Below are positions 1-64,000 of a DNA stretch of 64,000 bases, piece by piece (position 1 is the stretch's first letter; each line of letters begins with the position of its first letter). The stretch comes from Petrotoga mobilis SJ95. GTDB lineage: Bacteria; Thermotogota; Thermotogae; Petrotogales; Petrotogaceae. Under the pieces are notes generated by a model. It had not been told where the DNA came from. It did not search any database and saw only the letters and a list, made by a program, of their open reading frames with translations. The position numbers and the translations under genes were made by a program. The stretch covers positions 1,278,501 to 1,342,500 of the forward strand of contig NC_010003.1 in the NCBI RefSeq assembly GCF_000018605.1, written 5' to 3'.

Positions 1-8
1 TTAAAAAA

Positions 9-155
9 TGAGTGGGTAGTAGAACGCTTATTCTTTCTGAACTTTTAAGTTCGTTTAAAAGTTTGTTCGCTACCCACTTTCCGCCCATAAATCCGATACT
101 TGATTGACCTTTCAAGGCCGTATTAGAAGGATGATTGCAAAAGGCGGATCCTCAA
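9..155 (+). ncRNA. Candidate IS110 bridge RNA
   Basis: The 181 bases before the transposase fold into two consecutive stem-loops. The first has a 9-bp outer stem, AGTGGGTAG (11-19) with CTACCCACT (70-78), around an inner hairpin GAACTT/AAGTTC (39-52). The second has CCGCC (81-85) with GGCGG (143-147), then an internal loop, then ATCC-GATAC (91-99) pairing with GTAT and GGAT (120-132). Known IS110 elements encode a bridge RNA in this position, made of stem-loops with internal loops that pair with target and donor DNA. The structure is read by eye; assignment of the loops is inference. Confidence 0.5.
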
Positions 156-181
156 ACAATACTAAAGCGAGGTGAAAAAAT

Positions 182-1444
182 ATGTATTTTGTAGGTATTG
201 ATATTTCTAAAAACTCTTTTCATTACTACATCTCCGATTCAGGTAGGACCAAAATCGATAGTGGTAAATTCAAACAGAATATGAGTGGTTTCACCACTTT
301 CGACAAAATTCTTAAAAAGTTCAACAAAAGAGAGATTATAATTGGTATGGAATCCACTTCTATTTACCATCAACATTTGTTTTCTTATTTACTTAAACAC
401 GATTATGATGTCCATATCATTAATCCCCTTTTGTTGAAAGAATTCAGAAAAAGTGAAACTCTTCGCCATTCTAAAAACGACAACATTGATTCCAAGCTGA
501 TCTCCATTTGGCTGAAAGAAAAGTATCCAGACAACATCCCTTCTTCTAAGGAGATAGATAATTTCACTCAATACTCTCGCGAGATCATTAACCTTTCTGA
601 GGAGATTTCAAGGGTTAAGAATGAAATCAAACGTTATGTCTACCTTTTGTTCCCTGAATTGGAATCTTTTCAATCTAATATCTTTATCAAGAGTTTAATG
701 AATTTATTGTATAACTTCCCTTCTGCAAGGAAGATCGCTACAACCAACAAAAAACAGCTTATTGATGCGATGAAGATAGATAATCAATTGTATTTCGATG
801 AAAATAAGTTGGACCAAATCATTGAACTTTCTAAAAATTCAATAGCAAGTGGCAACGATGCGCATGAGTTAGCTCTTCAAAAAAGAATAGAATTGTTGTT
901 CAAACTTGAATCAGATCAAAAGCTCTTCAAAGAAAAATTGAAAGAAACTTTGAACAATTCATCAAACGATGTAATTAAAAACCAGGTAGAATTAATACAA
1001 TCTCTTGATGGTTTCAATGAAACAGCTTTAAATATTGTAGCAGAAACAGGAGATATTAACCGATTCTATTCTGCTTCTGCCCTGGTGGCTTTCGTTGGCA
1101 TCGATCCTCGTACAGAGGAATCAGGTCAAATGAAAAAAGGCTGGTTCATCAATAGAAAAGGTAACAGATACCTAAGAAAAGCTGTTTACATCGCTGCCAT
1201 CGTTGCTATTCAAAACAATGAATACTTCAAGAATTATTACATGAAACTACGTACTCGAGGTAAATCACATACTGTTGCTGTGTTAGCCGTAGCGGGAAAA
1301 TTGTTGAGAATAATATATTCACTGGTAAAGAGTGGGAAAAAATATGATTCTGACTATCATTACAAATTACAAAATCAAGAACTGAGAGCTCATGGCAATT
1401 ATACAGCAAAAAAATTAAAAAGGAAAAGAGAAATAGTAACCTGA
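182..1444 (+). CDS. IS110-family transposase
   Basis: DEDD-type recombinase of 420 residues, a normal length for the IS110 family. The N-terminal RuvC-like domain shows GIDISK (res 5-10), MESTSIYH near residue 57 and SKNDNIDSKL near residue 98. These supply the acidic residues of the DEDD site. The C-terminal Transposase_20 domain has the QSLDGFNETAL helix-hairpin-helix and the FVGIDPRTEESG motif with the catalytic serine. A good ribosome site (GAGGTG) lies 7 bases before ATG. The frame is open throughout, so the element may be active. Family enzymes act with the bridge RNA encoded next to them. Confidence 0.93.
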   Translation: MYFVGIDISKNSFHYYISDSGRTKIDSGKFKQNMSGFTTFDKILKKFNKREIIIGMESTSIYHQHLFSYLLKHDYDVHIINPLLLKEFRKSETLRHSKNDNIDSKLISIWLKEKYPDNIPSSKEIDNFTQYSREIINLSEEISRVKNEIKRYVYLLFPELESFQSNIFIKSLMNLLYNFPSARKIATTNKKQLIDAMKIDNQLYFDENKLDQIIELSKNSIASGNDAHELALQKRIELLFKLESDQKLFKEKLKETLNNSSNDVIKNQVELIQSLDGFNETALNIVAETGDINRFYSASALVAFVGIDPRTEESGQMKKGWFINRKGNRYLRKAVYIAAIVAIQNNEYFKNYYMKLRTRGKSHTVAVLAVAGKLLRIIYSLVKSGKKYDSDYHYKLQNQELRAHGNYTAKKLKRKREIVT

Positions 1445-1522
1445 ATAAACAACAACTGCTACTTTCAACCTAGAAGTATGACTGAATGAGGATTTTTTAA
1501 ATAGAAAATATTTAAAATTTTT

Positions 1523-2152
1523 TTAATTAAATAGGGGACTATCATACTTGACTTTTAAAATTTCTTCAGGTGAAAGAGGTTCATTATAATAATCCTCATT
1601 CGCATTATCATCTGCTCTTATGTAAGCCCCTTCAACAGACACTCCAGCGTAGAAGCCCTTTGCAATTGAATAAGAATAAATGGAGGCTTGTAATTTATAA
1701 TCTAAATCTGCAGAAAGCTGTCTACCCAATGGTCCAGCAGAAATACCAACTGAACCTCCTAAGGTAAAGTTGTTTCCCATGAACCCTTCCATTCCTTTTT
1801 CATTCATTACAACTAAGATTAACGCTGCGGATTGTACTCCTATTTGTGCTCCCCAGCTTAATCCATATATATTTACAAATGACGGCCCGTACCATTTTCC
1901 TGTTTCACTGTCTTTTCTTAATACAATGCCTTCACCATACTGTCCACCAACCACATAACCCAATTTATAAAATGTAGGAAAGATTACTAAGCCTTCTGAC
2001 AATTCTACTAATTGAACAAAAGCTCCGCTATCTGGTTTTGATAATAACTCTTCTACAGCTAAGAGAGCTTCTTCTACGGTATCTTGAGCAGTGGCATATA
2101 AGCTAAATGAAAACAGTAGGATAATGAGAGTTGCTAAAATACTTTTTTTCAT
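1523..2152 (-). CDS. SYLF/Ysc84-domain secreted lipid-binding protein
   Basis: A 209-residue protein with a clear signal peptide (KK, hydrophobic residues 5-20, cleavage near ATAQ). The rest matches the SYLF/Ysc84 family: LVIFPTFYKLGYVVGGQYGEG, the YGPSFVNIYGLSWGAQIGVQSA stretch split by glycines, and the late GISAGPLGRQ motif. Family members bind phospholipids or sit in the periplasm or outer membrane; the exact role is unknown. It stands alone, next to the IS110 element, with a ribosome site (GAGGGGATG) upstream. Confidence is high for the family and low for function. Confidence 0.8.
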   Translation of the reverse strand: MKKSILATLIILLFSFSLYATAQDTVEEALLAVEELLSKPDSGAFVQLVELSEGLVIFPTFYKLGYVVGGQYGEGIVLRKDSETGKWYGPSFVNIYGLSWGAQIGVQSAALILVVMNEKGMEGFMGNNFTLGGSVGISAGPLGRQLSADLDYKLQASIYSYSIAKGFYAGVSVEGAYIRADDNANEDYYNEPLSPEEILKVKYDSPLFN

Positions 2153-2291
2153 TTTTCATCCCCTCGCTTTTAAAACTTTACTTTGTTTAGAAACTTTAAG
2201 GCTGATTAGTCTAATAAAAATTTTTACTTTTTCGATTCTCTCTTAATATTATATCAAATAAAAAGATTATTTAAAAACGATGTATTTATTA

Positions 2292-3035
2292 CTAAATAAT
2301 AATGGCTACGAGTCCGATAGCAAAACAATAATATGAAAAATATTTTAGTTTTCCAACCAGTACCGTTTTTTTCAGTAGATACAGACCAAACAAACCAAAC
2401 ACGAACGCAAACAACCCTCCTAAAATTACCCAAGGAGAAAAAGTAACCTTATTTATTTCAAAAATACCCGCCCCAAAGGTTACAGGAAGGCTCATCAAAA
2501 AGGAATATTTTAGGGCATCTTCCCTTTTTGTTTTCATTAAAAGAGCACCGAACAACGTTGCACCGCTTCTAGATATCCCTGGAAATATTGCAAGGGCTTG
2601 CATGAGACCTATAATCAAGGCATCAACATAAGTTATCTGTGTTAAACTCTTTTTACCTTTTAGTGTGTCAGAAATTAATAAAAAGACGGCTGTTACCATT
2701 AAAAAAACTCCAATCAATGTAAGAGAAGAAAAGGCTGATTCGATCAAAGATTCCAAGGTAAAACCTACAACAGCAGCTGGGATTGAGGAAATGATTAATT
2801 TAAGGATTAGAGTAAGTGATTCTTTTTCCCATTTAAAGAGTCCCTTGATCAAATTGACAACTTCTTTCCAAACAAAGAACAATACGGCAAAAAAGGTGGA
2901 TAAATGAAGAAGGGCGAAATACGGTACGTTGGTGTCGATGTTCATAAAGGATGAAAATAATGCCAGATGTCCTGAACTGGATACTGGTAGAAATTCCGTT
3001 AGACCTTGTACGATTCCTAAAATGATTTCTCTCAC
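2292..3035 (-). CDS. uppP: Undecaprenyl-diphosphate phosphatase
   Basis: Integral membrane enzyme that dephosphorylates undecaprenyl diphosphate to recycle the lipid carrier of peptidoglycan synthesis. Family signatures are visible: GLTEFLPVSSSGHL at residues 11-24, containing the catalytic glutamate, and FPGISRSGAT in the middle. About seven hydrophobic segments span 247 residues, close to the usual length. The start is GTG at 3035, with AGGAGG six bases upstream. It follows aroQ on the same strand, separated by a 170-base GC-rich repeat block, so co-transcription with the aro genes is possible but unproven. Confidence 0.95.
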   Translation of the reverse strand: MREIILGIVQGLTEFLPVSSSGHLALFSSFMNIDTNVPYFALLHLSTFFAVLFFVWKEVVNLIKGLFKWEKESLTLILKLIISSIPAAVVGFTLESLIESAFSSLTLIGVFLMVTAVFLLISDTLKGKKSLTQITYVDALIIGLMQALAIFPGISRSGATLFGALLMKTKREDALKYSFLMSLPVTFGAGIFEINKVTFSPWVILGGLFAFVFGLFGLYLLKKTVLVGKLKYFSYYCFAIGLVAIII

Positions 3036-3089
3036 TTTTTACCTCCTAAGTTGATAGATTTTTATAGTATTTTTATAAGCTCTAAAAAC

Positions 3090-3200
3090 TTGATAGATAG
3101 CGCCCCTTCGCCCCGCTCCCCACCCATAAGGAAAGGCTTGGTAAGCCATCGCCCCGCTCCCCACCCATAAGGAAAGGTTTGGTAAGCCATCGCCCCGCTC
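3090..3200 (-). repeat. GC-rich palindromic repeat block, tandem
   Basis: Between aroQ and uppP the unit GCCCCGCTCCCCACCCATAA (plus strand) followed by GGAAAGG and TTGGTAAGC occurs twice in tandem with a partial third copy. It belongs to the window-wide GC-rich repeat family and contrasts sharply with the AT-rich surroundings. Confidence 0.8.
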
Positions 3201-3206
3201 CCCACT

Positions 3207-3632
3207 TCAACCTTTCAACTTTTCTTTTAGGTATTCTAAAGCTAATATATATCCATAGAATCCTAGTCCAGATATGACCCCATCGCATGAGGAAGAGGTA
3301 ACAGATGTTTGCCTAAAACTTTCCCTTGCCATGATATTTGTTAGATGAACCTCCACTTTCGGCACATTTACAATTTCTAAGGCATCTCTTATCGCATAAG
3401 AATAATGTGTATAAGCACCAGGATTGATTATTAAAGCTTCAAAATCCAATTTTTGAATTCTATCAATGATTTGACCTTCCGAATTGGATTGAAAAAACTC
3501 AACATCTATACTATTATTTTGTGCAAAATGGTTTATCTGGTCTTTTAAATCTTCGTAGGTTTCAGTTCCATAGATATCTTTAGGACGTTTCCCTAACATA
3601 TTCAAGTTAGGACCGTTTATTATCAGAATCAA
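3207..3632 (-). CDS. aroQ: 3-dehydroquinate dehydratase, type II
   Basis: Converts 3-dehydroquinate to 3-dehydroshikimate, third step of the shikimate pathway. The 141-residue length fits the type II (dodecameric) family. Motifs: GPNLNMLGKR at residues 7-16, the catalytic Tyr in DIYG (res 19-22), FQSNSEGQIID, NPGAYTHYS, and EVHLTNIMARESFR with the active-site arginine. Its start overlaps the end of aroKB by 4 bases (ATGA), so translation is coupled. Last aro gene of the operon. Confidence 0.96.
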   Translation of the reverse strand: MILIINGPNLNMLGKRPKDIYGTETYEDLKDQINHFAQNNSIDVEFFQSNSEGQIIDRIQKLDFEALIINPGAYTHYSYAIRDALEIVNVPKVEVHLTNIMARESFRQTSVTSSSCDGVISGLGFYGYILALEYLKEKLKG

Positions 3633-5116
3633 AAGATTTCACCTTCTTTTATTGTGATTTCTTCTATTATAATATTTCCTGGTGACTTTAAAATTGGCAT
3701 TTTTATTTTTTGATTTGCCCCTATTTTTTTGTCATTTGATAAATAATAATATATGTCTTTTTCATCTATTTGAATGTTTCTAACTTTTTCAGGAACAAGT
3801 GCTTCTAATGTATCTTTAATTTCTAGATAATCTTTTTCTTCCAAATATTTTTTCTTGTAAAAAAACTCTATTTCTTTGATCAAACCCCATCCAACCGATA
3901 ACCCATGTGCGATTCCTGTAGTGGCTTCAAAGGCGTGACCTAAAGTGTGTCCAAGATTTAAACAACTTCTCAACCCCGTATCTTTGAAATCTTGTTCCAC
4001 TATACGAAGTTTTTCCTCTACGGATCTTTTAATAAAAAAAGATAATTTATCTAGATTCCTGTTAAGTATTTCTTGCAAATTCTCTTTAAAATACTCATAA
4101 AAATCATTCCCTGAGATCAATGCCATTTTATAACCTTCGATTAAACCTTCTATGAATGTTTCGTCATCTAAAGATAATATGGAAAGTGGGTCTATAACCA
4201 CTTCTATGGGTAAGTTTATCGTTCCCACGACATTTTTGTATTTTTTGAAATCTATTCCATTTTTTCCGCCTATTGCAGCATCGATCTGAGAAAGAAGTGT
4301 GGTAGGGTAAAATGAAAAGTTCATTCCCCTTTTGTAAGTGGAGCCAACAAAACCTGTAAAATCGGTTATAGTTCCTCCACCAATCCCAAGAAGCAAATTA
4401 TCTCTAGAGACATTGTTTTCAAGTAGATATTCGTAAGCCCTTATTACAAGAGAGATGTCTTTTGTTTTTTCCCCGTTCGGTAAGACAAGTTTTTTCTGTG
4501 GCAGGTACTCTCCGTATAGTTCATTGACCTTTTCGCTGGTGAAAACTATGGAATCTGGGGGGGGAGACTTTAGGCTTCCTGCATTTATTGATACTTTTTG
4601 AAAAGATGAATCAATTTCAAAATGGTTTTTAATATCGTATTGGTAGAGGATTTTAGCCACCGATTCCCATTCAGTCAAATTTGTGATATCAACCGTTTTG
4701 AATTGTTCATACAATTCTTTTCTATCTTTGTAGATCTTTATAATATTTTCTTTGTTGTTTGCAAGAAGGGGCCTATTTTCTAAACTTACGCGATCTTTAA
4801 GCTTTTCAGGAGTTACTTTCAGATATATGGCATTTTCTTTTTTTAATATAGCTCTATTTTTAGCACTTAAGATTATTCCTCCTCCAGTTGATACAACGAA
4901 GGAATTAGTGTTTTCAGCTAATTTTTCGAGGATAGTACTTTCCAGTTTTCTGAAGTATTCTTCACCGTATTTTTCAAAGATATCTTTTATTTTAAGATTT
5001 TCATTTTTTTCAATTTCATCATCTGTGTCGATATGGGGTATGGAAAGTACTTTTGAAATCTTTTTTGCAAGGGTAGTTTTTCCAGACCCCATCATTCCTA
5101 CCAAGAAGATTTTCAT
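3629..5116 (-). CDS. aroKB: Bifunctional shikimate kinase / 3-dehydroquinate synthase
   Basis: A fusion of two non-consecutive shikimate-pathway enzymes in 495 residues. Residues 1-165 form shikimate kinase: Walker A GMMGSGKTT (7-15), DTDDEIE and STGGGI. Residues about 170-495 form dehydroquinate synthase: GGGTITDFTGFVGSTYKRG, YPTTLLSQIDAAIGGKNG, the metal ligands in EGLIEGYK and NLGHTLGHAFE, and HGLSVGWG. This AroK-AroB order is known from Thermotogales and supports the taxonomic placement. All catalytic motifs of both halves are intact, in contrast to the degenerate AroB-like gene at 41730-42719. It lies between aroC and aroQ. Confidence 0.95.
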   Translation of the reverse strand: MKIFLVGMMGSGKTTLAKKISKVLSIPHIDTDDEIEKNENLKIKDIFEKYGEEYFRKLESTILEKLAENTNSFVVSTGGGIILSAKNRAILKKENAIYLKVTPEKLKDRVSLENRPLLANNKENIIKIYKDRKELYEQFKTVDITNLTEWESVAKILYQYDIKNHFEIDSSFQKVSINAGSLKSPPPDSIVFTSEKVNELYGEYLPQKKLVLPNGEKTKDISLVIRAYEYLLENNVSRDNLLLGIGGGTITDFTGFVGSTYKRGMNFSFYPTTLLSQIDAAIGGKNGIDFKKYKNVVGTINLPIEVVIDPLSILSLDDETFIEGLIEGYKMALISGNDFYEYFKENLQEILNRNLDKLSFFIKRSVEEKLRIVEQDFKDTGLRSCLNLGHTLGHAFEATTGIAHGLSVGWGLIKEIEFFYKKKYLEEKDYLEIKDTLEALVPEKVRNIQIDEKDIYYYLSNDKKIGANQKIKMPILKSPGNIIIEEITIKEGEIF

Positions 5117-5127
5117 CGAATATCACC

Positions 5128-6234
5128 TTATTTCTTGAAGTATCTATCTTTTATAAGTTCAATGTTGTCGTTTCCAAATCCGTCTATAATTTCTTCCATC
5201 AATATAATAGCCAGAGTGCATTCTGTTATTACAGTCGCAGCGGGAATAATAACAGAATCAGATCTTATGTAAGGGCCTTCTTTTGATTCTTTGGTTTTAA
5301 GATCCACAGAAGGCAGAGGACTTGCAAGTGTTGAAATAGGTTTGAAGTACGTAGTAACGACTATGTTTTCTCCATTTGTTATCCCCGCTTCTATGCCACC
5401 TGCGTAATTCTTTGTTCTTCGTATAACCCCATCTTCAACTGTAAAAGGATCTTGGAATTCAGAGCCAGGTATACTTACATCTTCTTTGCCTATAAAAACC
5501 CCTTTCACAGAAGGGATCGACATAAAGTATTTTCCTATTTTTGAATCAACTCTGTTCAAAACATCGGCGTAACTTCCCAATCCAGGTTTCACATTTGTGG
5601 CGAATGTTTTTACACTGCCTCCCAAGGTGGTTGCTTTTTTTAGGGCATTTTCTTTTATTTCTTCCATCATTTTTTCAGAAATATCTTCAAAAGGACATTG
5701 AACTTCCGATTCATTTCTTTTTTGAATATAGTAAGTGAAATCTTTTTGGATTTCTTCGAACCTTTCTTCTTCAACACTGACTTTTCCGATCGATTTTACA
5801 AAACTCATCGTTGTAATACCGAAATTTTCAAGAAATTGTTTGGCAACGCTCCCTATCGCAGTGAGTACACTTGTCCAGCGCGCGCTGTTTCTTTCCGTGT
5901 ATATATTCAAGTCATCTAATCTGTATTTATACCAACAGGAATAATCCCCATGTCCAGGCCTTGGAATATGTCTTTCTTCTTTAATGGGATTTTTTGCTTT
6001 GTTGTTTATAATTAAAACCAATGGAGCTCCAGTAGTTATTCCCTCCCATAATCCGGAAACGATTATTACTTCATCTTTTTCTAATTTCATCCTGTTCCCA
6101 CGGCCGTACCCTAACTGTCTTCTTCTTAGGTCTGTGTTTATTTTTTCTATATCTATCTTTAACCCTGCTGGTATTTCTTCTATTAATCCAATCATCTGTG
6201 GACCATGTGAATCTCCAGCTATCTTTACTTGCAT
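5128..6234 (-). CDS. aroC: Chorismate synthase
   Basis: Converts 5-enolpyruvylshikimate-3-phosphate to chorismate with reduced FMN. The protein of 368 residues begins MQVKIAGDSHGPQ, the family N-terminal motif. Other signatures: RRRQLGYGRGNRMKLE, RPGHGDYSCWYKYR, ARWTS near the FMN site, GGIEAGITNGE, and TLASPLPSVD near the C-terminus. An upstream in-frame codon exists at 6270, but the internal ATG at 6234 has GAGGTG six bases before it and matches the family start, so it was chosen. It sits one base from the aroE stop. Confidence 0.96.
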   Translation of the reverse strand: MQVKIAGDSHGPQMIGLIEEIPAGLKIDIEKINTDLRRRQLGYGRGNRMKLEKDEVIIVSGLWEGITTGAPLVLIINNKAKNPIKEERHIPRPGHGDYSCWYKYRLDDLNIYTERNSARWTSVLTAIGSVAKQFLENFGITTMSFVKSIGKVSVEEERFEEIQKDFTYYIQKRNESEVQCPFEDISEKMMEEIKENALKKATTLGGSVKTFATNVKPGLGSYADVLNRVDSKIGKYFMSIPSVKGVFIGKEDVSIPGSEFQDPFTVEDGVIRRTKNYAGGIEAGITNGENIVVTTYFKPISTLASPLPSVDLKTKESKEGPYIRSDSVIIPAATVITECTLAIILMEEIIDGFGNDNIELIKDRYFKK

Positions 6235-6235
6235 T

Positions 6236-7024
6236 TTATTCACCTCGAGCAAAAGTTTTAAAAGTTTCATCGAATATTTCTGGTGTATAAATCTGCCAAA
6301 TCTTCAAATTTTCAATTGCTTGATGGTACCAAAAAGTACGTCCATCTATACATTTAATATTGCTTTCTTTTGCAATCTTTTGGAGAGGGGTATTATTGTA
6401 AACAATATCGTAAATTAGAGATAGATTGGAAAGATCGCTAACTTCTAAATTAAATGATTCTCCAAACATTCCAATAGAAGTGGCGTTTATGAAGGTTTTA
6501 GAACTAAGGATTATGCTTTGTAGGTGGTCAAAAGATTCTATTTTTATATCTATTTTTGACAAGAAAATCTTTCTTAATTTTTCTGCTCTTTCTACCGTTC
6601 GATTTACAAGAAACAACTTTTTTATACCCATTTTGTACAAAGCGTAGATGATGGATTTACTCGCACCACCCGCTCCAACTAAAAGTACTGGTTCTTGCAG
6701 CATCGATGATTTTAACGAGTTATAAAAGCCTTTCCAATCTGTGTTGTAACCCTTATTGTTGAAAATACAGTTAACCGCATTTATTTCTTTGGCTTCTTCA
6801 ACAGGTTCGACGTATTTAATCACTTTTTCTTTGAATGGAACCGTAACGTTGAGTCCATGGTAAGAATCAATATATTTGTTAATTTCATCATCAAAATTAT
6901 CAGGTGCTATAACAATATCTTCATATACAGCATCGATGTTAGCTTTTTTAAAGTATTCATTAAAAACCCTTTTTGATAAGCTTTCTTTGTGAGGGTATTC
7001 TAATAATCCGAATTTTTTCATCAT
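6236..7024 (-). CDS. aroE: Shikimate dehydrogenase
   Basis: NADPH-dependent reduction of 3-dehydroshikimate to shikimate. The N-terminal substrate domain is short and lacks the usual GHSLSP motif, showing KESLSKRVFNEYFKK instead. The catalytic lysine in GLNVTVPFKE and the aspartate in NTDWKGF are present. The cofactor-binding loop GAGGASKSIIYAL is clear, followed by NRTVERAEKL and NATSIGM. The length of 262 is typical. The start overlaps the aroA stop (ATGATG region), implying translational coupling. Confidence 0.93.
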   Translation of the reverse strand: MMKKFGLLEYPHKESLSKRVFNEYFKKANIDAVYEDIVIAPDNFDDEINKYIDSYHGLNVTVPFKEKVIKYVEPVEEAKEINAVNCIFNNKGYNTDWKGFYNSLKSSMLQEPVLLVGAGGASKSIIYALYKMGIKKLFLVNRTVERAEKLRKIFLSKIDIKIESFDHLQSIILSSKTFINATSIGMFGESFNLEVSDLSNLSLIYDIVYNNTPLQKIAKESNIKCIDGRTFWYHQAIENLKIWQIYTPEIFDETFKTFARGE

Positions 7025-8319
7025 ATACTCCTTATCTTCTCAAAAATCTCTGTAAATTCCGGGAAAGATATATTCACGCATTCAAAATTATCAATTTCTA
7101 TTGGATTATCTGCGATCAATCCGGCTATAGCAAGTGACATGGCTATTCTATGATCGTTGTAACTTTCACAAGTACAGTTTCCTCGTATTTTCTGATTGCC
7201 AATTATATCAAAACCATCTTCTTTTTCTAAAATATCTATGCCTAATTTTTTTAATTCTCTGGTGATTGCTCTTATTCTGTCTGTTTCTTTGTAACGTAAT
7301 TCTTTTGCGTCTTTTATAGTTGTTTTCCCTTTCGCTTGGGTAGCAGCTATCGCCAGTATAGGGATTTCATCGATAATCAAAGGAATCATCTCACCTTTTA
7401 TTTCAACACCTTTTAACGAACTACTTTTTACGAGTAAATCCCCAACTGGCTCATTGTTTAATGTTTTTTCGTTGATTATCTTTATATCCGCTCCCATCAT
7501 CTTCAACACGGATAATATGCCAGTTCTAGTTGGGTTGATTCCCACATTTTTTATCAATAACGTCGAGTTTTTTGTTATAAGGGCAGCAACTATGAAAAAG
7601 GATGCGGATGATAGATCACCCGGTACAAAGAACTCCCGACCTTCAAGATTTTTAGTGAGACCTCGGATAACAACAGTTGTATCTTTTTGAGCGATATCAG
7701 CACCAAAATATTTTAACATCCTTTCAGTATGATCACGAGATTTGGCGGGTTCTATTACTTGAGTTTCTCCTTTTGCATACAAAGCTGCCAACAAAATTGC
7801 AGATTTAACTTGGGCGCTTGCAACTGGAGTTTTATAAACAAGGGGGGATATATCTTTCGTCCCCAATATTGTGATGGGAGCAAATTCGCCATTTTTCCTG
7901 GCAAAAAAACGTCCACCCATTTTACTTAGTGGATCTATGACTCTTTTCATAGGCCTTTCCCTCAAAGAGTCGTCCCCTGTAATTACACTGTAAAAATTTT
8001 GAGCCGATAATACACCCATCATTAAGCGCATTGTGGTTCCAGAGTTTTTTGCGTTTAGAACGTTTGATGGTTCAATGAAATTATCCTTTCCCTTACCCTC
8101 TACAATTACCTCATCTTCGCTAATTTGTTTGATACTGGCGCCTATTGAATTTAATATATTTAACGTACTTAAGGTATCTTCAGAACTTAAAAAATTGTGT
8201 ATTTTTGTTTCACCTTCAGCGAGGGAACCAATGATTAGTGCCCTGTGTGATATTGATTTATCACCTGGTAGGGTGATCTCTGCATTTATATTTTCTGTTG
8301 GAGTTACTTCAATTTTCAT
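7021..8319 (-). CDS. aroA: 3-phosphoshikimate 1-carboxyvinyltransferase (EPSP synthase)
   Basis: Transfers enolpyruvyl from phosphoenolpyruvate to shikimate-3-phosphate. The 432-residue protein shows LPGDKSISHRALIIGSLAEG at the N-terminus, LNAKNSGTTMRLMMG, SAQVKSAILLAAL, the GDLSSASFF segment, ELRYKETDRI and YNDHRIAMSLAIAG, all diagnostic. A ribosome site (GGAGG) precedes ATG. The gap of 180 bases to tyrA contains a GC-rich repeat, the only sizeable break inside the aro operon. Confidence 0.97.
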   Translation of the reverse strand: MKIEVTPTENINAEITLPGDKSISHRALIIGSLAEGETKIHNFLSSEDTLSTLNILNSIGASIKQISEDEVIVEGKGKDNFIEPSNVLNAKNSGTTMRLMMGVLSAQNFYSVITGDDSLRERPMKRVIDPLSKMGGRFFARKNGEFAPITILGTKDISPLVYKTPVASAQVKSAILLAALYAKGETQVIEPAKSRDHTERMLKYFGADIAQKDTTVVIRGLTKNLEGREFFVPGDLSSASFFIVAALITKNSTLLIKNVGINPTRTGILSVLKMMGADIKIINEKTLNNEPVGDLLVKSSSLKGVEIKGEMIPLIIDEIPILAIAATQAKGKTTIKDAKELRYKETDRIRAITRELKKLGIDILEKEDGFDIIGNQKIRGNCTCESYNDHRIAMSLAIAGLIADNPIEIDNFECVNISFPEFTEIFEKIRSI

Positions 8320-8374
8320 CTTTACCTCCTTGTACTTCGTTTTTTGCCTCCCCTAGAAATTTTGAAAACTTTAT

Positions 8375-8445
8375 AAATAGCGCCCTTTCACCCCGCTCCC
8401 CACCCTTCTAAGGAAGGCACCCCGTACCCCTTTAAAAATCTAAAT
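8375..8445 (-). repeat. GC-rich palindromic repeat copy
   Basis: A single copy (GCGCCCTTTCACCCCGCTCC on the plus strand, then CACCCTTCTAAGGAAGG) in the tyrA-aroA gap. The remaining bases of this 180-base gap show no gene or convincing terminator. Confidence 0.75.
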
Positions 8446-8498
8446 CTAATTCTTGAAACTCGTTTTAGTACCCCCTTGTCCATTTCAACACATTGCCT

Positions 8499-9341
8499 TT
8501 ACAACTCAAATTTGCTGATTTTGATCAAATCATCTTTTATTTCATTGTATTTATCTTCGATTAAATCTTTCTTGAAGGCAGTTAACTCTTTTTCAAAATT
8601 CTCTATGGCACGCAGTATATTCTCTTTGTTTTGTTTGAATATATCGATCCACATTTGGGGATCGCTTTTTGATAACCTTGTTGTGTCTTTAAAACCAGTT
8701 CCGACTAATTTTAGATAATTTTCATTATCTTCTTTTAAATTCATCAGAGTTTTTACTAGATAATAAGCAATTATCTGCGGCAGATGACTTGTTGTTGAAA
8801 GAATTTCATCGTGAGTTTTAGCATCTATTATTATTGGAATGGCTCCGATTTTTGTGATCAACCTTTCAAACTTATTAAAATATATTTGGTCACAATTAGC
8901 ACTTTTTATCAATACATATTTTTTGCCTTTGAATAAATTCGCCTTGGCGTTTAATGGACCAGACTTTTCTGATCCTGCCAATGGATGACCTCCTATGAAA
9001 TTGACCCTTTTGTTTTTAAAAGTATCAAAGAGTTGCATAATTTCATATTTAGTACTACCCACATCAGTTACAACTGTATTTTCTTTTACTAGACTAATTG
9101 TATCATGTAAAATACTTTTTATACTTTCTACTGGCGTTGCAAAAATTATTAAATCCGCTTTTGAAATTTCTGATATTTTGGCAGGTTCATCGATGGCTCC
9201 TAACTTTAAAGCTTCTTTTAAAGAGTTACTATCGATATCGTATCCAATGATATTTTTAACTTCTTTTGTTTCTTTAAAGGCTAGAGCTAATGAAGTTCCA
9301 ACCAATCCAGTGCCAACAATTATTGCGGTATTGAATAACAT
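8499..9341 (-). CDS. tyrA: Prephenate dehydrogenase
   Basis: NAD-dependent oxidative decarboxylation of prephenate toward tyrosine. The Rossmann motif GTGLVGTSLALAF lies at residues 11-23. The family motifs DVGSTK, GGHPLAGSEKSG and STTSHLPQIIAYYL (catalytic histidine) follow. The length of 280 matches the monofunctional enzyme without a chorismate mutase domain or ACT domain. No chorismate mutase or prephenate dehydratase gene is seen in the window, so those Phe/Tyr steps must be encoded elsewhere. Confidence 0.93.
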   Translation of the reverse strand: MLFNTAIIVGTGLVGTSLALAFKETKEVKNIIGYDIDSNSLKEALKLGAIDEPAKISEISKADLIIFATPVESIKSILHDTISLVKENTVVTDVGSTKYEIMQLFDTFKNKRVNFIGGHPLAGSEKSGPLNAKANLFKGKKYVLIKSANCDQIYFNKFERLITKIGAIPIIIDAKTHDEILSTTSHLPQIIAYYLVKTLMNLKEDNENYLKLVGTGFKDTTRLSKSDPQMWIDIFKQNKENILRAIENFEKELTAFKKDLIEDKYNEIKDDLIKISKFEL

Positions 9342-9376
9342 TAATCGTTCCTCCCAATAACAACGTTGTTTGTGTC

Positions 9377-10396
9377 TCAGGCTAAGATTTTACTGTCTAT
9401 TTCTAATAAGGCTTTTATTTGATCCATTAATTCACTGAATTGCTCAAAATTTAGAGATTGCTTACCGTCAGAGAGAGCGTTTTTAGGATCCGGATGGACT
9501 TCAATTATTAACCCATCAGCACCAGCTGCTACAGCAGCTTTTGATAGAGGAGCGACGTACCTCCAATCTCCACTGGCGTGACTTGGGTCGATTATAATAG
9601 GTAAATGGCTGTATCTTTTGATTACAGGTATTGCACTGATGTCCAAGGTATTTCTGGTTTCATCAGTAAATGTTCTAATTCCTCTTTCACACAGTATAAC
9701 TTGGTTGTTCCCTTCAGAAATAATATATTCTGCTGACATTAAAAATTCTTTGTATGTAGCTGATAGACCCCTTTTAAGTAAAACTGGCTTGTTGAGCTTA
9801 CCTACTTCTTTTAAAAGCACAAAATTTTGCATGTTTCTTGTTCCTATCTGTAAAACATCAGCATATCTTGAAACCAACTCGACCTCTCTGGTGTCCATAA
9901 CTTCTGTAACTATCTTTAGACCAGTTTCTTCACTTACTTCTTTGAGAATTTTTAATCCTTCTTCTTTTAAGCCTTGAAAAGAATATGGAGAAGTTCTTGG
10001 TTTATAAGCTCCACCTCTTAGGAATTTAACCCCTTTCTCTTTTAAGAATAGAGCGGTTTCTAAAACCTGTTCTTTACTTTCTACTGCACAAGGTCCAGCA
10101 ATCGTTAAAAAATTTTCTCCTCCTATTTTTATCCCTCCTATGTCGTATATTGAATCTTTAGATTTGAATGTTCTACTTGCTAATTTGAAAGGTTGAGTTA
10201 TCTCTACAACCCTTTCAACCCCCGGAAATGTTTCAATGTTGCTTAAAATGTATTCCCTGTCACCTTCCCCTACCACCCCAACAATCGTGTGATTTTCTCC
10301 TTTATCAGGATGAGCTTTAAAACCTACTTCTTCCACCTTTTTAATGACATTTCTAACTTCTTCTTCTGTTGCATTTTCCTCCATTACGATTACCAT
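9377..10396 (-). CDS. aroF: 3-deoxy-7-phosphoheptulonate synthase, type I beta with N-terminal regulatory domain
   Basis: First step of the shikimate pathway, condensing phosphoenolpyruvate and erythrose-4-phosphate. Residues 1-70 form a ferredoxin-like (ACT-like) regulatory domain ([20 protein letters not shown]). Residues 90-335 form the barrel: [53 protein letters not shown] and [16 protein letters not shown]. This is the arrangement of the Thermotoga enzyme, which is feedback-inhibited through the N-terminal domain. ATG is preceded by GGAGGTG with a spacing of 7. It is the first structural gene after the aro attenuator. Confidence 0.96.
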
Positions 10397-10478
10397 CAGA
10401 ATTCACCTCCGAATTTAAAAAATTTTTTATCGCCCTGTACCCCTTTAAAGAGCAAAATCTTGTTGCTAAAACTGTTAT

Positions 10479-10514
10479 AAAAAAAATAGGTGCCTACTAA
10501 AAGAGTAGACACCC
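10479..10514 (-). terminator. aro attenuator terminator
   Basis: On the minus strand GGTG-T-CTACT pairs with AGTAG-G-CACC around a CTTTT loop, followed by a run of eight T. The 5' arm of this hairpin is also the 3' arm of the long antiterminator, so the two structures exclude each other. Confidence 0.85.
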
Positions 10515-10578
10515 ATTTTGGAATCTTTGTGGACTATGTTTTCATACGACAAAACAAAGCCACCAAAATGGGTGTCTT
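10507..10578 (-). promoter_or_regulatory. aro antiterminator helix
   Basis: AGACACCCATTTTGG (10562-10576 region) is perfectly complementary over 15 bases to CCAAAATGGGTGTCT, extended inward by CTTTGT with ACAAAG after a 3-base bulge. The 5' arm starts just downstream of the Tyr-Tyr-Trp-Tyr-Phe codons of the leader peptide. A ribosome stalled there leaves the arm free; a moving ribosome covers it. Confidence 0.8.
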
Positions 10579-10632
10579 GCTAAAATACCAATAATATTTA
10601 TTTTCATTTTCGATTAAGACCTTTGTAACCAT
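10534..10632 (-). CDS. Aromatic leader peptide (32 residues)
   Basis: A short open reading frame, ATG at 10632 and TAG at 10534, with GAGGAGAG about nine bases upstream. It begins MVTKVLIENENK and continues YYWYFSK at residues 13-19. The five aromatic codons TAT TAT TGG TAT TTT are consecutive and lie immediately before the antiterminator arm. The stop codon lies in the antiterminator loop. The position between a consensus-like promoter and the aroF attenuator, and the aromatic codon run, fit a leader peptide sensing Tyr, Trp and Phe supply. The sequence evidence is direct; regulation is inferred. Confidence 0.85.
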   Translation of the reverse strand: MVTKVLIENENKYYWYFSKTPILVALFCRMKT

Positions 10633-10664
10633 TTGTGCTCTCTCCTCAACTTTTCTTTAAATTT

Positions 10665-10693
10665 ATTTTATCAAGAAAAAATATTTTTGTCAA
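10665..10693 (-). promoter_or_regulatory. Promoter of the aro operon
   Basis: Perfect -35 TTGACA (10688-10693), 17-base spacer, -10 TAAAAT (10665-10670). The transcript would start about 25 bases before the leader peptide ATG. Confidence 0.85.
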
Positions 10694-10843
10694 CTAAAAA
10701 AGCGAATTTTTCTCTATAATTCAAAATTAATAGGCTTAAAAGTATACACTTCTGTAAAATAGACTAAATGAAAAGGTGCTAAAATTTTTTATGAAGTATA
10801 GATTTAAAATGCTTATTTACAAAGTAAATGGAGGTGAATAGTC

Positions 10844-11515
10844 ATGTATTATACTACTATGTTGTTGTTGATACCACCATTGATATTAGCTATCTGGGCT
10901 CAAGCAAGAGTTAGTAGCACTTTCAACAAATATTCTCGAGTAAAGGCATCAATTGGCGAGCCAGGCTATATGTTTGCCAGAAGATTACTTGATTCCGTTG
11001 GGTTATATGATGTTAAAGTCGAAAGAGTAAGAGGTACTTTGAGTGATCATTATGACCCTACTAACAAAGTTTTGAGACTTTCTGACTCCACTTATAACAG
11101 TTCGTCTATAGCGGCATTAGGAGTTGTGGCTCACGAAGCAGGTCATGCTATACAACATGCTAAGGGTTATAAACCTTTAATTCTCAGGAATCTGGCTGTG
11201 CCGTTGGCAGGTTTTGGTTCTAATATGGCGTGGATTATATTCTTTATTGGACTTATTTTTTCTACACCTTTCTTACTGAATGCAGGAATTTTCTTGTTCC
11301 TTTTCGTGGTTTTATTTTCAGTTATAACGTTACCAGTTGAGTTCAATGCAAGTAGTAGGGCTTTGAAACTTTTACCCGTTATGGGCATGTCTAAAGAAGA
11401 AGTATCAGGTGCAAAAAAGGTGTTATCAGCCGCTGCGTTGACCTACGTGGCAGCTGCGTTGATGTCGATTGCTCAACTCTTGAGAATGCTGGTGTTAGCT
11501 CGTTCAAGAAATTAA
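10844..11515 (+). CDS. Membrane zinc metallopeptidase (YugP family)
   Basis: A 223-residue protein of the neutral zinc metallopeptidase_2 (YugP) family. The zinc motif HEAGH lies in VAHEAGHAIQHAKGY (about res 93-107), with a candidate third ligand glutamate in LPVEFNAS near residue 170. There is an N-terminal membrane segment and two further hydrophobic segments around residues 120-165, then a C-terminal ALTYVAAALMSI helix. The substrate is unknown. The ribosome site GGAGGTG is good. It is transcribed divergently from aroF and followed 12 bases later by the acylphosphatase. Confidence 0.88.
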   Translation: MYYTTMLLLIPPLILAIWAQARVSSTFNKYSRVKASIGEPGYMFARRLLDSVGLYDVKVERVRGTLSDHYDPTNKVLRLSDSTYNSSSIAALGVVAHEAGHAIQHAKGYKPLILRNLAVPLAGFGSNMAWIIFFIGLIFSTPFLLNAGIFLFLFVVLFSVITLPVEFNASSRALKLLPVMGMSKEEVSGAKKVLSAAALTYVAAALMSIAQLLRMLVLARSRN

Positions 11516-11527
11516 GGTATATCTTCT

Positions 11528-11797
11528 ATGGTTTGCAAAAGATGGATACTGTATGGGCGAGTTCAAGGTGTTGGATTAAGACATTTTTTAAGAGTGCATG
11601 GAGTAAGGCTTCAACTTGAAGGGTACGTTAGAAACTTACCCGACGGTTCGGTTGAGGTGGTTGCACAAGGAGAAAAAGAAAAAGTTTTGAAACTAAAAAC
11701 TATCATCTTACAAGGAAATGGGTTCAGTAGATTAGAAGATGTTCAAGAAGAAGATTTCCCCATAGGGAATTATGGAAGTTTTCATATAGAGTATTAA
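11528..11797 (+). CDS. acyP: Acylphosphatase
   Basis: Small cytosolic enzyme (89 residues) that hydrolyses acyl phosphates. The motif GRVQGVGLRHF holds the catalytic arginine, and VRNLPDGSVEVVAQG holds the catalytic asparagine. Both are conserved although GVFFR of most family members is GVGLR here. The ribosome site before ATG is weak (AAGG), suggesting coupling to the upstream peptidase gene 12 bases away. Confidence 0.92.
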   Translation: MVCKRWILYGRVQGVGLRHFLRVHGVRLQLEGYVRNLPDGSVEVVAQGEKEKVLKLKTIILQGNGFSRLEDVQEEDFPIGNYGSFHIEY

Positions 11798-11800
11798 ACC

Positions 11801-11830
11801 AAAATAGAGGCGAGTAGCCTCTATTTTTTT
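11801..11830. terminator. Bidirectional terminator between acyP and trpA
   Basis: AATAGAGGC-GAGTA-GCCTCTATT with a T run on the plus side and A-rich sequence on the other. It serves the converging acyP and trp transcripts. Confidence 0.85.
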
Positions 11831-12606
11831 CACCATACTTTCAAACTTTTAGTAAATCTTTTTATTTCTTTAAGCAACTTACCTTTGTCATCACTGTTTT
11901 CATCGATTATTTTTATTAGGGCACTTCCCACAATTATTCCATCGAAGTATTCAATAATATTTTTAGCCTTTGTCGGGCTATCTATTCCAAAACCGATAGC
12001 TAAAGGTATATTAACATACTTTCTCACTCTTTGTGAATACTCTTTCAAATGCTCCATAGGTGCTTGACTATCCCCTGTTACTCCCATAATAGATACACAA
12101 TACAAAAATCCAGAACATACCTTAGAGATTTCTTTTAGTCGCTCTTCAGAGGTATTTGGAGCAACTAGTAAAATAGGATCGATACCGTTTTCTTTTATTT
12201 TTGCGTAAAATTCCTCTTCTTCGTCAAAAGGCAAATCAGGAATTATTACTCCAGAGATGCCTGTATTCACGGCTTCTGTTATAAAATTGTCGATACCATA
12301 ATTGAGAATTGAGTTGTAATAACCCATTAAAACGAGTGGGCAAGTAACCTCTTCTTTGATTTCATTCAAGGTTTCAAAAATTTTTTTAAGGGTAACCCCA
12401 TTTTTTAAAGCTTTTTGGCTTGCTTTTTGAATTATTGGTCCATCTGCTAAAGGATCGGAAAAAGGTATTCCTACCTCTATAATATCAACACCATCTTTGT
12501 TCAATTCTAATATAATTTCTTTTGTAACCTCTAAGTTCGGATCTCCGGCTGTTACATAGGTGATTAAAGCCTTGCTATTTTTGAAAACTTCACTTATTTT
12601 GCTCAT
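11830..12606 (-). CDS. trpA: Tryptophan synthase alpha subunit
   Basis: Cleaves indole-3-glycerol phosphate to indole, which passes to TrpB. The 258-residue barrel shows the catalytic Glu in [18 protein letters not shown] (about res 47-64) and the catalytic Asp of that motif; loop 6 GVTGD and phosphate-binding GFGI and GSAL are present. Last gene of the trp operon; its start overlaps the trpB stop by 4 bases (ATGA). Confidence 0.97.
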
Positions 12607-13784
12607 TCTAGTGCCTCCCTACCAAGTTTTATATAAGAATCGACATCTTTGTCTCCTCTTCCAGAAAGATTTATTACCATGATTTTATCTTTATCAAGTG
12701 ATGGTGCAATTTTCATAGCGTAAGCTATTGCATGGGAACTTTCAAATGCTGGGATGATTCCCTCCAATTTCGTTAAAAGTTCAAAACCTTTCAACGCTTC
12801 TTCATCTGTTATCGATACATACTGAGCTCTTTTTTCATCATGTAGATAACTATGTTCAGGTCCCACACCCGGATAATCTAAACCTGCAGAAATAGAATAT
12901 GCCAGTTGAATTTGACCGTCATCATCTTGTAAGACGTAAGATTTACTCCCGTGAAGGACCCCTATTTTCCCCGCAGTTAAAGAAGCGGCATGTTGGCCAG
13001 TTTCTAATCCTTTTCCTGCAGCTTCCACTCCTATCAATTCAACATCTTTATCTTCTATAAAAGGGTAGAATATACCCATAGCGTTACTACCTCCGCCAAC
13101 ACATGCAACTATATAATCAGGCAACCTTCCTTCTTTTTCTAAAATCTGATTTTTAGATTCATCACCAATAACCCTTTGAAAATCTCTAACTATTTTAGGG
13201 TATGGATGTGGTCCTACAACAGAACCTATAACGTAGTGGGTGTTTTCTACGTTTGTAACCCAGTCTCTAATAGCTTCATTTATGGCTTCCTTTAAAGTTT
13301 GGCTACCGCTGTATACAGGCACTACTTTTGCTCCCAACATCCTCATTTTGTATACATTGAGCGCTTGTCTTCTGATATCTTCTGCCCCCATGTAAACTAT
13401 ACATTCCAACCCAAATCTAGCTGCAGCGGTTGCTGTTGCCACACCATGCTGGCCTGCACCGGTCTCTGCTATTATTCTTTTTTTATTCATTCTTTTTGCA
13501 AGTAATACTTGCCCCAACGCGTTATTAATTTTGTGCGCCCCCGTATGGTTTAAATCTTCCCTTTTTAGATATATTTTTGGACCATTAAGATATTCGGTAA
13601 ATCTTTCAGCAAAATATAAAGGGGTGGGCCTTCCACAGTAATCTTTCAACAAACCTTGGTATTCATTTATAAAATCAGGATCTTTTGAATATTTTTCGTG
13701 AGCTTCCTCCAACTCTTCGAGCGCTGGAATCAATGTCTCTGGAACGTATCTACCTCCATACTGACCAAAATAAGCTTTTTTCAT
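12603..13784 (-). CDS. trpB: Tryptophan synthase beta subunit
   Basis: Pyridoxal-phosphate enzyme joining indole and serine. The Schiff-base lysine lies in [14 protein letters not shown] (about res 82-95); [16 protein letters not shown], the phosphate loop GGGSNAMG and NLSGRGDKD are intact. The length of 393 is that of the standard TrpB1. It is separated from trpF by a 470-base repeat-filled gap, yet all seven trp genes share one strand. Confidence 0.98.
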
Positions 13785-13829
13785 AAAATTTCATCCTCCT
13801 TTTTTATTTTTTTGCAATTAAAAAGTTTG

Positions 13830-14250
13830 TTATAGCACCCCATCGCCCCGCTTCCCACCCTTCTTTAGAAAGGGACATGCGGTCCCATAAACCCATACAT
13901 TAAGGGGCTTCGCCCCTTAAGATCCCCAAAACCAAGTTCAAAGTCAAATTCATCTAAAAACACAGTTTGCATAGTGCAGCAAACAAGGGGTAAACCCCTT
14001 AAGATCCCCGTGCATCATTTGCTGCGCAAATGAGAATTTGGAAATTATTTCAAAGGAATTATGAACAAGGCGTTTTGCATAAGGCTGCAAAATGCTGCGC
14101 AAATGAGAATTTGGAAGTTACTTCTAAAGCTTTATAAAAAACATTTTGCACAAAGCTGCAAAAGGGCTCCGCCCTGTGACCCTTTTAAAATCAAAATCTT
14201 GTTTCTAAAACGTACGTTAAAGACCCTTCGCCCCGCTTCCCACCCTTTTA
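13830..14250 (-). repeat. Composite repeat block filling the trpF-trpB gap
   Basis: No gene is visible in this gap. It holds several repeat units: the GCCCCGCTTCCCACCC unit at both ends, an AAAGGGACATGCGGTCCC palindrome, AAGGGGCTTCGCCCCTT hairpins, a twice repeated segment GCTGCGCAAATGAGAATTTG (14030s and 14090s), TTTTGCACAAAGCTGCAAAA (about 14150), and GGGCTCCGCCCTGTGACCC. The hairpins could reduce readthrough from trpF into trpB. Confidence 0.8.
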
Positions 14251-14256
14251 ATTTTA

Positions 14257-14880
14257 TTATTTTATTTTGATAGAATTTATCCTATCGATAGTTTCTTTTA
14301 TTAACCTAATATCTTTTTTACCTGGATACAATTCAACTTTGCTGTTTAGATCAACGGCATTGGGTCTGATTGTTTTTATAGCTTCAACTATGTTTTCTGG
14401 GCTCAAACCACCCGCTAAGATGAACGGTTTTTTTATATTAGCTTCTTTTAAAATCTCCCAATTGAAAGTATGTCCTGTACCACCTATCTTTTCACCAATT
14501 TTTGTATCAAATAAGAAGTAATCCACAAAATCATTGTACTTGGATATTTCTTCCAAAGAGCTCTTATTTTCAATTTTAATAGCTTTTATTGTTTTTAACT
14601 TGCAATTTTTAATTATATTTACATCTTCTGATCCGTGAAATTGAACGTAATCAAATACTTTACTTCTTTCAATTTTTTCAATTTCTTCTTTGACAGGATT
14701 AACTACCACCGCTACCCTGCTTACAAAGGGTGGTAACTCTTTAGATATTTCAAGAACTTTCGATAATTCAACTTTTCTTGGGCTTTCAGCTAAAATGAAA
14801 CCTAAAGCATCTACCCCAGCTTTGGATATGTTAATGGCGTCTTCAATGTTTGTGATCCCACAAACTTTTATCCTAATCAC
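14257..14880 (-). CDS. trpF: Phosphoribosylanthranilate isomerase
   Basis: Amadori rearrangement in tryptophan synthesis. The 207-residue barrel begins IRIKVCGITNIEDA with the catalytic Cys (about res 7), followed by DALGFILAESPRKV, VQFHGSED, LFDTKIGEKIGGTGHTFNW with the catalytic Asp, and LAGGLSPENI and VDLNSKVE. It overlaps trpC by 4 bases. Confidence 0.97.
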   Translation of the reverse strand: MIRIKVCGITNIEDAINISKAGVDALGFILAESPRKVELSKVLEISKELPPFVSRVAVVVNPVKEEIEKIERSKVFDYVQFHGSEDVNIIKNCKLKTIKAIKIENKSSLEEISKYNDFVDYFLFDTKIGEKIGGTGHTFNWEILKEANIKKPFILAGGLSPENIVEAIKTIRPNAVDLNSKVELYPGKKDIRLIKETIDRINSIKIK

Positions 14881-15638
14881 TGTAAATTACTCCTTTTTTC
14901 TGGAAATAGTTCTCCAATCTTCAAAACAGGATCGTTTTCTTTCATTAGAGCTTCTCCTATTAATACCCCATCTACTTCTAAACTTCTAAGGTAATCGATG
15001 TCACTTTTTTCTTTAATCCCGCTTTCTGAAATCACATAAAAATCTCTTCGTTTACCTAATTTTTCAAGTTCTTCAAGTAATTTTTCCGTGTTTCTTAGGC
15101 TAAGAGAAAAATCACTCAAATCTCTGTTGTTTATCCCTAAAATTTCAGTTTCGGTATCTAAAACCTTTGTTAATTCTTGATGGTTATGAACTTCGACTAT
15201 GGCTTCTAAACCTATATCTTTTGATATCTTAAGAAAATTAGAAATCTCTTTTTTTGTTAGTATTGAAGCTATGAGTAAAATAACGTTGGCCCCCAGAAAT
15301 AACGACTGGTAGATCTGTATAGGATCGATTATGAAATCTTTTCTTAAAATAGGAAGGTTTGTTTTGGGTCTTAATTCTTTTAAAATATTTGTACTACCTT
15401 GAAAATATTTTTCATCAGTTAGAATAGAAATAGCATCTGCACCACCTTTTATATATAACTCTAACTGCCTTTGTGGGTCAAAATTCGTTGAAATGATCCC
15501 TTTACTTGGCGAGGCTTTTTTGATTTCCGCTATTAAAGTTAATTTTCCTTTTTGGAAGGAGTCTTTTAAGGAGATTTTCTTTTCTTTTAGCTTTGCTACT
15601 TCTTCCCTTTTTGTTTCTACTATCTTTTCTAAATACAT
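14877..15638 (-). CDS. trpC: Indole-3-glycerol phosphate synthase
   Basis: Closes the indole ring. The 253-residue monofunctional barrel shows LIAEIKKASPSKG (catalytic Glu and Lys), ISILTDEKYFQGS, LPILRKDFIIDPIQIYQS, LGINNRDLSDFS and SESGIKEKSD, all characteristic. A ribosome site (GGAGG) precedes ATG. It lies between trpD and trpF. Confidence 0.97.
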   Translation of the reverse strand: MYLEKIVETKREEVAKLKEKKISLKDSFQKGKLTLIAEIKKASPSKGIISTNFDPQRQLELYIKGGADAISILTDEKYFQGSTNILKELRPKTNLPILRKDFIIDPIQIYQSLFLGANVILLIASILTKKEISNFLKISKDIGLEAIVEVHNHQELTKVLDTETEILGINNRDLSDFSLSLRNTEKLLEELEKLGKRRDFYVISESGIKEKSDIDYLRSLEVDGVLIGEALMKENDPVLKIGELFPEKRSNLQ

Positions 15639-15651
15639 CTTTTCCTCCTTT

Positions 15652-16686
15652 TCAAGAAGTTTTTGCTTGTAAAGATAGAAAGTTAGTAAACTCTACCATC
15701 TCTTCCAATTTCTTCATCGCTTTTCCACTATCAATTATCTCTTGTGCAAAATTGATACCTTCTTCTAAACTGTTGACTTTATTTGCCACATATAACCCGG
15801 CTGCTGTATTCAAAACGACTACATCCCTTTTGGGACCCATTTCACCGTTAAATATGTTTAATATTATTCTTTTATTTTCTTCTGCGCTTCCGCCTTGGAT
15901 CTCTTGTATGCTGTACTTTTCAAGCCCTAAATCTTCCGGGGATATTTCTAACTTTTCTATCTTACCTTCATTCAAAAACGCCACTTTATTCTTTCCTGAC
16001 AGGGAAAATTCATCTATGCCTTCCGAGCCATGAACAACCATCGCCCTTTTAACTCCCAAGTTATTCAAAACCTCTGCTATAGGGTAAACCAATTTTGGAT
16101 CGTATATGCCCATTAATTGATATTTTATATTTGCAGGATTTGTCAAGGGTCCTAAGACGTTAAAAATGGTCCTTATTCCTAATTCTTTTCTTGGTACAGC
16201 AGCATGTTTAGTAGCTTTATGAAAATCTTGAGCAAAAAGAAAGGCTATATTTATCTCTTTCAAGCATCTTTCAACTGAAGAAGGGGGTAATGATATATTG
16301 ATTCCAAGAGACTCCAATACATCCGCGCTCCCACTTTTACTTGATACGGATCTGTTACCGTGTTTTGCAACAACAACCCCAGCTGCTGCCAAGATAAAGG
16401 CTACAGCGGTAGAAATGTTGAAGGTTCCCTTAGCATCTCCACCTGTTCCACATGTATCCATAAGTTCGCCGCTTTCAATACTTATTGGTGTAGCCTTTTC
16501 TTTCATAACTTTTGCACTTGCTGTGATTTCTTCGACCGTTTCTCCTTTCATATGCAGAGCAACTAAAAAACCAGAAAGTTGACTGTGTGTTACTTTACCT
16601 TCCATAATCATCTCCATCGCCTGTTCCATCTCGTCCAAACTCAAATTTTCTCCTTTTACAACTTTTTGAAGATAGTAATTAAACAT
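15652..16686 (-). CDS. trpD: Anthranilate phosphoribosyltransferase
   Basis: Transfers phosphoribose to anthranilate. Motifs: DTCGTGGDAKGTFNISTAVA (pyrophosphate loop), KHGNRSVSSKSGSADVLE, RTIFNVLGPLTNPA and HGSEGIDEFSLSG. The frame is open to 16704, but ATG at 16686 (MFNYYLQKV) has GGGGTG six bases upstream and matches the family start. It overlaps the end of trpG by 8 bases. It is not fused to TrpG, unlike the arrangement in some Thermotogales; that comparison is from memory. Confidence 0.95.
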   Translation of the reverse strand: MFNYYLQKVVKGENLSLDEMEQAMEMIMEGKVTHSQLSGFLVALHMKGETVEEITASAKVMKEKATPISIESGELMDTCGTGGDAKGTFNISTAVAFILAAAGVVVAKHGNRSVSSKSGSADVLESLGINISLPPSSVERCLKEINIAFLFAQDFHKATKHAAVPRKELGIRTIFNVLGPLTNPANIKYQLMGIYDPKLVYPIAEVLNNLGVKRAMVVHGSEGIDEFSLSGKNKVAFLNEGKIEKLEISPEDLGLEKYSIQEIQGGSAEENKRIILNIFNGEMGPKRDVVVLNTAAGLYVANKVNSLEEGINFAQEIIDSGKAMKKLEEMVEFTNFLSLQAKTS

Positions 16687-17269
16687 AGCTGACACCCCTT
16701 TCAACTTTAATATTTATAAAATTCTCTATTAATCTCGGTCCTACTGTTGTTAATATAGATTCTGGATGGAATTGTACCCCATATATTTGGTAACTAATGT
16801 GCCTTAAGGCCATGACCTCTCCGTCTTGTGTAGAGGCCGTTATTTTTAATTCTTTCGGGAACATCTCGTTTGACACGATAAGTGAATGGTATCTGGTAGC
16901 TTCAAAGGGGCTATCTATACCTTGAAATATATCCTTTTTTTCTTTGATATATATCTTAGAAGTCTTTCCGTGGAATATCTCTTTTGCTCTGACAACCTTT
17001 CCATTGAAAGCCTCCGCAATGCACTGATGACCTAAACAGATTCCAAGAATTGGAATTACTCCTTTAAAGTGTTTAATGGTTTCGATGGAAATCCCAGCAT
17101 CTTTGGGAACACCTGGTCCCGGAGAAATTATTATGTGAGAAGGCTTGAGCATTTCAATATCTTTTACAGTTATTTTGTCGTTTCTATAGACCAAAACATC
17201 ATCGAACTCACACGCTGTTTGATATATGTTGTAGGTGAATGAGTCGTAATTGTCTATCAAAAGAATCAT
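16679..17269 (-). CDS. trpG: Anthranilate synthase component II (glutamine amidotransferase)
   Basis: Supplies ammonia from glutamine to TrpE. The class I amidotransferase triad is visible: Cys in GICLGHQCIAEAF and His-Glu in VQFHPESIL. NYDSFTYN at the N-terminus and SPGPGVP are family motifs. At 196 residues it is a free-standing subunit. It begins immediately after trpE. Confidence 0.97.
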   Translation of the reverse strand: MILLIDNYDSFTYNIYQTACEFDDVLVYRNDKITVKDIEMLKPSHIIISPGPGVPKDAGISIETIKHFKGVIPILGICLGHQCIAEAFNGKVVRAKEIFHGKTSKIYIKEKKDIFQGIDSPFEATRYHSLIVSNEMFPKELKITASTQDGEVMALRHISYQIYGVQFHPESILTTVGPRLIENFINIKVERGVSYV

Positions 17270-17270
17270 C

Positions 17271-18749
17271 TCAACAATCCCCCTTTTCTAAAGATTTGAA
17301 CATTGCCATTGCCTTGTTGACTGTTTCATAATACTCATTTTCAGCAATCGAATAAGACACTATACCAGCACCAGCTTGTATCCTTACTTCATTTTCTTTG
17401 CACACCATCGTCCTTATTGCAATACTTGTATCTAAATTTCCTTTTGTATCAATGTATCCAACTACGCCGGCATAGATTTCTCTTGGTTCGTCTTCCAATT
17501 CATCGATTATTTCAATAGCCCTAATCTTTGGAGCTCCTGATACGGTCCCGGCTGGGAACAAAGATTTCAATACATCAAGTGAGTTTAAATAATTCTTTTT
17601 TAAACCTTCAACTTGCGAATAGATGTGCATCACATGTGAATATTTTTCAATTCCAAAAAATTTTGTAACCTTAACACTTCCTTCTTTACATACCCTGCCT
17701 AAATCGTTCCTTGCAAGATCAACAAGCATTATGTGTTCCGCCCTTTCTTTCTCATCACGTAAGAGTTCTTTTTCTATGGCTTCATCTGCTTGGGGAGTTT
17801 CCCCTCTCTTTCTTGTACCAGCAAGGGGCCTGGTGATTACTCTTTGCCCTTCAACTTTTACTAGCATTTCTGGAGAAGAGCCAATAATGGTTGCTTCTGG
17901 AAAATTTAGATAAAACATGTAAGGTGAAGGGTTTATCTTTCTTAGATTTTCATATATTTCAAAAGGATGTTGCGTTATTTTGCAAGAAAACCTTTGAGAT
18001 ATGACGATTTGAAAAGCCTCACCAGCGTTTATATAATTTTTTGTTTTTTCTACTTTTTCGACGAATTCTTCTTTACTTGTGTGGTGTTTGATCTTCAATT
18101 TGACTTGATCATTATTTCTTTCTTCTTCCCCTTGAGTAGAAGTTTTTTCCAAATCTTTTAATATCTGATGATTTTCATGTTTAGCCAAAGAAATTCGACT
18201 TTCTATATCTTCTTCTGACCCGCTATTCACAACATTAACCAAATATCCCAATTTTTCATTTTGATCTAATATCAATGAGATTCTTGGAAATACTAAGATA
18301 GATAGTGGTAAATCTCCATGTTTGAGATCTTTATCCATTTCATTATGGTATATATCTTCCCAAATGGAAATAATCTCATAACCGAAGTATCCTACAAAAC
18401 TTGCAAATAAATCTGGGATATTTAGAATACTTTCATACTGAATACTTTCTAACTGTTCCTTTAAAAAAGATATGTAATCTGTATTTTCATCAAGAAAAGC
18501 TTTACCTTTTTCAAAAAAATGGAGTCTTGTCTTCTTCTTGGTTGTATAATTTAATTTCGCGACTTTTAATGGAGTGATTCCTATTAAGGAATACTTTTTT
18601 TCGTTGATCGAAAGATTTTCTAATATAAACGAATATTGATTATTTAAAGCAATTTTTTTATAAACTACTGTTGGATCAGGATTTTCCAGGCTTATTTTTT
18701 CTATAACTGGTAAAATTGTTTGATTTATTACAGACCTTTTAGTATACAT
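17271..18749 (-). CDS. trpE: Anthranilate synthase component I
   Basis: Makes anthranilate from chorismate. The C-terminal chorismate-binding domain is clear: NYINAGEAFQIVISQRFS, PSPYMFYLNF, GSSPEMLVKV, TRPLAGTRKRGET, LVDLARNDLGRV, FPAGTVSGAPKIRA and QAGAGIVSYS. The N-terminal domain has LENLSINEKKYSLIG, the region that binds feedback tryptophan in other TrpE proteins. The 492-residue length is normal. A strong ribosome site AAGGAGGGG precedes ATG. First structural gene after the trp attenuator. Confidence 0.97.
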   Translation of the reverse strand: MYTKRSVINQTILPVIEKISLENPDPTVVYKKIALNNQYSFILENLSINEKKYSLIGITPLKVAKLNYTTKKKTRLHFFEKGKAFLDENTDYISFLKEQLESIQYESILNIPDLFASFVGYFGYEIISIWEDIYHNEMDKDLKHGDLPLSILVFPRISLILDQNEKLGYLVNVVNSGSEEDIESRISLAKHENHQILKDLEKTSTQGEEERNNDQVKLKIKHHTSKEEFVEKVEKTKNYINAGEAFQIVISQRFSCKITQHPFEIYENLRKINPSPYMFYLNFPEATIIGSSPEMLVKVEGQRVITRPLAGTRKRGETPQADEAIEKELLRDEKERAEHIMLVDLARNDLGRVCKEGSVKVTKFFGIEKYSHVMHIYSQVEGLKKNYLNSLDVLKSLFPAGTVSGAPKIRAIEIIDELEDEPREIYAGVVGYIDTKGNLDTSIAIRTMVCKENEVRIQAGAGIVSYSIAENEYYETVNKAMAMFKSLEKGDC

Positions 18750-18790
18750 ATTCCCCTCCTTCTCGGCATTAATTTTTGCTTAGTTTGTGC

Positions 18791-18850
18791 TTTTTAAAAA
18801 AATAAAAGGAGGTCCTTTTATCCCTTTTTTAATAGGAAAAAGACCTCCTT
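18791..18850 (-). terminator. Second hairpin with T run after the trp attenuator
   Basis: AAGGAGGTC pairs with GACCTCCTT, continued by TTTTTCC with GGATAAAA, and is followed by TTTTATTTTTTT on the minus strand. It lies only a few bases after the 3:4 attenuator terminator and before the trpE ribosome site, which is separate (about 18755). It looks like a tandem second terminator. Confidence 0.7.
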
Positions 18851-18852
18851 AA

Positions 18853-18932
18853 TTAAAAAAGGGCATCCCTGAAGGGATGCCCTTTGATTACTTTTTAGGC
18901 AGATTCACACAGGCATCCCTATCCGAGATGCC
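18853..18932 (-). promoter_or_regulatory. trp attenuator (regions 1 to 4)
   Basis: Region 1 GGCATC (inside the third Trp and His codons) can pair with region 2 GATGCC. Region 2 AGGGATGCC can pair with region 3 GGCATCCCT. Region 3 GGGCATCCCT pairs with region 4 AGGGATGCCC, a terminator followed by a T run. The leader stop codon adjoins region 2, so a ribosome at the stop masks region 2 and permits termination, and a ribosome stalled at the Trp codons frees region 2. This is the enterobacterial trp logic. Confidence 0.9.
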
Positions 18933-19008
18933 ACCACCAATTAATTATATTTATTGTATTGTTTTTTAACTTGGGTGATTTAAAAAAAAGCTTTTCTTGA
19001 TCAAACAT
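18919..19008 (-). CDS. trpL: trp leader peptide (29 residues)
   Basis: ATG at 19008, TAG at 18919. The peptide begins MFDQEKLFFKSPKLK and ends INWWWHLG. Three consecutive TGG codons lie four codons before the stop and overlap region 1 of the attenuator. A short GGGG stretch lies seven bases before ATG. No other Trp codons occur in it. The position after a consensus promoter and directly before the attenuator leaves little doubt. Confidence 0.92.
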   Translation of the reverse strand: MFDQEKLFFKSPKLKNNTINIINWWWHLG

Positions 19009-19039
19009 GCTATTACCCCGTTAATATCAATTTAATTTT

Positions 19040-19068
19040 AGTATAACATAATTTTTTAACCTTGTCAA
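19040..19068 (-). promoter_or_regulatory. Promoter of the trp operon
   Basis: Perfect -35 TTGACA (19063-19068), 17-base spacer, -10 TATACT (19040-19045). The -35 abuts the decayed nuclease gene remnant upstream. Confidence 0.9.
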
Positions 19069-19375
19069 GTTTCCTTCCACTTTAGCTTTTTCTCTGTCTC
19101 TTTTTGCTATCTCTTCTAATGTGTTAAACATTTTTGGCACCTCCATTTCTTTTAGCTCTTCGTAACCGGTTTGTTAGATCCATTGGCGATGCCTATTTAT
19201 AGTATGTCTGAACTTTTTATGGAGAAGTCTTTGCCTATTAGTTCAGTTTGTTCACGTTTTAAATCTGTCTCTTTTATTTGTTTTGTGATCTCTTTTGGTA
19301 GAAAGGCTTTTAGGAAGTCATAGAATACGGTTCTGTCTTCAAATAATTCTTTGAACAGGGAGTCTTTTTAATTAT
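19069..19375 (-). pseudogene. Decayed Rpn/YhgA-like nuclease gene
   Basis: Two stretches match the intact nuclease gene at 57015-58025. Bases around 19215-19365 encode an N-terminal part (KELFEDRTVFYDFLKAFLPK, then KETDLKREQTELIGKDFSIK). Bases around 19070-19165 encode MEVPKMFNTLEEIAKRDREK. About 200 codons between them are missing, a stop follows SDIL, and the ATG is lost. The downstream edge meets the trp -35 box. Confidence 0.85.
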
Positions 19376-19395
19376 ACCATATGTTTTTGAAGGTG

Positions 19396-19645
19396 TGTTA
19401 TCTTATCATATAACTCTCTTATAATGAATTTTATAGCGCCCTTCCCCCGCTCCCCACCCGTGTGGAAGAGGGACCTGCGGTCCCTTTAACCCTGTTTTTC
19501 ACACATAAGGAAAAGGATCTTTATTAGCACCCTTCTCCGGCTCCCCACCCGTGTGGAAGAGGGACCTGTGGCCCCTTTCCCCACTTTTCAACCATAAGGA
19601 AATGGGCCTGTTCCTTTTTACCCCGCGGCCCACCCGTTTTAGGAA
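19396..19645 (-). repeat. GC-rich repeat block with one arm of a 95-bp direct repeat
   Basis: Two to three copies of the GCGCCCTTCCCCCGCTCC unit (plus strand), each with a GGGACCTGCGGTCCC or GGGACCTGTGGCCCC palindrome. Bases 19434-19528 recur without a mismatch at 21194-21288, on the other side of the antitoxin gene. No gene is visible from 19376 to 19923; 19645-19923 is AT-rich and shows nothing I can name. Confidence 0.85.
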
Positions 19646-19923
19646 GAAAAAGTAGGCAAGTTGGGTTTTAAAGTTTCGCGTTTTAAAATAAGAAAGGTAA
19701 TGGTATAATAGGGTTGATTGAAAAACGTTTGGGAGAGAAGAAGTGTTCATTCATAGAGGTATATATTAAGTAGTTCAAATATAAGTCCTAAGATGAAATT
19801 TGATAGGGTGCTACGTAAAAACATTTCATAAAAAGCTCATACCGTTAACCTACAAGTTAAAAAAATATTAGTTTGTGTCATTGAGGAGGGTAATATAAAG
19901 ATATATTTTTAACAATATTTAAT

Positions 19924-19953
19924 ATATTATACCATCAATTGATGGTATAATAT
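19924..19953 (+). promoter_or_regulatory. 30-bp perfect palindrome, likely operator over the -10 box
   Basis: The half-site ATATTATACCATCAA is followed by its exact reverse complement. The right half contains TATAAT (19946-19951), so a bound protein would cover the promoter. The palindrome ends 18 bases before the antitoxin ATG. The downstream protein carries an HTH of the MqsA type, and such antitoxins repress their own promoter. Confidence 0.8.
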
Positions 19954-19971
19954 GAGTGTAGGAGTTATAAA

Positions 19972-21069
19972 ATGGTTGAATCTTTTCTAGAATTATTGAA
20001 ACAATTTATCAATAATAATCAATTACAGCTCGTGAAAAGGGCGAAGGAAATGTATGAATTGAAAAAACCAAAAGAAAGGTTGTTCTGTGAGCAATGTGGA
20101 AAATTGGTGGGATATAAAACAATAAAAAAGAAAGAGAATTATAACGTTAAGAATTACCCTATTGAAGTCGAACGTACTGTTGCTATATGTGAAGAATGTG
20201 GGGCTGAGTTACTTGAACCCTATTATGAGAATGAGAATTTAAAAGCAGCATACAGAAAATATGCTGAGTTGAATAATTTGGTGTTACCTGAAGAGATCAA
20301 GGAAATTAGAAGTAAGTATAATGTCTCTCAGACACTATTTGCCTTGATTTTAGGTTTAGGAGAAGCTACTATACAACGTTATGAGATGGGTTCATTACCA
20401 ACCAAAGTTAATAGCGATTTGATCAAGAGAGTTTCCGAACCGATTGAATTTTATAAGATTTTAAAAAGTAACAAAGATAATATTCCTGATATCGAGTATA
20501 AGAGGATCTTAGGAAACATTCAGAGAATTCTTAAAGAGTTTGAAAATAAACTTGAAGTTCAGGAATTGGAAAAAATTTTGTATATTAAACATCCTGAAAT
20601 AGACATTGAAAAAATGAAAGGCTTAATAGCTGGATTATTTTATTATTCAAATAAATATCATCACAAGGATTTTTTATACAAAACCGTCTTTTTTAAATTG
20701 CTATGGTTAGTGGAAAAGGAATCTAAAAAAAGCCTTGGCAGGCAAATTGCTAATTTGAAATTCATTCATTATAATTATGGTCCGATTCCTAAAGGAGCAA
20801 AAAATGAAGAGGGCGTTCTTTTAGATTATTTGATAAAGACAAATTTAATAAGAATGAATATCGATTTTTCTAAAAAGTTTTTGCAAGAGACGTATAAGAT
20901 TGGTTTGGTGGATCAAACTCCTTTAAGGAATTTAACAGATGAAGAAAGAAAGATTGTAGAAAAGATTGTTAAAAAGTATGGAGGATTGAGTGCTAGCGAA
21001 TTAGTTGAAGTATCACATAATGACGTGGCTTATAAAAGTTCAAATTATGATGAAGAGATAGTGATTTAG
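19972..21069 (+). CDS. MqsA-like zinc-ribbon/HTH protein fused to a Panacea (SocA-like) antitoxin domain
   Basis: A 365-residue protein. Residues 35-85 hold two CxxC pairs (CEQCGK, CEECGA), a zinc ribbon like the MqsA/YgiT antitoxins. Residues 105-150 form an HTH (KYNVSQTLFALILGLGEATIQRYEMG). Residues about 215-300 resemble the Panacea/DUF4065 domain of SocA-type antitoxins (YKTVFFKLLWLVEK, KFIHYNYGPIPKGA). AGGAG lies seven bases before ATG. No toxin gene is seen next to it on either strand, so it is an orphan regulator, an antitoxin with a lost partner, or one acting in trans. The Panacea assignment is from pattern and less sure than the MqsA part. Confidence 0.75.
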   Translation: MVESFLELLKQFINNNQLQLVKRAKEMYELKKPKERLFCEQCGKLVGYKTIKKKENYNVKNYPIEVERTVAICEECGAELLEPYYENENLKAAYRKYAELNNLVLPEEIKEIRSKYNVSQTLFALILGLGEATIQRYEMGSLPTKVNSDLIKRVSEPIEFYKILKSNKDNIPDIEYKRILGNIQRILKEFENKLEVQELEKILYIKHPEIDIEKMKGLIAGLFYYSNKYHHKDFLYKTVFFKLLWLVEKESKKSLGRQIANLKFIHYNYGPIPKGAKNEEGVLLDYLIKTNLIRMNIDFSKKFLQETYKIGLVDQTPLRNLTDEERKIVEKIVKKYGGLSASELVEVSHNDVAYKSSNYDEEIVI

Positions 21070-21147
21070 GGTCAAACTTTTTATGGATAATTCTGATCTA
21101 TAACAATATACCACCTTATCACACAAATGCTGTGCAACGAGTTTTAT

Positions 21148-21312
21148 AGCGCCCCTTCGCCCCGCAGCCCGCCCGTGTGGAAAAGATCTTTATTAGCGCC
21201 CTTCCCCCGCTCCCCACCCGTGTGGAAGAGGGACCTGCGGTCCCTTTAACCCTGTTTTTCACACATAAGGAAAAGGATCTTTATTAGCGTTCTTTTACCT
21301 CGCAGCCCGGTC
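21148..21312 (-). repeat. GC-rich repeat block with second arm of the 95-bp direct repeat
   Basis: Contains GCGCCCCTTCGCCCCGCAGC (plus strand) and then bases 21194-21288, identical to 19434-19528. The gap between the antitoxin and degV (21070-21500) otherwise holds only the degV promoter. Confidence 0.85.
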
Positions 21313-21436
21313 CATAGTTAGCCCTTATGCTTCACAATCTAAGTTTTTTATCCTTTGGGGGGATGTACTATGATTAATCGATTTTAAAATATCTTTATAG
21401 TAAAAATTTAATTAAAAAGTCTATTTTTTATTATAT

Positions 21437-21447
21437 CTTGGTATAAT
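21437..21447 (+). promoter_or_regulatory. Extended -10 promoter of degV
   Basis: TCTTGGTATAAT: a consensus -10 box (21442-21447) preceded by TGG. No good -35 is visible. Confidence 0.6.
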
Positions 21448-21500
21448 ATACTATGAAGCTGATTAAATATATATCTAAATTCAACGGAGGTAATAAAATA

Positions 21501-22337
21501 GTGAAGTTTAAAATAGTAGTTGACAGTTGTTGTGATTTAACAAAAGAAATTAAAGAAAGATTTGATATATCGACAGTTCCATTATTTATTGATATTGATG
21601 ATCAACATTTTATAGATGATGAGAATCTAGACCGTGAAAAACTACTGGAGGCAATGAGAAACTCTACCGAAGTTCCTAAAACCGCCAGTCCAGGGCCTAA
21701 GCCATTTCTAAATTTATACGAGAAATATGAAAATACCTTTGTAGTTACCTTATCTAAGGAGTTAAGTTCGAGTTATCAGAATGCGGTTCTCGCTAAGAAT
21801 ATTTTATTGGAAGAAGCTAAAGACAAATTCGTGAAAGTGTTCAATTCTTTTAGCGCTTCTGTCGGTGAAACAATGATTGCTTACAAAATTGGTGAATTAA
21901 TTGAAGCAAAACTCGGTAGGGAAGAAATAATAAATAAAGCAGAAAAATATATAGAAGAGATGAAGACCTTATTTGTGCTTGATTCGCTAGATAACCTTAT
22001 CAAGGCAGGGCGTATGGGTAGATTGAAAGGTGAATTTGCATCTTTATTGAATATAAAACCTATTCTGGCTGGTACTAGAGAAGGTACTATAACTTTATTG
22101 GATAAAGCACGAGGAAGCAAAAATGCGATTAAAAAGCTAATTGATAAAATAGGAGAAGTAGGGAATAATTTGAAAGATAAAGTTTTAGGAATTGCTCACT
22201 GCAATGCTCTCGAGAGAGCTGAGTATATCAAAAAAGAAGCAGCTAAAAGATATAATTTTAGAGATATAATTATTGTGGAAACTGCAGGGATAAGTACTGT
22301 TTATGCTAATGAAGGCGGAGTTATACTTGCTTTTTAA
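21501..22337 (+). CDS. DegV family fatty-acid-binding protein
   Basis: DegV proteins bind a fatty acid and, in Firmicutes, hand it to fatty acid kinase FakA. Motifs: IVVDSCCDLTKE at the N-terminus, KTASPGPKPFLNLYEKY, VTLSKELSSSYQNA, the VFNSFSASVGE loop, LDSLDNLIKAGRMGRLKGEFASLLNIKPIL, and a C-terminal GP-like ending. The frame is open from 21453, but GTG at 21501 has GGAGG ten bases upstream and gives the usual 278-residue protein. No fakA is in the window. Confidence 0.92.
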   Translation: MKFKIVVDSCCDLTKEIKERFDISTVPLFIDIDDQHFIDDENLDREKLLEAMRNSTEVPKTASPGPKPFLNLYEKYENTFVVTLSKELSSSYQNAVLAKNILLEEAKDKFVKVFNSFSASVGETMIAYKIGELIEAKLGREEIINKAEKYIEEMKTLFVLDSLDNLIKAGRMGRLKGEFASLLNIKPILAGTREGTITLLDKARGSKNAIKKLIDKIGEVGNNLKDKVLGIAHCNALERAEYIKKEAAKRYNFRDIIIVETAGISTVYANEGGVILAF

Positions 22338-22359
22338 AGTGAATTAAATTTTGGAAAAT

Positions 22360-22379
22360 CCCCGCCATTATAGGCGGGG
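22360..22379. terminator. Hairpin between degV and the ROK kinase
   Basis: CCCCGCC-ATTATA-GGCGGGG, perfect 7-bp GC stem between converging genes. A T run follows only at a distance on the plus side and a short TTTT on the minus side, so it is a moderate terminator. Confidence 0.6.
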
Positions 22380-22484
22380 ATAATATATAAAAAGTTTTTT
22401 TGCATTTATCTTTGTATTATACAGCAAGAATGAATGCAGGTGAAATTTTCTTTCGGTTCTAGATAAGAGATTTTTGATTATGAC

Positions 22485-23435
22485 TTATAGGGGGTTTTCT
22501 TCGGCATAAAAGGCTGCAGAAGCTGCCCCTAAAATTCCAGCATCTTCTACTAAAGATGATTGTTCTATAGTGTAAGTATCTGCGAAACTGCTCATTACAT
22601 ATTTTTTCGTCATTTCTCTTAATGGAACAAAAAGAGCATCACCTGCTCTGCTTAACCCCCCACCGATTATAATTTTTTCTGGGTTAAAGGCATGAACATA
22701 TCCTCCAATAGCCCGTGCAAGTGCATCGATGGCAAAGTTACAAACTACTCTGGCAAGAGGATCATTTTTTTCATAAGCTTGAAAAACGTGCTTTGATTCA
22801 ATCTTTTCTTTTTTTCCGGCTAATTTTAAAACAAGGCTGTCTGGGTACCTATCTATCAAATTTTTGGCTTCTAATGCTATATATTTCGCAGAAGAAGTAG
22901 CTTCTACACATCCCCTATTACCGCAACCGCATTGTGGACCATTTGGTACAACTACAACATGTCCCAATTCTGGGGCTAGACCGTCTTTACCGGTTAAAAA
23001 TGTGTTGTTACAAACCACTCCGGAACCTATGCCTGTTCCTATGGTTAAAGCGATGAAATCGTGCAAACCCTTTGCTTTACCAAAATACCATTCACCAAGT
23101 GCAAAGGCATTGGCATCGTTTTCTAAAAAGACGTCAACGTTTATATTTTCTTTTATCAAGCGAACCAATTCAAAATTTCGCCAGTTTGGAAAGTTTGGAG
23201 AAAATCTCACAATTCCATTTTTTCTATCTATAGAACCTGGTGAACCTATTCCAATTGCTGAAAATTCAGTGTTTTCCGTTAAATCTTTCACGGTTTTTGT
23301 TATATTAGCTATTACTTGGGCATTTCCCATTTCAACTTCTGTAGGTCTAGAAATCTTTTTAATTATTCCTTTTTTTTCATCGACTAATCCGGCTTTTATC
23401 TCAGTGCCTCCCAAATCGATTCCTACTACCAACAT
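22485..23435 (-). CDS. ROK family sugar kinase (glucokinase-like)
   Basis: Phosphorylates glucose or a related sugar. The N-terminal phosphate loop GIDLGGTEIKAGL, LENDANAFALGEW with the catalytic Asp, TIGTGIGSG, the ROK zinc motif CGCGNRGCVE (res about 175-184) and GGGLSRAGD are present. The start at 23435 (MLVVGID) is favoured because AAGGAG lies eight bases upstream; GTG and ATG codons at 23444 and 23441 are too close to it. No HTH domain is present, so it is an enzyme rather than a ROK repressor. Substrate is inferred. Confidence 0.9.
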   Translation of the reverse strand: MLVVGIDLGGTEIKAGLVDEKKGIIKKISRPTEVEMGNAQVIANITKTVKDLTENTEFSAIGIGSPGSIDRKNGIVRFSPNFPNWRNFELVRLIKENINVDVFLENDANAFALGEWYFGKAKGLHDFIALTIGTGIGSGVVCNNTFLTGKDGLAPELGHVVVVPNGPQCGCGNRGCVEATSSAKYIALEAKNLIDRYPDSLVLKLAGKKEKIESKHVFQAYEKNDPLARVVCNFAIDALARAIGGYVHAFNPEKIIIGGGLSRAGDALFVPLREMTKKYVMSSFADTYTIEQSSLVEDAGILGAASAAFYAEENPL

Positions 23436-23477
23436 TGTCATCACTCCTTGAAGTGTATTTGCTGTCTTCTACTATAT

Positions 23478-23595
23478 TTGCTCCCCTTTGCCCAGCAGCC
23501 CACCCTTGGACATTAAGGGGCTTCGCCCCTTAAAATCCTCAAAATCAAAGTTTATTTTAAAAAAAGCTTTTTGCACAAGACCGCAAAATATATTA
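23478..23595 (-). repeat. GC-rich repeat units upstream of ispD
   Basis: Contains CCCCTTTGCCCAGCAGCCC, the hairpin AAGGGGCTTCGCCCCTT and TTTTTTGCACAAGACCGCAAAA. The last unit recurs near 14150 as TTTTGCACAAAGCTGCAAAA. Confidence 0.75.
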
Positions 23596-23599
23596 TAAT
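23571..23599 (+). promoter_or_regulatory. Promoter of ispD inside a repeat unit
   Basis: -35 TTGCAC (23571-23576), 17-base spacer, -10 TATAAT (23594-23599). The -35 lies in the repeat unit shared with the trpF-trpB gap. Confidence 0.7.
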
Positions 23600-23707
23600 A
23601 AGTTTATCAATCTATTATATCAAAAGTTAAATTAATTATTTAAAAAAAAGATGAAGTTCTACTAAATCTATTTTTTAAAATACTACAAATAATAAAGGGT
23701 GAAGAAA

Positions 23708-24391
23708 ATGGTCTATGCAATTATAGTAGCAGCTGGAGAAGGAAAAAGAGCGGGATTTGAAATTCCAAAACAATTTGTAAAATTAAATAACAAAACCATA
23801 TTGAGAATGTCAGCTGAAAAATTCCAGAATTCAGCATCAATAGATAAGTTTCTCGTCGTATCTCACAGAAACTACGTGGATTTAACAGAAAAAGAAGTTA
23901 AAATCTTTTCAAAATTTGAGAATGTTGTAATTGGCGGAAGTAACAGGCAAGAAAGTGTTTATAATGCCCTAATGTATTTGGGCAAAAAAGAGAATAAGCC
24001 TGATTTTGTTTGCATTCATGATGCCGTCAGACCTTTCGTTGATACTAATAAAATAGACGAAAGCATCTACAAAGCAAAAGAGATAGGCGGGGCTGTATTA
24101 GCAGAAATGGCTGAAAATACAATTTCACAGGTGAATAATGGAAGGATTGTAAAAACTTTAGAAAGATCCCAAATTTATCTTCACCATACCCCTCAAACTT
24201 TTGATTTCAATAAACTACTCAAAGCTTACCAAAAAGCAGAAAAGATCCTATCTTCTTTTACCGATGATGCCTCTATATTTATCCATGCGGGTTATGAAAC
24301 GGCGATTGTGGAAGATTACAAAAATAACATTAAGCTCACAAAAAAAGAGGATTTTGAACTTGCAAAATGTATTTTTGAATTAAATTCTTAG
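23708..24391 (+). CDS. ispD: 2-C-methyl-D-erythritol 4-phosphate cytidylyltransferase
   Basis: Third step of the methylerythritol phosphate isoprenoid pathway. Motifs: AIIVAAGEGKRAG with the CTP-binding loop, PKQFVKLNNKTIL, VVIGGSNRQESVYNAL, CIHDAVRPFV and RSQIYLHHTPQTFDF. An upstream in-frame GTG at 23699 exists, but ATG at 23708 is better spaced from AAAGGG. The length of about 227 is typical. Its end overlaps the deacetylase gene tail-to-tail by 4 bases. Confidence 0.95.
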   Translation: MVYAIIVAAGEGKRAGFEIPKQFVKLNNKTILRMSAEKFQNSASIDKFLVVSHRNYVDLTEKEVKIFSKFENVVIGGSNRQESVYNALMYLGKKENKPDFVCIHDAVRPFVDTNKIDESIYKAKEIGGAVLAEMAENTISQVNNGRIVKTLERSQIYLHHTPQTFDFNKLLKAYQKAEKILSSFTDDASIFIHAGYETAIVEDYKNNIKLTKKEDFELAKCIFELNS

Positions 24392-25497
24392 TCTAAAAAT
24401 GTTTCAAAAACCTGGATCCCAACATCTATTACCTCATCGGGAGGCAAAAATTCAGGGTTATGAAGACCATGGTGTTCACCTTTAGAACTTCCTAACCAAC
24501 ACATTAGTGAAGGGTATTTTTTTGATATGAAGCCAAAGTCTTCACCCGTCATTTTTAGTCCACAATCAATAAATGTAAATGTTTTAGAAAGTTTAGGAAT
24601 AAACTTGTCATATAGTAACGAATCGTTAGTAACTTCGGGATAAAAAGAACCTTTGCCCAACAAGTAATCAACCCCTGTCATGATCTTTATCCCTGACAGT
24701 ACGTTTCTCATATCTTCGAAGTATTTTAGGTTATTTTCAGAATTCACGCCTCTTATACTTCCTTCGACATGGGAATTTCCTGGTAGTATGTTAATCGCAC
24801 TACCAGCATTTACTTTACCAACGCCGATTACAAAAGGTTCCATGGGATTTTTTGGAAGTTTATCAAGCACATCTAAAAATATGCGAAGAGCATTCAACGC
24901 ATTTTTGGATTGATGGGGAAAGGCAAGATGTGAAGAAACCCCTTCAAAATCCACAAAGAACTCAAGGGCTGAAGCAAAAAGCGTACCACGCGTTGAGGCT
25001 ATGGTCCCCACAGGGAACTCATCGTTGACATGTAGTGCAAAAGCCGCTTTTATATTGTACTTATCCAATATTCCACTTTCGATAACCCTTTGGGCTCCAC
25101 CCTTTGATTCTTCTGCAGGTTGAAATAAAAAAACTATATTTTTATTTACTTTATTTTTTATCACGTTGAGAAAAAAACCATACAAAATAGCGGTATGAAC
25201 GTCATGACCACATGCGTGCATGTATTCATTTTTTGATTTGAAATCAACTTTGGTCTTTTCTTTTATATTTAAAGCATCGATATCTGCCCTAAAAAGAAGG
25301 TACTCCTCACCGCTGCCACCATTATACTCAACAATAAGTCCAGTTTTTAAAGGTTTATATACGTTAATGTCAACGTTGTAAAAGGTGGCGGCTTCTTTTA
25401 TGGTTTTTTCCAATAATTCGGTAGTTTGATACTCTTCAAGAGATAATTCCGGATTCTCATGTATTTTATGTCTCAATTCGTAGGGTGGAATGATCAT
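24388..25497 (-). CDS. N-acetyldiaminopimelate deacetylase (M20 amidohydrolase)
   Basis: An M20-family metal-dependent amidohydrolase of 369 residues. Motifs: FRADIDALNI, YMHACGHDVHTAILYG (metal ligands His, Asp, His), FLFQPAEESKGGA (Glu pair), GVSSHLAFPHQSKNA and a late GEHHGLHNPEF. By sequence alone the substrate could be another N-acyl amino acid. Its place at the end of the lysine operon, with dapH (acetyl branch) and an aminotransferase, points to N-acetyl-LL-diaminopimelate. It overlaps the aminotransferase gene by 4 bases. Confidence 0.88.
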   Translation of the reverse strand: MIIPPYELRHKIHENPELSLEEYQTTELLEKTIKEAATFYNVDINVYKPLKTGLIVEYNGGSGEEYLLFRADIDALNIKEKTKVDFKSKNEYMHACGHDVHTAILYGFFLNVIKNKVNKNIVFLFQPAEESKGGAQRVIESGILDKYNIKAAFALHVNDEFPVGTIASTRGTLFASALEFFVDFEGVSSHLAFPHQSKNALNALRIFLDVLDKLPKNPMEPFVIGVGKVNAGSAINILPGNSHVEGSIRGVNSENNLKYFEDMRNVLSGIKIMTGVDYLLGKGSFYPEVTNDSLLYDKFIPKLSKTFTFIDCGLKMTGEDFGFISKKYPSLMCWLGSSKGEHHGLHNPEFLPPDEVIDVGIQVFETFLD

Positions 25498-26633
25498 TTT
25501 AAAACCTTCTCTAATTTTACCAGCATCTTTTCGATGTCGTTATATTCAATATTTAAAGGAGGCAATAGACGAATCACACTGTTATGAAGTACATTCAACA
25601 AAAGACCCTCTTGTAGACCTTTTCCTCTCATTTGAGGGTCCTCTTCATTTAACTCTATGCCAATCATCAAACCTTTGCCTCGAACTTCTTTTACTTTTTC
25701 GAAATTTTTCTCTTTTAAATATTGCATTATGTAATTTCCTTTTTCTTCAACGTCTTTCAGAAGAGAAGGGATATTTTCCACAATGAACCTAGCTCCCGCA
25801 AGGGCTACAGGATTTGGGGCAAACGTTGAACCGTGTTCTCCTTTTTCAAAAGCCTGAGATATATTTTCAAGAAATAACGTACCTCCCAAAGGCAAACCGC
25901 CGCCTATGGATTTACCGATGGTTATAATATTTGGAGATAGCCCAAAATGTTGGTATGAAAAAATTTTTCCCGTTCGCCCAAGCCCAGCTTGAACCTCATC
26001 GCAGACTAAAATAAAATTATATTTCCTTTTTAAGTCCTCTATCAAAGATGCGAATTCTGGTTTGATTGATACTATTCCGCCTGATCCCAGAATGGGTTCT
26101 ACAAAAACAGCCAACGTTTCTTCTCCGAATAGATCGAAGTATCTACTTAAATCCTCTACATCGTTGTACTTTAGTTCTATCGTGTTGGGAAGCAAAGGTT
26201 CAAACGGTTCTCTTAAGTCTTTAAAACCGTTTATAGAAAGTGCGCCTAAAGTTCTACCATGAAAACCGTTCTCGAAAAAAACAATCTTATTTCTTTTATC
26301 TGTTGCTCTTTTTTTTATGGCTTTTAAAGCAGCTTCAGTAGCCTCTGCTCCAGAGTTACTGAAGTAAACGGTGCCATTTTTCCCAGTGAAATTGACTAGT
26401 TTTTCTGATACAAAAATGGCATCTTCATCGAGGAAAAAATTAGAAGTGTGCATATATCTATCCATCTTTTCCTTCAACACTTTTAACAAAGATGGATGAG
26501 AATGCCCAAAACTCATTACTCCTATACCAGAAAATGTGTCCAGAAACGCTTCCCCTGTTTTATCGTAAATGTAACAACCTTCCGCTCTATCAATTTTTAT
26601 TGGAAACGGGTTGTAGACTTGTATTAGGCTCAT
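25494..26633 (-). CDS. Class III aminotransferase (ArgD-like), probable N-acetyl-diaminopimelate aminotransferase
   Basis: Pyridoxal-phosphate enzyme of the acetylornithine aminotransferase group, 379 residues. Motifs: YFSNSGAEATEAALK, ENGFHGRTLGALS, VFVEPILGSGG, CDEVQAGLGRTGK, and the Schiff-base lysine in ITIGKSIGGGLPLGG. Because the flanking genes make diaminopimelate by the acetyl route, it likely transaminates N-acetyl-2-amino-6-oxopimelate; a dual role in arginine synthesis is possible. No other arginine genes are nearby. Confidence 0.85.
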   Translation of the reverse strand: MSLIQVYNPFPIKIDRAEGCYIYDKTGEAFLDTFSGIGVMSFGHSHPSLLKVLKEKMDRYMHTSNFFLDEDAIFVSEKLVNFTGKNGTVYFSNSGAEATEAALKAIKKRATDKRNKIVFFENGFHGRTLGALSINGFKDLREPFEPLLPNTIELKYNDVEDLSRYFDLFGEETLAVFVEPILGSGGIVSIKPEFASLIEDLKRKYNFILVCDEVQAGLGRTGKIFSYQHFGLSPNIITIGKSIGGGLPLGGTLFLENISQAFEKGEHGSTFAPNPVALAGARFIVENIPSLLKDVEEKGNYIMQYLKEKNFEKVKEVRGKGLMIGIELNEEDPQMRGKGLQEGLLLNVLHNSVIRLLPPLNIEYNDIEKMLVKLEKVLK

Positions 26634-27829
26634 AAATCAAACTCCTTTGCTATATTTTCCACGGCTTTTTGCTTATACTCTTTTGGAATCAAACATGAAA
26701 TTTTTATTTCCGAAGTAGTCACCAAAAAGATAGGGATATCTTCAATAGCTTTAAAAAATCGGGAAGCCACTCCTCTTGCCTTCCTCATACCAATTCCGAC
26801 TACCGATATTTTGACTAAATCATTTTTAAAATCAATAAAATTCTCATGATCATTTTTAAGAGAATCACTTAAAACTTCTCGAAAATTATCGATTACGCTA
26901 TCTACGATACTGAAAGAGATATCAGCTTTTTCATTATTTTTTATTATTGATATCATATCAATGTTTAAATTTTTGTTGGCAGCGATTTCAAAAATTTTAT
27001 TAATAAAAAAATGATCCGTCGGAAGATTTAAAATAGTGACTTGGGTTTGATTTTCAGCCACACTTAAGCCTGTTACAACAGGTTCTTCTAAATATTCGTT
27101 GTAATTATCCACTACGTAACTTCCCTCCTCATCTGAAAAAGACGATGCACAGTATAACTCCACATTAAACTTTTTAGCGATTTCTACAGACCTTGGGTGC
27201 AACACTTTTGCTCCTAAAGCCGCCATTTCCAGCATTTCATCGTAAGTAACGTACTTTAATTTTTTTGCATTAGGATAAATCTTTGGATCGATTGTATAAA
27301 TACCGGCAAAATTACTGTATATCTCACACTTAACGTTTAAAGAAGCGGCTAAGGCAACAGCAGAAGTATCAGAACCTCCTCTTCCCAAGGTTGTCAAATC
27401 TCCTTCTTCCGTAATACCTTGAAACCCTGTGATAACCAAAACATCATTTTTTGCAAGGTTTTTGTGAATTACCTCTTTGTTTATCGCTCTGATCTGAGCC
27501 TCATTGTAGTCAGAAGTGGTTAATAATCCTAATTGAAAGGCATTCATGGATTTTGATTTGATACCTCTATCGTTCAATATCATAGACAACAAAGAAGCAC
27601 TGATCTGTTCTCCAGTAGCTAAAAGCATATCCAATTCTCTTGGATTAGGATTCTTAACTGTTTCTTTAGCTAATGCTATCAATCTATTGGTGGTCTCTCC
27701 TCTTGCAGAAACCACAGTTAATACTTTAAACCCTTCTTCTATCTTGTTACATATTCTCTTGGCAACATTGTTCAATCTCTCAGAATCCGCAAGAGAACTT
27801 CCTCCATATTTTTGAACTATCAACTGCAT
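26630..27829 (-). CDS. lysC: Aspartate kinase
   Basis: Phosphorylates aspartate, the entry step to lysine, threonine and methionine. Catalytic part: VQKYGGSSLADSERL (res 4-18), SARGETTNRLI, VITGFQGITEEGDLTTLGRGGSD and LKYVTYDEMLEMAALGAKVLHPRSVE. Two C-terminal ACT modules (around LNLPTDHFFINKIF and ISVVGIGMRKARGVASRFF) allow feedback control by an amino acid. The length of 399 is that of the lysine-type monofunctional enzyme. In the lysine operon, between dapH and the aminotransferase. Confidence 0.95.
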   Translation of the reverse strand: MQLIVQKYGGSSLADSERLNNVAKRICNKIEEGFKVLTVVSARGETTNRLIALAKETVKNPNPRELDMLLATGEQISASLLSMILNDRGIKSKSMNAFQLGLLTTSDYNEAQIRAINKEVIHKNLAKNDVLVITGFQGITEEGDLTTLGRGGSDTSAVALAASLNVKCEIYSNFAGIYTIDPKIYPNAKKLKYVTYDEMLEMAALGAKVLHPRSVEIAKKFNVELYCASSFSDEEGSYVVDNYNEYLEEPVVTGLSVAENQTQVTILNLPTDHFFINKIFEIAANKNLNIDMISIIKNNEKADISFSIVDSVIDNFREVLSDSLKNDHENFIDFKNDLVKISVVGIGMRKARGVASRFFKAIEDIPIFLVTTSEIKISCLIPKEYKQKAVENIAKEFDL

Positions 27830-27863
27830 GTTTAATCCACCCCGGTAAATTTATATGAATAAA

Positions 27864-28565
27864 TTATTTCAACTTTCTAAGTCCTTCTACAAGTTGAGTT
27901 TTGGCTTTTGTTTTATCGTCAACCTTTTTAATGAATTTTGCAGGGACTCCTGCTACCACAGAGTATGGTTCGACATCAGAAATTACCACAGAACCGGCTC
28001 CGATTATTGATCCCTGACCTACTTTCACTCCTTCTAATACCACTGCGTTAGCTCCAATAAGAACATTATTCTCAATCACCACTGGTTGAGCGCTGGGAGG
28101 TTCTATGACCCCTGCTATAACTGCTCCTGCACCAATATGGCAATTTTTCCCTATTTGAGCCCTCCCTCCTATAACGACGTTCATATCTATCATGGTGTTT
28201 TCCTTAATGCAGGCTCCTATATTGATAACGGCACCCATCATAATAACACAACCGTCGCCTATCTCCACAAGATCCCTTATTATGGCACCTGGTTCTATTC
28301 TCGCATTGTATTTAGATAAATCTGCCAAAGGAATGGCAGAATTTTTTCTATCCCTTTCTATTCTGTAATTAATTATAGAATCTTTATAAGTCTCATAAAT
28401 TGTTTTGAAATCTTCTTCTTCGCAAAACAAGATTCCGAATTCATCGTTACCATAAAATTCTACATTGGAAAAATCTACTTCTTTGAGGTTACCTTTAAGG
28501 TAGACCTTCAAAGGATTCTTTTTCTTTGAGTTTGCTATTAAATTTATTATTTCTTCGGTGTTCAT
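27864..28565 (-). CDS. dapH: Tetrahydrodipicolinate N-acetyltransferase
   Basis: Acetylates tetrahydrodipicolinate, committing the pathway to the acetyl branch. Left-handed beta-helix hexapeptide repeats run from about residue 85 to 205 ([69 protein letters not shown]). An N-terminal alpha domain of about 80 residues and total length of 233 match DapH rather than the succinyl-type DapD. RBS AGGAGG precedes the ATG. Confidence 0.92.
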
Positions 28566-28578
28566 GATGACCTCCTTT

Positions 28579-29217
28579 TCAAATTACGTCGGTAAAGGTG
28601 AAATACCCATTCTTTTTATTGATTACAAACTCTGCGGACTTAAGAACCCCTTCTGCGAAGGCTCTTCTTGATAAAGCCCTATGAGAAATACTAAGAACCT
28701 CACCCAAATTCGCCATGTACAACACATGATCGCCTGCTACATTTCCCAACCTTAATGAGCTTATCGGTACATCTTTATCCAAACTTTCTTTTATCATCTT
28801 GGCTGTTCCAGAAGGTTTATCTTTTTTAAATCTATGGTGTGTTTCAACTATTTCGACGTCCCACCCGTAGATTTTATCTTTCAAAAGGTCCGCCATCTTT
28901 AAAAATAATTGTATGCCGATCGAAAAGTTGTAGCTTTGTACTACTGGTACGTCTTTAGATAAAGTTTTTAAAGCTTCAATTTGTTCATCTTGAAGTCCTG
29001 TTGTTCCAATGATCAATGGAACTTTAAATTTTTTCACATAATCTTCCGTTTTTTCGAAAACTTCAGGAAGTGAAAAATCGATAATAAGTTGAGGTTTTTC
29101 TTGAAAATATTCACCATCTTTATCGTATCCCCAGACAAATTCATGGTTCTTCTCCTCAAAGAGGTCTTTTATCTCTTTTCCCATTCGTCCTTTGTATCCT
29201 ACTATACCTATCTTCAT
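28579..29217 (-). CDS. dapB: 4-hydroxy-tetrahydrodipicolinate reductase
   Basis: NAD(P)H reductase of the lysine pathway. [10 protein letters not shown] forms the nucleotide loop, [22 protein letters not shown], and [19 protein letters not shown] holds the catalytic His and Lys. At 212 residues it is a short DapB, as in other Thermotogales. It overlaps the dapA stop by 4 bases. Confidence 0.94.
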
Positions 29218-30092
29218 GCTAGATCCAACCTTTCCATCTCTTCTTTTAGAAGTTTCTCTGTTTCTTGACTTGCTTTCACCAATGGTAATCTCACGACATT
29301 TTCACATAAACCTAACAAAGAAACGGCATATTTGACAGGAATGGGATTAACCTCTTTGAATAAAAGTTTGTTGAGTTTCATAAATTGATTATTTAATTTT
29401 CTAGCCTTTTCTAAATCGTTGTTAAGAATGCTATGGGTTAATTCAACGAAAGGTCGTGGGGCAACGTTGGACGTAACTGAAATAAGTCCATCTCCGCCTA
29501 AACTCATTATAGGAAGGACTTGATCGTCGTTTCCTGAAAACACCTTAAGAGAATCCGGTTTTATAGAAAATAATTCTCCTATTTGAGATATATTACCGCT
29601 AGCTTCTTTCACTCCAATAACGTTTTTACAGTTTTCGTGGATAGAAACGACTGTTTCTGGGAGTATATTCATGCCGGTTCTTGAAGGTACGTTGTACATT
29701 ATTATTGGTAAAGTTGTTCTTTCAGAGATGTACTTAAAATACTCTACCAATCCTTTTTGCGTACTTTTATTGTAATAAGGGGTAACGATTAATAAACCAT
29801 CTGCACCAGCACTTTCAGCTACTTTATTGTTTTTCAAAACATGATTCACGTTGTTTGTTCCCGTTCCCACAATAACGGGAATTTTCTTATTGACAATTTC
29901 TACTACCGTGTTGACTATTTTTTCTCTTTCTTCTTCTTCAATAGCAGGTGCTTCTCCAGTAGTTCCTAAAACTATTAAACTGTCAACACCGTTGTCAAGC
30001 TGATATTTAACGAAAGTTTTTAATGAATTATAATCGACGTTCAATTCTTTATCAAAAGGTGTGATCATAGCTGTTCCAAGACCTTTAAACAT
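29214..30092 (-). CDS. dapA: 4-hydroxy-tetrahydrodipicolinate synthase
   Basis: Condenses pyruvate with aspartate semialdehyde. Barrel motifs: GTAMITPFDKELNVDY, VLGTTGEAPAI, GTNNVNHVLK, LIVTPYYNKSTQKGL, YNVPSRTGMNI (catalytic Tyr) and VIGVKEASGNISQ with the Schiff-base Lys. The frame stays open to 30158 through a GC-rich repeat, but ATG at 30092 has AAGGAGGAA upstream and the family N-terminus. 292 residues. Confidence 0.96.
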   Translation of the reverse strand: MFKGLGTAMITPFDKELNVDYNSLKTFVKYQLDNGVDSLIVLGTTGEAPAIEEEEREKIVNTVVEIVNKKIPVIVGTGTNNVNHVLKNNKVAESAGADGLLIVTPYYNKSTQKGLVEYFKYISERTTLPIIMYNVPSRTGMNILPETVVSIHENCKNVIGVKEASGNISQIGELFSIKPDSLKVFSGNDDQVLPIMSLGGDGLISVTSNVAPRPFVELTHSILNNDLEKARKLNNQFMKLNKLLFKEVNPIPVKYAVSLLGLCENVVRLPLVKASQETEKLLKEEMERLDLA

Positions 30093-30127
30093 TGAGAATT
30101 CCTCCTTCTTAAAAGTTTTATATCTCT

Positions 30128-30250
30128 GGTTATAGCGCCCTTTCACCCCGCTCCCCACCCGTTTAAAGGAAGGGACCTGCGGTCCCTTAACCCAGCTTGC
30201 CTACCATTATGGAAGGGACATGTGGTTCTTAAAATCTGCTCCCCACCCAT
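30128..30250 (-). repeat. GC-rich repeat block inside the lysine operon
   Basis: GCGCCCTTTCACCCCGCTCC unit (plus strand), then the GGGACCTGCGGTCCC palindrome, then TTAACCCAGCTTGCCTACCA and a partial third unit. It sits between lysA and dapA. The same arrangement occurs at 38060-38120. Confidence 0.8.
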
Positions 30251-30257
30251 AATAGAA

Positions 30258-31490
30258 TTAAAAATCGAAGGTTGCAAAGTAATCATCCAACGTTTCGGCT
30301 CGTCTTATCATTTTGAATGCTCTATCTTTGGTGAACAAATACTCAGCGGATCTTAATTTTCCATTATAGTTATATCCCATGGAGTATCCATGTGCACCGA
30401 CATCATGAAAAACTAAGACGTCTCCACGTTTCAACTCTGGTAATAATCGATCTGTTGCGAGTTTGTCGTTATTTTCGCATAACGATCCTACCACATCGTA
30501 CAACTCTGTTTTTTCATCGGAATTTTTATTTAATACCGTTATATGATGATAAGCCTTGTACATAGCGGGTCTCAGTAAATTTGCAGAGTTAGCGTCAATT
30601 CCAGCGTATTTTTTGTAGGACTCTTTTATATGCAAGACTTTTGTTATTAAGTAGCCATTAGGTCCAGTGATGTATCTTCCGTGCTCCATATATATCTTTG
30701 GAGGTTTTAGTCCATTTTCCAGTAAAACATTCTCATACAATTTTTTTATTTGGCGTGAGATGTAGTATATATCAAGTTCCGTTTCTTCGGGTTTATAAGG
30801 TATACCAAAACCGCCGCCGAGATTTATAAATTCAAAATCTATCACCAATTTTTTATTCACTTCCACAGCGGTTTCAAAAAGAAATTGGGCGACTTTTATT
30901 ATATTTTGAGGATTCAATTCATTTGAAATCAACATCGCATGCAGTCCGAATCTTTTAACCCCATAATCTTTGAGCCTTGCGAATCCGTTTATTAGATCCT
31001 TTTTAGGTACTCCGAATTTTGATTCCTTTAAATTCCCTATTATCTCGTTTCCAAAATCCCCGCCTGGATTGTATCTGATGGACACCAAATCAGGCAACTT
31101 ATATTTTTCTTTTAATAAATCTATATGGCTTACATCGTCAAGATTCAAAATGGCGTTTAAAGATAAAGCCTTTTCATACTCTTGCAAAGGGGTATCGTTG
31201 GATGTAAATAGGATCTCGTTATTCACAAATCCACTTTTTTCTGCTGCCACCAGTTCTGCCATTGAGCTGCAATCTACTCCACAACCTTCTTCTTTTGTAA
31301 TCTTTAATATGTTGGGATTAGGGGTTGCCTTCACGGCGAAAAACTCTTTGAAATCAGCCCAAGAAAAGGCATCTTTTAATGTTTTTATTCTATTTCTTAT
31401 ACCTTTTTCATCGTAGAGATAAAAAGGTGTTTGTACGCTCTTTAATAGATTATTTAACTCTTTCTCTGAAAAGGGAAGTTCTTTTTTCAA
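30258..31490 (-). CDS. lysA: Diaminopimelate decarboxylase
   Basis: Last step of lysine synthesis; a fold III pyridoxal-phosphate enzyme. FFAVKATPNPNIL carries the Schiff-base Lys, followed by GCGVDCSSMAEL, GLHAMLIS, NLGGGFGIPY, the GRYITGPNGYL motif and SLCENNDKLATDRLLP with the catalytic Cys. TTG at 31490 is six bases after GAGGTG and is preferred; the GTG at 31499 would add three residues. It follows asd, with the GAGGTG site just beyond the asd stop. Confidence 0.94.
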   Translation of the reverse strand: MKKELPFSEKELNNLLKSVQTPFYLYDEKGIRNRIKTLKDAFSWADFKEFFAVKATPNPNILKITKEEGCGVDCSSMAELVAAEKSGFVNNEILFTSNDTPLQEYEKALSLNAILNLDDVSHIDLLKEKYKLPDLVSIRYNPGGDFGNEIIGNLKESKFGVPKKDLINGFARLKDYGVKRFGLHAMLISNELNPQNIIKVAQFLFETAVEVNKKLVIDFEFINLGGGFGIPYKPEETELDIYYISRQIKKLYENVLLENGLKPPKIYMEHGRYITGPNGYLITKVLHIKESYKKYAGIDANSANLLRPAMYKAYHHITVLNKNSDEKTELYDVVGSLCENNDKLATDRLLPELKRGDVLVFHDVGAHGYSMGYNYNGKLRSAEYLFTKDRAFKMIRRAETLDDYFATFDF

Positions 31491-31500
31491 ACCCCGCACC

Positions 31501-32472
31501 TCAATTCAATTCCCTGTGTTTTTGAAGTATTCTAATTGCATTGGTAGCAGCACCAACTCTTATATTATCCGCTATAACCCACATCAAAAAGGTTTTTTCT
31601 TCGATCTTTCTTATTCTAGAGACAAATGTAATATCACTTCCCGCAACTTCTATGGGAGTAATTTTTTCCTCGTTGTACTCGACGTTTGGAGTCGATTCAA
31701 CCAATTTCATAATCTCATCAACAGAAGAATCCAACTTCGTTCTGAAGAAAACCGATTCGGAATGACCGTAGAGTACAGGCACTCTAACGGTTGTAGGGAA
31801 TACTTTAATTTCTTTGTCAGAAAAAATTTTTCTAGTTTCGTTTATCATCTTTTCTTCTTCAAAAGTAAGCCCGTTTTCCTTTTTTTCACCAATCAATGGT
31901 ATAACGTTGTTCTTTATGACCTTTGGAAAATGTTTCACTTCATTTATCCCTTTTTCTTGGTTTAAAAGCTCGATTATGCCCTTGTTTCCAGCCCCAGATA
32001 CCGCCTGATATGTAGAGACAACTATCTCTTTTAAACCTAAATCACGATGTATGCCGTTAAGGGCTAAAACCATTTGAATGGTTGAACAGTTAGGGTTCGC
32101 AATTATTCCTCTGTAATTTTTCAACAACTCTGCATTAACCTCTGGAACGACAAGGGGAATCTTTTCGTCCATCCTAAATTGTGATGAATTGTCTATTACA
32201 ACATTCCCTGATTCTTGCGCTATGGGGGCGAATTTTTTTGACACCGAGGCACCAGCCGAGAAAAAAAGGTAGTCATACTTCTCCTTCATACTATCTTCTT
32301 GCAACTTTTCCACGGTGTATCTTTTAGAACCTACTTTGATCTCTTGCCCTTGAGATCTTTCCGATGCAAACAACCGTAATTCGGAAATTTCGTTAATTAG
32401 TTTGTATTCTTCAAATAGCTTCAAAAATGTTCTTCCTACCTCACCGGTAGCTCCGACAACTCCAATTTTCAA
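31501..32472 (-). CDS. asd: Aspartate-semialdehyde dehydrogenase
   Basis: Reduces aspartyl phosphate to the semialdehyde shared by lysine, threonine and methionine synthesis. VVGATGEVGRTFLKL is the NADP loop, NPNCSTIQMVLAL carries the catalytic Cys, and QAVSGAGNKG and VPVLYGHSESVFF follow. The frame stays open to 32505, but that part overlaps the riboswitch terminator. TTG at 32472 with GGAGGTG upstream gives the family start LKIGVVGATG. First gene of the operon. Confidence 0.95.
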   Translation of the reverse strand: MKIGVVGATGEVGRTFLKLFEEYKLINEISELRLFASERSQGQEIKVGSKRYTVEKLQEDSMKEKYDYLFFSAGASVSKKFAPIAQESGNVVIDNSSQFRMDEKIPLVVPEVNAELLKNYRGIIANPNCSTIQMVLALNGIHRDLGLKEIVVSTYQAVSGAGNKGIIELLNQEKGINEVKHFPKVIKNNVIPLIGEKKENGLTFEEEKMINETRKIFSDKEIKVFPTTVRVPVLYGHSESVFFRTKLDSSVDEIMKLVESTPNVEYNEEKITPIEVAGSDITFVSRIRKIEEKTFLMWVIADNIRVGAATNAIRILQKHRELN

Positions 32473-32488
32473 AAAAAGCACCTCCAAA

Positions 32489-32519
32489 ATCAAAAAACCT
32501 CTCACTGTGGAGAGGTCTT
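32489..32519 (-). terminator. Lysine riboswitch terminator
   Basis: ACCTCTC-CACAGT-GAGAGGT followed by six T on the minus strand. Its 5' part CTCTCCAC is complementary to GTGGAGAG at the end of the aptamer, an alternative antiterminator pairing. Confidence 0.88.
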
Positions 32520-32550
32520 AATAATAAGAAAATATATTTTTCTCATTTTT

Positions 32551-32718
32551 AGCGGCTCTCCACGTTCTTCACGTGACAGTTATGCAGGTATTCCCCACAT
32601 ACCCAGAAGTCCGAAGATGAGGGTTTTCTTCTTACTTCTTCGGCAACCTCGCCTTTCGCTTCTTCCAAATTACCCTCTTTTAAAAGAAGAAGTTACTATT
32701 CTCGGTTGCGCCTCCGCT
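32551..32718 (-). promoter_or_regulatory. Lysine riboswitch (L box)
   Basis: P1 is AGCGG (32714-32718) with CCGCT (32551-32555). Conserved L-box blocks are seen: GGAGGCGCAACC, GAAAGGCGAGGTTGCCGAAG, and CTGTCACG followed by CGTGGAGAGCCGCT. When lysine binds, the GTGGAGAG strand stays in the aptamer and the terminator forms; without lysine it can invade CTCTCCAC. It controls the whole operon from asd onward. Confidence 0.93.
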
Positions 32719-32734
32719 TTAAATAATTAATTTT

Positions 32735-32764
32735 GTTATAAGATAACATATTGAAATAACACAA
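32735..32764 (-). promoter_or_regulatory. Promoter of the lysine operon
   Basis: -35 TTGTGT, 18-base spacer, -10 TATAAC, placed about 17 bases before the riboswitch P1 stem. Confidence 0.6.
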
Positions 32765-32796
32765 AGAATAAATAAAAGTTACTTTTCCATTTCGTT

Positions 32797-33282
32797 TTAA
32801 ATTAAATCTATCATATAAGGTTTTAGGAAATGATGGACAACCGCCAAGATTGCCACACTTATAAAAACAGATAGAAATGCATTTAAACTAAATCCTGTTA
32901 TACTCAAACTCAGTGCTGTACCCGCAGCGGGTGGATGTTCTGTATCGATGACAACCATAAGAAATATAGACAAACCTACGGCGAGGGCATACGATAAATT
33001 AGAGAATACAAAATTACCGTTAAGGAAAAGAGAAAAAATACTTCCGCATATAAATCCTACCGCATGTCCACCAACCAAGTTTCTAGCCTTAGCGACCATA
33101 CTTTTTGGCATCGCAAAAACTATGAAAGTCGATGCCCCTAACGAACTAACTATTATAGGCCTGTCTTGAACATTCAAAATCAAAAGTATGAAAAAGATCG
33201 TGATGGTAGCCAATAAACTTTGAAAAACATACTTCTTCCAGTTCTTTTTAAACTTTAAAAAAATATTAGAAATTTCATTCAA
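32797..33282 (-). CDS. HPP family membrane protein
   Basis: A 161-residue protein with four or five transmembrane segments. The family name motif is present as DTEHPPAAGTAL (about res 112-123), and SSLGASTFIVFAMPKS is the second conserved block. HPP proteins have been linked to nitrite transport in plastids and cyanobacteria, but the bacterial role is mostly unknown. Follows bamA with a 29-base gap. Confidence 0.88.
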   Translation of the reverse strand: MNEISNIFLKFKKNWKKYVFQSLLATITIFFILLILNVQDRPIIVSSLGASTFIVFAMPKSMVAKARNLVGGHAVGFICGSIFSLFLNGNFVFSNLSYALAVGLSIFLMVVIDTEHPPAAGTALSLSITGFSLNAFLSVFISVAILAVVHHFLKPYMIDLI

Positions 33283-33311
33283 TTATAAATTCCCCCTAAG
33301 GGAACATAAAT

Positions 33312-35573
33312 TTAAAATGTCTGACCAAAACCGAACCAGACCTGTCCTTGTAAAGCCTCATCCCATCCATATCCAAAGCCAATTTGACCCAATAAAGGAA
33401 CTGTGAATCTTAATCCGCCACCAAAAGACAAGATACCACCACCAATAAGGTTACTGATGTCATCTTGAGCGCTACCGTAATCAAAATAGGCAATGAGATC
33501 CAATGGGACTTGACCCGTGGCAAGCTCGTAAGCCAATTCTGTGTTGAATAAAAGTAAATTTTCTCCTTCTTGTTCGTAAAAATCAGAAGTCCTTACAGAG
33601 TACATCCCTCCTACATTGTACTGATAATGCAGGTTAGAATCGATGTTAGAATTATAGACGGTACCCAGTTTCAGTCTACTTCCCAATGTGAATTTATAGA
33701 AACTGTAAAACAGTTTACCTTCAGTGTTGGCACCAACATAGTAATTGGCATTGCTTGTTTCAACCCCACCGATACCGTTTATTTGGAAATATTGACCATT
33801 ATAAGGCCTATAAGGGCTGTCTAAGCTATTGTATAGATACCCGATTGAACCAGAAAGTAGATTAAGATTACTTTCATCCAATAATTTGTAGTTATTGTAG
33901 GTAAAGGAACTTGTTATATAAGAGAAGTCTTGTATACTGTATCTTGGAGCAACAGATAAGGACAGATAGTTCGTCGCATCTTCTCCGATGTTCGAATAAT
34001 ACTCTCCATCACCGCTTACCGTATAATGTATGCCGGCGCCTAAATCAAGATCACTACCAGCCAACTTAATAACATCGTAATCGAACCCAAAAGAATAGTA
34101 ATTCCCCAAAGGATTCAAATCTGAGTTGAGAGAAAATGTTTGTCCGTATCCAAAAGGATTTAACCACTGAACCTCAAGCTGACCAGTAAAACCTTGATAC
34201 CATTCTTGACCTTCTTCTGGTAAGCTCCAGGTGACACCACCCATTAATTTTCCGAGTTTTTCGCTTTCTATGGGGGTTATCCTAAAGCCTATCACATCTT
34301 CGGCTTGCTGAATAGGTTGTATCATAACATCTTGAAAAAATCCTGTTCCCATGAAGGATGTGTAGGTATCTTGTAATTTTTGCTGGTTGACAACCTCGCC
34401 TGGTTTTATCTTCACTAAGGACTCAACTATGTACGGTTGGGTTTTAGCGGTTGCCTCTTGAGTTATTTCAACCTCTCCAACCTTAGGTTCCGTTATTTCG
34501 AAAATTAATGCCTCATCTTGGTATTTAGGGATAATTAACGTGTAAATATATCCATTGTCGTAATAAGCCTTTTGGAGGTTATCGTAAGCGTAAAGAACGT
34601 CTAAGTTACTCACAGGGTTTCCTAATGGAACAAACTCATTCACAACCTCATTCAATCTGAAGTCTTCTAAACTTTCGTTTCCGACAAAAGATATTTTGTT
34701 TATTACTACTGGCTCTTGGGGAATAATTTTTCTTAAGCTGCCTTCTAAAACCAGTAATAACTCTCCACCTTTATTTTCTTCTATTTCGGTTACTTCGAAA
34801 CGTAAATTCGTGTCAGCGGAGAAAAACGGAATTTGATTTAACGAGTTCAATATGATCTGAACCTTTTGAAAACTTGGGTAGGTTTCTTTGGCGTTGGGTC
34901 TAAACAAGAAGAACTTGCTATTCCAATCTTTTCTAAAATCAAAACCGATTCTTTCCTTTATGTTTTCTTTATCCAGTTGAGATAATTCTCCCCTTAATTC
35001 TAAATCCCAAAGAGAATACTCTTTAACGATGAAAACCAAGGTATCTGATGAATATTCTTTATTGTTTATCTCAGTTGCCTCTAAGGTGATCTCATCTCCA
35101 GACATTTTTAGATTAGAGTATATATCAACGAATTGGTAACCGTTTTTTATGTACAAATCTTGTATATTTTTCATCGAGGTTTGAAAATCATTTAGACTCA
35201 AAGGGACATTGGTATTTAAACTGATCGAAGAACGAATATTTTCTTTGTTGATCAATTCATCACCTAAGATCTCAACTTCGTAATTTGTTACAATAGGGTT
35301 GGGCTTAAATATGAATTCCAGATTCCCATTTTCGTCCAAATTGTAAGATACAGAGGTAAAATAACCTGATTTTAATATTTCTTGTATAGCCAATCTAATG
35401 TCTATATCTCCTACATAGGAGCCTTCTTGTATACCATAATTTGTTAACACCCTTTCCACATCCGTTGCTGCATAAGATATGTCAACATTGTAGGAAATGT
35501 CGTTTAAAAGGGTTATTGAAAATGCGAATCCTGCGATGAGAAAGACGGTAAATAGTAGAAAATGTTTTTTCAT
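33312..35573 (-). CDS. bamA: Outer-membrane protein assembly factor BamA (Omp85 family)
   Basis: A 753-residue protein with a signal peptide (HFLLFTVFLIAGFAFS). Several POTRA-like repeats follow: VERVLTNYGIQEGSYVGDIDI, PIVTNYEVEILGDELINKENI, VVINKISFVGNESLEDFRLNEVV and VGEVEITQEATAKTQPYIVE. From about residue 440 it forms a beta-barrel with alternating strands and ends in a terminal aromatic (FGFGQTF), the Omp85 insertion signal. In Thermotogota it would assemble outer-sheath (toga) beta-barrels. An HPP gene follows. Upstream lies a long repeat block without a recognisable promoter. Confidence 0.92.
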   Translation of the reverse strand: MKKHFLLFTVFLIAGFAFSITLLNDISYNVDISYAATDVERVLTNYGIQEGSYVGDIDIRLAIQEILKSGYFTSVSYNLDENGNLEFIFKPNPIVTNYEVEILGDELINKENIRSSISLNTNVPLSLNDFQTSMKNIQDLYIKNGYQFVDIYSNLKMSGDEITLEATEINNKEYSSDTLVFIVKEYSLWDLELRGELSQLDKENIKERIGFDFRKDWNSKFFLFRPNAKETYPSFQKVQIILNSLNQIPFFSADTNLRFEVTEIEENKGGELLLVLEGSLRKIIPQEPVVINKISFVGNESLEDFRLNEVVNEFVPLGNPVSNLDVLYAYDNLQKAYYDNGYIYTLIIPKYQDEALIFEITEPKVGEVEITQEATAKTQPYIVESLVKIKPGEVVNQQKLQDTYTSFMGTGFFQDVMIQPIQQAEDVIGFRITPIESEKLGKLMGGVTWSLPEEGQEWYQGFTGQLEVQWLNPFGYGQTFSLNSDLNPLGNYYSFGFDYDVIKLAGSDLDLGAGIHYTVSGDGEYYSNIGEDATNYLSLSVAPRYSIQDFSYITSSFTYNNYKLLDESNLNLLSGSIGYLYNSLDSPYRPYNGQYFQINGIGGVETSNANYYVGANTEGKLFYSFYKFTLGSRLKLGTVYNSNIDSNLHYQYNVGGMYSVRTSDFYEQEGENLLLFNTELAYELATGQVPLDLIAYFDYGSAQDDISNLIGGGILSFGGGLRFTVPLLGQIGFGYGWDEALQGQVWFGFGQTF

Positions 35574-35599
35574 ATTAAAACCTCCTAATTTTTTGTAGT

Positions 35600-35972
35600 T
35601 TGTTAGCGCCCTTATACCCGGCCTCCCACGCTTCTTAGAAAGGGACCTGCGGTCCCTAACCCGATGGGGGGTGGAGGGCTCCGCCCTGTGACCCTTTTAA
35701 AACATTTTTTTGTAAGCTGCGCTTAGTCGTTATTTGCGCCCCTTCGCCCCGCAGCCCACCCATAAGGAAAAGAGATCTTTCCCTTTCACCCCGCTCCCCG
35801 CCTTTTTAGAAAGGGACCTGCGGTCCCTAACCCGATGGGGGGTGGAGGGCTCCGCCCTGTGACCCTTCCAAAAACAAAAGCTGATTTATAAAGCGTATTT
35901 TTGCGCTCTTATACCGCGCCTCCCACGCTTCTTAGAAAGGGACCTGCGGTCCCTAACCCGATGGGGGGAGCC
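35600..35972 (-). repeat. Three-copy GC-rich repeat block
   Basis: AGAAAGGGACCTGCGGTCCC followed by TAACCCGATGGGGGG occurs at about 35634, 35809 and 35934. Two of the copies continue with TGGAGGGCTCCGCCCTGTGA. GCGCCCTTATACC or GCGCCCCTTCGCC units separate them. No gene is visible in the 410-base thyX-bamA gap. Confidence 0.85.
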
Positions 35973-35983
35973 CACTATTGTAG

Positions 35984-36769
35984 TTACTTTAAAAGATCTC
36001 CCTTATACTGATACTTCAAATATGCCTCATAACTCCATGGGCAAGTTTTTTGAAAAAATAGTGCCAAAGCCTTAGCGTACTCTTGAATTTCCCATTGTGC
36101 GTGAGAAGACGCCCTTAAATCCAAGAAATGCATTAATGCTCGGGCATTGGTAGTTAAATAAAACTCAGTGTATTCCCCTACGGGTAGTATAATACGTGCC
36201 ATTTCTCTAGCTACACCCATATTTATAAGTTTTTCATAAGCCTCGTAACTTTTTTGGTAAACTTCTTCTATAATTTCAAGAGCCTCTTCCTTATTTGCCG
36301 TGAGGCTGCCTTCTTTCCCTTGTTCATCAGAGTATGTATTACTACTCTGTTTGTCTTTTGTATCCTGTACTCTGATATGGTCAGGGACATAAAACTCGTT
36401 GACGTTTTTTGAGGTGTATCTTCTGCTTATCTCATTGGGAGACATTCCTATCCTATGGCGAAACCATTGCCTAACAACAAAGATGGGTGCTTTTACATGA
36501 AATGTAAAAGTAATATGTTCAAAGGGAGAGAGATGCCCATGTTCCATCAAGTAGTCTATGAGTTTCCTATCTTTCTCATCGGTAGATATATCTTTTCCGT
36601 GTGAGACTCTGGCAGCCCTAACCGCTGATCTGTCATCTCCCATCATATCAACAAGGGTAACAAAGCCTTTATCAAGCACTTTGATAGATTCCTTACCTGC
36701 CGTGAGGCTGTCTTTCCTTGAACCCCCTTCGGGGCGTTTGGGGTTATTTTCTTCATCGGTTATAGTCAA
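35984..36769 (-). CDS. thyX: Flavin-dependent thymidylate synthase with repeat insertions
   Basis: Makes dTMP from dUMP with FAD and methylenetetrahydrofolate. Motifs: [35 protein letters not shown] with the ThyX motif region [15 protein letters not shown], and [24 protein letters not shown]. The protein has 261 residues, longer than the Thermotoga enzyme (about 220, from memory). The extra length comes from two repeat-derived stretches. Residues 9-28 ([20 protein letters not shown]) precede the normal start region [10 protein letters not shown] shorter [12 protein letters not shown] lies in the variable loop after [13 protein letters not shown]. Both keep the reading frame. It overlaps the TPR gene by 4 bases. 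Confidence 0.93.
36281..36330 (-). repeat. In-frame repeat, copy C (inside thyX)
   Basis: The minus-strand segment AAGGCAGCCTCACGGCAAAT, followed by AAGGAAG, matches the core of copies A and B. It encodes [12 protein letters not shown] in an exposed loop of ThyX. The palindromic left part of the repeat is missing here. Confidence 0.7.
36690..36748 (-). repeat. In-frame repeat, copy A (thyX N-terminus)
   Basis: On the minus strand AACCCCAAACGCCCCGAAGG, then GGGTTCAAGGAAAGACAGCC, then TCACGGCAGGTAAGGAA. It contains the palindrome CCCCGAAGGGG. It encodes [19 protein letters not shown]. Confidence 0.85.
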
Positions 36770-37971
36770 TTTTTTTCCTCCTTACTTGTCGTGAGGCTGT
36801 CTTCCTTTGAACCCCCTTCGGGGCGCTTGAGGTTGCTTCCCTTACTACCAAATCTGAATACTATATAGAATATAGCCAAAATCACTATAAATAATGGCAA
36901 CAGCGTGGTCAAAAAATTTCTCGTAGTGAGTTTTCTGTCTATAGTGTTCAGAGTTTCTTTTAAATCAGAGTTATCTGGATCGTACATGAGCGCTTTGGTT
37001 AAATAAATTCTTGAAATTGTCAAATTGTCAGTGGTGGATCTATTACTCTCGTACAAAGTTGTTCCAAGTTTAGCTAAAGCTTCTGCATTCTCAGGATCGA
37101 GATCGATAGCGGTTTTATAATAATTGATCTTCTGAGAGTTCGTTTCCGAAATATCGCCCAAAAGCTCATAACTTTTCGATAGAACAGCTTTTTTATTAGA
37201 ATTTTGAAGAATCCAGTCGACAATTTTTCTTGATTCTGATTTTTCATCCAAATTGTAATACGAAAGGGCTATTAAAAACATGATCCTTTCATCTTTTTGT
37301 GAAAGATTCACATAGTTCATTGATAGTTGTTTAACGTCTTCATACTTGCCTAATTCAAACGCTTCAATTATCAGTAATTCATGAATGTCTCTGTTTAAGG
37401 GATAAGAGAAATGAACTTTTTCCAAATTTTTGAATATATTCTCTTTTTCTTGAGGGCTCGCCGTTTCCCACATTAGAACCGATCTGTAATAAGTAGAGAA
37501 AGGATTCTCCCCAATTGTTTCCTCTATTATATCAATGGAACTTAAAATTTTCTTAAACGCTTCGGTATTTTTGGATTTTTGGTACACTTCATAATTCATT
37601 AAAACATTGAGGGCGTTAACGATCACAGAATTTGGATAATTATTGGTTAATATCTCAATTCTATTGATACTTTCTACTTCGTTACCGGGAAAGTATTCAG
37701 AAAGAACGTTCAAAGCTGCTGAATCATCGGGTTTTAAAGAAGGAAGAATATAAGGCATAGTTTGATTAGCAGCTGTTTTGTATTCTTCGTTACCTGTTTC
37801 ATAATATTTTAAATATAAGCCTAAAACGTTTAAACTTCTTTGGGATGATACTAATAATTGGTCACTATCAAAATTGTAAACATAGCTGTCCAAATTACCA
37901 GCATAGATATTCAAAGTTATAAAAAAAATGCAAAGTATTAGAAATGATATTTTTTTAAGAAGTCGAAGCAT
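36766..37971 (-). CDS. TPR-repeat membrane-anchored protein
   Basis: A 401-residue protein: signal peptide or anchor at residues 5-24 ([17 protein letters not shown]), helical repeats through residues 30-340 including typical TPR units ([58 protein letters not shown]), then a transmembrane segment near residue 350-372 ([18 protein letters not shown]). The cytosolic-side tail carries the in-frame repeat [19 protein letters not shown]. Function is unknown; TPR proteins mediate protein contacts. AGGAGAA precedes ATG. Confidence 0.8.
36784..36835 (-). repeat. In-frame repeat, copy B (TPR protein C-terminus)
   Basis: On the minus strand AACCTCAAGCGCCCCGAAGG, then GGGTTCAAAGGAAGACAGCC, then TCACGACAAGTAAGGAGG. 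About 88 per cent identical to copy A by eye, and separated from it by only about 40 bases. It encodes [20 protein letters not shown], the last residues of the protein. Confidence 0.85.
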
Positions 37972-37994
37972 GTGTCAGTTCTCCTAATTATTTT

Positions 37995-38235
37995 TTAGCG
38001 CCCCTTCGCCCCGCAGCCCACCCATAAGGAAAAGAGATCTTTCCCTTTCACACCGCTCCCCACCCGTTTTAAGGAAGGGACCTGCGGTCCCTTAACCCAG
38101 CTTGCCTACCATTATGGAAGGGACCTGCGGTCCCTTAGACTTTGGTGGGGGAGTGCTCCACCCTGTGACCCTTCTAAAATCAAAAACTTTTTTATAAAAC
38201 TATCTATAGTCCCCTTCGTCTCGTGACCCGCCCTG
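37995..38235 (-). repeat. GC-rich repeat block between fapA and the TPR gene
   Basis: GCGCCCCTTCGCCCCGCAGC unit (plus strand), a CACCGCTCCCCACCC unit, two GGGACCTGCGGTCCC palindromes, the linker TTAACCCAGCTTGCCTACCA, and GTGCTCCACCCTGTGACCC. No gene is seen. Confidence 0.8.
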
Positions 38236-38240
38236 GCTGT

Positions 38241-39629
38241 TTATCGGGAAACATTTGATTCCGATTGATAACCGTGAGGAACTATTTCATCATCCTCGAG
38301 TTGGAACACTACCTTGGTAATTGGCTTTGTCGGCATAAATTTTTTCTTGTGTATGATTATTTCAGTTCCGGGATATGCCACTTTTTTTGCGATGATAAAG
38401 GCAGATTCTTTAGATGATTGGATTTTATTTTTAATCATTTCGAGCTTTTCTTCATCATCCTTTACCTCTGACATGAGCATTTTATAGGTGTTGAAAGATT
38501 TCTTGTAGTATTCTAACCTGGCTTCGTCTATTTTGCCTTTTTCTTTTAGAGCTTGGATTCCTTTGATTATAGAATTGAGTTTCCTAAGATTCTCCATATC
38601 GAGGGCAATTTTTTGCTCTAATTTGATTAACTCTTCGTTTAGATCAGGTAAAACCCCCACTTCACAGACAGTTCTAACACCCATTTCACTTCCTAAAATT
38701 TCCGCTTCGATAAGGTTAGTGGCTAAAATATATCCACCAGAAATCTTTCCAGCTCCTCCTTCAACAATGACGTGTTTCCCTGCCTTGATGTTAGAGTTGA
38801 CGATGGCTGTTTTAACAATTACATCTTCTTCCGCTTCAATATTGGCGTTTTCAACGTAGTTGCATCTTAAAATTTTAACTTTTATAGAACTTTTACCTGC
38901 ACCTTTTATTCCGAATATGGTGGCTTCCCCTTCACAAAACACTGAAGCGGATTCAACTACACCTTTGATCTCTAAATAAGTAGTAGCTTCAACATGAAAA
39001 CCTGATTTAACATCCCCATCGATGATTAACTTCCCGGGGAAACGCACATTACCCGTAGAATAGTCTATATTTCCTTCTATCTTATGCTCGTCAGAAACAT
39101 CTAAATTTATCTCACCATTCGATGTTTCTTTACTGACAAACTTTCCATCTATCTTTGAAATTATTTTATTGTTGTTTACTTCAACGTTATTACCTAGCTT
39201 TAGTTTTAACTCTTTTCCCACAATACCTTCGATCTTTTCCCCCCGTACTGTTCTTCCTGGTTCGCCTTGCGTTGGAGGAATTATCTCAGCCAATATATCT
39301 CCTCTTTTTACTATTATCAATTGGCTACTTTCTTTTAAGTCAACATAGCTATTTTCGGTACTGTTAAGCTTTTCTTCAATATTTTGCTGAAAGATTAGCT
39401 GTGCGTCCTTTCCAACCTTGGGTGGTATTCCATATGCAACAACGTATTCCTTATCAAATCTAGGTTCAGAGACGATTTCTTCAATAGTTTCTGATTTTAT
39501 TCCTACTATCACACTTTTATCTTTTAGAAAAGCCTTTATTCCGCCAATAGTAGGTGGACGCCCATCGTCTATTAATTTCAAAGATGCCACCATTCCATCT
39601 TCAGAGATACGCAGATCGTATTTAGCCAA
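38241..39629 (-). CDS. FapA (DUF342) family protein
   Basis: A 462-residue protein of the flagellar assembly protein A family. The N-terminal FapA domain covers residues 1-170 (GDILAEIIPPTQGEPGRTVRGEKI is its signature). A right-handed beta-helix follows at about 170-325 (GNIDYSTGNVRFPGKLIIDG, EDVIVKTAIVNSNIKAGKHV). A coiled coil covers about 325-410 (LNEELIKLEQKIALDMENLR). Petrotoga flagella have been described, but no flagellar genes are nearby, so the name should not be taken as function. Related proteins bind polymers or cell-surface parts in other bacteria. Confidence 0.85.
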   Translation of the reverse strand: MAKYDLRISEDGMVASLKLIDDGRPPTIGGIKAFLKDKSVIVGIKSETIEEIVSEPRFDKEYVVAYGIPPKVGKDAQLIFQQNIEEKLNSTENSYVDLKESSQLIIVKRGDILAEIIPPTQGEPGRTVRGEKIEGIVGKELKLKLGNNVEVNNNKIISKIDGKFVSKETSNGEINLDVSDEHKIEGNIDYSTGNVRFPGKLIIDGDVKSGFHVEATTYLEIKGVVESASVFCEGEATIFGIKGAGKSSIKVKILRCNYVENANIEAEEDVIVKTAIVNSNIKAGKHVIVEGGAGKISGGYILATNLIEAEILGSEMGVRTVCEVGVLPDLNEELIKLEQKIALDMENLRKLNSIIKGIQALKEKGKIDEARLEYYKKSFNTYKMLMSEVKDDEEKLEMIKNKIQSSKESAFIIAKKVAYPGTEIIIHKKKFMPTKPITKVVFQLEDDEIVPHGYQSESNVSR

Positions 39630-39646
39630 TCTAGACTACCTCTCTT

Positions 39647-40453
39647 TCACCATAATATTACTTTCCCTTTCCAATTATCTATCTTGTATCTGGAACTTGT
39701 AAAGATGTTAAAATCTTGGGCTATTTCTTTTTTTATTAAGATGATTTGAGGTTTCAAATATTTAAAAAATTGCAAACCAACCTTTTCTAAAAACTTTGCT
39801 GGAATATCTTGTGGAATTCTAAGCAAGTCTTTTTTGTAATATTTAAAGTATTTTTGGGTTAATTCTTCTCCAAGTATCTCAACTAAACTCTTGTAATTTT
39901 TCTGTTTGGACTCCTCTTCGTATCTTTTTGATTCTTCTAAAGAAAAAGAGCAACCACAGTAATTTTGGCGATAAATATTGTAAGTTTTACATATTTGTGC
40001 TGCCATATGAACACCATTATTCGATCTGAAATTTACATACTTAAAAGACGGATTTTCTTCCATATCCAAATTATCAGTTATTTCTAAAATATCGTCATGA
40101 GACTTTCTAGGGGAAGCAAGAAGAGTCGTTGAATAGATAGAAAAATTCATCCGTTTAGCTTCAGATTTGGTCTTTTCAAGCCTCAACTTCATACATTCAT
40201 AACATCTGTTCGGGCTGTGTTCTTTCCCCTTTATACGTTCTAAAAACTTATCAGGTTCATAATCTCCTACGTAGAGTTGGAACCCCCAAATATCTCTTAA
40301 TTTTTTAACTTCCTCAAATCTCTTGGAATATTCTTGAAGGGGATAAATATTGGGGTTGTAAAAAAATACAACAGGTTCGAATCCCTGTTCTACTAATTTC
40401 CTGTAAGAAACCGTTAGATCAGGTGCACAGCAAACATGTAAGAAAATCTTCAA
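39647..40453 (-). CDS. queH: Epoxyqueuosine reductase QueH
   Basis: Reduces epoxyqueuosine to queuosine in tRNA. It has the QueH set of paired cysteines: HVCCAPDLT (res 7-15), NRCYECMKLRLE (about 83-94) and NYCGCSFSLEES (about 160). These bind an iron-sulfur cluster and a second metal site in the Thermotoga enzyme. 268 residues. It overlaps the ComEA-like gene by 4 bases. Confidence 0.92.
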   Translation of the reverse strand: MKIFLHVCCAPDLTVSYRKLVEQGFEPVVFFYNPNIYPLQEYSKRFEEVKKLRDIWGFQLYVGDYEPDKFLERIKGKEHSPNRCYECMKLRLEKTKSEAKRMNFSIYSTTLLASPRKSHDDILEITDNLDMEENPSFKYVNFRSNNGVHMAAQICKTYNIYRQNYCGCSFSLEESKRYEEESKQKNYKSLVEILGEELTQKYFKYYKKDLLRIPQDIPAKFLEKVGLQFFKYLKPQIILIKKEIAQDFNIFTSSRYKIDNWKGKVILW

Positions 40454-40965
40454 AATTCTATCTTCCCTTCTATTTTTTCTATCGTAGATGATGGAATACC
40501 TAATTTCTTTAGATCATCTAAAGAGCTAATAGGTTTAATAGCCCTATACTCGATAATTTTCTGGGCAGAAACTTTTCCTATTCCAGGTAAACTTTCCAAT
40601 TCTTCACTGGATGCTTCATTTATATTTATTTTTTCATCAACAATTTCATAAATAACCTCTGAAAGATAAATATAATCTTTAATATTTGAAAATGTTTTTT
40701 CACCGATCCCAGAAACGTTCATAATATCTTCTATTTCTCTAAAACCCTTCTCTTGCCTATAATTTATAATCGCTTGTGCCTTGGCGGGTCCGATTCCAGG
40801 TAATCTGATCAACTCTTCAACTGACGCCGTCAAAAGGTCTATTTTATTTTCCTGATAAGAATTAAGTCTATCCTCTTCACCCGATTGATATCGATCAACC
40901 GTTAAAATTCCAAGCAAAATTATTACAATTATACTTAATACTGGGAAAAGAAGCTTTTTTCTCAT
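40450..40965 (-). CDS. ComEA-like helix-hairpin-helix protein
   Basis: A 171-residue protein: transmembrane anchor at residues 4-24 (LLFPVLSIIVIILLGILTV), then two ComEA-type double HhH modules, LIRLPGIGPAKAQAIINYR with VSGIGEKTFSNI, and LESLPGIGKVSAQKIIEYR with LGIPSSTIEKI. ComEA binds double-stranded DNA at the envelope during natural transformation. No other com gene lies nearby, so a competence role is only suggested. Confidence 0.85.
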   Translation of the reverse strand: MRKKLLFPVLSIIVIILLGILTVDRYQSGEEDRLNSYQENKIDLLTASVEELIRLPGIGPAKAQAIINYRQEKGFREIEDIMNVSGIGEKTFSNIKDYIYLSEVIYEIVDEKININEASSEELESLPGIGKVSAQKIIEYRAIKPISSLDDLKKLGIPSSTIEKIEGKIEF

Positions 40966-41726
40966 TCAGTTTCTACTCCGGTAAAGTAGATACCTTTAGT
41001 GAATCTGTCTGCTATACTCAGTCCAGTTAATTCAAAAACAAGCTCTTCATCCATGTTTTTCAAATAAGTTTGTGCCTCGTTGTAGTCGTCAAACAGGCCC
41101 ACGAGTATCGCCCAATAATCTTCATTACTCTGTTGAAACTTACCGTTGAAAACAAAAGCGGGGATACCCCCTTGTCTTAACGCCATCGTAGGGAACATAG
41201 CTGGTGCTGGAGTAGTGTATAGGTAAATTTGAATGGAAAATAAGTACTGCTCTTCTGCTTCCCCTTCCAAAGAATAATCCGAACGGTACAAGTAATACTT
41301 GTCCCTATTTTGAAAAACAAAGTAAGGTATATCGTTGTTTAAAGCGTACAACGCCTCTTCAAAAACCTCGCGTTGATCGTAAAAAACTTTTACGGCACCT
41401 TCATTGTAGGGCTTTAACATTGTAACCGAGTTATTTAGCAATACTTGGTAATCAAGTTCTTGGATAGTGTAACTTGCCCTTGCCATTGTATTGCCAATCT
41501 CAATCTGTGGCAATACCAAGTCTTCTAACACCGCAGATTGGGAAGCTGATTCAACTTCGTTTAGTGTGTTTAGTTGATTATTATCTAACTCTTCTATTTT
41601 AAGCTCAAGATTTTTCATCTGGTTTTTTAAATATATCGTATACGTTGTCAGTGCGAAGGTTATCAAAGGTAAAATAAAAACAAGGATTAAAATAACTGAG
41701 AACCAAGGCGAATTATTTTTTGCCAT
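40962..41726 (-). CDS. Membrane-anchored protein, possible SPOR-like C-terminus
   Basis: A 254-residue protein I do not recognise as a named family. Residues 10-32 form a transmembrane anchor, followed by a short coiled coil (NQMKNLELKIEELDNNQLNT). The C-terminal third (AILVGLFDDYNEAQTYLKNM) resembles the SPOR domain pattern of peptidoglycan-binding proteins. It overlaps the ComEA-like gene, suggesting a shared envelope role. Weakly supported beyond topology. Confidence 0.6.
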   Translation of the reverse strand: MAKNNSPWFSVILILVFILPLITFALTTYTIYLKNQMKNLELKIEELDNNQLNTLNEVESASQSAVLEDLVLPQIEIGNTMARASYTIQELDYQVLLNNSVTMLKPYNEGAVKVFYDQREVFEEALYALNNDIPYFVFQNRDKYYLYRSDYSLEGEAEEQYLFSIQIYLYTTPAPAMFPTMALRQGGIPAFVFNGKFQQSNEDYWAILVGLFDDYNEAQTYLKNMDEELVFELTGLSIADRFTKGIYFTGVETE

Positions 41727-41729
41727 TGA

Positions 41730-42719
41730 CTACACACCTCTCAAAAGAGACTTAAACTCCAAAAGAAGATCTTTCAGCTCGCCAAAATTCAAAAGCAAAT
41801 CCACAAAGCCATCCTCTTTAAGTAATATTTCTCTTATAGGCACGTTGTTCACTTTAGCCTTGATATTTTGGATTTTTGATGATTTCAGATCTTCGAAACT
41901 TCTGATCTTTTCAAATATCTCTTGAAAACTTTCTTCATGTATATAGCCGAATTTAAAACTCAAATACAAAAGAAACGCAAAAGACAAACTCTCGCTTTGA
42001 ACGAAATCAGATTTTACGGAGGTATCTGCTATATATTTCATCAATTTGGTCCCAGGGAAAGGTAAATCATTAGAATAAAGCGATAAAACAAACTTAACAG
42101 CAGAATAAAGATAATCCTCTAAATCTAAACGGATGAAATTTTTGGAATACTTCAAAGATAAGCTGGCAAAGTTATTATCGAATAGAAGCCCCAAAATATA
42201 CCCCAAGAAAAAATGGTTTTTCATATCTTTTTTATCTAAAAATTTGCAAAAATACGGATCTATATACACTAGATCGGGATAACCTCTTACCTTCAAAAAA
42301 TTCCTAGTGTAATTCATATCTAAATAGAACTCTCCCGAAACGGGTAAATATATCATAGAAGACAGCGTTGTTGGCATAACTGTGAGGGTCCCGGTTGGAA
42401 AATCCAAAGTATGAAAAACGTAGCCAACCATATCTATCAAGGAACCTCCACCTATCACCACTAAATTGCTGTAACTACCTTCCACAATGACCTTACAAAG
42501 TTCTAAATATTTATCGAAATACTTGGTCTCATTGCCACCTTTTACATAAAAGATATTTTTATCAGTGCCTGGATTTAAATGATTTTTCAAATTGGAATCA
42601 ATTATCATCAAAGTCCCGTATTTCGACGCGTATCTTTTGGAAAATTCTTTGTAATACCCTTGGCTTATATTAATATTAATGTCTTTTTCAATACCCTTTG
42701 AAAAACTAATACTTTTCAT
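41730..42719 (-). CDS. Degenerate 3-dehydroquinate-synthase-like protein
   Basis: A 329-residue paralogue of the dehydroquinate synthase fold. LVVIGGGSLIDMVGYVFHTL and TLTVMPTTLSSMI align with GIGGGTITDFTGFVGSTY and FYPTTLLSQID of AroB, and PDLVYIDPYFCKFLD with IEVVIDPLSILSLD. Key residues are gone: the DAAIGGK loop reads YLPVSGE, the metal-ligand motif EGLIEGYK reads LGYILGLL, and NLGHTLGHAFE and the later His motif are not found. It is therefore probably not a dehydroquinate synthase. ATG at 42719 with AAGGAC upstream was preferred over an earlier codon inside rpiB. Function unknown. Confidence 0.75.
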   Translation of the reverse strand: MKSISFSKGIEKDININISQGYYKEFSKRYASKYGTLMIIDSNLKNHLNPGTDKNIFYVKGGNETKYFDKYLELCKVIVEGSYSNLVVIGGGSLIDMVGYVFHTLDFPTGTLTVMPTTLSSMIYLPVSGEFYLDMNYTRNFLKVRGYPDLVYIDPYFCKFLDKKDMKNHFFLGYILGLLFDNNFASLSLKYSKNFIRLDLEDYLYSAVKFVLSLYSNDLPFPGTKLMKYIADTSVKSDFVQSESLSFAFLLYLSFKFGYIHEESFQEIFEKIRSFEDLKSSKIQNIKAKVNNVPIREILLKEDGFVDLLLNFGELKDLLLEFKSLLRGV

Positions 42720-42732
42720 TTTTTTGTCCTTT

Positions 42733-43167
42733 TTACTTGATTTCGTCGATTTTATCGACACGCCTTTTATGCCTTCCACCTTCAAAATCTGTCGATAAAA
42801 ACTTCACTACGGTCCAAATGGCTAAATCGATGCCCATAAGCCTACCTGCCAAAACCAAAACGTTGGCGTCGTTATGTTTTCTGGCGTATTCTGCCATCGA
42901 TGGATACAAGCAAAGAGCGCCTCTAACGCCTTTGACTTTGTTCACTGCGATTGACATACCTATTCCAGTACCACAGATACCAATGCCGAAGTCAGCTTCA
43001 CCTTTGGTTACCTTTTCACCAAGTTTTTTGGCATAATCAGGATAATCGACACTGGCATTGGAATTAGTTCCCAAATCTATTATATTGAATTTTTTCTCTA
43101 AAAGATAATTCTTAAGCTGTTCTTTCATCTCATATCCGGCATGATCGGAGGCAATTGCAATTTTCAT
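42733..43167 (-). CDS. rpiB: Ribose-5-phosphate isomerase B
   Basis: Interconverts ribose-5-phosphate and ribulose-5-phosphate. MKIAIASDHAGYEMKEQL, DYPDYAKKLGEKV, GIGICGTGIGMSIAVNKVKGVRGAL (catalytic Cys in GICGTG), and ARKHNDANVLVLAGR are the RpiB motifs. 144 residues, normal. It lies between lexA and the degenerate AroB-like gene. Confidence 0.96.
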   Translation of the reverse strand: MKIAIASDHAGYEMKEQLKNYLLEKKFNIIDLGTNSNASVDYPDYAKKLGEKVTKGEADFGIGICGTGIGMSIAVNKVKGVRGALCLYPSMAEYARKHNDANVLVLAGRLMGIDLAIWTVVKFLSTDFEGGRHKRRVDKIDEIK

Positions 43168-43183
43168 GAAAATTCGCTCCTTT

Positions 43184-43801
43184 TTATAGCACTCTTATTA
43201 AGCCAACCATTTTTCCTTGTATCTTTAAATGATCAGCTTTGACCTTTATCTCTTTCATACTTTTATTCTCTGGGATAAGTAGCACTTCGTCTTCATTGAG
43301 TCTTTTGTACCTTTTAAGTGTTGCATCGTTTCCATCAATCAATGCAACCACTATGTCTCCATCCATTGCGTAATCTTGTTTACGTATTAAAACAAAATCC
43401 CCGCTTTTGATCTGTGCTTCTATCATCGAATTTCCTTCAACTCTGAGTGAAAAATATTCGTAATTTTTAGGGAAAAAATTGGTAGGTATGGGAATATAAT
43501 CGCTAATTGTTTGTATAGCCTCAATGGCATCTCCTGCTGCTATCTTTCCTGAAACAGGAGCCAAAGTCTCAGTGGCAAAAATTTCTCCCGATTTTGGCAT
43601 CATCTTTATTCCGCGTGAGACGTTTTTACGCTCTATATAACCCTTTTTTTCTAAAATTATGAGATGCTTATGTGCCGCTCTAGGGCTTTTAAAATTAAAA
43701 TGTTTCATAATATCTCTGATACTTGGAGCAAAACCGTTTTTTTCCATATAAGATTTTATGAAGTCCAGGACCTGTGACTGCCTTTTTGTCAATTCCTCCA
43801 T
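43184..43801 (-). CDS. lexA: LexA repressor
   Basis: SOS repressor with self-cleavage. N-terminal winged helix: LTKRQSQVLDFIKSYMEKNGFAPSIRDIMKHF and SPRAAHKHLIILEKKGYI. The cleavage site is the Ala-Gly in KIAAGDAIEA; the Ser-Lys dyad lies in VEGNSMIEAQI and DGNDATLKRYKR. ATG at 43801 has AAGGGG eight bases upstream; the ATG at 43819 has no ribosome site. It follows gyrA. Confidence 0.95.
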   Translation of the reverse strand: MEELTKRQSQVLDFIKSYMEKNGFAPSIRDIMKHFNFKSPRAAHKHLIILEKKGYIERKNVSRGIKMMPKSGEIFATETLAPVSGKIAAGDAIEAIQTISDYIPIPTNFFPKNYEYFSLRVEGNSMIEAQIKSGDFVLIRKQDYAMDGDIVVALIDGNDATLKRYKRLNEDEVLLIPENKSMKEIKVKADHLKIQGKMVGLIRVL

Positions 43802-43822
43802 CTTTTTAACCCCTTCCATGCT

Positions 43823-43840
43823 TAATAATTATAATTATTA
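43823..43840. promoter_or_regulatory. 18-bp perfect palindrome upstream of lexA
   Basis: TAATAATTATAATTATTA, exactly self-complementary, in the 44-base gap between gyrA and lexA. It may be a LexA autoregulatory site, but AT-rich palindromes arise easily and no second copy was found. Confidence 0.35.
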
Positions 43841-43845
43841 TAACA

Positions 43846-46287
43846 CTACTCTTCATCATTTGCTTGAACTTCAATCGCCCCGACAACTGAATCGTCTTCA
43901 TCCAGTCTTACAATTATAACACCTTGGGTGATCCTTCCTAAAACATTTATATTATTTACATTTACCCTAATAGCCTTACCTTTTTTAGTAAATATCAGTA
44001 TGTCTCTCCCATCTTCGACACTCATAGTAGCAACTATTGGACCTATTCTAGATATATCTCGTACCGTTTTTACACCAATTCCTCCACGATTCTGCGGTTT
44101 GTAAGAATGGAAAGAAACTCTCTTCCCATAACCCCTTTCAGTGATCAACAAAAGTTTTTTACCTTCGTCGACCTTTACCACGTTGATCACTTCATCGCCT
44201 TCGCGCAATTTAATTGAGTTGACACCCATTGCGGTTCTTCCCATCGTACGTACCTGGGAAGAGTTAAACATTAACGACATCCCTAGCTTTGTCACAATTA
44301 ACAAATCTCTATCTGATCCGTCAAGCAAAACTACATCCACAACTACGTCTTTATCAACCAGATTGATTGCTCTAATACCGGAAGCTCGTGCACTGCTGAA
44401 CTCTCTCAAAGAGGTTCTCTTCACCTTGCCTTGTTTTGTAAAAATGAGAATATCCTTATCGTAATCACCGTCTAAAGATATGGCAACGATGCTTTTTATC
44501 TCTTCCCCTTCATCTAAACTGATGAAGTTAGCGATATGCTTGCCTTTTGTATTTTTCAAAGTAGTCTCTATCTCGTATGCGTTTATTTGATACGCTTTAC
44601 CAGCGGAACTAAATAACATTAATTTGGATAATTTGTTAGTGTATATGACCTCTTTTACGTCATCTTCATCAGAAATTTTTAATCCTTTTACTCCTTTTCC
44701 GCCTCTCCCTTGAACCTTGTATTCCGAAGAAGGAATGGCTTTGAGATATCCCCACTTGGTCAAAACTATTACCACATCTTCATCTTGAATCATTTCAACC
44801 TCTTCGGCTAAATCCCCTTTGTTATACAGTATCTCCGTTCTTCTTTTATCACCAAACTTGTTTGCTACTTCGTCCAGCTCTTCTTTAATAACTCCTAACA
44901 GTCTTTCTTTTTTCTGCAGAATATCCATGGCATTTTCTATATCTTTGTATAGGTTCTTCAATTCTTCACTCAAATTGGTACTTTCAAGTTTTGAAAGACT
45001 GATCAATCTCATGTCTGCGATAGCTTTTGCCTGTTCTTCACTCACACCTATTGTTTCTTGAAGATTTTTCAAAGCTTCCTGAGGATTTTCTGAGTTTCGT
45101 ATGATCTCAACCACCGTATCAATACCTTGAACCGCTTTGATAAGCCCTTCAACTATATGAGCCCTTTTCCTTGCCTTCTCTAACTCGTACTTTGTTCTTC
45201 TTGTTATGACGTTAACCCTGTGATCCAAGAAGCTCTGTAAAAGCCCCTTCAAATTCATCAAAGAGGGCTTTTCGTTATCGATTACATTCATTTGAACGTA
45301 AAAATAGGATTGAAGATTTGTGTGCTTGAACAAATCGTTGATCAATTTCTTAACGTTAGCGTTTTTTCTCAGCTCTATTACCAGTCTTATTCCCTCTTTA
45401 TCACTCTCATCTCTAACGTCTTTTATCCCGACATCTTTCTTTTGTTCCTTAGCCTTAACCACGTATCTTACAATTTGTTCGATGATATCGGCTTTAGAAA
45501 CGTTGTAGGGAATCTCATCAAAAACGATAGAGGTTCCTTTACCTTCGTCCTCTATTCTGTACTTTCCTCTAATCGTTATCTTCCCTCTACCTGTTTCATA
45601 GAGTTCTTTCAACCCTTCTCCGTCCACAACTTGGCCACCTGTTGGGAAATCAGGTCCTTTAATATGCTTCAACAGATCCGCTACTTCAGATTCGGGTTTT
45701 TCTATTAACAATTTCAAAGCTGCTACAAGTTCGTTTAAATTATGAGGCGGGATATTGGTAGTCATTCCCACGGCTATCCCGCTTGCTCCGTTCATCAAAA
45801 GATTAGGCACCATTGTAGGTAAAACAACGGGCTCACTCAGAGAACCATCGAAATTCTCCCTAAAATCTACAGTTTCTTTCTCGATATCCTTGAGCATATA
45901 CTCTCCAAGTTCAGGCATACGGGCTTCTGTGTACCTCATAGCCGCAGGAGGATCACCATCAATCGAGCCAAAATTTCCTTGTGCCTCAACCAAAGGATAC
46001 CTCATAGTAAAAGGTTGCCCCATTCTAACTAAGGCATCATAAATAGCCGCATCTCCGTGTGGGTGATACTTACCCATCACTTCACCAACGATACGGGCAT
46101 TTTTTTTGAATGAAGAGTTATGTTTCAACCCCAATTCGCTCATTGAGTAAAGTATTCTTCTCTGAACAGGTTTCAACCCATCTCTAACATCGGGTATAGC
46201 CCTGCTTACAATAACGCTTAATGAATAAAGTAAGTAAGAAGTTTTTAATTCTTCAGTAAAATCTTTGATAAATATTTTATCGTCCAT
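43846..46287 (-). CDS. gyrA: DNA gyrase subunit A
   Basis: Breaks and rejoins DNA during supercoiling. The N-terminal winged helix has [33 protein letters not shown], and AMRYTEARM with the catalytic Tyr. A coiled coil and tower region follow (about 340-490). The C-terminal six-blade domain (about 500-805) includes the GyrA box [12 protein letters not shown], which marks it as gyrase and not topoisomerase IV ParC. 813 residues. gyrB is not in the window. Confidence 0.96.
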
Positions 46288-46316
46288 TTATTAGTATTAC
46301 CTCCATTAAAAATCTT

Positions 46317-48254
46317 TTAAGAAATCTTTGAACCAGGTTCAACATCTTTATCTACCGTCAGTACACTCAAATTACCGTTTCCATCTTTAGCGGCTAAAAG
46401 CATACCTTCGGATAATTCCCCCATCAATTTGGCGGGTTTTAGATTAGCAATGATTATTATCTTCTTATCAACTAAATCTTCAGGTGAATAAAAGCTCTTG
46501 ATGCCTGCGATCACTTGCCTTTCACCCATCTGCCCTAAATCAAGATGTAATCGCAGTAGTTTGTTAGACTTTTCGATATTTTCTGCCTTTACCACTTTGG
46601 CAACTCTTAAATCTATCTTTTTAAAATCCTCTATTTCTACTATATTTTGAACGTTTTCATTTTCTGGCATTACTTCGTCCTCCTTGTTGATATTTACCGT
46701 TTTAATTATTCTTTTCCAACTCTTCACATCGATTCTTTGGAATATAGGATCACCTTTCACAACTTTAACTCCACTGTGTAAAAGGCCCTTTTCAAGGTTC
46801 TCTCGATTTAAAATTTCCAAACCATAACCTATCTTTTTTAACATCGTTTCAGAAGTATCTGGCATAATTGGATAAATCAAAATAGAAATAATTCGAATAA
46901 CGTCGAGCAGATTGTACAAAACGGTGGACAATCTATCTTTTTCATTTGGATCGTTCCCCAAGATCCAAGGCTCAGTTAAATCGATGTATTTATTAGAAAA
47001 ACGTATGACTTCCCATAGATTTTCAAGGGCTTGTGTAAACTGATACCGCTCCATCAAATTCAAATAAGCGTTTTTCTTACTCTCTAGGAGTTCTAAGAGT
47101 TCTTCATCCACCTTGTCTTTTCTTTCAGGTTTTGGTATGACACCATTAAAATACTTTTCAACCATCGTGAGTGTTCTATGCACTAAATTACTTAAATCAT
47201 TGACCAAATCAGCGTTGTACCTAGTAATTAAGTTTTCTTCCGAAAAATCTCCATCCCTACCAAAGGCGATATCTCTCAACAAATAATACCTTATAACATC
47301 TCTACCATATGCGTCCATCAGAATCCTTGGATCAACGGCGTTCCCCAAAGATTTTGAAATCTTTTGTCCATTGACCGTTAGCCACCCATGTGCGAATACC
47401 TTCTTCGGCAAAGGCAACCCCACTGACATCAACATAGCGGGCCAAATTAGCGAATGGAACCTATTTATTTCTTTTCCAATAAGGTGTAAATCTGCAGGCC
47501 AGTACCTGTTGAATTTCTGTTGATCGTCAGAATAGCCTATCGCACTTACATAATTAATTAACGCATCCACCCAAACATACACCACATGTTTTGGATCACT
47601 CTTTAAAGGTATTCCCCAATCGAAGGTAGTCCTAGTGATGCTGAGATCTTTTAACCCATCATTCAAAATTTGCAACATCTCATTTCTTCTAAAAGATGGT
47701 TCCACAAAGTCCGGATTATTTTCATAATGCTTCAACAATGGTTCGGTATATTTGGAAAGTTTAAAAAAGTAATTCTCTTCCTCTACCCATTTCAATTCTC
47801 TATTACATTCAGGGCAAAGCTTAACGCCATCTTGCGTGACTATCTCAGATTCATCCCAAAAGGATTCATCGTGTATGCAATACCAACCGGCGTACTTTCC
47901 TTTGTAAACGTCTCCATTCTCCATCATCTTATCAACAAACATCTGCACGGTCTTTACATGATAAGCATCTGTTGTTCTAACAAAATGATCGTAACTAATC
48001 CCCATTTCATCCCATAAATTTTTAAATTTTGAAGAAAGCGAATCAACATACTCCTGTGGAGGTATATTCTTCTCTTTTGCTGCCTGTAACACCTTTTGCC
48101 CATGTTCATCCGTTCCAGTCAAAAAGAAAACATCGTACCCCATCATTCTCTTAAATCTCGCTACTATATCCGCAACTATCGTCGTATACGCTGAACCAAT
48201 ATGTGGTTCACTGTTAACGTAGTAAATCGGTGTAGTGACGTAAAACTTATCCAT
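46317..48254 (-). CDS. metG: Methionine-tRNA ligase with C-terminal tRNA-binding domain
   Basis: Class I synthetase. The HIGH-type motif is PHIGSAYTTI (about res 14-23), the KMSKS motif is KISKSLGNA, and one zinc site is CIHDESFW with CPEC. Residues about 540-645 form an OB-fold tRNA-binding domain (DLRVAKVVKAENIEKSNKLL, GERQVIAGIKSFYSPE). The ATG at 48254 after GGAGGTG was chosen over an upstream in-frame codon. 645 residues. First gene of the metG-gyrA-lexA-rpiB cluster. Confidence 0.96.
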   Translation of the reverse strand: MDKFYVTTPIYYVNSEPHIGSAYTTIVADIVARFKRMMGYDVFFLTGTDEHGQKVLQAAKEKNIPPQEYVDSLSSKFKNLWDEMGISYDHFVRTTDAYHVKTVQMFVDKMMENGDVYKGKYAGWYCIHDESFWDESEIVTQDGVKLCPECNRELKWVEEENYFFKLSKYTEPLLKHYENNPDFVEPSFRRNEMLQILNDGLKDLSITRTTFDWGIPLKSDPKHVVYVWVDALINYVSAIGYSDDQQKFNRYWPADLHLIGKEINRFHSLIWPAMLMSVGLPLPKKVFAHGWLTVNGQKISKSLGNAVDPRILMDAYGRDVIRYYLLRDIAFGRDGDFSEENLITRYNADLVNDLSNLVHRTLTMVEKYFNGVIPKPERKDKVDEELLELLESKKNAYLNLMERYQFTQALENLWEVIRFSNKYIDLTEPWILGNDPNEKDRLSTVLYNLLDVIRIISILIYPIMPDTSETMLKKIGYGLEILNRENLEKGLLHSGVKVVKGDPIFQRIDVKSWKRIIKTVNINKEDEVMPENENVQNIVEIEDFKKIDLRVAKVVKAENIEKSNKLLRLHLDLGQMGERQVIAGIKSFYSPEDLVDKKIIIIANLKPAKLMGELSEGMLLAAKDGNGNLSVLTVDKDVEPGSKIS

Positions 48255-48314
48255 CAATGGCACCTCCAAAACTGTTCTACCTTCTTTCCTTTGTCGAATT
48301 GTGAAGCCTATCCT

Positions 48315-48323
48315 ATTATATCA
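48315..48323 (-). promoter_or_regulatory. Extended -10 promoter of metG
   Basis: TGATATAAT on the minus strand: consensus TATAAT (48315-48320) with TG one base upstream. No convincing -35. Confidence 0.55.
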
Positions 48324-48417
48324 CATTGAGATTGTTTTGGTATTCTCATATATTCTCTAGAAGTTTAAGCTTTCAGCAAACTTCAAAGTGAAAGGACACT
48401 AATCAAATCATTAAAAA

Positions 48418-48453
48418 GATATCACCCCTCATAAAAGATATAGGAGTGATATC
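48418..48453. repeat. Nuclease-module hairpin, diverged copy
   Basis: GATATCACCCCT with AGGAGTGATATC. It is a diverged member of the ATATCACTCCT/AGGAGTGATAT hairpin that follows every Rpn gene of the island. Confidence 0.75.
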
Positions 48454-48484
48454 TATTTTAAAAACTCAAGAATCTCTCTACTAC

Positions 48485-48600
48485 CATTACTTCAATATTT
48501 CTTTTAGTTCTTCTATATCCGTGTTTTGGTTTGATAAGTTTATTATTGGTAGTTCTATTGGTTTTACTGGGATTATCTTAGGAAAATTGGCATTTTTAGC
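48485..48600 (-). pseudogene. Rpn nuclease gene remnant with internal deletion
   Basis: Minus-strand translation reads NFPKIIPVKPIELPIINLSN, then QNTD, joined directly to IEELKEILK and a stop. The first part matches residues about 30-60 and the second the last residues of the gene at 55392-56225. About 230 codons between are deleted. Confidence 0.8.
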
Positions 48601-48627
48601 CCCTTTGTGAAAATATTTAGAGCATGT

Positions 48628-48715
48628 CGCTTGACGTTGTGCGGATAAAAAAATCTACCACCAGCAAATTGGGCGAAAAGAAACGCAGCCTTTTATCCGC
48701 TGTTAGGCAATTTTG
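48628..48715 (-). repeat. attC-like imperfect palindrome after hicA
   Basis: Minus strand: GCCTAAC-A-GCGGATAAAA, a central loop of about 50 bases, then TTTTATCCGC-ACAACGT. GCCTAAC fits the RYYYAAC core of integron attC sites, and the stem GCGGATAAAA/TTTTATCCGC is perfect. The second core site fits poorly. It begins soon after the hicA stop, where a cassette attC would be. Confidence 0.4.
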
Positions 48716-48726
48716 GGCTTTCTTTC

Positions 48727-48951
48727 TCATTTCATCGCAGACAAAAACTCTTCAACTGTTATACCAGCACGAGCAATGAGTGACCTCAAAGTTCCTCTTG
48801 CAACTTCACGATGATCAGGGACAGATAGTGTGGCAATGTGTTTCCCCTTCACAAGAATAATATGACTACCTCGTTGCCTTGCTACTTCCCATCCAAGACG
48901 TTCAAAAACTTTTACAACTTCACGCCCGCTTAAAAGTGGAAGTTTTTCCAT
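48727..48951 (-). CDS. hicA: HicA family mRNA interferase toxin
   Basis: Type II toxin of 74 residues. The dsRBD-like fold is recognisable: LSGREVVKVFERLGWEVARQ, then RGSHIILVKG with the catalytic His, and SVPDHREVARGTLRSLIARAGI. It overlaps the hicB stop by one base. The pair has noticeably higher GC than its neighbours, suggesting recent transfer. Confidence 0.93.
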   Translation of the reverse strand: MEKLPLLSGREVVKVFERLGWEVARQRGSHIILVKGKHIATLSVPDHREVARGTLRSLIARAGITVEEFLSAMK

Positions 48952-49157
48952 TAAACCGATACCTCTACTTCACGCATACTAACGGTGAGAGGCATACCTC
49001 TTTCGGCTCGCACCTCAAGGCACTGCTTTATTGCATCTTTGATATTCTCAATCGCTTCTTGTTCGGTTTTTCCTTGACTTACACATCCAGGGATAGAAGG
49101 ACATTCTACTACGAACATGCCATCCTCATCCCGATCAATTGTTACGATAAATTTCAT
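48951..49157 (-). CDS. hicB: HicB family antitoxin
   Basis: A 68-residue antitoxin with the partially degraded RNase H fold: KFIVTIDRDEDGMFVVECPSI, PGCVSQGKTEQEAIENIKDAI. It has no C-terminal DNA-binding domain (no HTH or ribbon-helix-helix), so autoregulation may be weak or need another factor. GAGG precedes ATG. It comes first in the hicBA order. Confidence 0.92.
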   Translation of the reverse strand: MKFIVTIDRDEDGMFVVECPSIPGCVSQGKTEQEAIENIKDAIKQCLEVRAERGMPLTVSMREVEVSV

Positions 49158-49279
49158 AGTTTATCCCTCCTCGTACAAAAGGTTCTCGTATAAAAGGATC
49201 TTTTTATTTATTATTTTAATTATACCAAAAGACTCAATATATTTTATTACAGTAAAAATTTAACTTAACAATATTTCTA

Positions 49280-49288
49280 TGATATAAT
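49280..49288 (+). promoter_or_regulatory. Extended -10 promoter of proS
   Basis: TGATATAAT with consensus TATAAT at 49283-49288; a poor -35 (TTAACT) lies 17 bases upstream. Confidence 0.6.
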
Positions 49289-49338
49289 TTCTCAAAGTAC
49301 AAAAAATTAAATATGCTAAAAAAATCGGAGGGATAATC

Positions 49339-51087
49339 TTGAGATTTTCCAAACTATATGCTCCTACTTTAAAAGAAACACCATCTGATTCTGATATAAA
49401 AAGTTACGAGTTATTGATCAGAGGAGGGTTTATTAGAAAGATCTCATCAGGTGTTTACAGTTATCTTCCCCTTGGATGGAAGGTCATAAGAAAAATCGAA
49501 CAGATAGTCAGAGAAGAAATGGAAAAGATAGGTTCTCAAGAGATCATGCTACCCATAATACATCCAGCAGAGTTGTGGAAAATGACCGGAAGATGGGAAG
49601 ATTACGGACCAGAATTGATGAAACTTAAGGACAGACACGATAGAGAGTTTACTTTAGGTCCCACACATGAAGAAATAGTCACATTTTTGATGAAAAATGA
49701 GCTTAGATCGTACAAACAGTTCCCGGTCAACCTTTTCCAAATAGCCACTAAGTTTAGAGATGAAATAAGGCCAAGGTTTGGGGTGCTAAGGGCAAGAGAA
49801 TTCATCATGAAAGACGCCTACACCTTTCATACCGACTACAACTCATTGCATGAATCTTATCAACATTTCTATAATGCCTATGAAAACATCATAAAAAGAA
49901 TAGGTTTAAAATATGTCGTTGTAGAAGCGGATACCGGTGCAATTGGTGGATCTTTTTCTCATGAATTTCATGTATTGGCGCAAAATGGCGAGGGAGAAAT
50001 ATTTTACTGTGAAAAATGTGGTTATGCAGCCAGTGATGAAAAGGCAAGATCGGGTGAAGATTTTTCAGTAGACGAAAATGAAGCCTTCAAAGAAATGGAA
50101 AAAGTAGACACCCAACACGCCAAAACCATCGAAGAAGTCGCCAAATTCCTGAATGTTTCTGAAAAGAAGTTGATAAAATCTATACTGCTAAGATCCAGCA
50201 AAGGATGGGTGATGGCACTAATTAGAGGAGATTATGAGATAAACCTCGCAAAGGTCAGATCGGTTCTTCAAGATCAAAGCTTAGAACTAGCCGATCCGCA
50301 AGACGTTCTTAAAGAATTTGGTGTAAACGTTGGATTTATAGGCCCAATAAACATACCTGAAAATGTCAAGATTATTGCAGATCTAAGTGTAAAATCCATA
50401 AAAAATGGGGTTATAGGGGCTATGGAAGAAAAAGCCCATTACATCAATGCAAACGCCGAAAGAGATTTCAGAATAAATTTATTTGCAGACATTAGATACG
50501 TAAAAGAAGGCGAAAAATGTCCAACCCAAGGATGTAATTCTACACTCAAACGAACAAGAGGCATAGAAGTTGGTCAAATTTTTGAATTAGGAGACAAATA
50601 CTCTTCAAAAATGAACGCAGTCTTCACCGATGAAAATGGAGAACAAAAACCTTACATAATGGGATGCTATGGATGGGGGGTATCAAGAACCTTAGGGGCA
50701 ATAGTCGAACAATTAAACGATGAAAACGGAATAATCTGGCCAAAAAGCGTTGCGCCTTTTGAAGTGGCAATAATACCGGTTGCCATGAACGACGAAGCAA
50801 TTGTAAGCACATCGCAAGAGATCTACGATTACTTTTTAAAAGAAGGAATCGACGTCATTATAGACGATAGAGAAGTCTCCGCTGGATTTAAGTTCAAAGA
50901 TATAGATCTAATCGGAGTACCGATAAAAATTATTATCGGCAAACGTTTAAAAGAAGGAAAAATTGAGTTAAAACAAAGAGATAAAGAAGAAGGCACATTG
51001 ATAGAGTTCAAAAATGTAAAAGAGTTATACGATAAAGTAAAAGAAAAATTAGAAAACTATGATCCAACTCAAAATTTAACAATCTAA
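49339..51087 (+). CDS. proS: Proline-tRNA ligase, bacterial type
   Basis: Class II synthetase of 582 residues. Motif 1 [20 protein letters not shown], motif 2 [22 protein letters not shown] and motif 3 [17 protein letters not shown] are intact. The editing insertion (about res 225-400: [26 protein letters not shown]) is present, so the enzyme likely clears Ala-tRNA(Pro). The TTG start has GGAGGG eight bases before. It is the only plus-strand housekeeping gene in its area. Confidence 0.96.
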
Positions 51088-51091
51088 CACA

Positions 51092-51178
51092 TTCCTTATG
51101 GGCGGGCAGCGGGGGAAGGGCGCTAATAAAATTATTAAAAAATATCACTCCTCTTTTTAGTTTTATGAGGAGTGATAT
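51092..51178. repeat. GC-rich repeat copy in the opposite orientation, then nuclease-module hairpin
   Basis: After proS comes CTTATGGGCGGGCAGCGGGG then GAAGGGCGCTAATAAA, the reverse complement of the usual plus-strand unit. Bases 51142-51178 form the hairpin ATATCACTCCTC/GAGGAGTGATAT, which can terminate proS. Confidence 0.75.
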
Positions 51179-51232
51179 CTCTATTACTACCACAATTCAC
51201 TTAAAAATACTCAAAAATCTACCTGCAACAAC

Positions 51233-51318
51233 TACTTCAATATTTCTTTTAGTTCTTCTATGGTTATCTCTAACAAGTTATCTCCTATATAATCTATTGT
51301 CTTCTCATCCGCTTTAGA
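51233..51318 (-). pseudogene. Rpn nuclease gene 3' remnant
   Basis: Encodes only KADEKTIDYIGDNLLEITIE and ELKEILK with the stop, the last 27 or so residues of the island nucleases. Homology stops at the inverted-repeat element that begins at 51314. Confidence 0.8.
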
Positions 51319-51519
51319 TCATAATTAATTGTCATCGAAATAGGGTGATGTTTAGATTGTATTCATGTCTTTGAAATTGATTTGTTTTTCGTTAAATGAA
51401 TGTTATATAATTTATTCATAAGAACTTTTATTTCTTCGCTTTATTTTACCATATTCAAACTTTTGTGTGTTTTATTTATTATTATAACAACCTTTCAAAG
51501 ACATCGAATTATGATCTAA
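51314..51519. repeat. 206-bp segment bounded by 13-bp inverted repeats
   Basis: TTAGATCATAATT (51314-51326) and AATTATGATCTAA (51507-51519). The interior is AT-rich without a gene. A further half copy, TATGATCTAAT, lies near 51540. It resembles a small non-autonomous element (MITE). From 51520 to 51674 I see only the approach to the next gene. Confidence 0.5.
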
Positions 51520-51674
51520 CCAATTTTTTCATGAACACCTAATATGATCTAATGAATATTGATAAATGGTTAGAAAGTCGCTGGAGTAGCATTGAAATTT
51601 GATGGTGGAAAAGAAATTAATAAAAAACTTGGATTACAAACTTATTAAACCATTGATTGGGGGGTAGAAAGGAT

Positions 51675-53906
51675 ATGAGTAACTTCAACTTTCCAAAAGG
51701 TTCAGAATGGAGAAAATGGGATTTACAAATTCACGTTCCAGGATCTAAACATGCAGACCAGTACAGCACAAAAAAAGGTAATGATGTTTGGGAAAAATTT
51801 ATTGAATATATCAAAAATTCTGATATATCTGTTTTTGGTATTACGGATTATTATTCTGTTGCTGGTTATGAGACATTTCGAGATAAAATCAAAAATATTG
51901 AAGAACTGAAAAATAAGCAGTTTTTTCCTTGCGTCGAACTTCGACTGGATATCAACGTTAATATAGATTCAGAGCAATTACAATGCCATTTAATTTTTGA
52001 TAGTAATTACGATATTAACAAAATAAAGGATTTTCTCGCTCATCTTCCTCTGAAGAATAAAATGCCAAACGGTGCTGTTGCTTATTGTACTGAGGATGAC
52101 ATTACAGCCTGTGGCGGTTACGATAAAATTAGTATAACGAAAGAAAAACTTGAAGAATCTTTAAAAGGTTCTTTTGGAAATGATCGCCCATTCTTAATCG
52201 CTGGTGTAGCCAGTGGTATGGGCAGTAATAGAGCAATTGCCAATTCAAACATCAAAAAGGAATTATCGGATATTTTCGATGATTTTTGCGATTTATTTTT
52301 TGGCTGTGAGGAAAATAGAGAATATTATCTAAACGAAAGTAGATATGAGAATAAAAGCTTAAAAGCAAAGGCGAAACCGGTTGTTTCTATTTCTGATTGC
52401 CATACTCTTGAGGATTGCAAGAATAGATTAGGGAAAAAATATCCAGTACCAAACAATGAGGGGAAAGACCTTGAAAGATACGGTTTTAGCTGGATAAAAG
52501 CCGATCCAAACTTTGAGGGCTTGAGACAGATTATTTTTGAACCATTTGATCGGGTTGCTTTTGGTTTCGAAAAACCGGAACTCAAAAGGCCTTACTATCT
52601 TATCGATAAAGTGCGATTTCTTGATAATACTGGACAAGACAACTTTTCCTCTGATGCTATTGAAATAAACCAAAATTTGGTAACCATAATTGGCGGAAAA
52701 TCAACGGGGAAGTCATTACTTCTTTACTACATAGCTAAAACAATTGACAGAAAAGAAGTAGAAACCAGGTTTGCCGACCTTTCCGAAGCTTCCCAATATG
52801 ATTTTGATAAATCAGCTGATTTTAATTTTGAAGTGGTTTGGTCAGATGGTGCTAGAATGTATCTTAAAAACACGGAAGGCAGCAATGGTTCGGACGAAAG
52901 AAAAATTTTGTATATACCCCAAAATTACCTTAACAGACTTTCGGAGGAAAACACTGGAAGTCGCGATACTATAAACAAGTTCGTCAAAGATGTTCTTCTG
53001 CAAGATGAAACTGTCCGAGAAAATTATGAAAACAATCTTACGAGAATTAAGGGATTAACTAAATTAATACCTACCAATGTTGCAGATCTTTATCAAATAA
53101 AACAGGAAATTAAAGAGGTAGAAGAAAACATTAAGAAATTTGGTGAAGAGAATGGTATAAAAACATACATCGTCCAATTGAAAAAAGAAGCTGAGGACAT
53201 CAAAAGTAAATCTGGGCTATCCAATCAAGAAATAACAGATTATGAGGCATTACTTGAAAAAGAGAAAGAAACAACCACAAGCATTACTGTTTTATCTGAC
53301 GATAAAAAGAGTCTCGTGTCTTTCAAACAAAATCTAATGCAGCAGTTAGAAAGTTTAGAGAAATTGTACAATGAACAGTCGTCTTATCTGGGTAATGATG
53401 AAATCAAAAAAGAATTCACAAAAGAATTTGCTAAAATTAGACAATTGAAAACCGACCTTTTAACAGCCACTGATGTAGTAATAAAATTTGTCAATTCAAG
53501 TATTGTAGCCTACCAAAAAGAGTTAGAAAAAATCAAAAATGATCTTATTCCGTTTATGGCAAAGGTTAAATTACAGGATGAGTTGAAAAAGAAGAATAAG
53601 GCCATAAGTGATGAGCAGAACAAGTTAAACAAAATAGACCTTGAAAAGAAAAAGCTTGAGTCAAAAGCAGACGCTGAACAAGTTATCGTCGCAAATCAAG
53701 AAGGACAGGAAAAAGGGCGAGATAATAAAAAGTTCAAGTTTGAGTATATTTCAGGAGCCTTAGAAAACTCCTTTGAGTTGCCAGAAGCTAAACAAAAAGC
53801 TATATTATTCAGGAAGGGTATCCGCCAACATGTTTGTGAAGTCCTGGAGGGAGGTCAGATAGCCTTTGAAAAAAGAGAAAAGAAATATGGATTTAGAATC
53901 AGTTGA
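51675..53906 (+). CDS. TrlF-like PHP-domain/AAA ATPase, probably C-terminally shortened
   Basis: A 743-residue protein. The N-terminus resembles a PHP metal-phosphoesterase domain as in TrlF-type proteins (WDLQIHVPGSKHAD near res 14, VFGITDYYSVAGYE, FFPCVELRL). A P-loop follows near residue 335 (IIGGKSTGKSLLLYYIAKT), then long coiled coils (about 440-690). I see no Walker B or ABC signature near the end, which such SMC-like ATPases carry after the coiled coil; the end may have been lost by recombination. It overlaps the AlbA-type gene by about 20 bases. TrlF-type proteins are linked with defence islands. ATG at 51675 was chosen over a TTG at 51657. Confidence 0.75.
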   Translation: MSNFNFPKGSEWRKWDLQIHVPGSKHADQYSTKKGNDVWEKFIEYIKNSDISVFGITDYYSVAGYETFRDKIKNIEELKNKQFFPCVELRLDINVNIDSEQLQCHLIFDSNYDINKIKDFLAHLPLKNKMPNGAVAYCTEDDITACGGYDKISITKEKLEESLKGSFGNDRPFLIAGVASGMGSNRAIANSNIKKELSDIFDDFCDLFFGCEENREYYLNESRYENKSLKAKAKPVVSISDCHTLEDCKNRLGKKYPVPNNEGKDLERYGFSWIKADPNFEGLRQIIFEPFDRVAFGFEKPELKRPYYLIDKVRFLDNTGQDNFSSDAIEINQNLVTIIGGKSTGKSLLLYYIAKTIDRKEVETRFADLSEASQYDFDKSADFNFEVVWSDGARMYLKNTEGSNGSDERKILYIPQNYLNRLSEENTGSRDTINKFVKDVLLQDETVRENYENNLTRIKGLTKLIPTNVADLYQIKQEIKEVEENIKKFGEENGIKTYIVQLKKEAEDIKSKSGLSNQEITDYEALLEKEKETTTSITVLSDDKKSLVSFKQNLMQQLESLEKLYNEQSSYLGNDEIKKEFTKEFAKIRQLKTDLLTATDVVIKFVNSSIVAYQKELEKIKNDLIPFMAKVKLQDELKKKNKAISDEQNKLNKIDLEKKKLESKADAEQVIVANQEGQEKGRDNKKFKFEYISGALENSFELPEAKQKAILFRKGIRQHVCEVLEGGQIAFEKREKKYGFRIS

Positions 53907-55254
53907 ATCTCATACAACCGAATTCAAGTCCTCATGGCGGGACGAATATCTAAAATGGATTTGTGCCTTTGCAAATACCGATGGCGGAAGATTGCTTATC
54001 GGAGTTGATGATAATGGTAAGCCTGTTGGCGTCGAAGACTCTAAGAAATTACTTGAGGATTTACCCAATAAATTAAGAGATACCCTTGGCATTATACCAA
54101 GTGTCCGATTAGAAAAGGAAAACGGTAAGGAAATAATTATAATAGAAGTTGAGCATTCCTATGTACCAATTTCATATCATGGGAGATTTTATGTTAGAAG
54201 CGGAAGCACAATTCAGGAACTAAAAGGCAAGGACCTGACCAGGTTTCTAATATCCAACTCAGGCAAGCACTGGGAAGAGTATATTGAGGAAAATGCTTCT
54301 ATTGAGGATATAAATAATGAGACAATTGAAAAACTCAAACAAATCGCGATAAAAAGAATTCCACTTGTGAAAGATGAAAATGAGCCGATAAAGGTGCTTG
54401 AGAAATTAAATTTGATTAAAAATGGTAAATTAACAAGGGCTGCCCTTTTACTATTCGGTAAAAATCCAAAAAGATTCTGGACAAGCTCCTATATAAAAGT
54501 GGGTAAATTCTTAACGGATACTGATATTATAAGTTCTGATGATATTGAAGGAAATCTCTTTGAACAGGTTGAAAAAACAATGGAGTTATTGCGGACTAAA
54601 TATCTTATATCTGAAATAAGATTTGAAGGAATTTATCGTAAAGAAGAACTTGAATATCCAGAAGAAGCATTGAGAGAAGCCATAATTAATTCGGTTATAC
54701 ATAGAGATTATATCGGTCCACATACCCAGTTAAAAATTTATCCTGATAAAATAATTCTTTGGAATGTTGGCACACTTCCAAAAGAAATCAAGGTTGATGA
54801 ATTAAAGAAAAACCATTCATCTTATCCAAGAAATGAGTTATTGGCAGATGTATTTTTCAAAGCTGGACTAATAGAGGCTTGGGGCAGAGGAACAATAAAA
54901 ATTACAGATGAATGTAAAAAAGCTGGACTGCCAGAACCAGAATTTAAAGAAGAGTTTGGCGGTTTTGCAGTTTATTTCTATAAAGACATTTATACAGAAG
55001 ATAATTTAAGAAAAATGGGGTTAAATGAAAGGCAAATAAAAGCTGTAAAGTATGTAAAAGAAAAGGGAAAGATTACGAATAAGGAATATCAAGAGTTAAA
55101 CAAAACATCAAAACCAACAGCGACAAGGGATCTTCGCAATCTTGTTGATAAAGGAATAGTTATAATGCAGGGGGAAGCTAAAAGACAAATATATTATCAA
55201 TTGAGCCAAAAAAGAGCCAATAATGAGCCAATTGAGCCAAAAAAGAGCCAATAA
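53887..55254 (+). CDS. AlbA/Schlafen-domain ATP-binding transcriptional regulator-like protein
   Basis: A 455-residue protein. Residues 1-125 form the AlbA_2 (divergent AAA_4, Schlafen-like) domain: HTTEFKSSWRDEYLKWICAF, ANTDGGRLLIGVDDNGKPVGV, FYVRSGSTIQEL. Residues about 250-375 form a HATPase_c_4 domain: EEALREAIINSVIHRDY, IILWNVGTLP, EAWGRGTIKI. Residues about 385-440 form a winged helix (NERQIKAVKYVKEKGKITNK, KPTATRDLRNLVDKGIV). The C-terminal residues come from a 31-bp tandem repeat. A TTG at 53866 could add seven residues. It is the intact parent of the fragments at 59280 and 61154. Confidence 0.85.
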   Translation: MDLESVESHTTEFKSSWRDEYLKWICAFANTDGGRLLIGVDDNGKPVGVEDSKKLLEDLPNKLRDTLGIIPSVRLEKENGKEIIIIEVEHSYVPISYHGRFYVRSGSTIQELKGKDLTRFLISNSGKHWEEYIEENASIEDINNETIEKLKQIAIKRIPLVKDENEPIKVLEKLNLIKNGKLTRAALLLFGKNPKRFWTSSYIKVGKFLTDTDIISSDDIEGNLFEQVEKTMELLRTKYLISEIRFEGIYRKEELEYPEEALREAIINSVIHRDYIGPHTQLKIYPDKIILWNVGTLPKEIKVDELKKNHSSYPRNELLADVFFKAGLIEAWGRGTIKITDECKKAGLPEPEFKEEFGGFAVYFYKDIYTEDNLRKMGLNERQIKAVKYVKEKGKITNKEYQELNKTSKPTATRDLRNLVDKGIVIMQGEAKRQIYYQLSQKRANNEPIEPKKSQ

Positions 55255-55285
55255 TGAGCCAATTGAGCCAAAAAAGAGCCAATAG
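55196..55285 (+). repeat. 31-bp tandem repeat, three copies
   Basis: Unit TTGAGCCAAAAAAGAGCCAA followed by TAATGAGCCAA, starting at 55201, 55232 and 55263. The period of 31 is not a multiple of three, so it ends the reading frame. The same array has four copies at 59710-59825 and two at 61266-61320. Confidence 0.92.
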
Positions 55286-55293
55286 GCAAAAAT

Positions 55294-55335
55294 ATATCAC
55301 TCCTCATTGAAACAATCACAACAAAGGAGTGATAT
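55294..55335. terminator. Nuclease-module hairpin 1
   Basis: ATATCACTCCT/AGGAGTGATAT, perfect 11-bp stem with a 20-base loop, followed by T6 on the plus side and preceded by A-rich sequence. It ends both the AlbA-type gene and the converging nuclease gene. Confidence 0.8.
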
Positions 55336-55391
55336 TTTTTAAGAACAGAATTATAAACCTTATACTTGGCATTAGTATCAGCCTTCTACAA

Positions 55392-56225
55392 CTACTTCAG
55401 TATTCCTTTTAGTTCTTCTATAGTTATCTCTAACAAGTTATCTCCTATATAATCTATTGTCTTTTTGTCTGCTTCTCTTATCCTATCTTTTATTTCTTCG
55501 GTTAATCGTCTACCAAATCTTTTGTTTAATATTTTAATTGTCAATTCTTTTTCTCCTTCTTCAACGCCTTCTTCAAATAATGAAGTTCCGATCTTTGTCA
55601 TTCGTATCACCTCTTTCAGTTCGTTTATGTATTCATCCCTTACATAATTATCAGAGAACCCTAATAACGATCCTATTACCGCTTCTTTTTTGTCTTCATC
55701 TGGTATTTTGATCGCTAACTCAAAGACATCTTTTGTCACTTCTTCTTCACTTTTTTCGTTTCTCATCAAGGGCAAGAATACTAAATCCATTAGATCTTTA
55801 TCCGTTAGTTCTTCTTCTTTTTCTATCTTTTCTTTTATCTCTTCATACCTTTTTATTCCATCGTACTTTATCATGAATATTTGTTGTACTTTGTATTTAT
55901 TTGAACCCATGTCCAATTCACTTTCTGCACTTTCGTATTTTCCTGAGTACATTACCACCGTGTTTATCCTTCTTCTTTCTTTTTGGTATAACGCTATATC
56001 GTATTGTGCAAATCTTAGTAAGTCTGCTTTTTTCCATGTAGTTTGAAATTCTAAGTGTAACAGTGAGTTGTCTTCTAGTTCAAATACAAAATCCGGGTTT
56101 TGGTTTGATACGTTGATTACTGGTATGTCTATTGGTTTTACTGAAATTATCTTTGGAAAGTTGAGTTCATGATATTCAGCGGGTTCGTCTTTGTGAATGT
56201 CACCCGTTCTGTTTGTGTCTTTCAT
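55392..56225 (-). CDS. Rpn/YhgA-like PD-(D/E)XK nuclease with DUF4351 tail, copy 1
   Basis: A 277-residue protein of the recombination-promoting-nuclease/putative-transposase superfamily. The nuclease core is NPDFVFELEDNSLLHLEFQT (D...E-x-Q) and LLRFAQYDIALYQKER. The C-terminal DUF4351-type module is KILNKRFGRRLTEEIKDRIR with LLEITIEELKGILK. ATG at 56225 follows GAGGGGGG. Such proteins are thought to nick DNA and stimulate recombination; natural function is uncertain. Confidence 0.82.
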   Translation of the reverse strand: MKDTNRTGDIHKDEPAEYHELNFPKIISVKPIDIPVINVSNQNPDFVFELEDNSLLHLEFQTTWKKADLLRFAQYDIALYQKERRRINTVVMYSGKYESAESELDMGSNKYKVQQIFMIKYDGIKRYEEIKEKIEKEEELTDKDLMDLVFLPLMRNEKSEEEVTKDVFELAIKIPDEDKKEAVIGSLLGFSDNYVRDEYINELKEVIRMTKIGTSLFEEGVEEGEKELTIKILNKRFGRRLTEEIKDRIREADKKTIDYIGDNLLEITIEELKGILK

Positions 56226-56377
56226 TGTTTCCCCCCTCGATAGTTTGTTGAAGTATTTAAATTGCATCATATGTTTTTGAAAATCGCTTTAGATCTTAAA
56301 CATAAATACATTCATTCCAAACTATACCTCTTATTTCTCACGCTAAAACAATTAGACAACTTGTGTCAGATTTGTAA

Positions 56378-56605
56378 TTAGGCTCTTTTTACATCATTTC
56401 TTAATTCTTCAGTGTTGTAATTAAATAGCGAGATATCGAAACCACCCAATATTTCAATAAAAGCTCTCTTGGAAAGTTCTGCTAGTTGTGCAGCTTCTCC
56501 TAAGGATAACTTGCCTTCTTCATATAATTTTGAGGCTATCAACAATTTAATTTCTTTTTCATTTAAATCGATAAAATCTGGAAGATTTACAGATATAGTT
56601 TTCAT
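56378..56605 (-). CDS. UPF0175 family putative antitoxin
   Basis: A 75-residue protein. LPDFIDLNEKEIKLLIASKL, YEEGKLSLGEAAQLAELSKRAFIEILGG and ISLFNYNTEEL match UPF0175, which often pairs with a DUF3368 PIN-like toxin. No partner is found on either side. ATG at 56605 gives the family N-terminus; the frame upstream runs into repeat sequence. Confidence 0.82.
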   Translation of the reverse strand: MKTISVNLPDFIDLNEKEIKLLIASKLYEEGKLSLGEAAQLAELSKRAFIEILGGFDISLFNYNTEELRNDVKRA

Positions 56606-56652
56606 AAAAGGCTCTTCATATAATATTTCGCTCCCCACCCATAAGGATATAC

Positions 56653-56838
56653 TTATATACAGATATTATAACTCAAAAAACTTTCCTTAACTAAATCTAC
56701 CGTCGTCTTTTGATTGTTGCAGTTTGTGAACATTTTTCTCAAGCCATCCTTGGCAGCGTTAGGCTGTATAGGTGTACCTTTTGTTTCTTTAAATGGGGAA
56801 TGAACTATCTCAATGGGAGTGTATTTAATTTCCATCAT
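56653..56838 (-). pseudogene. TrmO (tRNA m6t6A methyltransferase) 5' fragment
   Basis: Begins with a good ribosome site and MMEIKYTPIEIVHSPFKETK then GTPIQPNAAKD, the TrmO N-terminus (31 residues). It then changes to unrelated GLRKMFTNCNNQKTTVDLVK and stops. TrmO proteins are normally far longer. The chimeric junction recurs at 59035-59145. Confidence 0.75.
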
Positions 56839-56911
56839 ACTTTTTGCTCCTTTCGAAATAATTTTATCACATCATGTTCTGTCATAACAGCCAATGTCAG
56901 GAGGCAAAAAA

Positions 56912-56953
56912 ATATCACTCCTCATTGAAACAATCACAACAAAGGAGTGATAT
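56912..56953. terminator. Nuclease-module hairpin 2
   Basis: Same ATATCACTCCT/AGGAGTGATAT stem with an identical loop to the 55294 copy, downstream of nuclease copy 2. Confidence 0.8.
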
Positions 56954-57014
56954 TTTTTAAAAGCAGAATTATATCTCGAATTCTTGAGATTGGTATAGAA
57001 TTACCCTTCTACAA

Positions 57015-58025
57015 CTACTTCAATATTTCTTTTAGGTCTTCTAATGTAATACTAAGAATATTTTTCTTTATTTGGTTTATGGTTTCTTCATTTGCATTTC
57101 TGATCTTTTCTTCTAAACTTTTATCAAAATCTTCTCCAAACCTTTGGTTTAGAATTTCTATGATTAATTCTCTTCTTTCTTCAAGTTTTCCTTCTACTTT
57201 TCCTTCCGCTTTACCTTCCAATTTAGCTTTTTCTCTGTCTCTTTTTGCTATCTCTTCTAATGTGTTAAACATTTTTGGCACCTCCATTTCTTTTAGCTCT
57301 TCGAACCTTTCTTTTATCTCTTCGTAATCTGTCCTCTTTCCGAACAGTTCTATGAATGCGTTTCTGTGTTTATTAAATTTCTCTTGTTCTTCTTCCGACA
57401 ATTTCAATAATATATCTTTATTTATAATCTTTAACAACTCTTCCGCGTTTTTTACCCTTACGTTTGGTTTGTCTGTTAATAAGATTACCCCTAGTGCCTT
57501 CTTCATGTTTATTATCGTTTCTTCTTTTATATTACTTAAATTTATTAGTTCATAATTTGCTTTTATTAAGTATTCTTCCATGTTTTTTATCTCTGTTATC
57601 TTCTCTTTTACATCCATTGGTGATGTCCATTTTGCTTTTCCATCGTAAAAGACCATCCCTATTATGACTGGTAGTTTGAATCCTTTTTGTTCTGATTCTT
57701 TTTTGTGACTATTCACATATTGTTCCCATATTCTTACTTTGTATGCCAACATCCTGAATGCCATCAATTGGTCAACTTTACTTTGATGCTCCAACAATAA
57801 GTATATGTATACATCTTGACCGTTTCTTTTTTCTATCTTATATAGTATGTCTGATCTTTTGATGGAGAAGTCTTTGCCTATTAGTTCAGTTTGTTCACGT
57901 TTTAAATCTGTTTCTTTTATTTGTTTTGTTGTCTCTTTTGGTAGAAAGGCTTTTAGGAAGTCATAGAATACGGTTCTGTCTTCAAATAATTCTTTGAATA
58001 TGGAGTCTTTTATTGGATTAGACAT
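57015..58025 (-). CDS. Rpn/YhgA-like PD-(D/E)XK nuclease, copy 2
   Basis: A 336-residue protein. The N-terminus SIFKELFEDRTVFYDFLKAF and the core SDILYKIEKR...YIYLLLEHQSKVD give the acidic residues of a PD-(D/E)XK site with Q in the third place (E-H-Q), as in YhgA-type proteins. VPKMFNTLEEIAKRDREKAK then EGKAEGKVEGKLEERR form a charged linker to the DUF4351 tail. ATG at 58025 was preferred; the frame above it is repeat-derived. A -10 box TATAAT lies near 58163-58168. Parent-like copy of the remnant at 19069-19375. Confidence 0.85.
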   Translation of the reverse strand: MSNPIKDSIFKELFEDRTVFYDFLKAFLPKETTKQIKETDLKREQTELIGKDFSIKRSDILYKIEKRNGQDVYIYLLLEHQSKVDQLMAFRMLAYKVRIWEQYVNSHKKESEQKGFKLPVIIGMVFYDGKAKWTSPMDVKEKITEIKNMEEYLIKANYELINLSNIKEETIINMKKALGVILLTDKPNVRVKNAEELLKIINKDILLKLSEEEQEKFNKHRNAFIELFGKRTDYEEIKERFEELKEMEVPKMFNTLEEIAKRDREKAKLEGKAEGKVEGKLEERRELIIEILNQRFGEDFDKSLEEKIRNANEETINQIKKNILSITLEDLKEILK

Positions 58026-58059
58026 AAGCTTCTCCTTTTGGTTTATTTTTTGTTTGTTT

Positions 58060-58310
58060 TTAGCGCCCTTCCCCCGCTCCCCGCCCACAAGGAAAAGATT
58101 CTTTTGTCCTTCACCCCGCTGACAGCCTATAAAATTGGTGAAGTGTTTTCTTTGTCAATTTAATTATACCATATGTTTTTGAAGGTGTAACCCACCCTTC
58201 TAAAGAAGTAGGAAAAGGGCTTCACCTAAAACAGCCCGCACATTTAAGGAAGAGACCTGCAGCTCCTTAGATCTCACTTCCTTACTATTAAGGAAGAGGG
58301 GAGGGTTTCG
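58060..58310 (-). repeat. GC-rich repeat units between nuclease-family genes
   Basis: GCGCCCTTCCCCCGCTCCCC (plus strand), CACCCCGCTGACAGCC and degraded GACCTGCAGCTCC and TTAAGGAAGAG palindromes. No gene is visible. Confidence 0.7.
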
Positions 58311-58321
58311 TCTACTTACAA

Positions 58322-58897
58322 CTACTTCAATAACTCTTTTAGTTCTTCTATAGTTATTTCAAATATATTGTCGATTATTTGGTTTACTCTTCCTTCTTCA
58401 GCTTCTTTTATCTTTTCTTTCATCTCTTTTGTAAAATCTTTTTCAAATCGTTTACTTAATAACTTTATAGCTATTTCTTTTCTTTCTTCAAGTTTTCCTT
58501 TTTTAATACCTTTTCTTTCGCCTTCGATTATTCCTTGTTTAAAACCTTCTCGTAAACCATCTAATTTAGCTATTCCACTGTCCATTATAACCATTTTTTC
58601 TAATATTTCAAATACATTGGAGATCTTAATTTTTTCTACATCCTCTATTGTCATTTTTAATAAATTATCTTCTATGTAGTTTATCGTTTCTTCATCCACT
58701 TTTCTTATCTCATCTTTTAACTCTTCGGTTAATTGGTTATTTTTTAATTCTTCGGTTAAATGGTTATCTAATGTTTTTTTTAGGCTTTTCATAATGAATT
58801 CAATAAATCTTTTTCTTTCTTCAAGTATCCCTTTTCTTTCACCTTCCAATCTAGCTTCTTCTCTTTCCCTTTTTGCTATCTCTTCTAATGTGTCCAT
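58322..58897 (-). CDS. Nuclease-less protein with two DUF4351-type modules, copy 1
   Basis: A 191-residue charged helical protein. It begins MDTLEEIAKREREEARLEGE, as the linker of the nuclease proteins does, then has a first module (about res 30-90) ending YIEDNLLKMTIEDVEKI, the link KISNVFEILEKMVIMD, and a second module (about 130-191) RFEKDFTKEMKEKIKEAEEG ending ITIEELKELLK. No PD-(D/E)XK core. The gene at 61513-62100 has the same plan. Confidence 0.7.
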   Translation of the reverse strand: MDTLEEIAKREREEARLEGERKGILEERKRFIEFIMKSLKKTLDNHLTEELKNNQLTEELKDEIRKVDEETINYIEDNLLKMTIEDVEKIKISNVFEILEKMVIMDSGIAKLDGLREGFKQGIIEGERKGIKKGKLEERKEIAIKLLSKRFEKDFTKEMKEKIKEAEEGRVNQIIDNIFEITIEELKELLK

Positions 58898-58929
58898 CTT
58901 GGCACCCCATTTCTTCTAACTCAAGTATA

Positions 58930-59010
58930 ATAAGTTTTATAGCGCCCCTTTGCCACGCTCCCCACCCTTCTAAGGAAGAAACCTCCTGTCCATTTAACCC
59001 AGCAGCTCGT
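58930..59010 (-). repeat. GC-rich repeat copy
   Basis: GCGCCCCTTTGCCACGCTCC (plus strand) then CCACCCTTCTAAGGAAG and a degraded second unit ending in CAGCAGCTCGTCCATAAGG. Confidence 0.7.
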
Positions 59011-59034
59011 CCATAAGGACGTACTTATATACAG

Positions 59035-59145
59035 ATATTATAACTCAAAAAACTTTCCTTAACTAAATCTACCGTCCTTTCAATTGTTGCAGTTTGTCAA
59101 CATTTTTCTCAAGCCATCCTTGGCAGCGTTAGACTGAATAGGTAC
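59035..59145 (-). pseudogene. Second copy of the chimeric TrmO remnant
   Basis: Reads PIQSNAAKDGLRKMLTNCNN and a stop, nearly identical over about 110 bases to 56653-56765, including the unrelated part after the junction. The 5' end of the TrmO fragment is missing. Confidence 0.7.
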
Positions 59146-59279
59146 CAATAATGTTGTTGCATATAAAGAAATTAATAAAAATTTAACAAAGTTATGATAT
59201 TTTATTTATGTTACTTTTTTGCATTTTTGAGAAAGTTAAGCAGACACTTTTTGGTAGAGAATCGCATAAATTATTCTTT

Positions 59280-59763
59280 TAAATTTAATGCCATCGAACT
59301 TAATAACTTATCACCTCGTTTAAAAGGTAGTGCACTTCGAAATGAATTGTTGGCAGATGTATTTTTCAAAGCTGGATTAATAGAGGCCTGGGGTAGAGGA
59401 ACCATAAAAATTATTGATGAATGTAAAAAAGCAGGATTACCGGAACCAGAATTTAAAGAGGAGTTTGGCGGTTTTGCAGTTTATTTCTATAAAGACATTT
59501 ATACAGAAGATAATTTAAGAAAAATTGGGTTAAATGAAAGGCAAATCAAGGCAGTAAAGTATGTAAAAGAAAAGGGAAAGATTACTAATAAGGAATATCA
59601 AGAGTTAAATAAAACATCAAAACCAACAGCGACAAGGGATCTTCGCAATCTTGTTGATAAAGGAATAGTTATAATGCAAGGGGAAGCTAAAAGAGAAATA
59701 TATTATCAATTGAGCCAAAAAAGAGCCAATAATGAGCCAATTGAGCCAAAAAAGAGCCAATAA
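59280..59763 (+). pseudogene. AlbA-type gene 3' fragment, copy 2
   Basis: From about RNELLADVFFKAGLIEAWGR onward it is nearly identical to residues 320-455 of the intact gene at 53887-55254, including the winged helix and the repeat-derived tail. The AlbA domain and most of the ATPase domain are missing. Upstream bases (59194-59280) are open but have no recognisable start of the family. Confidence 0.85.
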
Positions 59764-59826
59764 TGAGCCAATTGAGCCAAAAAAGAGCCAATAATGAGTC
59801 AATTGAGCCAAAAAAGAGCCGATAGG
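59705..59826 (+). repeat. 31-bp tandem repeat, four copies
   Basis: Units start at 59710, 59741, 59772 and 59803, with two single-base differences in the last one. Confidence 0.92.
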
Positions 59827-59914
59827 CAAATTTGACAGTTACAAAAACGTAAGAATTCTAAAACAGGCATGAATAAATGTTCTGTTCCGGCAATCAACGA
59901 CAGGACATAAAAAA

Positions 59915-59956
59915 ATATCACTCCTCATTGAAACAATCACAACTAAGGAGTGATAT
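59915..59956. terminator. Nuclease-module hairpin 3
   Basis: ATATCACTCCT/AGGAGTGATAT with a one-base change in the loop, between the AlbA-type fragment and nuclease copy 3. Confidence 0.8.
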
Positions 59957-60017
59957 TTTTTAAAAGCACAATTATATCTCAAATTCTTGAGATTGGTATA
60001 GAATTACCTTTCTACGA

Positions 60018-61013
60018 CTACTTTACTAAATCTTTTAGTTCTTCTATGGTTATCTCTAACAAGTTATCTCCTATATAATCTATCGTTTTTTCGTCTGCTT
60101 CTCTTATCCTATCTTTTATTTCTTCGGTTAATTGGTTACCGAATCTTTTGCTTAATATTCTAATTGCGAACTCTCTTTCTCCTTCAAGTTTTCCTTTCCT
60201 TTCACCTTCAATTTTCCCTTTTTCCATTCCTTCGTTTCTTAACTTTTCAGCTATTGTCATAACTATTTCACCCCTTCCAGGCATTATTTCTTTTTGTACT
60301 TTTAATATCTCCTCTATCGTTACATCTTCCCTTACGTTTAGTAAGTAGATCATACACTCTTCAAACCATTCATGTACCTGTTCTTTTGGTAGTTGTTTTA
60401 TGTATGCGAATACCCTTCTTAATCTTTCTTTAAATTCTTCTTTGGTCATTGCCGTTCCTGCTCTCATTGCTTCTATTGCAACTTTCATCGCTGTTAATCC
60501 TATTATCCTTTTTTTCCTTTTGATCGAGAAATCACATATTTCATATCGGTATGTAGGTAAGTATGTTTTTAGTTCATTTGGTAAATCTTCTATCCCTTGC
60601 ACCATATTTAATAAATTCGTTTCTACGTTCCAGATTTCTCTCCCATGGTATATTACCATCGGTATTATTATTGGTACCTTTTTTGTTTTGGGATCGTATT
60701 TTTCTTCCCAGATGCTCGTAATATATCTCAACAGTTGAAAGATTACTTTCCCTTCAATGTAGCTTTTGTGTTCCATCAGAATGTATATATAGCCATCTTG
60801 TCCTTTTATCTTTGTTTTATACAACATATCCGAGAGGCTTTCTCTTAGGTTTTCATCAACATGACTGTTGTTTTCAGGAATTAAATAATCTAGGTCTACT
60901 ATTTCTACAGCTTCTTGAGGTAAGTAATTTTGTAAGAAATCTCGAGCTATCTCTTTGTCACTGAAAATTAGTTTGAAGAATCGATCGTGAGGATTGTGCA
61001 CTAATTCATTCAT
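60018..61013 (-). CDS. Rpn/YhgA-like PD-(D/E)XK nuclease, copy 3
   Basis: A 331-residue protein with the most complete nuclease site of the three: NPHDRFFKLIFSDKEIARDF, LSDMLYKTKIKG with Asp, and IYILMEHKSYIEG with E-x-K. HGREIW and DLPNELKTYLPTYRYEICD are typical of YhgA-type nucleases. GKIEGERKGKLEGEREFAIR links to the DUF4351 tail ending LEITIEELKDLVK. TATAAT lies upstream near 61055. Confidence 0.88.
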   Translation of the reverse strand: MNELVHNPHDRFFKLIFSDKEIARDFLQNYLPQEAVEIVDLDYLIPENNSHVDENLRESLSDMLYKTKIKGQDGYIYILMEHKSYIEGKVIFQLLRYITSIWEEKYDPKTKKVPIIIPMVIYHGREIWNVETNLLNMVQGIEDLPNELKTYLPTYRYEICDFSIKRKKRIIGLTAMKVAIEAMRAGTAMTKEEFKERLRRVFAYIKQLPKEQVHEWFEECMIYLLNVREDVTIEEILKVQKEIMPGRGEIVMTIAEKLRNEGMEKGKIEGERKGKLEGEREFAIRILSKRFGNQLTEEIKDRIREADEKTIDYIGDNLLEITIEELKDLVK

Positions 61014-61077
61014 GTCTGGCCTCTCTTTTTTGTTAGATTTTGTTTGTCAATTTAATTATACCATATCTTTTTGAAGG

Positions 61078-61153
61078 TGTGTTATCTTATCATATAACTC
61101 TCGTATAATGAATTTTATAGCGTCCCTTTGCCTCGCAGTCCGTCCGCGTCCGT
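61078..61153 (-). repeat. Nuclease-gene upstream segment and GC-rich unit
   Basis: GGTGTGTTATCTTATCATAT then AACTCTC and TATAATGAATTTTATAGCG recur at 19392-19438 with one or two changes. The GC-rich unit (CCTCGCAGTCCGTCCGCGTC) is cut at 61153, where the AlbA-type fragment begins. Confidence 0.75.
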
Positions 61154-61320
61154 ATCAAGAGTTAAATAAAACATCAAAACCAACAGCGACAAGAGGCCTT
61201 CGCAATCTTGTTGAGAAAGGAATAGTTATAATTCAGGGGGAAGCTAAAAGACAAATATATTATCAATTGAGCCAAAAAAAAGCCAATAATGAGCCAATTG
61301 AGCCAAAAAAGAGCCAATAG
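61154..61320 (+). pseudogene. AlbA-type gene 3' fragment, copy 3
   Basis: Encodes only YQELNKTSKPTATRGLRNLV, then EKGIVIIQGEAKRQIYYQLS and the tandem-repeat tail, matching the last 60 residues of the gene at 53887. The left edge is a sharp junction with a GC-rich repeat. Confidence 0.85.
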
Positions 61321-61322
61321 GC
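61262..61322 (+). repeat. 31-bp tandem repeat, two copies
   Basis: Units start at 61266 and 61297. Confidence 0.9.
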
Positions 61323-61409
61323 AAATTTGACAGTTACAAAAACGTAAGAATTCTAAAACAGGCATGAATAAATATTTTGTCATAACAGCTAATGTCAGGA
61401 GGCAAAAAA

Positions 61410-61451
61410 ATATCACTCCTCATTGAAACAATCACAACAAAGGAGTGATAT
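61410..61451. terminator. Nuclease-module hairpin 4
   Basis: ATATCACTCCT/AGGAGTGATAT with a loop identical to the copies at 55294 and 56912. Confidence 0.8.
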
Positions 61452-61512
61452 TTTTTAAGAACAGAATTATATCTCGAATTCTTGAGATTGGTATAGAATT
61501 GCCTTTCTACAA

Positions 61513-62100
61513 CTACTTTACTAAATCTTTTAGTTCTTCTATGGTTATCTCTAACAAGTTATCCCCTATGTAATCTATCGTCTTTTCATCTGCTTCTCTT
61601 ATCTTAGCTTTTAACTCTTTAGTTAATCTTCTACCGAATCGTTTGCTTAGCAATCTAATTTCACATTCTTTTCTTTCTTCAAGTTTAGCTTTTTCAATGC
61701 CTTCTTCTTCGCCTTCGATTCTTCCTTTTTTAAAACCTTCTATTTTACCTTCTAATCTAGCCTTTTCTTTGCCCATTTTAATCATTTTTTCTAATGTGTC
61801 AAATACATTTGTGATCTTAATTTTTTCTAGTTCTTTTATTGTTATTTCTAATAAGTTGTTTTCTATGTTGCTTATCGTTTTTTCACCGGCTTTTCTTATC
61901 TCGTCTTTTAACTCTTCGTTCAACCGGTTACTGAATCTTTTACTTAATATTCTAATTACAAATTCCTTTCTTTCTCGAAGTTTTCCTATTTGAATACCTA
62001 CCATTTCGCCTTCAATTCTTCCTATGATTCTTCCTTCTTTCTCACCTTCCAATCTAGCTTCTTCTCTTTCCCTTTTTGATATTTCTTCTAATGTTTCCAT
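61513..62100 (-). CDS. Nuclease-less protein with two DUF4351-type modules, copy 2
   Basis: A 195-residue charged helical protein starting METLEEISKREREEARLEGE at 62100. The first module is RKEFVIRILSKRFSNRLNEE ending NIENNLLEITIKELEKI, then KITNVFDTLEKMIKMGKEKA, then the second module RKECEIRLLSKRFGRRLTKE ending LLEITIEELKDLVK. The frame above 62100 is repeat-derived. Same plan as 58322-58897, so the architecture has been kept in two copies. Confidence 0.7.
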   Translation of the reverse strand: METLEEISKREREEARLEGEKEGRIIGRIEGEMVGIQIGKLRERKEFVIRILSKRFSNRLNEELKDEIRKAGEKTISNIENNLLEITIKELEKIKITNVFDTLEKMIKMGKEKARLEGKIEGFKKGRIEGEEEGIEKAKLEERKECEIRLLSKRFGRRLTKELKAKIREADEKTIDYIGDNLLEITIEELKDLVK

Positions 62101-62144
62101 TCTTAACACCCCCATTTCTTCTAAATTAAGTATAATGAGCTTTA

Positions 62145-62275
62145 TAGTGCCCTTCCCCCGCTGCCCGCCCACAAGGAAGAGGGACCTGCGGTCCTTTCCC
62201 AGCTTTTCAACCATAAGGAAAAGATTCTTTTGTCTTTTCACCCTGCAGCCAGCCCATAAGATTAGTGAAGTGTTT
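62145..62275 (-). repeat. GC-rich repeat block
   Basis: GCCCTTCCCCCGCTGCCCGC (plus strand), GGGACCTGCGGTCC palindrome, CAGCTTTTCAACCATAAGG and a further CACCCTGCAGCCAGCCC unit. No gene is visible from 62101 to 62403. Confidence 0.8.
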
Positions 62276-62368
62276 TCTCTGTTAACTTAATTATACCATT
62301 TCTTTTGGAAGATAAGTTTGTGAAAAAAGTTGACAAAAGCTGTTAAAAATAGTAAAATTGAAGTGTAT

Positions 62369-62403
62369 AAAAAAATAAAAGCCAAGGAACCCTTGGCTTT
62401 TAT
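62369..62403 (-). terminator. Terminator after tRNA-Met
   Basis: AAAGCCAAGG-GTT-CCTTGGCTTT followed by TATTTTTTT on the minus strand. Confidence 0.9.
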
Positions 62404-62480
62404 TGGTGGGCTCGGGTGGATTCGAACCACCGACCACCCGGTTATGAGCCGGAAGCTCTAACCAACTGAGCTACGAGCCC
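62404..62480 (-). tRNA. tRNA-Met (anticodon CAT), probably elongator
   Basis: 77 bases including an encoded CCA. The acceptor arm is GGGCTCG with CGAGCCC, the D arm contains AGCTCAGTTGGTTAGAGC, the anticodon loop is CTCATAA, and the T arm is GGTTCGAATCC. The initiator features (C-A mismatch at the end of the acceptor) are absent. A lysidine-modified tRNA-Ile(CAT) cannot be excluded by sequence. Confidence 0.9.
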
Positions 62481-62493
62481 GTTTACGTAGATT

Positions 62494-62522
62494 ATTATAG
62501 CATTTAAAAAAACATTTGTCAA
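62494..62522 (-). promoter_or_regulatory. Consensus promoter of the tRNA gene
   Basis: TTGACA (62517-62522), 17-base spacer, TATAAT (62494-62499): a perfect sigma-70 promoter 14 bases before the tRNA. Confidence 0.93.
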
Positions 62523-62604
62523 TACTTTTTCTAACAAAGACAATTTTCATATGTTATTGTGGTTTTTGGAGGGATAAATACTTCTTAAAGGAGCAATTTG
62601 TGAA

Positions 62605-62775
62605 ATGAGCAACAACGTTGAAAGCCTAAAAAACCAAGATGACCCTGTTAAAACGCTAATACAAAAATATCCAAGAATTATAGTACTAAAGGCGGTCTTC
62701 AATCTCTTAGACAACGAAGAAAATATAGATCTCGAAAGTTTAGAAAACGAAGTCATCAAGCTATTAAAAAATTAA
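62605..62775 (+). CDS. Small protein of unknown function (56 residues)
   Basis: ATG at 62605, with AAAGGAG about eleven bases upstream, and TAA at 62773. The peptide begins MSNNVESLKNQDDPVKTLIQ and has two likely helices (KYPRIIVLKAVFNLL and the acidic DLESLENEVIKLLKN). It is followed at once by a strong terminator, which supports it being a real transcript. I recognise no family. Confidence 0.6.
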   Translation: MSNNVESLKNQDDPVKTLIQKYPRIIVLKAVFNLLDNEENIDLESLENEVIKLLKN

Positions 62776-62810
62776 AGGGCTGATTAGATCAGCCCTTTAA
62801 TTTTAATTTT
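62774..62810. terminator. Bidirectional terminator
   Basis: AAAGGGCTGAT-TAG-ATCAGCCCTTT, perfect 11-bp stem, followed by AATTTTAATTTT, between the small gene and the converging phosphatase gene. Confidence 0.9.
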
Positions 62811-63840
62811 AATTATTTGGTACATTCACTAAAGGGTAAGAAAGCTCAACTCCCACCAAACTGGCTATTTTTCTAGGAAGGTCTGTGTTATCCATAATAC
62901 CTACAAATTCCTCAGCTCCAGGTCCAAAAGCAAATACAGGTACTAACGCACCAGTATGATCATGTGTTGTCCAGCCAATACTTGCTCTTGCGCTTGTAAT
63001 CTCTCCTAAAGCATCCACTTTGTTTTTGGCGGATTCCAAATAAGCGACTTCTTCTTCTGACAAATCAAAGCCATAATACTCTTTCACGTTGGATTTTAGT
63101 TCTTCCATATCTTGAGAATTAGCTACAACCCAATCCGTAGTTTTTTGATAATCTCTAACCATTTCCAAATCCATCGTGTATCCACCTGATGACAAACCCA
63201 AACCTCCGGTTTCGTGGTCAGCAGTGACAATTACCAAGGTATCAGGATTTTCTTTGGCAAAATCTAGAGCAACCTTCACTGCTTCATCAAATTCAACCGT
63301 TTCTTTCCAAATTCCAAAAACATCGTTATCGTGAGCTTCCCAATCGATTTGAGAACCTTCAATCATCACAAAGAAAGGAGCATCATCTTTTGATAAAATC
63401 TCTAAGGCTTTGGCGGTCATCTCGGGTAACAATGGCTCAGCAGGTGTTCTTTCTGTAACGCTATTCATATGACTTGAAGAGAATAATCCCAAAACTTTAT
63501 CTCCAGAGTATGCCATCAATTCTTGCTTGGTTGTAATATAATCGAACCCATTTTCCTTTGCAACAGAGATAAGATCTTTTCCATCGGATCTTTGTGTAGG
63601 ATCAAAATATCTCCAACCGCCTCCTAAAGCAACGGTGAGGTTACTATTAACCAACTGTTCAGCTAATACTTGTTCGGCATCTCTATCGTTCGTATGTCCA
63701 TAATAAGCCGCTGGTGTGGCGTGGGTTATCCTTGAAGTTGCAACTACACCCGTTTTGTAGCCTTGCTCAGCTAAAACTTCCGCTATTGTTGGCACGACTT
63801 CACCTTCTGGAAGCATTCCGATAAACCCGTTGTCCGTTTT
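62809..63840 (-). pseudogene. phoA: Alkaline phosphatase, 5' part removed by an IS right end
   Basis: The remaining 343 codons run from KTDNGFIGMLPEGEVVPTIA to the stop. Motifs of the PhoA family: TRITHATPAAYYGHTNDRD, GGGWRYF, MIEGSQIDWEAHDND, IVTADHETGGLG and WTTHDHTGALVPVFAFGPGA, which hold metal ligands. In family members the nucleophile serine (DSAA motif) lies just upstream of the point where the reading frame is cut, so this part cannot be active alone. At 63841 the sequence changes to an IS200/IS605-type end, with TGA in frame shortly before. The rest of the gene may lie beyond the element, outside the window. Confidence 0.85.
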
Positions 63841-64000
63841 GTGAACTACTCACCGCTAAAGAGGTAAGCTTCCTAATTCATAGACCATTGCAGCAACGAA
63901 TGCCCGTCTTACACAGTCTCCAAAGGCTTTACTTCCCCCAGTTCCTGGGGTAGAGTCAGTTTATACAGCGACTAGCTGTTTTATCCCACACTGCCTAATA
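63841..64000 (-). mobile_element. IS200/IS605-type right end (partial)
   Basis: Minus-strand end ...AGCGGTGAGTAGTTCAC joined to the phosphatase gene. The 90 bases before it read TDSTPGTGGSKAFGDCVRRA then FVAAMVYELGSLPL and a stop, like the end of a TnpB-type gene, with a stop codon just above. TnpB elements make a guide RNA (omega RNA) from this region, whose guide is the flanking DNA. Assignment rests on pattern recognition. Confidence 0.55.

Follow-up and report, generated by a model that had tools for sequence, protein, structure and literature searches.

A predicted leader-peptide attenuator with an aromatic codon run upstream of the aro operon of Petrotoga mobilis, and related leaders in the Thermotogota

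The window analysed here is the whole stretch of 64,000 nucleotides from Petrotoga mobilis SJ95 (NC_010003.1, positions 1,278,501 to 1,342,500). On its minus strand a short leader with an aromatic codon run is directly followed by the seven genes aroF-tyrA-aroA-aroE-aroC-aroKB-aroQ (Table 1). The start codon of aroF lies 82 nt downstream of the T run that closes the leader. The spacer between terminator and aroF (window 10397-10478), compared with its counterparts in L002-L005, is of variable length in close relatives and contains GC-rich stretches, e.g. GGGGGCGAAGGGGCGCT, which resemble window sequence near 19430-19640 and are possibly a small repeat element. The gene pheA is located away from the aroF operon, and no short aromatic frame with a terminator was seen in front of it. 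A lysine riboswitch (RF00168, 103.8 bits) lies on the minus strand at 32545-32724.

The promoter, ribosome site, 32-codon frame, aromatic run, antiterminator and T-run terminator described in the initial annotation are all present where it had placed them. The two arms of the antiterminator form 15/15 perfect pairs, and the 5' arm begins 4 nt past the Phe codon, i.e. the antiterminator adjoins the codon run; antiterminator and terminator are mutually exclusive helices. The terminator of the aroF leader is the single terminator-like site in 901 bases, with 0.3 expected. Its folding energy is far below that of shuffled sequences when the downstream 95 nt, which contain the terminator half, are considered (z = -7.2), and the entire leader reaches z = -2.5. 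Moreover, pairing of the segment behind the codon run with the RNA downstream surpasses that in 300/300 dinucleotide shuffles. For Petrotoga-type and Thermotoga-type leaders, and for the majority of the others, the corresponding pairing beats nearly all of the 300 shuffles; group names of this kind, Mesotoga-type included, serve as convenient labels. This test left out L011 and L012, where the terminator was misplaced, and L029, L125 and L023, where it was not found; these five leaders were read by eye instead.

Table 1. Features of the aroF leader, the genes behind it and the trpE leader; positions refer to the window.
Feature	Position	Strand	Basis or remark
Promoter TTGACA-17-TAAAAT, sigma-70-type, extended -10 TG	10665-10693	-	consensus match 11/12
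Shine-Dalgarno GAGGAG of the leader frame	10642-10647	-	9 nt ahead of ATG 10632
Leader peptide frame, 32 codons, MVTKVLIENENKYYWYFSKTPILVALFCRMKT*	10534-10632	-	kept in Petrotoga-type relatives
Tyr-Tyr-Trp-Tyr-Phe codons 13-17, proposed stall site	10582-10596	-	read from the frame; conserved
Antiterminator 5' arm (segment 1) AGACACCCATTTTGG	10563-10577	-	encodes the residues directly following the run
Antiterminator inner hairpin	10525-10559	-	CTTTGT 10559-10554 with ACAAAG 10530-10525
Leader stop codon TAG, in the inner-hairpin loop	10534-10536	-	sequence
Antiterminator 3' arm (segment 3) CCAAAATGGGTGTCT	10507-10521	-	overlaps the terminator 5' arm
Intrinsic terminator hairpin	10483-10519	-	16 pairs
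Terminator T run	10479-10482	-	four further T, following on from those of the 3' arm
aroF (DAHP synthase carrying an N-terminal ferredoxin-like domain), first operon gene	9377-10396	-	NCBIfam
tyrA, aroA, aroE, aroC, aroKB, aroQ	3207-9341	-	NCBIfam; frames overlapping or closely spaced; presumed operon
trpE leader frame MFDQEKLFFKSPKLKNNTINIINWWWHLG*, separate putative Trp attenuator	18919-19008	-	internal control
trpE-leader terminator GGGCATCCCTTCAGGGATGCCC, then T run	18861-18882	-	sequence

From its layout and its relatives we conclude, with a probability of roughly 0.87, that the aroF leader is a ribosome-mediated transcription attenuator. If charged tRNA-Tyr, and probably also tRNA-Trp, were short, the ribosome would stall in the first codons of the aromatic run and leave segment 1 free, which would then pair with segment 3 around the inner hairpin; the terminator would thus be prevented and the polymerase would enter the seven-gene operon. 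If the aromatic tRNAs were charged, the ribosome would pass segment 1 and stand at the stop codon, within the loop of the antiterminator, as the terminator arms emerge, so that the antiterminator would be blocked and transcription would end. We infer that the leader is transcribed and translated, that ribosomes stall on it, and that it responds to Tyr first, then to Trp and little to Phe.

The order of response is suggested by a model in which a ribosome was masked at each codon and the remaining RNA was folded at 55 °C with varied footprints. The modelled termination probability, P(term), comes to about 0.15-0.16 when the ribosome stalls at Tyr13, and likewise at Tyr14, where it rises to as much as 0.87 only at a 15-nt footprint. 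A stall at Trp15 gives 0.16-0.24 with footprints of up to 10 nt, Tyr16 yields mixed values, Phe17 gives 0.87-0.94 with every footprint, and a ribosome at the stop codon 0.92-0.94. On account of these values, Tyr would be the most robust signal and Trp the second, with Phe weak. The proposal that shortage of any aromatic amino acid relieves termination is thus borne out by the model for Tyr13 and Tyr14 and, less robustly, for Trp15 at the smaller footprints, and is not supported for Phe17, where little relief is predicted.

The initial annotation had also cautioned that, with the stop codon in the antiterminator loop, relief would depend on timing rather than on a ribosome parked at the stop. 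Timing would indeed still matter, as the antiterminator could re-form if the ribosome left the stop codon before segment 3 is made, although this may be delayed by a small hairpin folding locally over segment 1 (-5.5 to -7.4 kcal/mol). The position of the stop codon itself, however, plausibly belongs to the design, because a ribosome sitting there would cover the loop and hold the long arms apart, thereby favouring termination. In the absence of a ribosome the modelled P(term) is 0.15 in this genome and 0.53-0.93 in some relatives. Since the ribosome-free model favours read-through, termination in P. mobilis would need a ribosome in place, and since the ribosome-free values differ among relatives, the prediction of read-through as the default is confined to P. 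mobilis and its closest relatives.

Equilibrium folding clearly separates the two states in part of the leaders only (L001, L003, L004, L169). In L006 and L008 it favours the terminator everywhere, and the states differ only in how far the shared arm is occupied while the last arm is still to be made; in several relatives, L006 and L008 among them, this occupancy is about 0.65-0.80 for an early stall versus 0.05-0.34 for a ribosome at the stop codon. Because equilibrium folding is insufficient outside the clearly separating leaders, the argument for attenuation there rests on the order of synthesis.

All Petrotoga-type genomes compared (L001-L009, L112) have the same leader ahead of aroF, with the runs YYWYF, FYYWYF, YYYYYWF, YYYWF or YYYYY, i.e. 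the aromatic codons whose conservation had been proposed as a check are retained throughout. An inner helix related to CTTTGT/ACAAAG is present in L006, L008, L009 and L112. In the alignment of the Petrotoga-type leaders the antiterminator is paired in 9-10 of 10 sequences at each position and the terminator in 8-10 of 10. As both helices hardly vary, compensatory change, the second check that had been proposed, is almost untestable within this group; it is seen in the Thermotoga- and Mesotoga-type leaders. Across 14 aligned leaders of these two types, helix 1:2 and the terminator are 99.6% paired, compared with 93.9% in shuffles, with two-sided changes at 6 pairs and a covariation score of 0.334 versus 0.215, a value that 0/500 shuffles reached, and sliding the pairing partner by 1-3 columns leaves at most 53% paired. 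These leaders are organised as a chain of pairings, 1:2, 2:3 and 3:terminator, with segment 1 directly before the stop codon. By inspection, a ribosome at the stop codon would mask segment 1, so that segment 2 would pair with segment 3 and the terminator would be free, whereas a stall at Tyr would let segment 1 pair with segment 2, leaving segment 3 free to block the terminator.

A DAHP synthase match was obtained in 62/103 Thermotogota genomes. With fixed criteria, a frame with an aromatic run was detected in 39 of the 45 regions that lie ahead of full-length aroF genes in the Thermotogota, compared with 2.15 in dinucleotide shuffles, and in 11 of 77 regions of a comparison set, obtained by an AroF scan of named genomes almost all from other phyla, compared with 1.35 in shuffles; the rows of both counts are not phylogenetically independent. 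Within the Thermotogota, aroF genes with the N-terminal domain nearly always have an aromatic-run leader, which comes in several unrelated sequence types, and copies without this domain mostly have none. Thermotoga-type genomes carry NYYYFWFNRGTCP, and ENYWYYGCARFMVCRP, DNYAYYYYYHHPRL, SWINAYYYNNRSICL, INNFWWFYYAGVHPRPPAVLR* and others, with unrelated flanks, are found elsewhere in the phylum. The aroF product of one of the genomes compared (G093) matches the DAHP synthase structure 1rzm, which is from Thermotoga maritima, over its full length; the genome is that of T. maritima or very close to it. The attenuation of the whole aro operon by a leader peptide, as initially proposed, is strongly supported by this phylum-wide comparison of sequences.

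Short frames with an aromatic run and a terminator behind them likewise lie upstream of DAHP synthase in L072, L057, L044, L104 and L098, which belong to several deltaproteobacterial genomes and one actinomycete, e.g. LYCFYYFYFYPGEG and LFYYCFYYYPLRG. The arrangement therefore extends beyond the Thermotogota.

The aroF leader has counterparts in front of other genes. A search of the genome with patterns of the YYWYF type was uninformative in that control patterns match about equally often, but a sequence model built from the aroF leader retrieved a second, paralogous element at C1:1175028-1175163, which is also present in relatives; matches of the model on the opposite strand reflect the palindromic terminator and were disregarded. 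The paralogous leader (L169:679-864) encodes NNQYFYFWYWKDT with the run Tyr-Phe-Tyr-Phe-Trp-Tyr-Trp, has a terminator, and is followed by genes for a TrpX-like substrate-binding protein, a permease and an ATPase. The TrpX-like protein scores 222 bits with NF041285, below the curated cut-off of 390, and well above the cut-off of PF04392. The ABC transporter is probably an aromatic amino acid transporter. In 40 Thermotogota genomes TrpX-like homologues mostly come with aromatic leaders, e.g. FAYAYWWFRGMPSS or YYYWYGKGIH. The trpE leader in the window, which has the look of a classical trp attenuator, shares with the aroF leader the two-helix logic, in which the post-run segment pairs with a terminator arm; it differs in having three Trp codons only and its stop codon where the antiterminator arm begins. 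Its Trp-Trp-Trp is kept in 9/9 Petrotoga-type genomes. The trpE leader of L151 (genome G040), GWWYRARC, resembles the aroF leaders of its own family (EYNFWYYHRTRFMVCEV) in the style of its antiterminator, which suggests duplication followed by retuning of the codon run.

Codon content was counted in one or two hand-chosen leaders per genus. Trp occurs in 5/5 trpE leader runs, Tyr in 1/5 and Phe in 0/5; transporter leader runs contain Tyr in 12/12, Trp in 12/12 and Phe in 11/12 cases; and among 23 aroF leader runs Tyr is found in all, Trp in 13 and Phe in 16. The codon content of the leaders thus follows the function of the operon. Tyr is the sole aromatic residue common to all 23 aroF runs and leads most of them, the modelled relief is most robust at the two Tyr codons that open the P. 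mobilis run, and tyrA is part of the operon, whereas pheA lies outside it. These observations would fit a leader that is effectively a sensor of Tyr alone, with the Trp and Phe codons as tolerated bystanders. We regard this as possible, though unlikely, given that relief is also predicted for a stall at Trp15 with the smaller footprints and that the runs of several lineages begin with Phe or Trp (L016, L113, L126). Equal sensing of all three aromatic amino acids, such that lack of Phe alone would also relieve termination, appears distinctly improbable. The P. mobilis run does contain all three residues, and Phe is frequent among the aroF runs; however, many of these leaders lack Phe or Trp, and in the Petrotoga run the Phe codon comes last and adjoins segment 1, so that a ribosome stalled there would mask the start of the arm, in line with the high P(term) modelled at this codon.

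Two further explanations dispense with tRNA charging as the signal or with the frame altogether. KTPILVPLFCR, the stretch of residues behind the run, is conserved across the Petrotoga-type leaders, as might be expected for a TnaC-like arrest by the nascent peptide in which a free aromatic amino acid serves as the ligand, but segment 1 and the inner hairpin fix these residues at the RNA level, and elsewhere they are wholly different (RTRFVVCEV, NRGTCP, NNRSICL), with the aromatic run retained; as these residues change from one lineage to another we rejected this mechanism, which we consider highly implausible. A riboswitch, T-box or switch operated by an RNA-binding protein, with the short frame being incidental, would fit the alternative hairpins as such and has a very small chance of being correct, as the aromatic codon run is the main feature that the different leader types have in common. 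No Rfam family reaches its gathering score over the aroF leader, and the T-box model RF00230 gives no match there and none in 21 relatives. The Phe_leader family RF01859 was rejected as well (16.7 bits versus a gathering score of 55, E 2.2), the sub-threshold matches looking like chance.

The reading that we prefer for the aroF leader, ribosome-mediated attenuation, can be compared with known systems. The attenuators trpL and pheL of enterobacteria each respond to one amino acid, precede end-product branches and have a four-segment layout. In these leaders (RF01859 and relatives), as is proposed for Petrotoga, it is a stalled ribosome that decides whether the antiterminator or the terminator forms; the Petrotoga leader differs in that the antiterminator arm follows directly upon the run, the stop codon lies in the loop and the ribosome-free model predicts read-through. 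Sensing of all three aromatic amino acids by one peptide had initially appeared unusual, which does not hold, as mixed aromatic runs are usual in the Thermotogota and Corynebacterium has Phe-Tyr-Phe. PMC11802643 describes this aroR-aroF leader of C. glutamicum (Neshat et al. 2014) as responding to Phe, not to Tyr. As in Petrotoga, a mixed aromatic run there precedes a DAHP synthase operon, and stalling raises transcription; AroR belongs to another phylum, has a shorter run and responds to Phe, whereas for the Petrotoga leader the residue always present is Tyr, and a weak role is predicted for Phe. By analogy, the indifference of AroR to Tyr despite its Tyr codon would count against Tyr sensing here. 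In Acholeplasma, uORFC-13-1 is a predicted upstream frame with promoter and ribosome site found exclusively before aroF (PMC8632094). Going by its text description, it resembles the Petrotoga leader in that an aromatic codon adjoins a terminator upstream of aroF; it differs in having Phe codons only and another structure, and its 24 sequences come only from Acholeplasma and environmental samples. Thus, leader-peptide control of DAHP synthase is already known (Corynebacterium AroR) or predicted (Acholeplasma).

The phylum-wide extent of the aromatic leaders in the Thermotogota, by contrast, appears to be unreported. A survey from 2010 limits the leader-peptide systems known at the time to Proteobacteria and Actinobacteria and adds Firmicutes (PMC2965389). 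The annotation paper of T. maritima mentions unspecified 'leader sequences' (PMC3636130), so that an earlier notice is possible; we found no report of leader-peptide attenuation in Thermotogota in the literature searched, with subscription papers mostly outside its scope. Taken together, we lean towards the view that the Thermotogota possess an old, phylum-wide leader-peptide regulon that may comprise aroF and trpE operons as well as TrpX-like transporters, with the codon mix tuned per operon and the common pathway responding mainly to Tyr, and that the Petrotoga form would terminate only with a ribosome in the antiterminator loop, read-through being the default without translation. As three leaders with different aromatic mixes occur in one genome, they offer a clean test of how codon identity and antiterminator distance determine the amino acid that is sensed. 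If this view is true, it would explain how aromatic biosynthesis and uptake are jointly controlled, given that no T-box was found in 21 genomes, and a dense and well-conserved set of such leaders in a thermophilic phylum would imply that the control of gene expression by coupled transcription and translation is old or easily re-invented.
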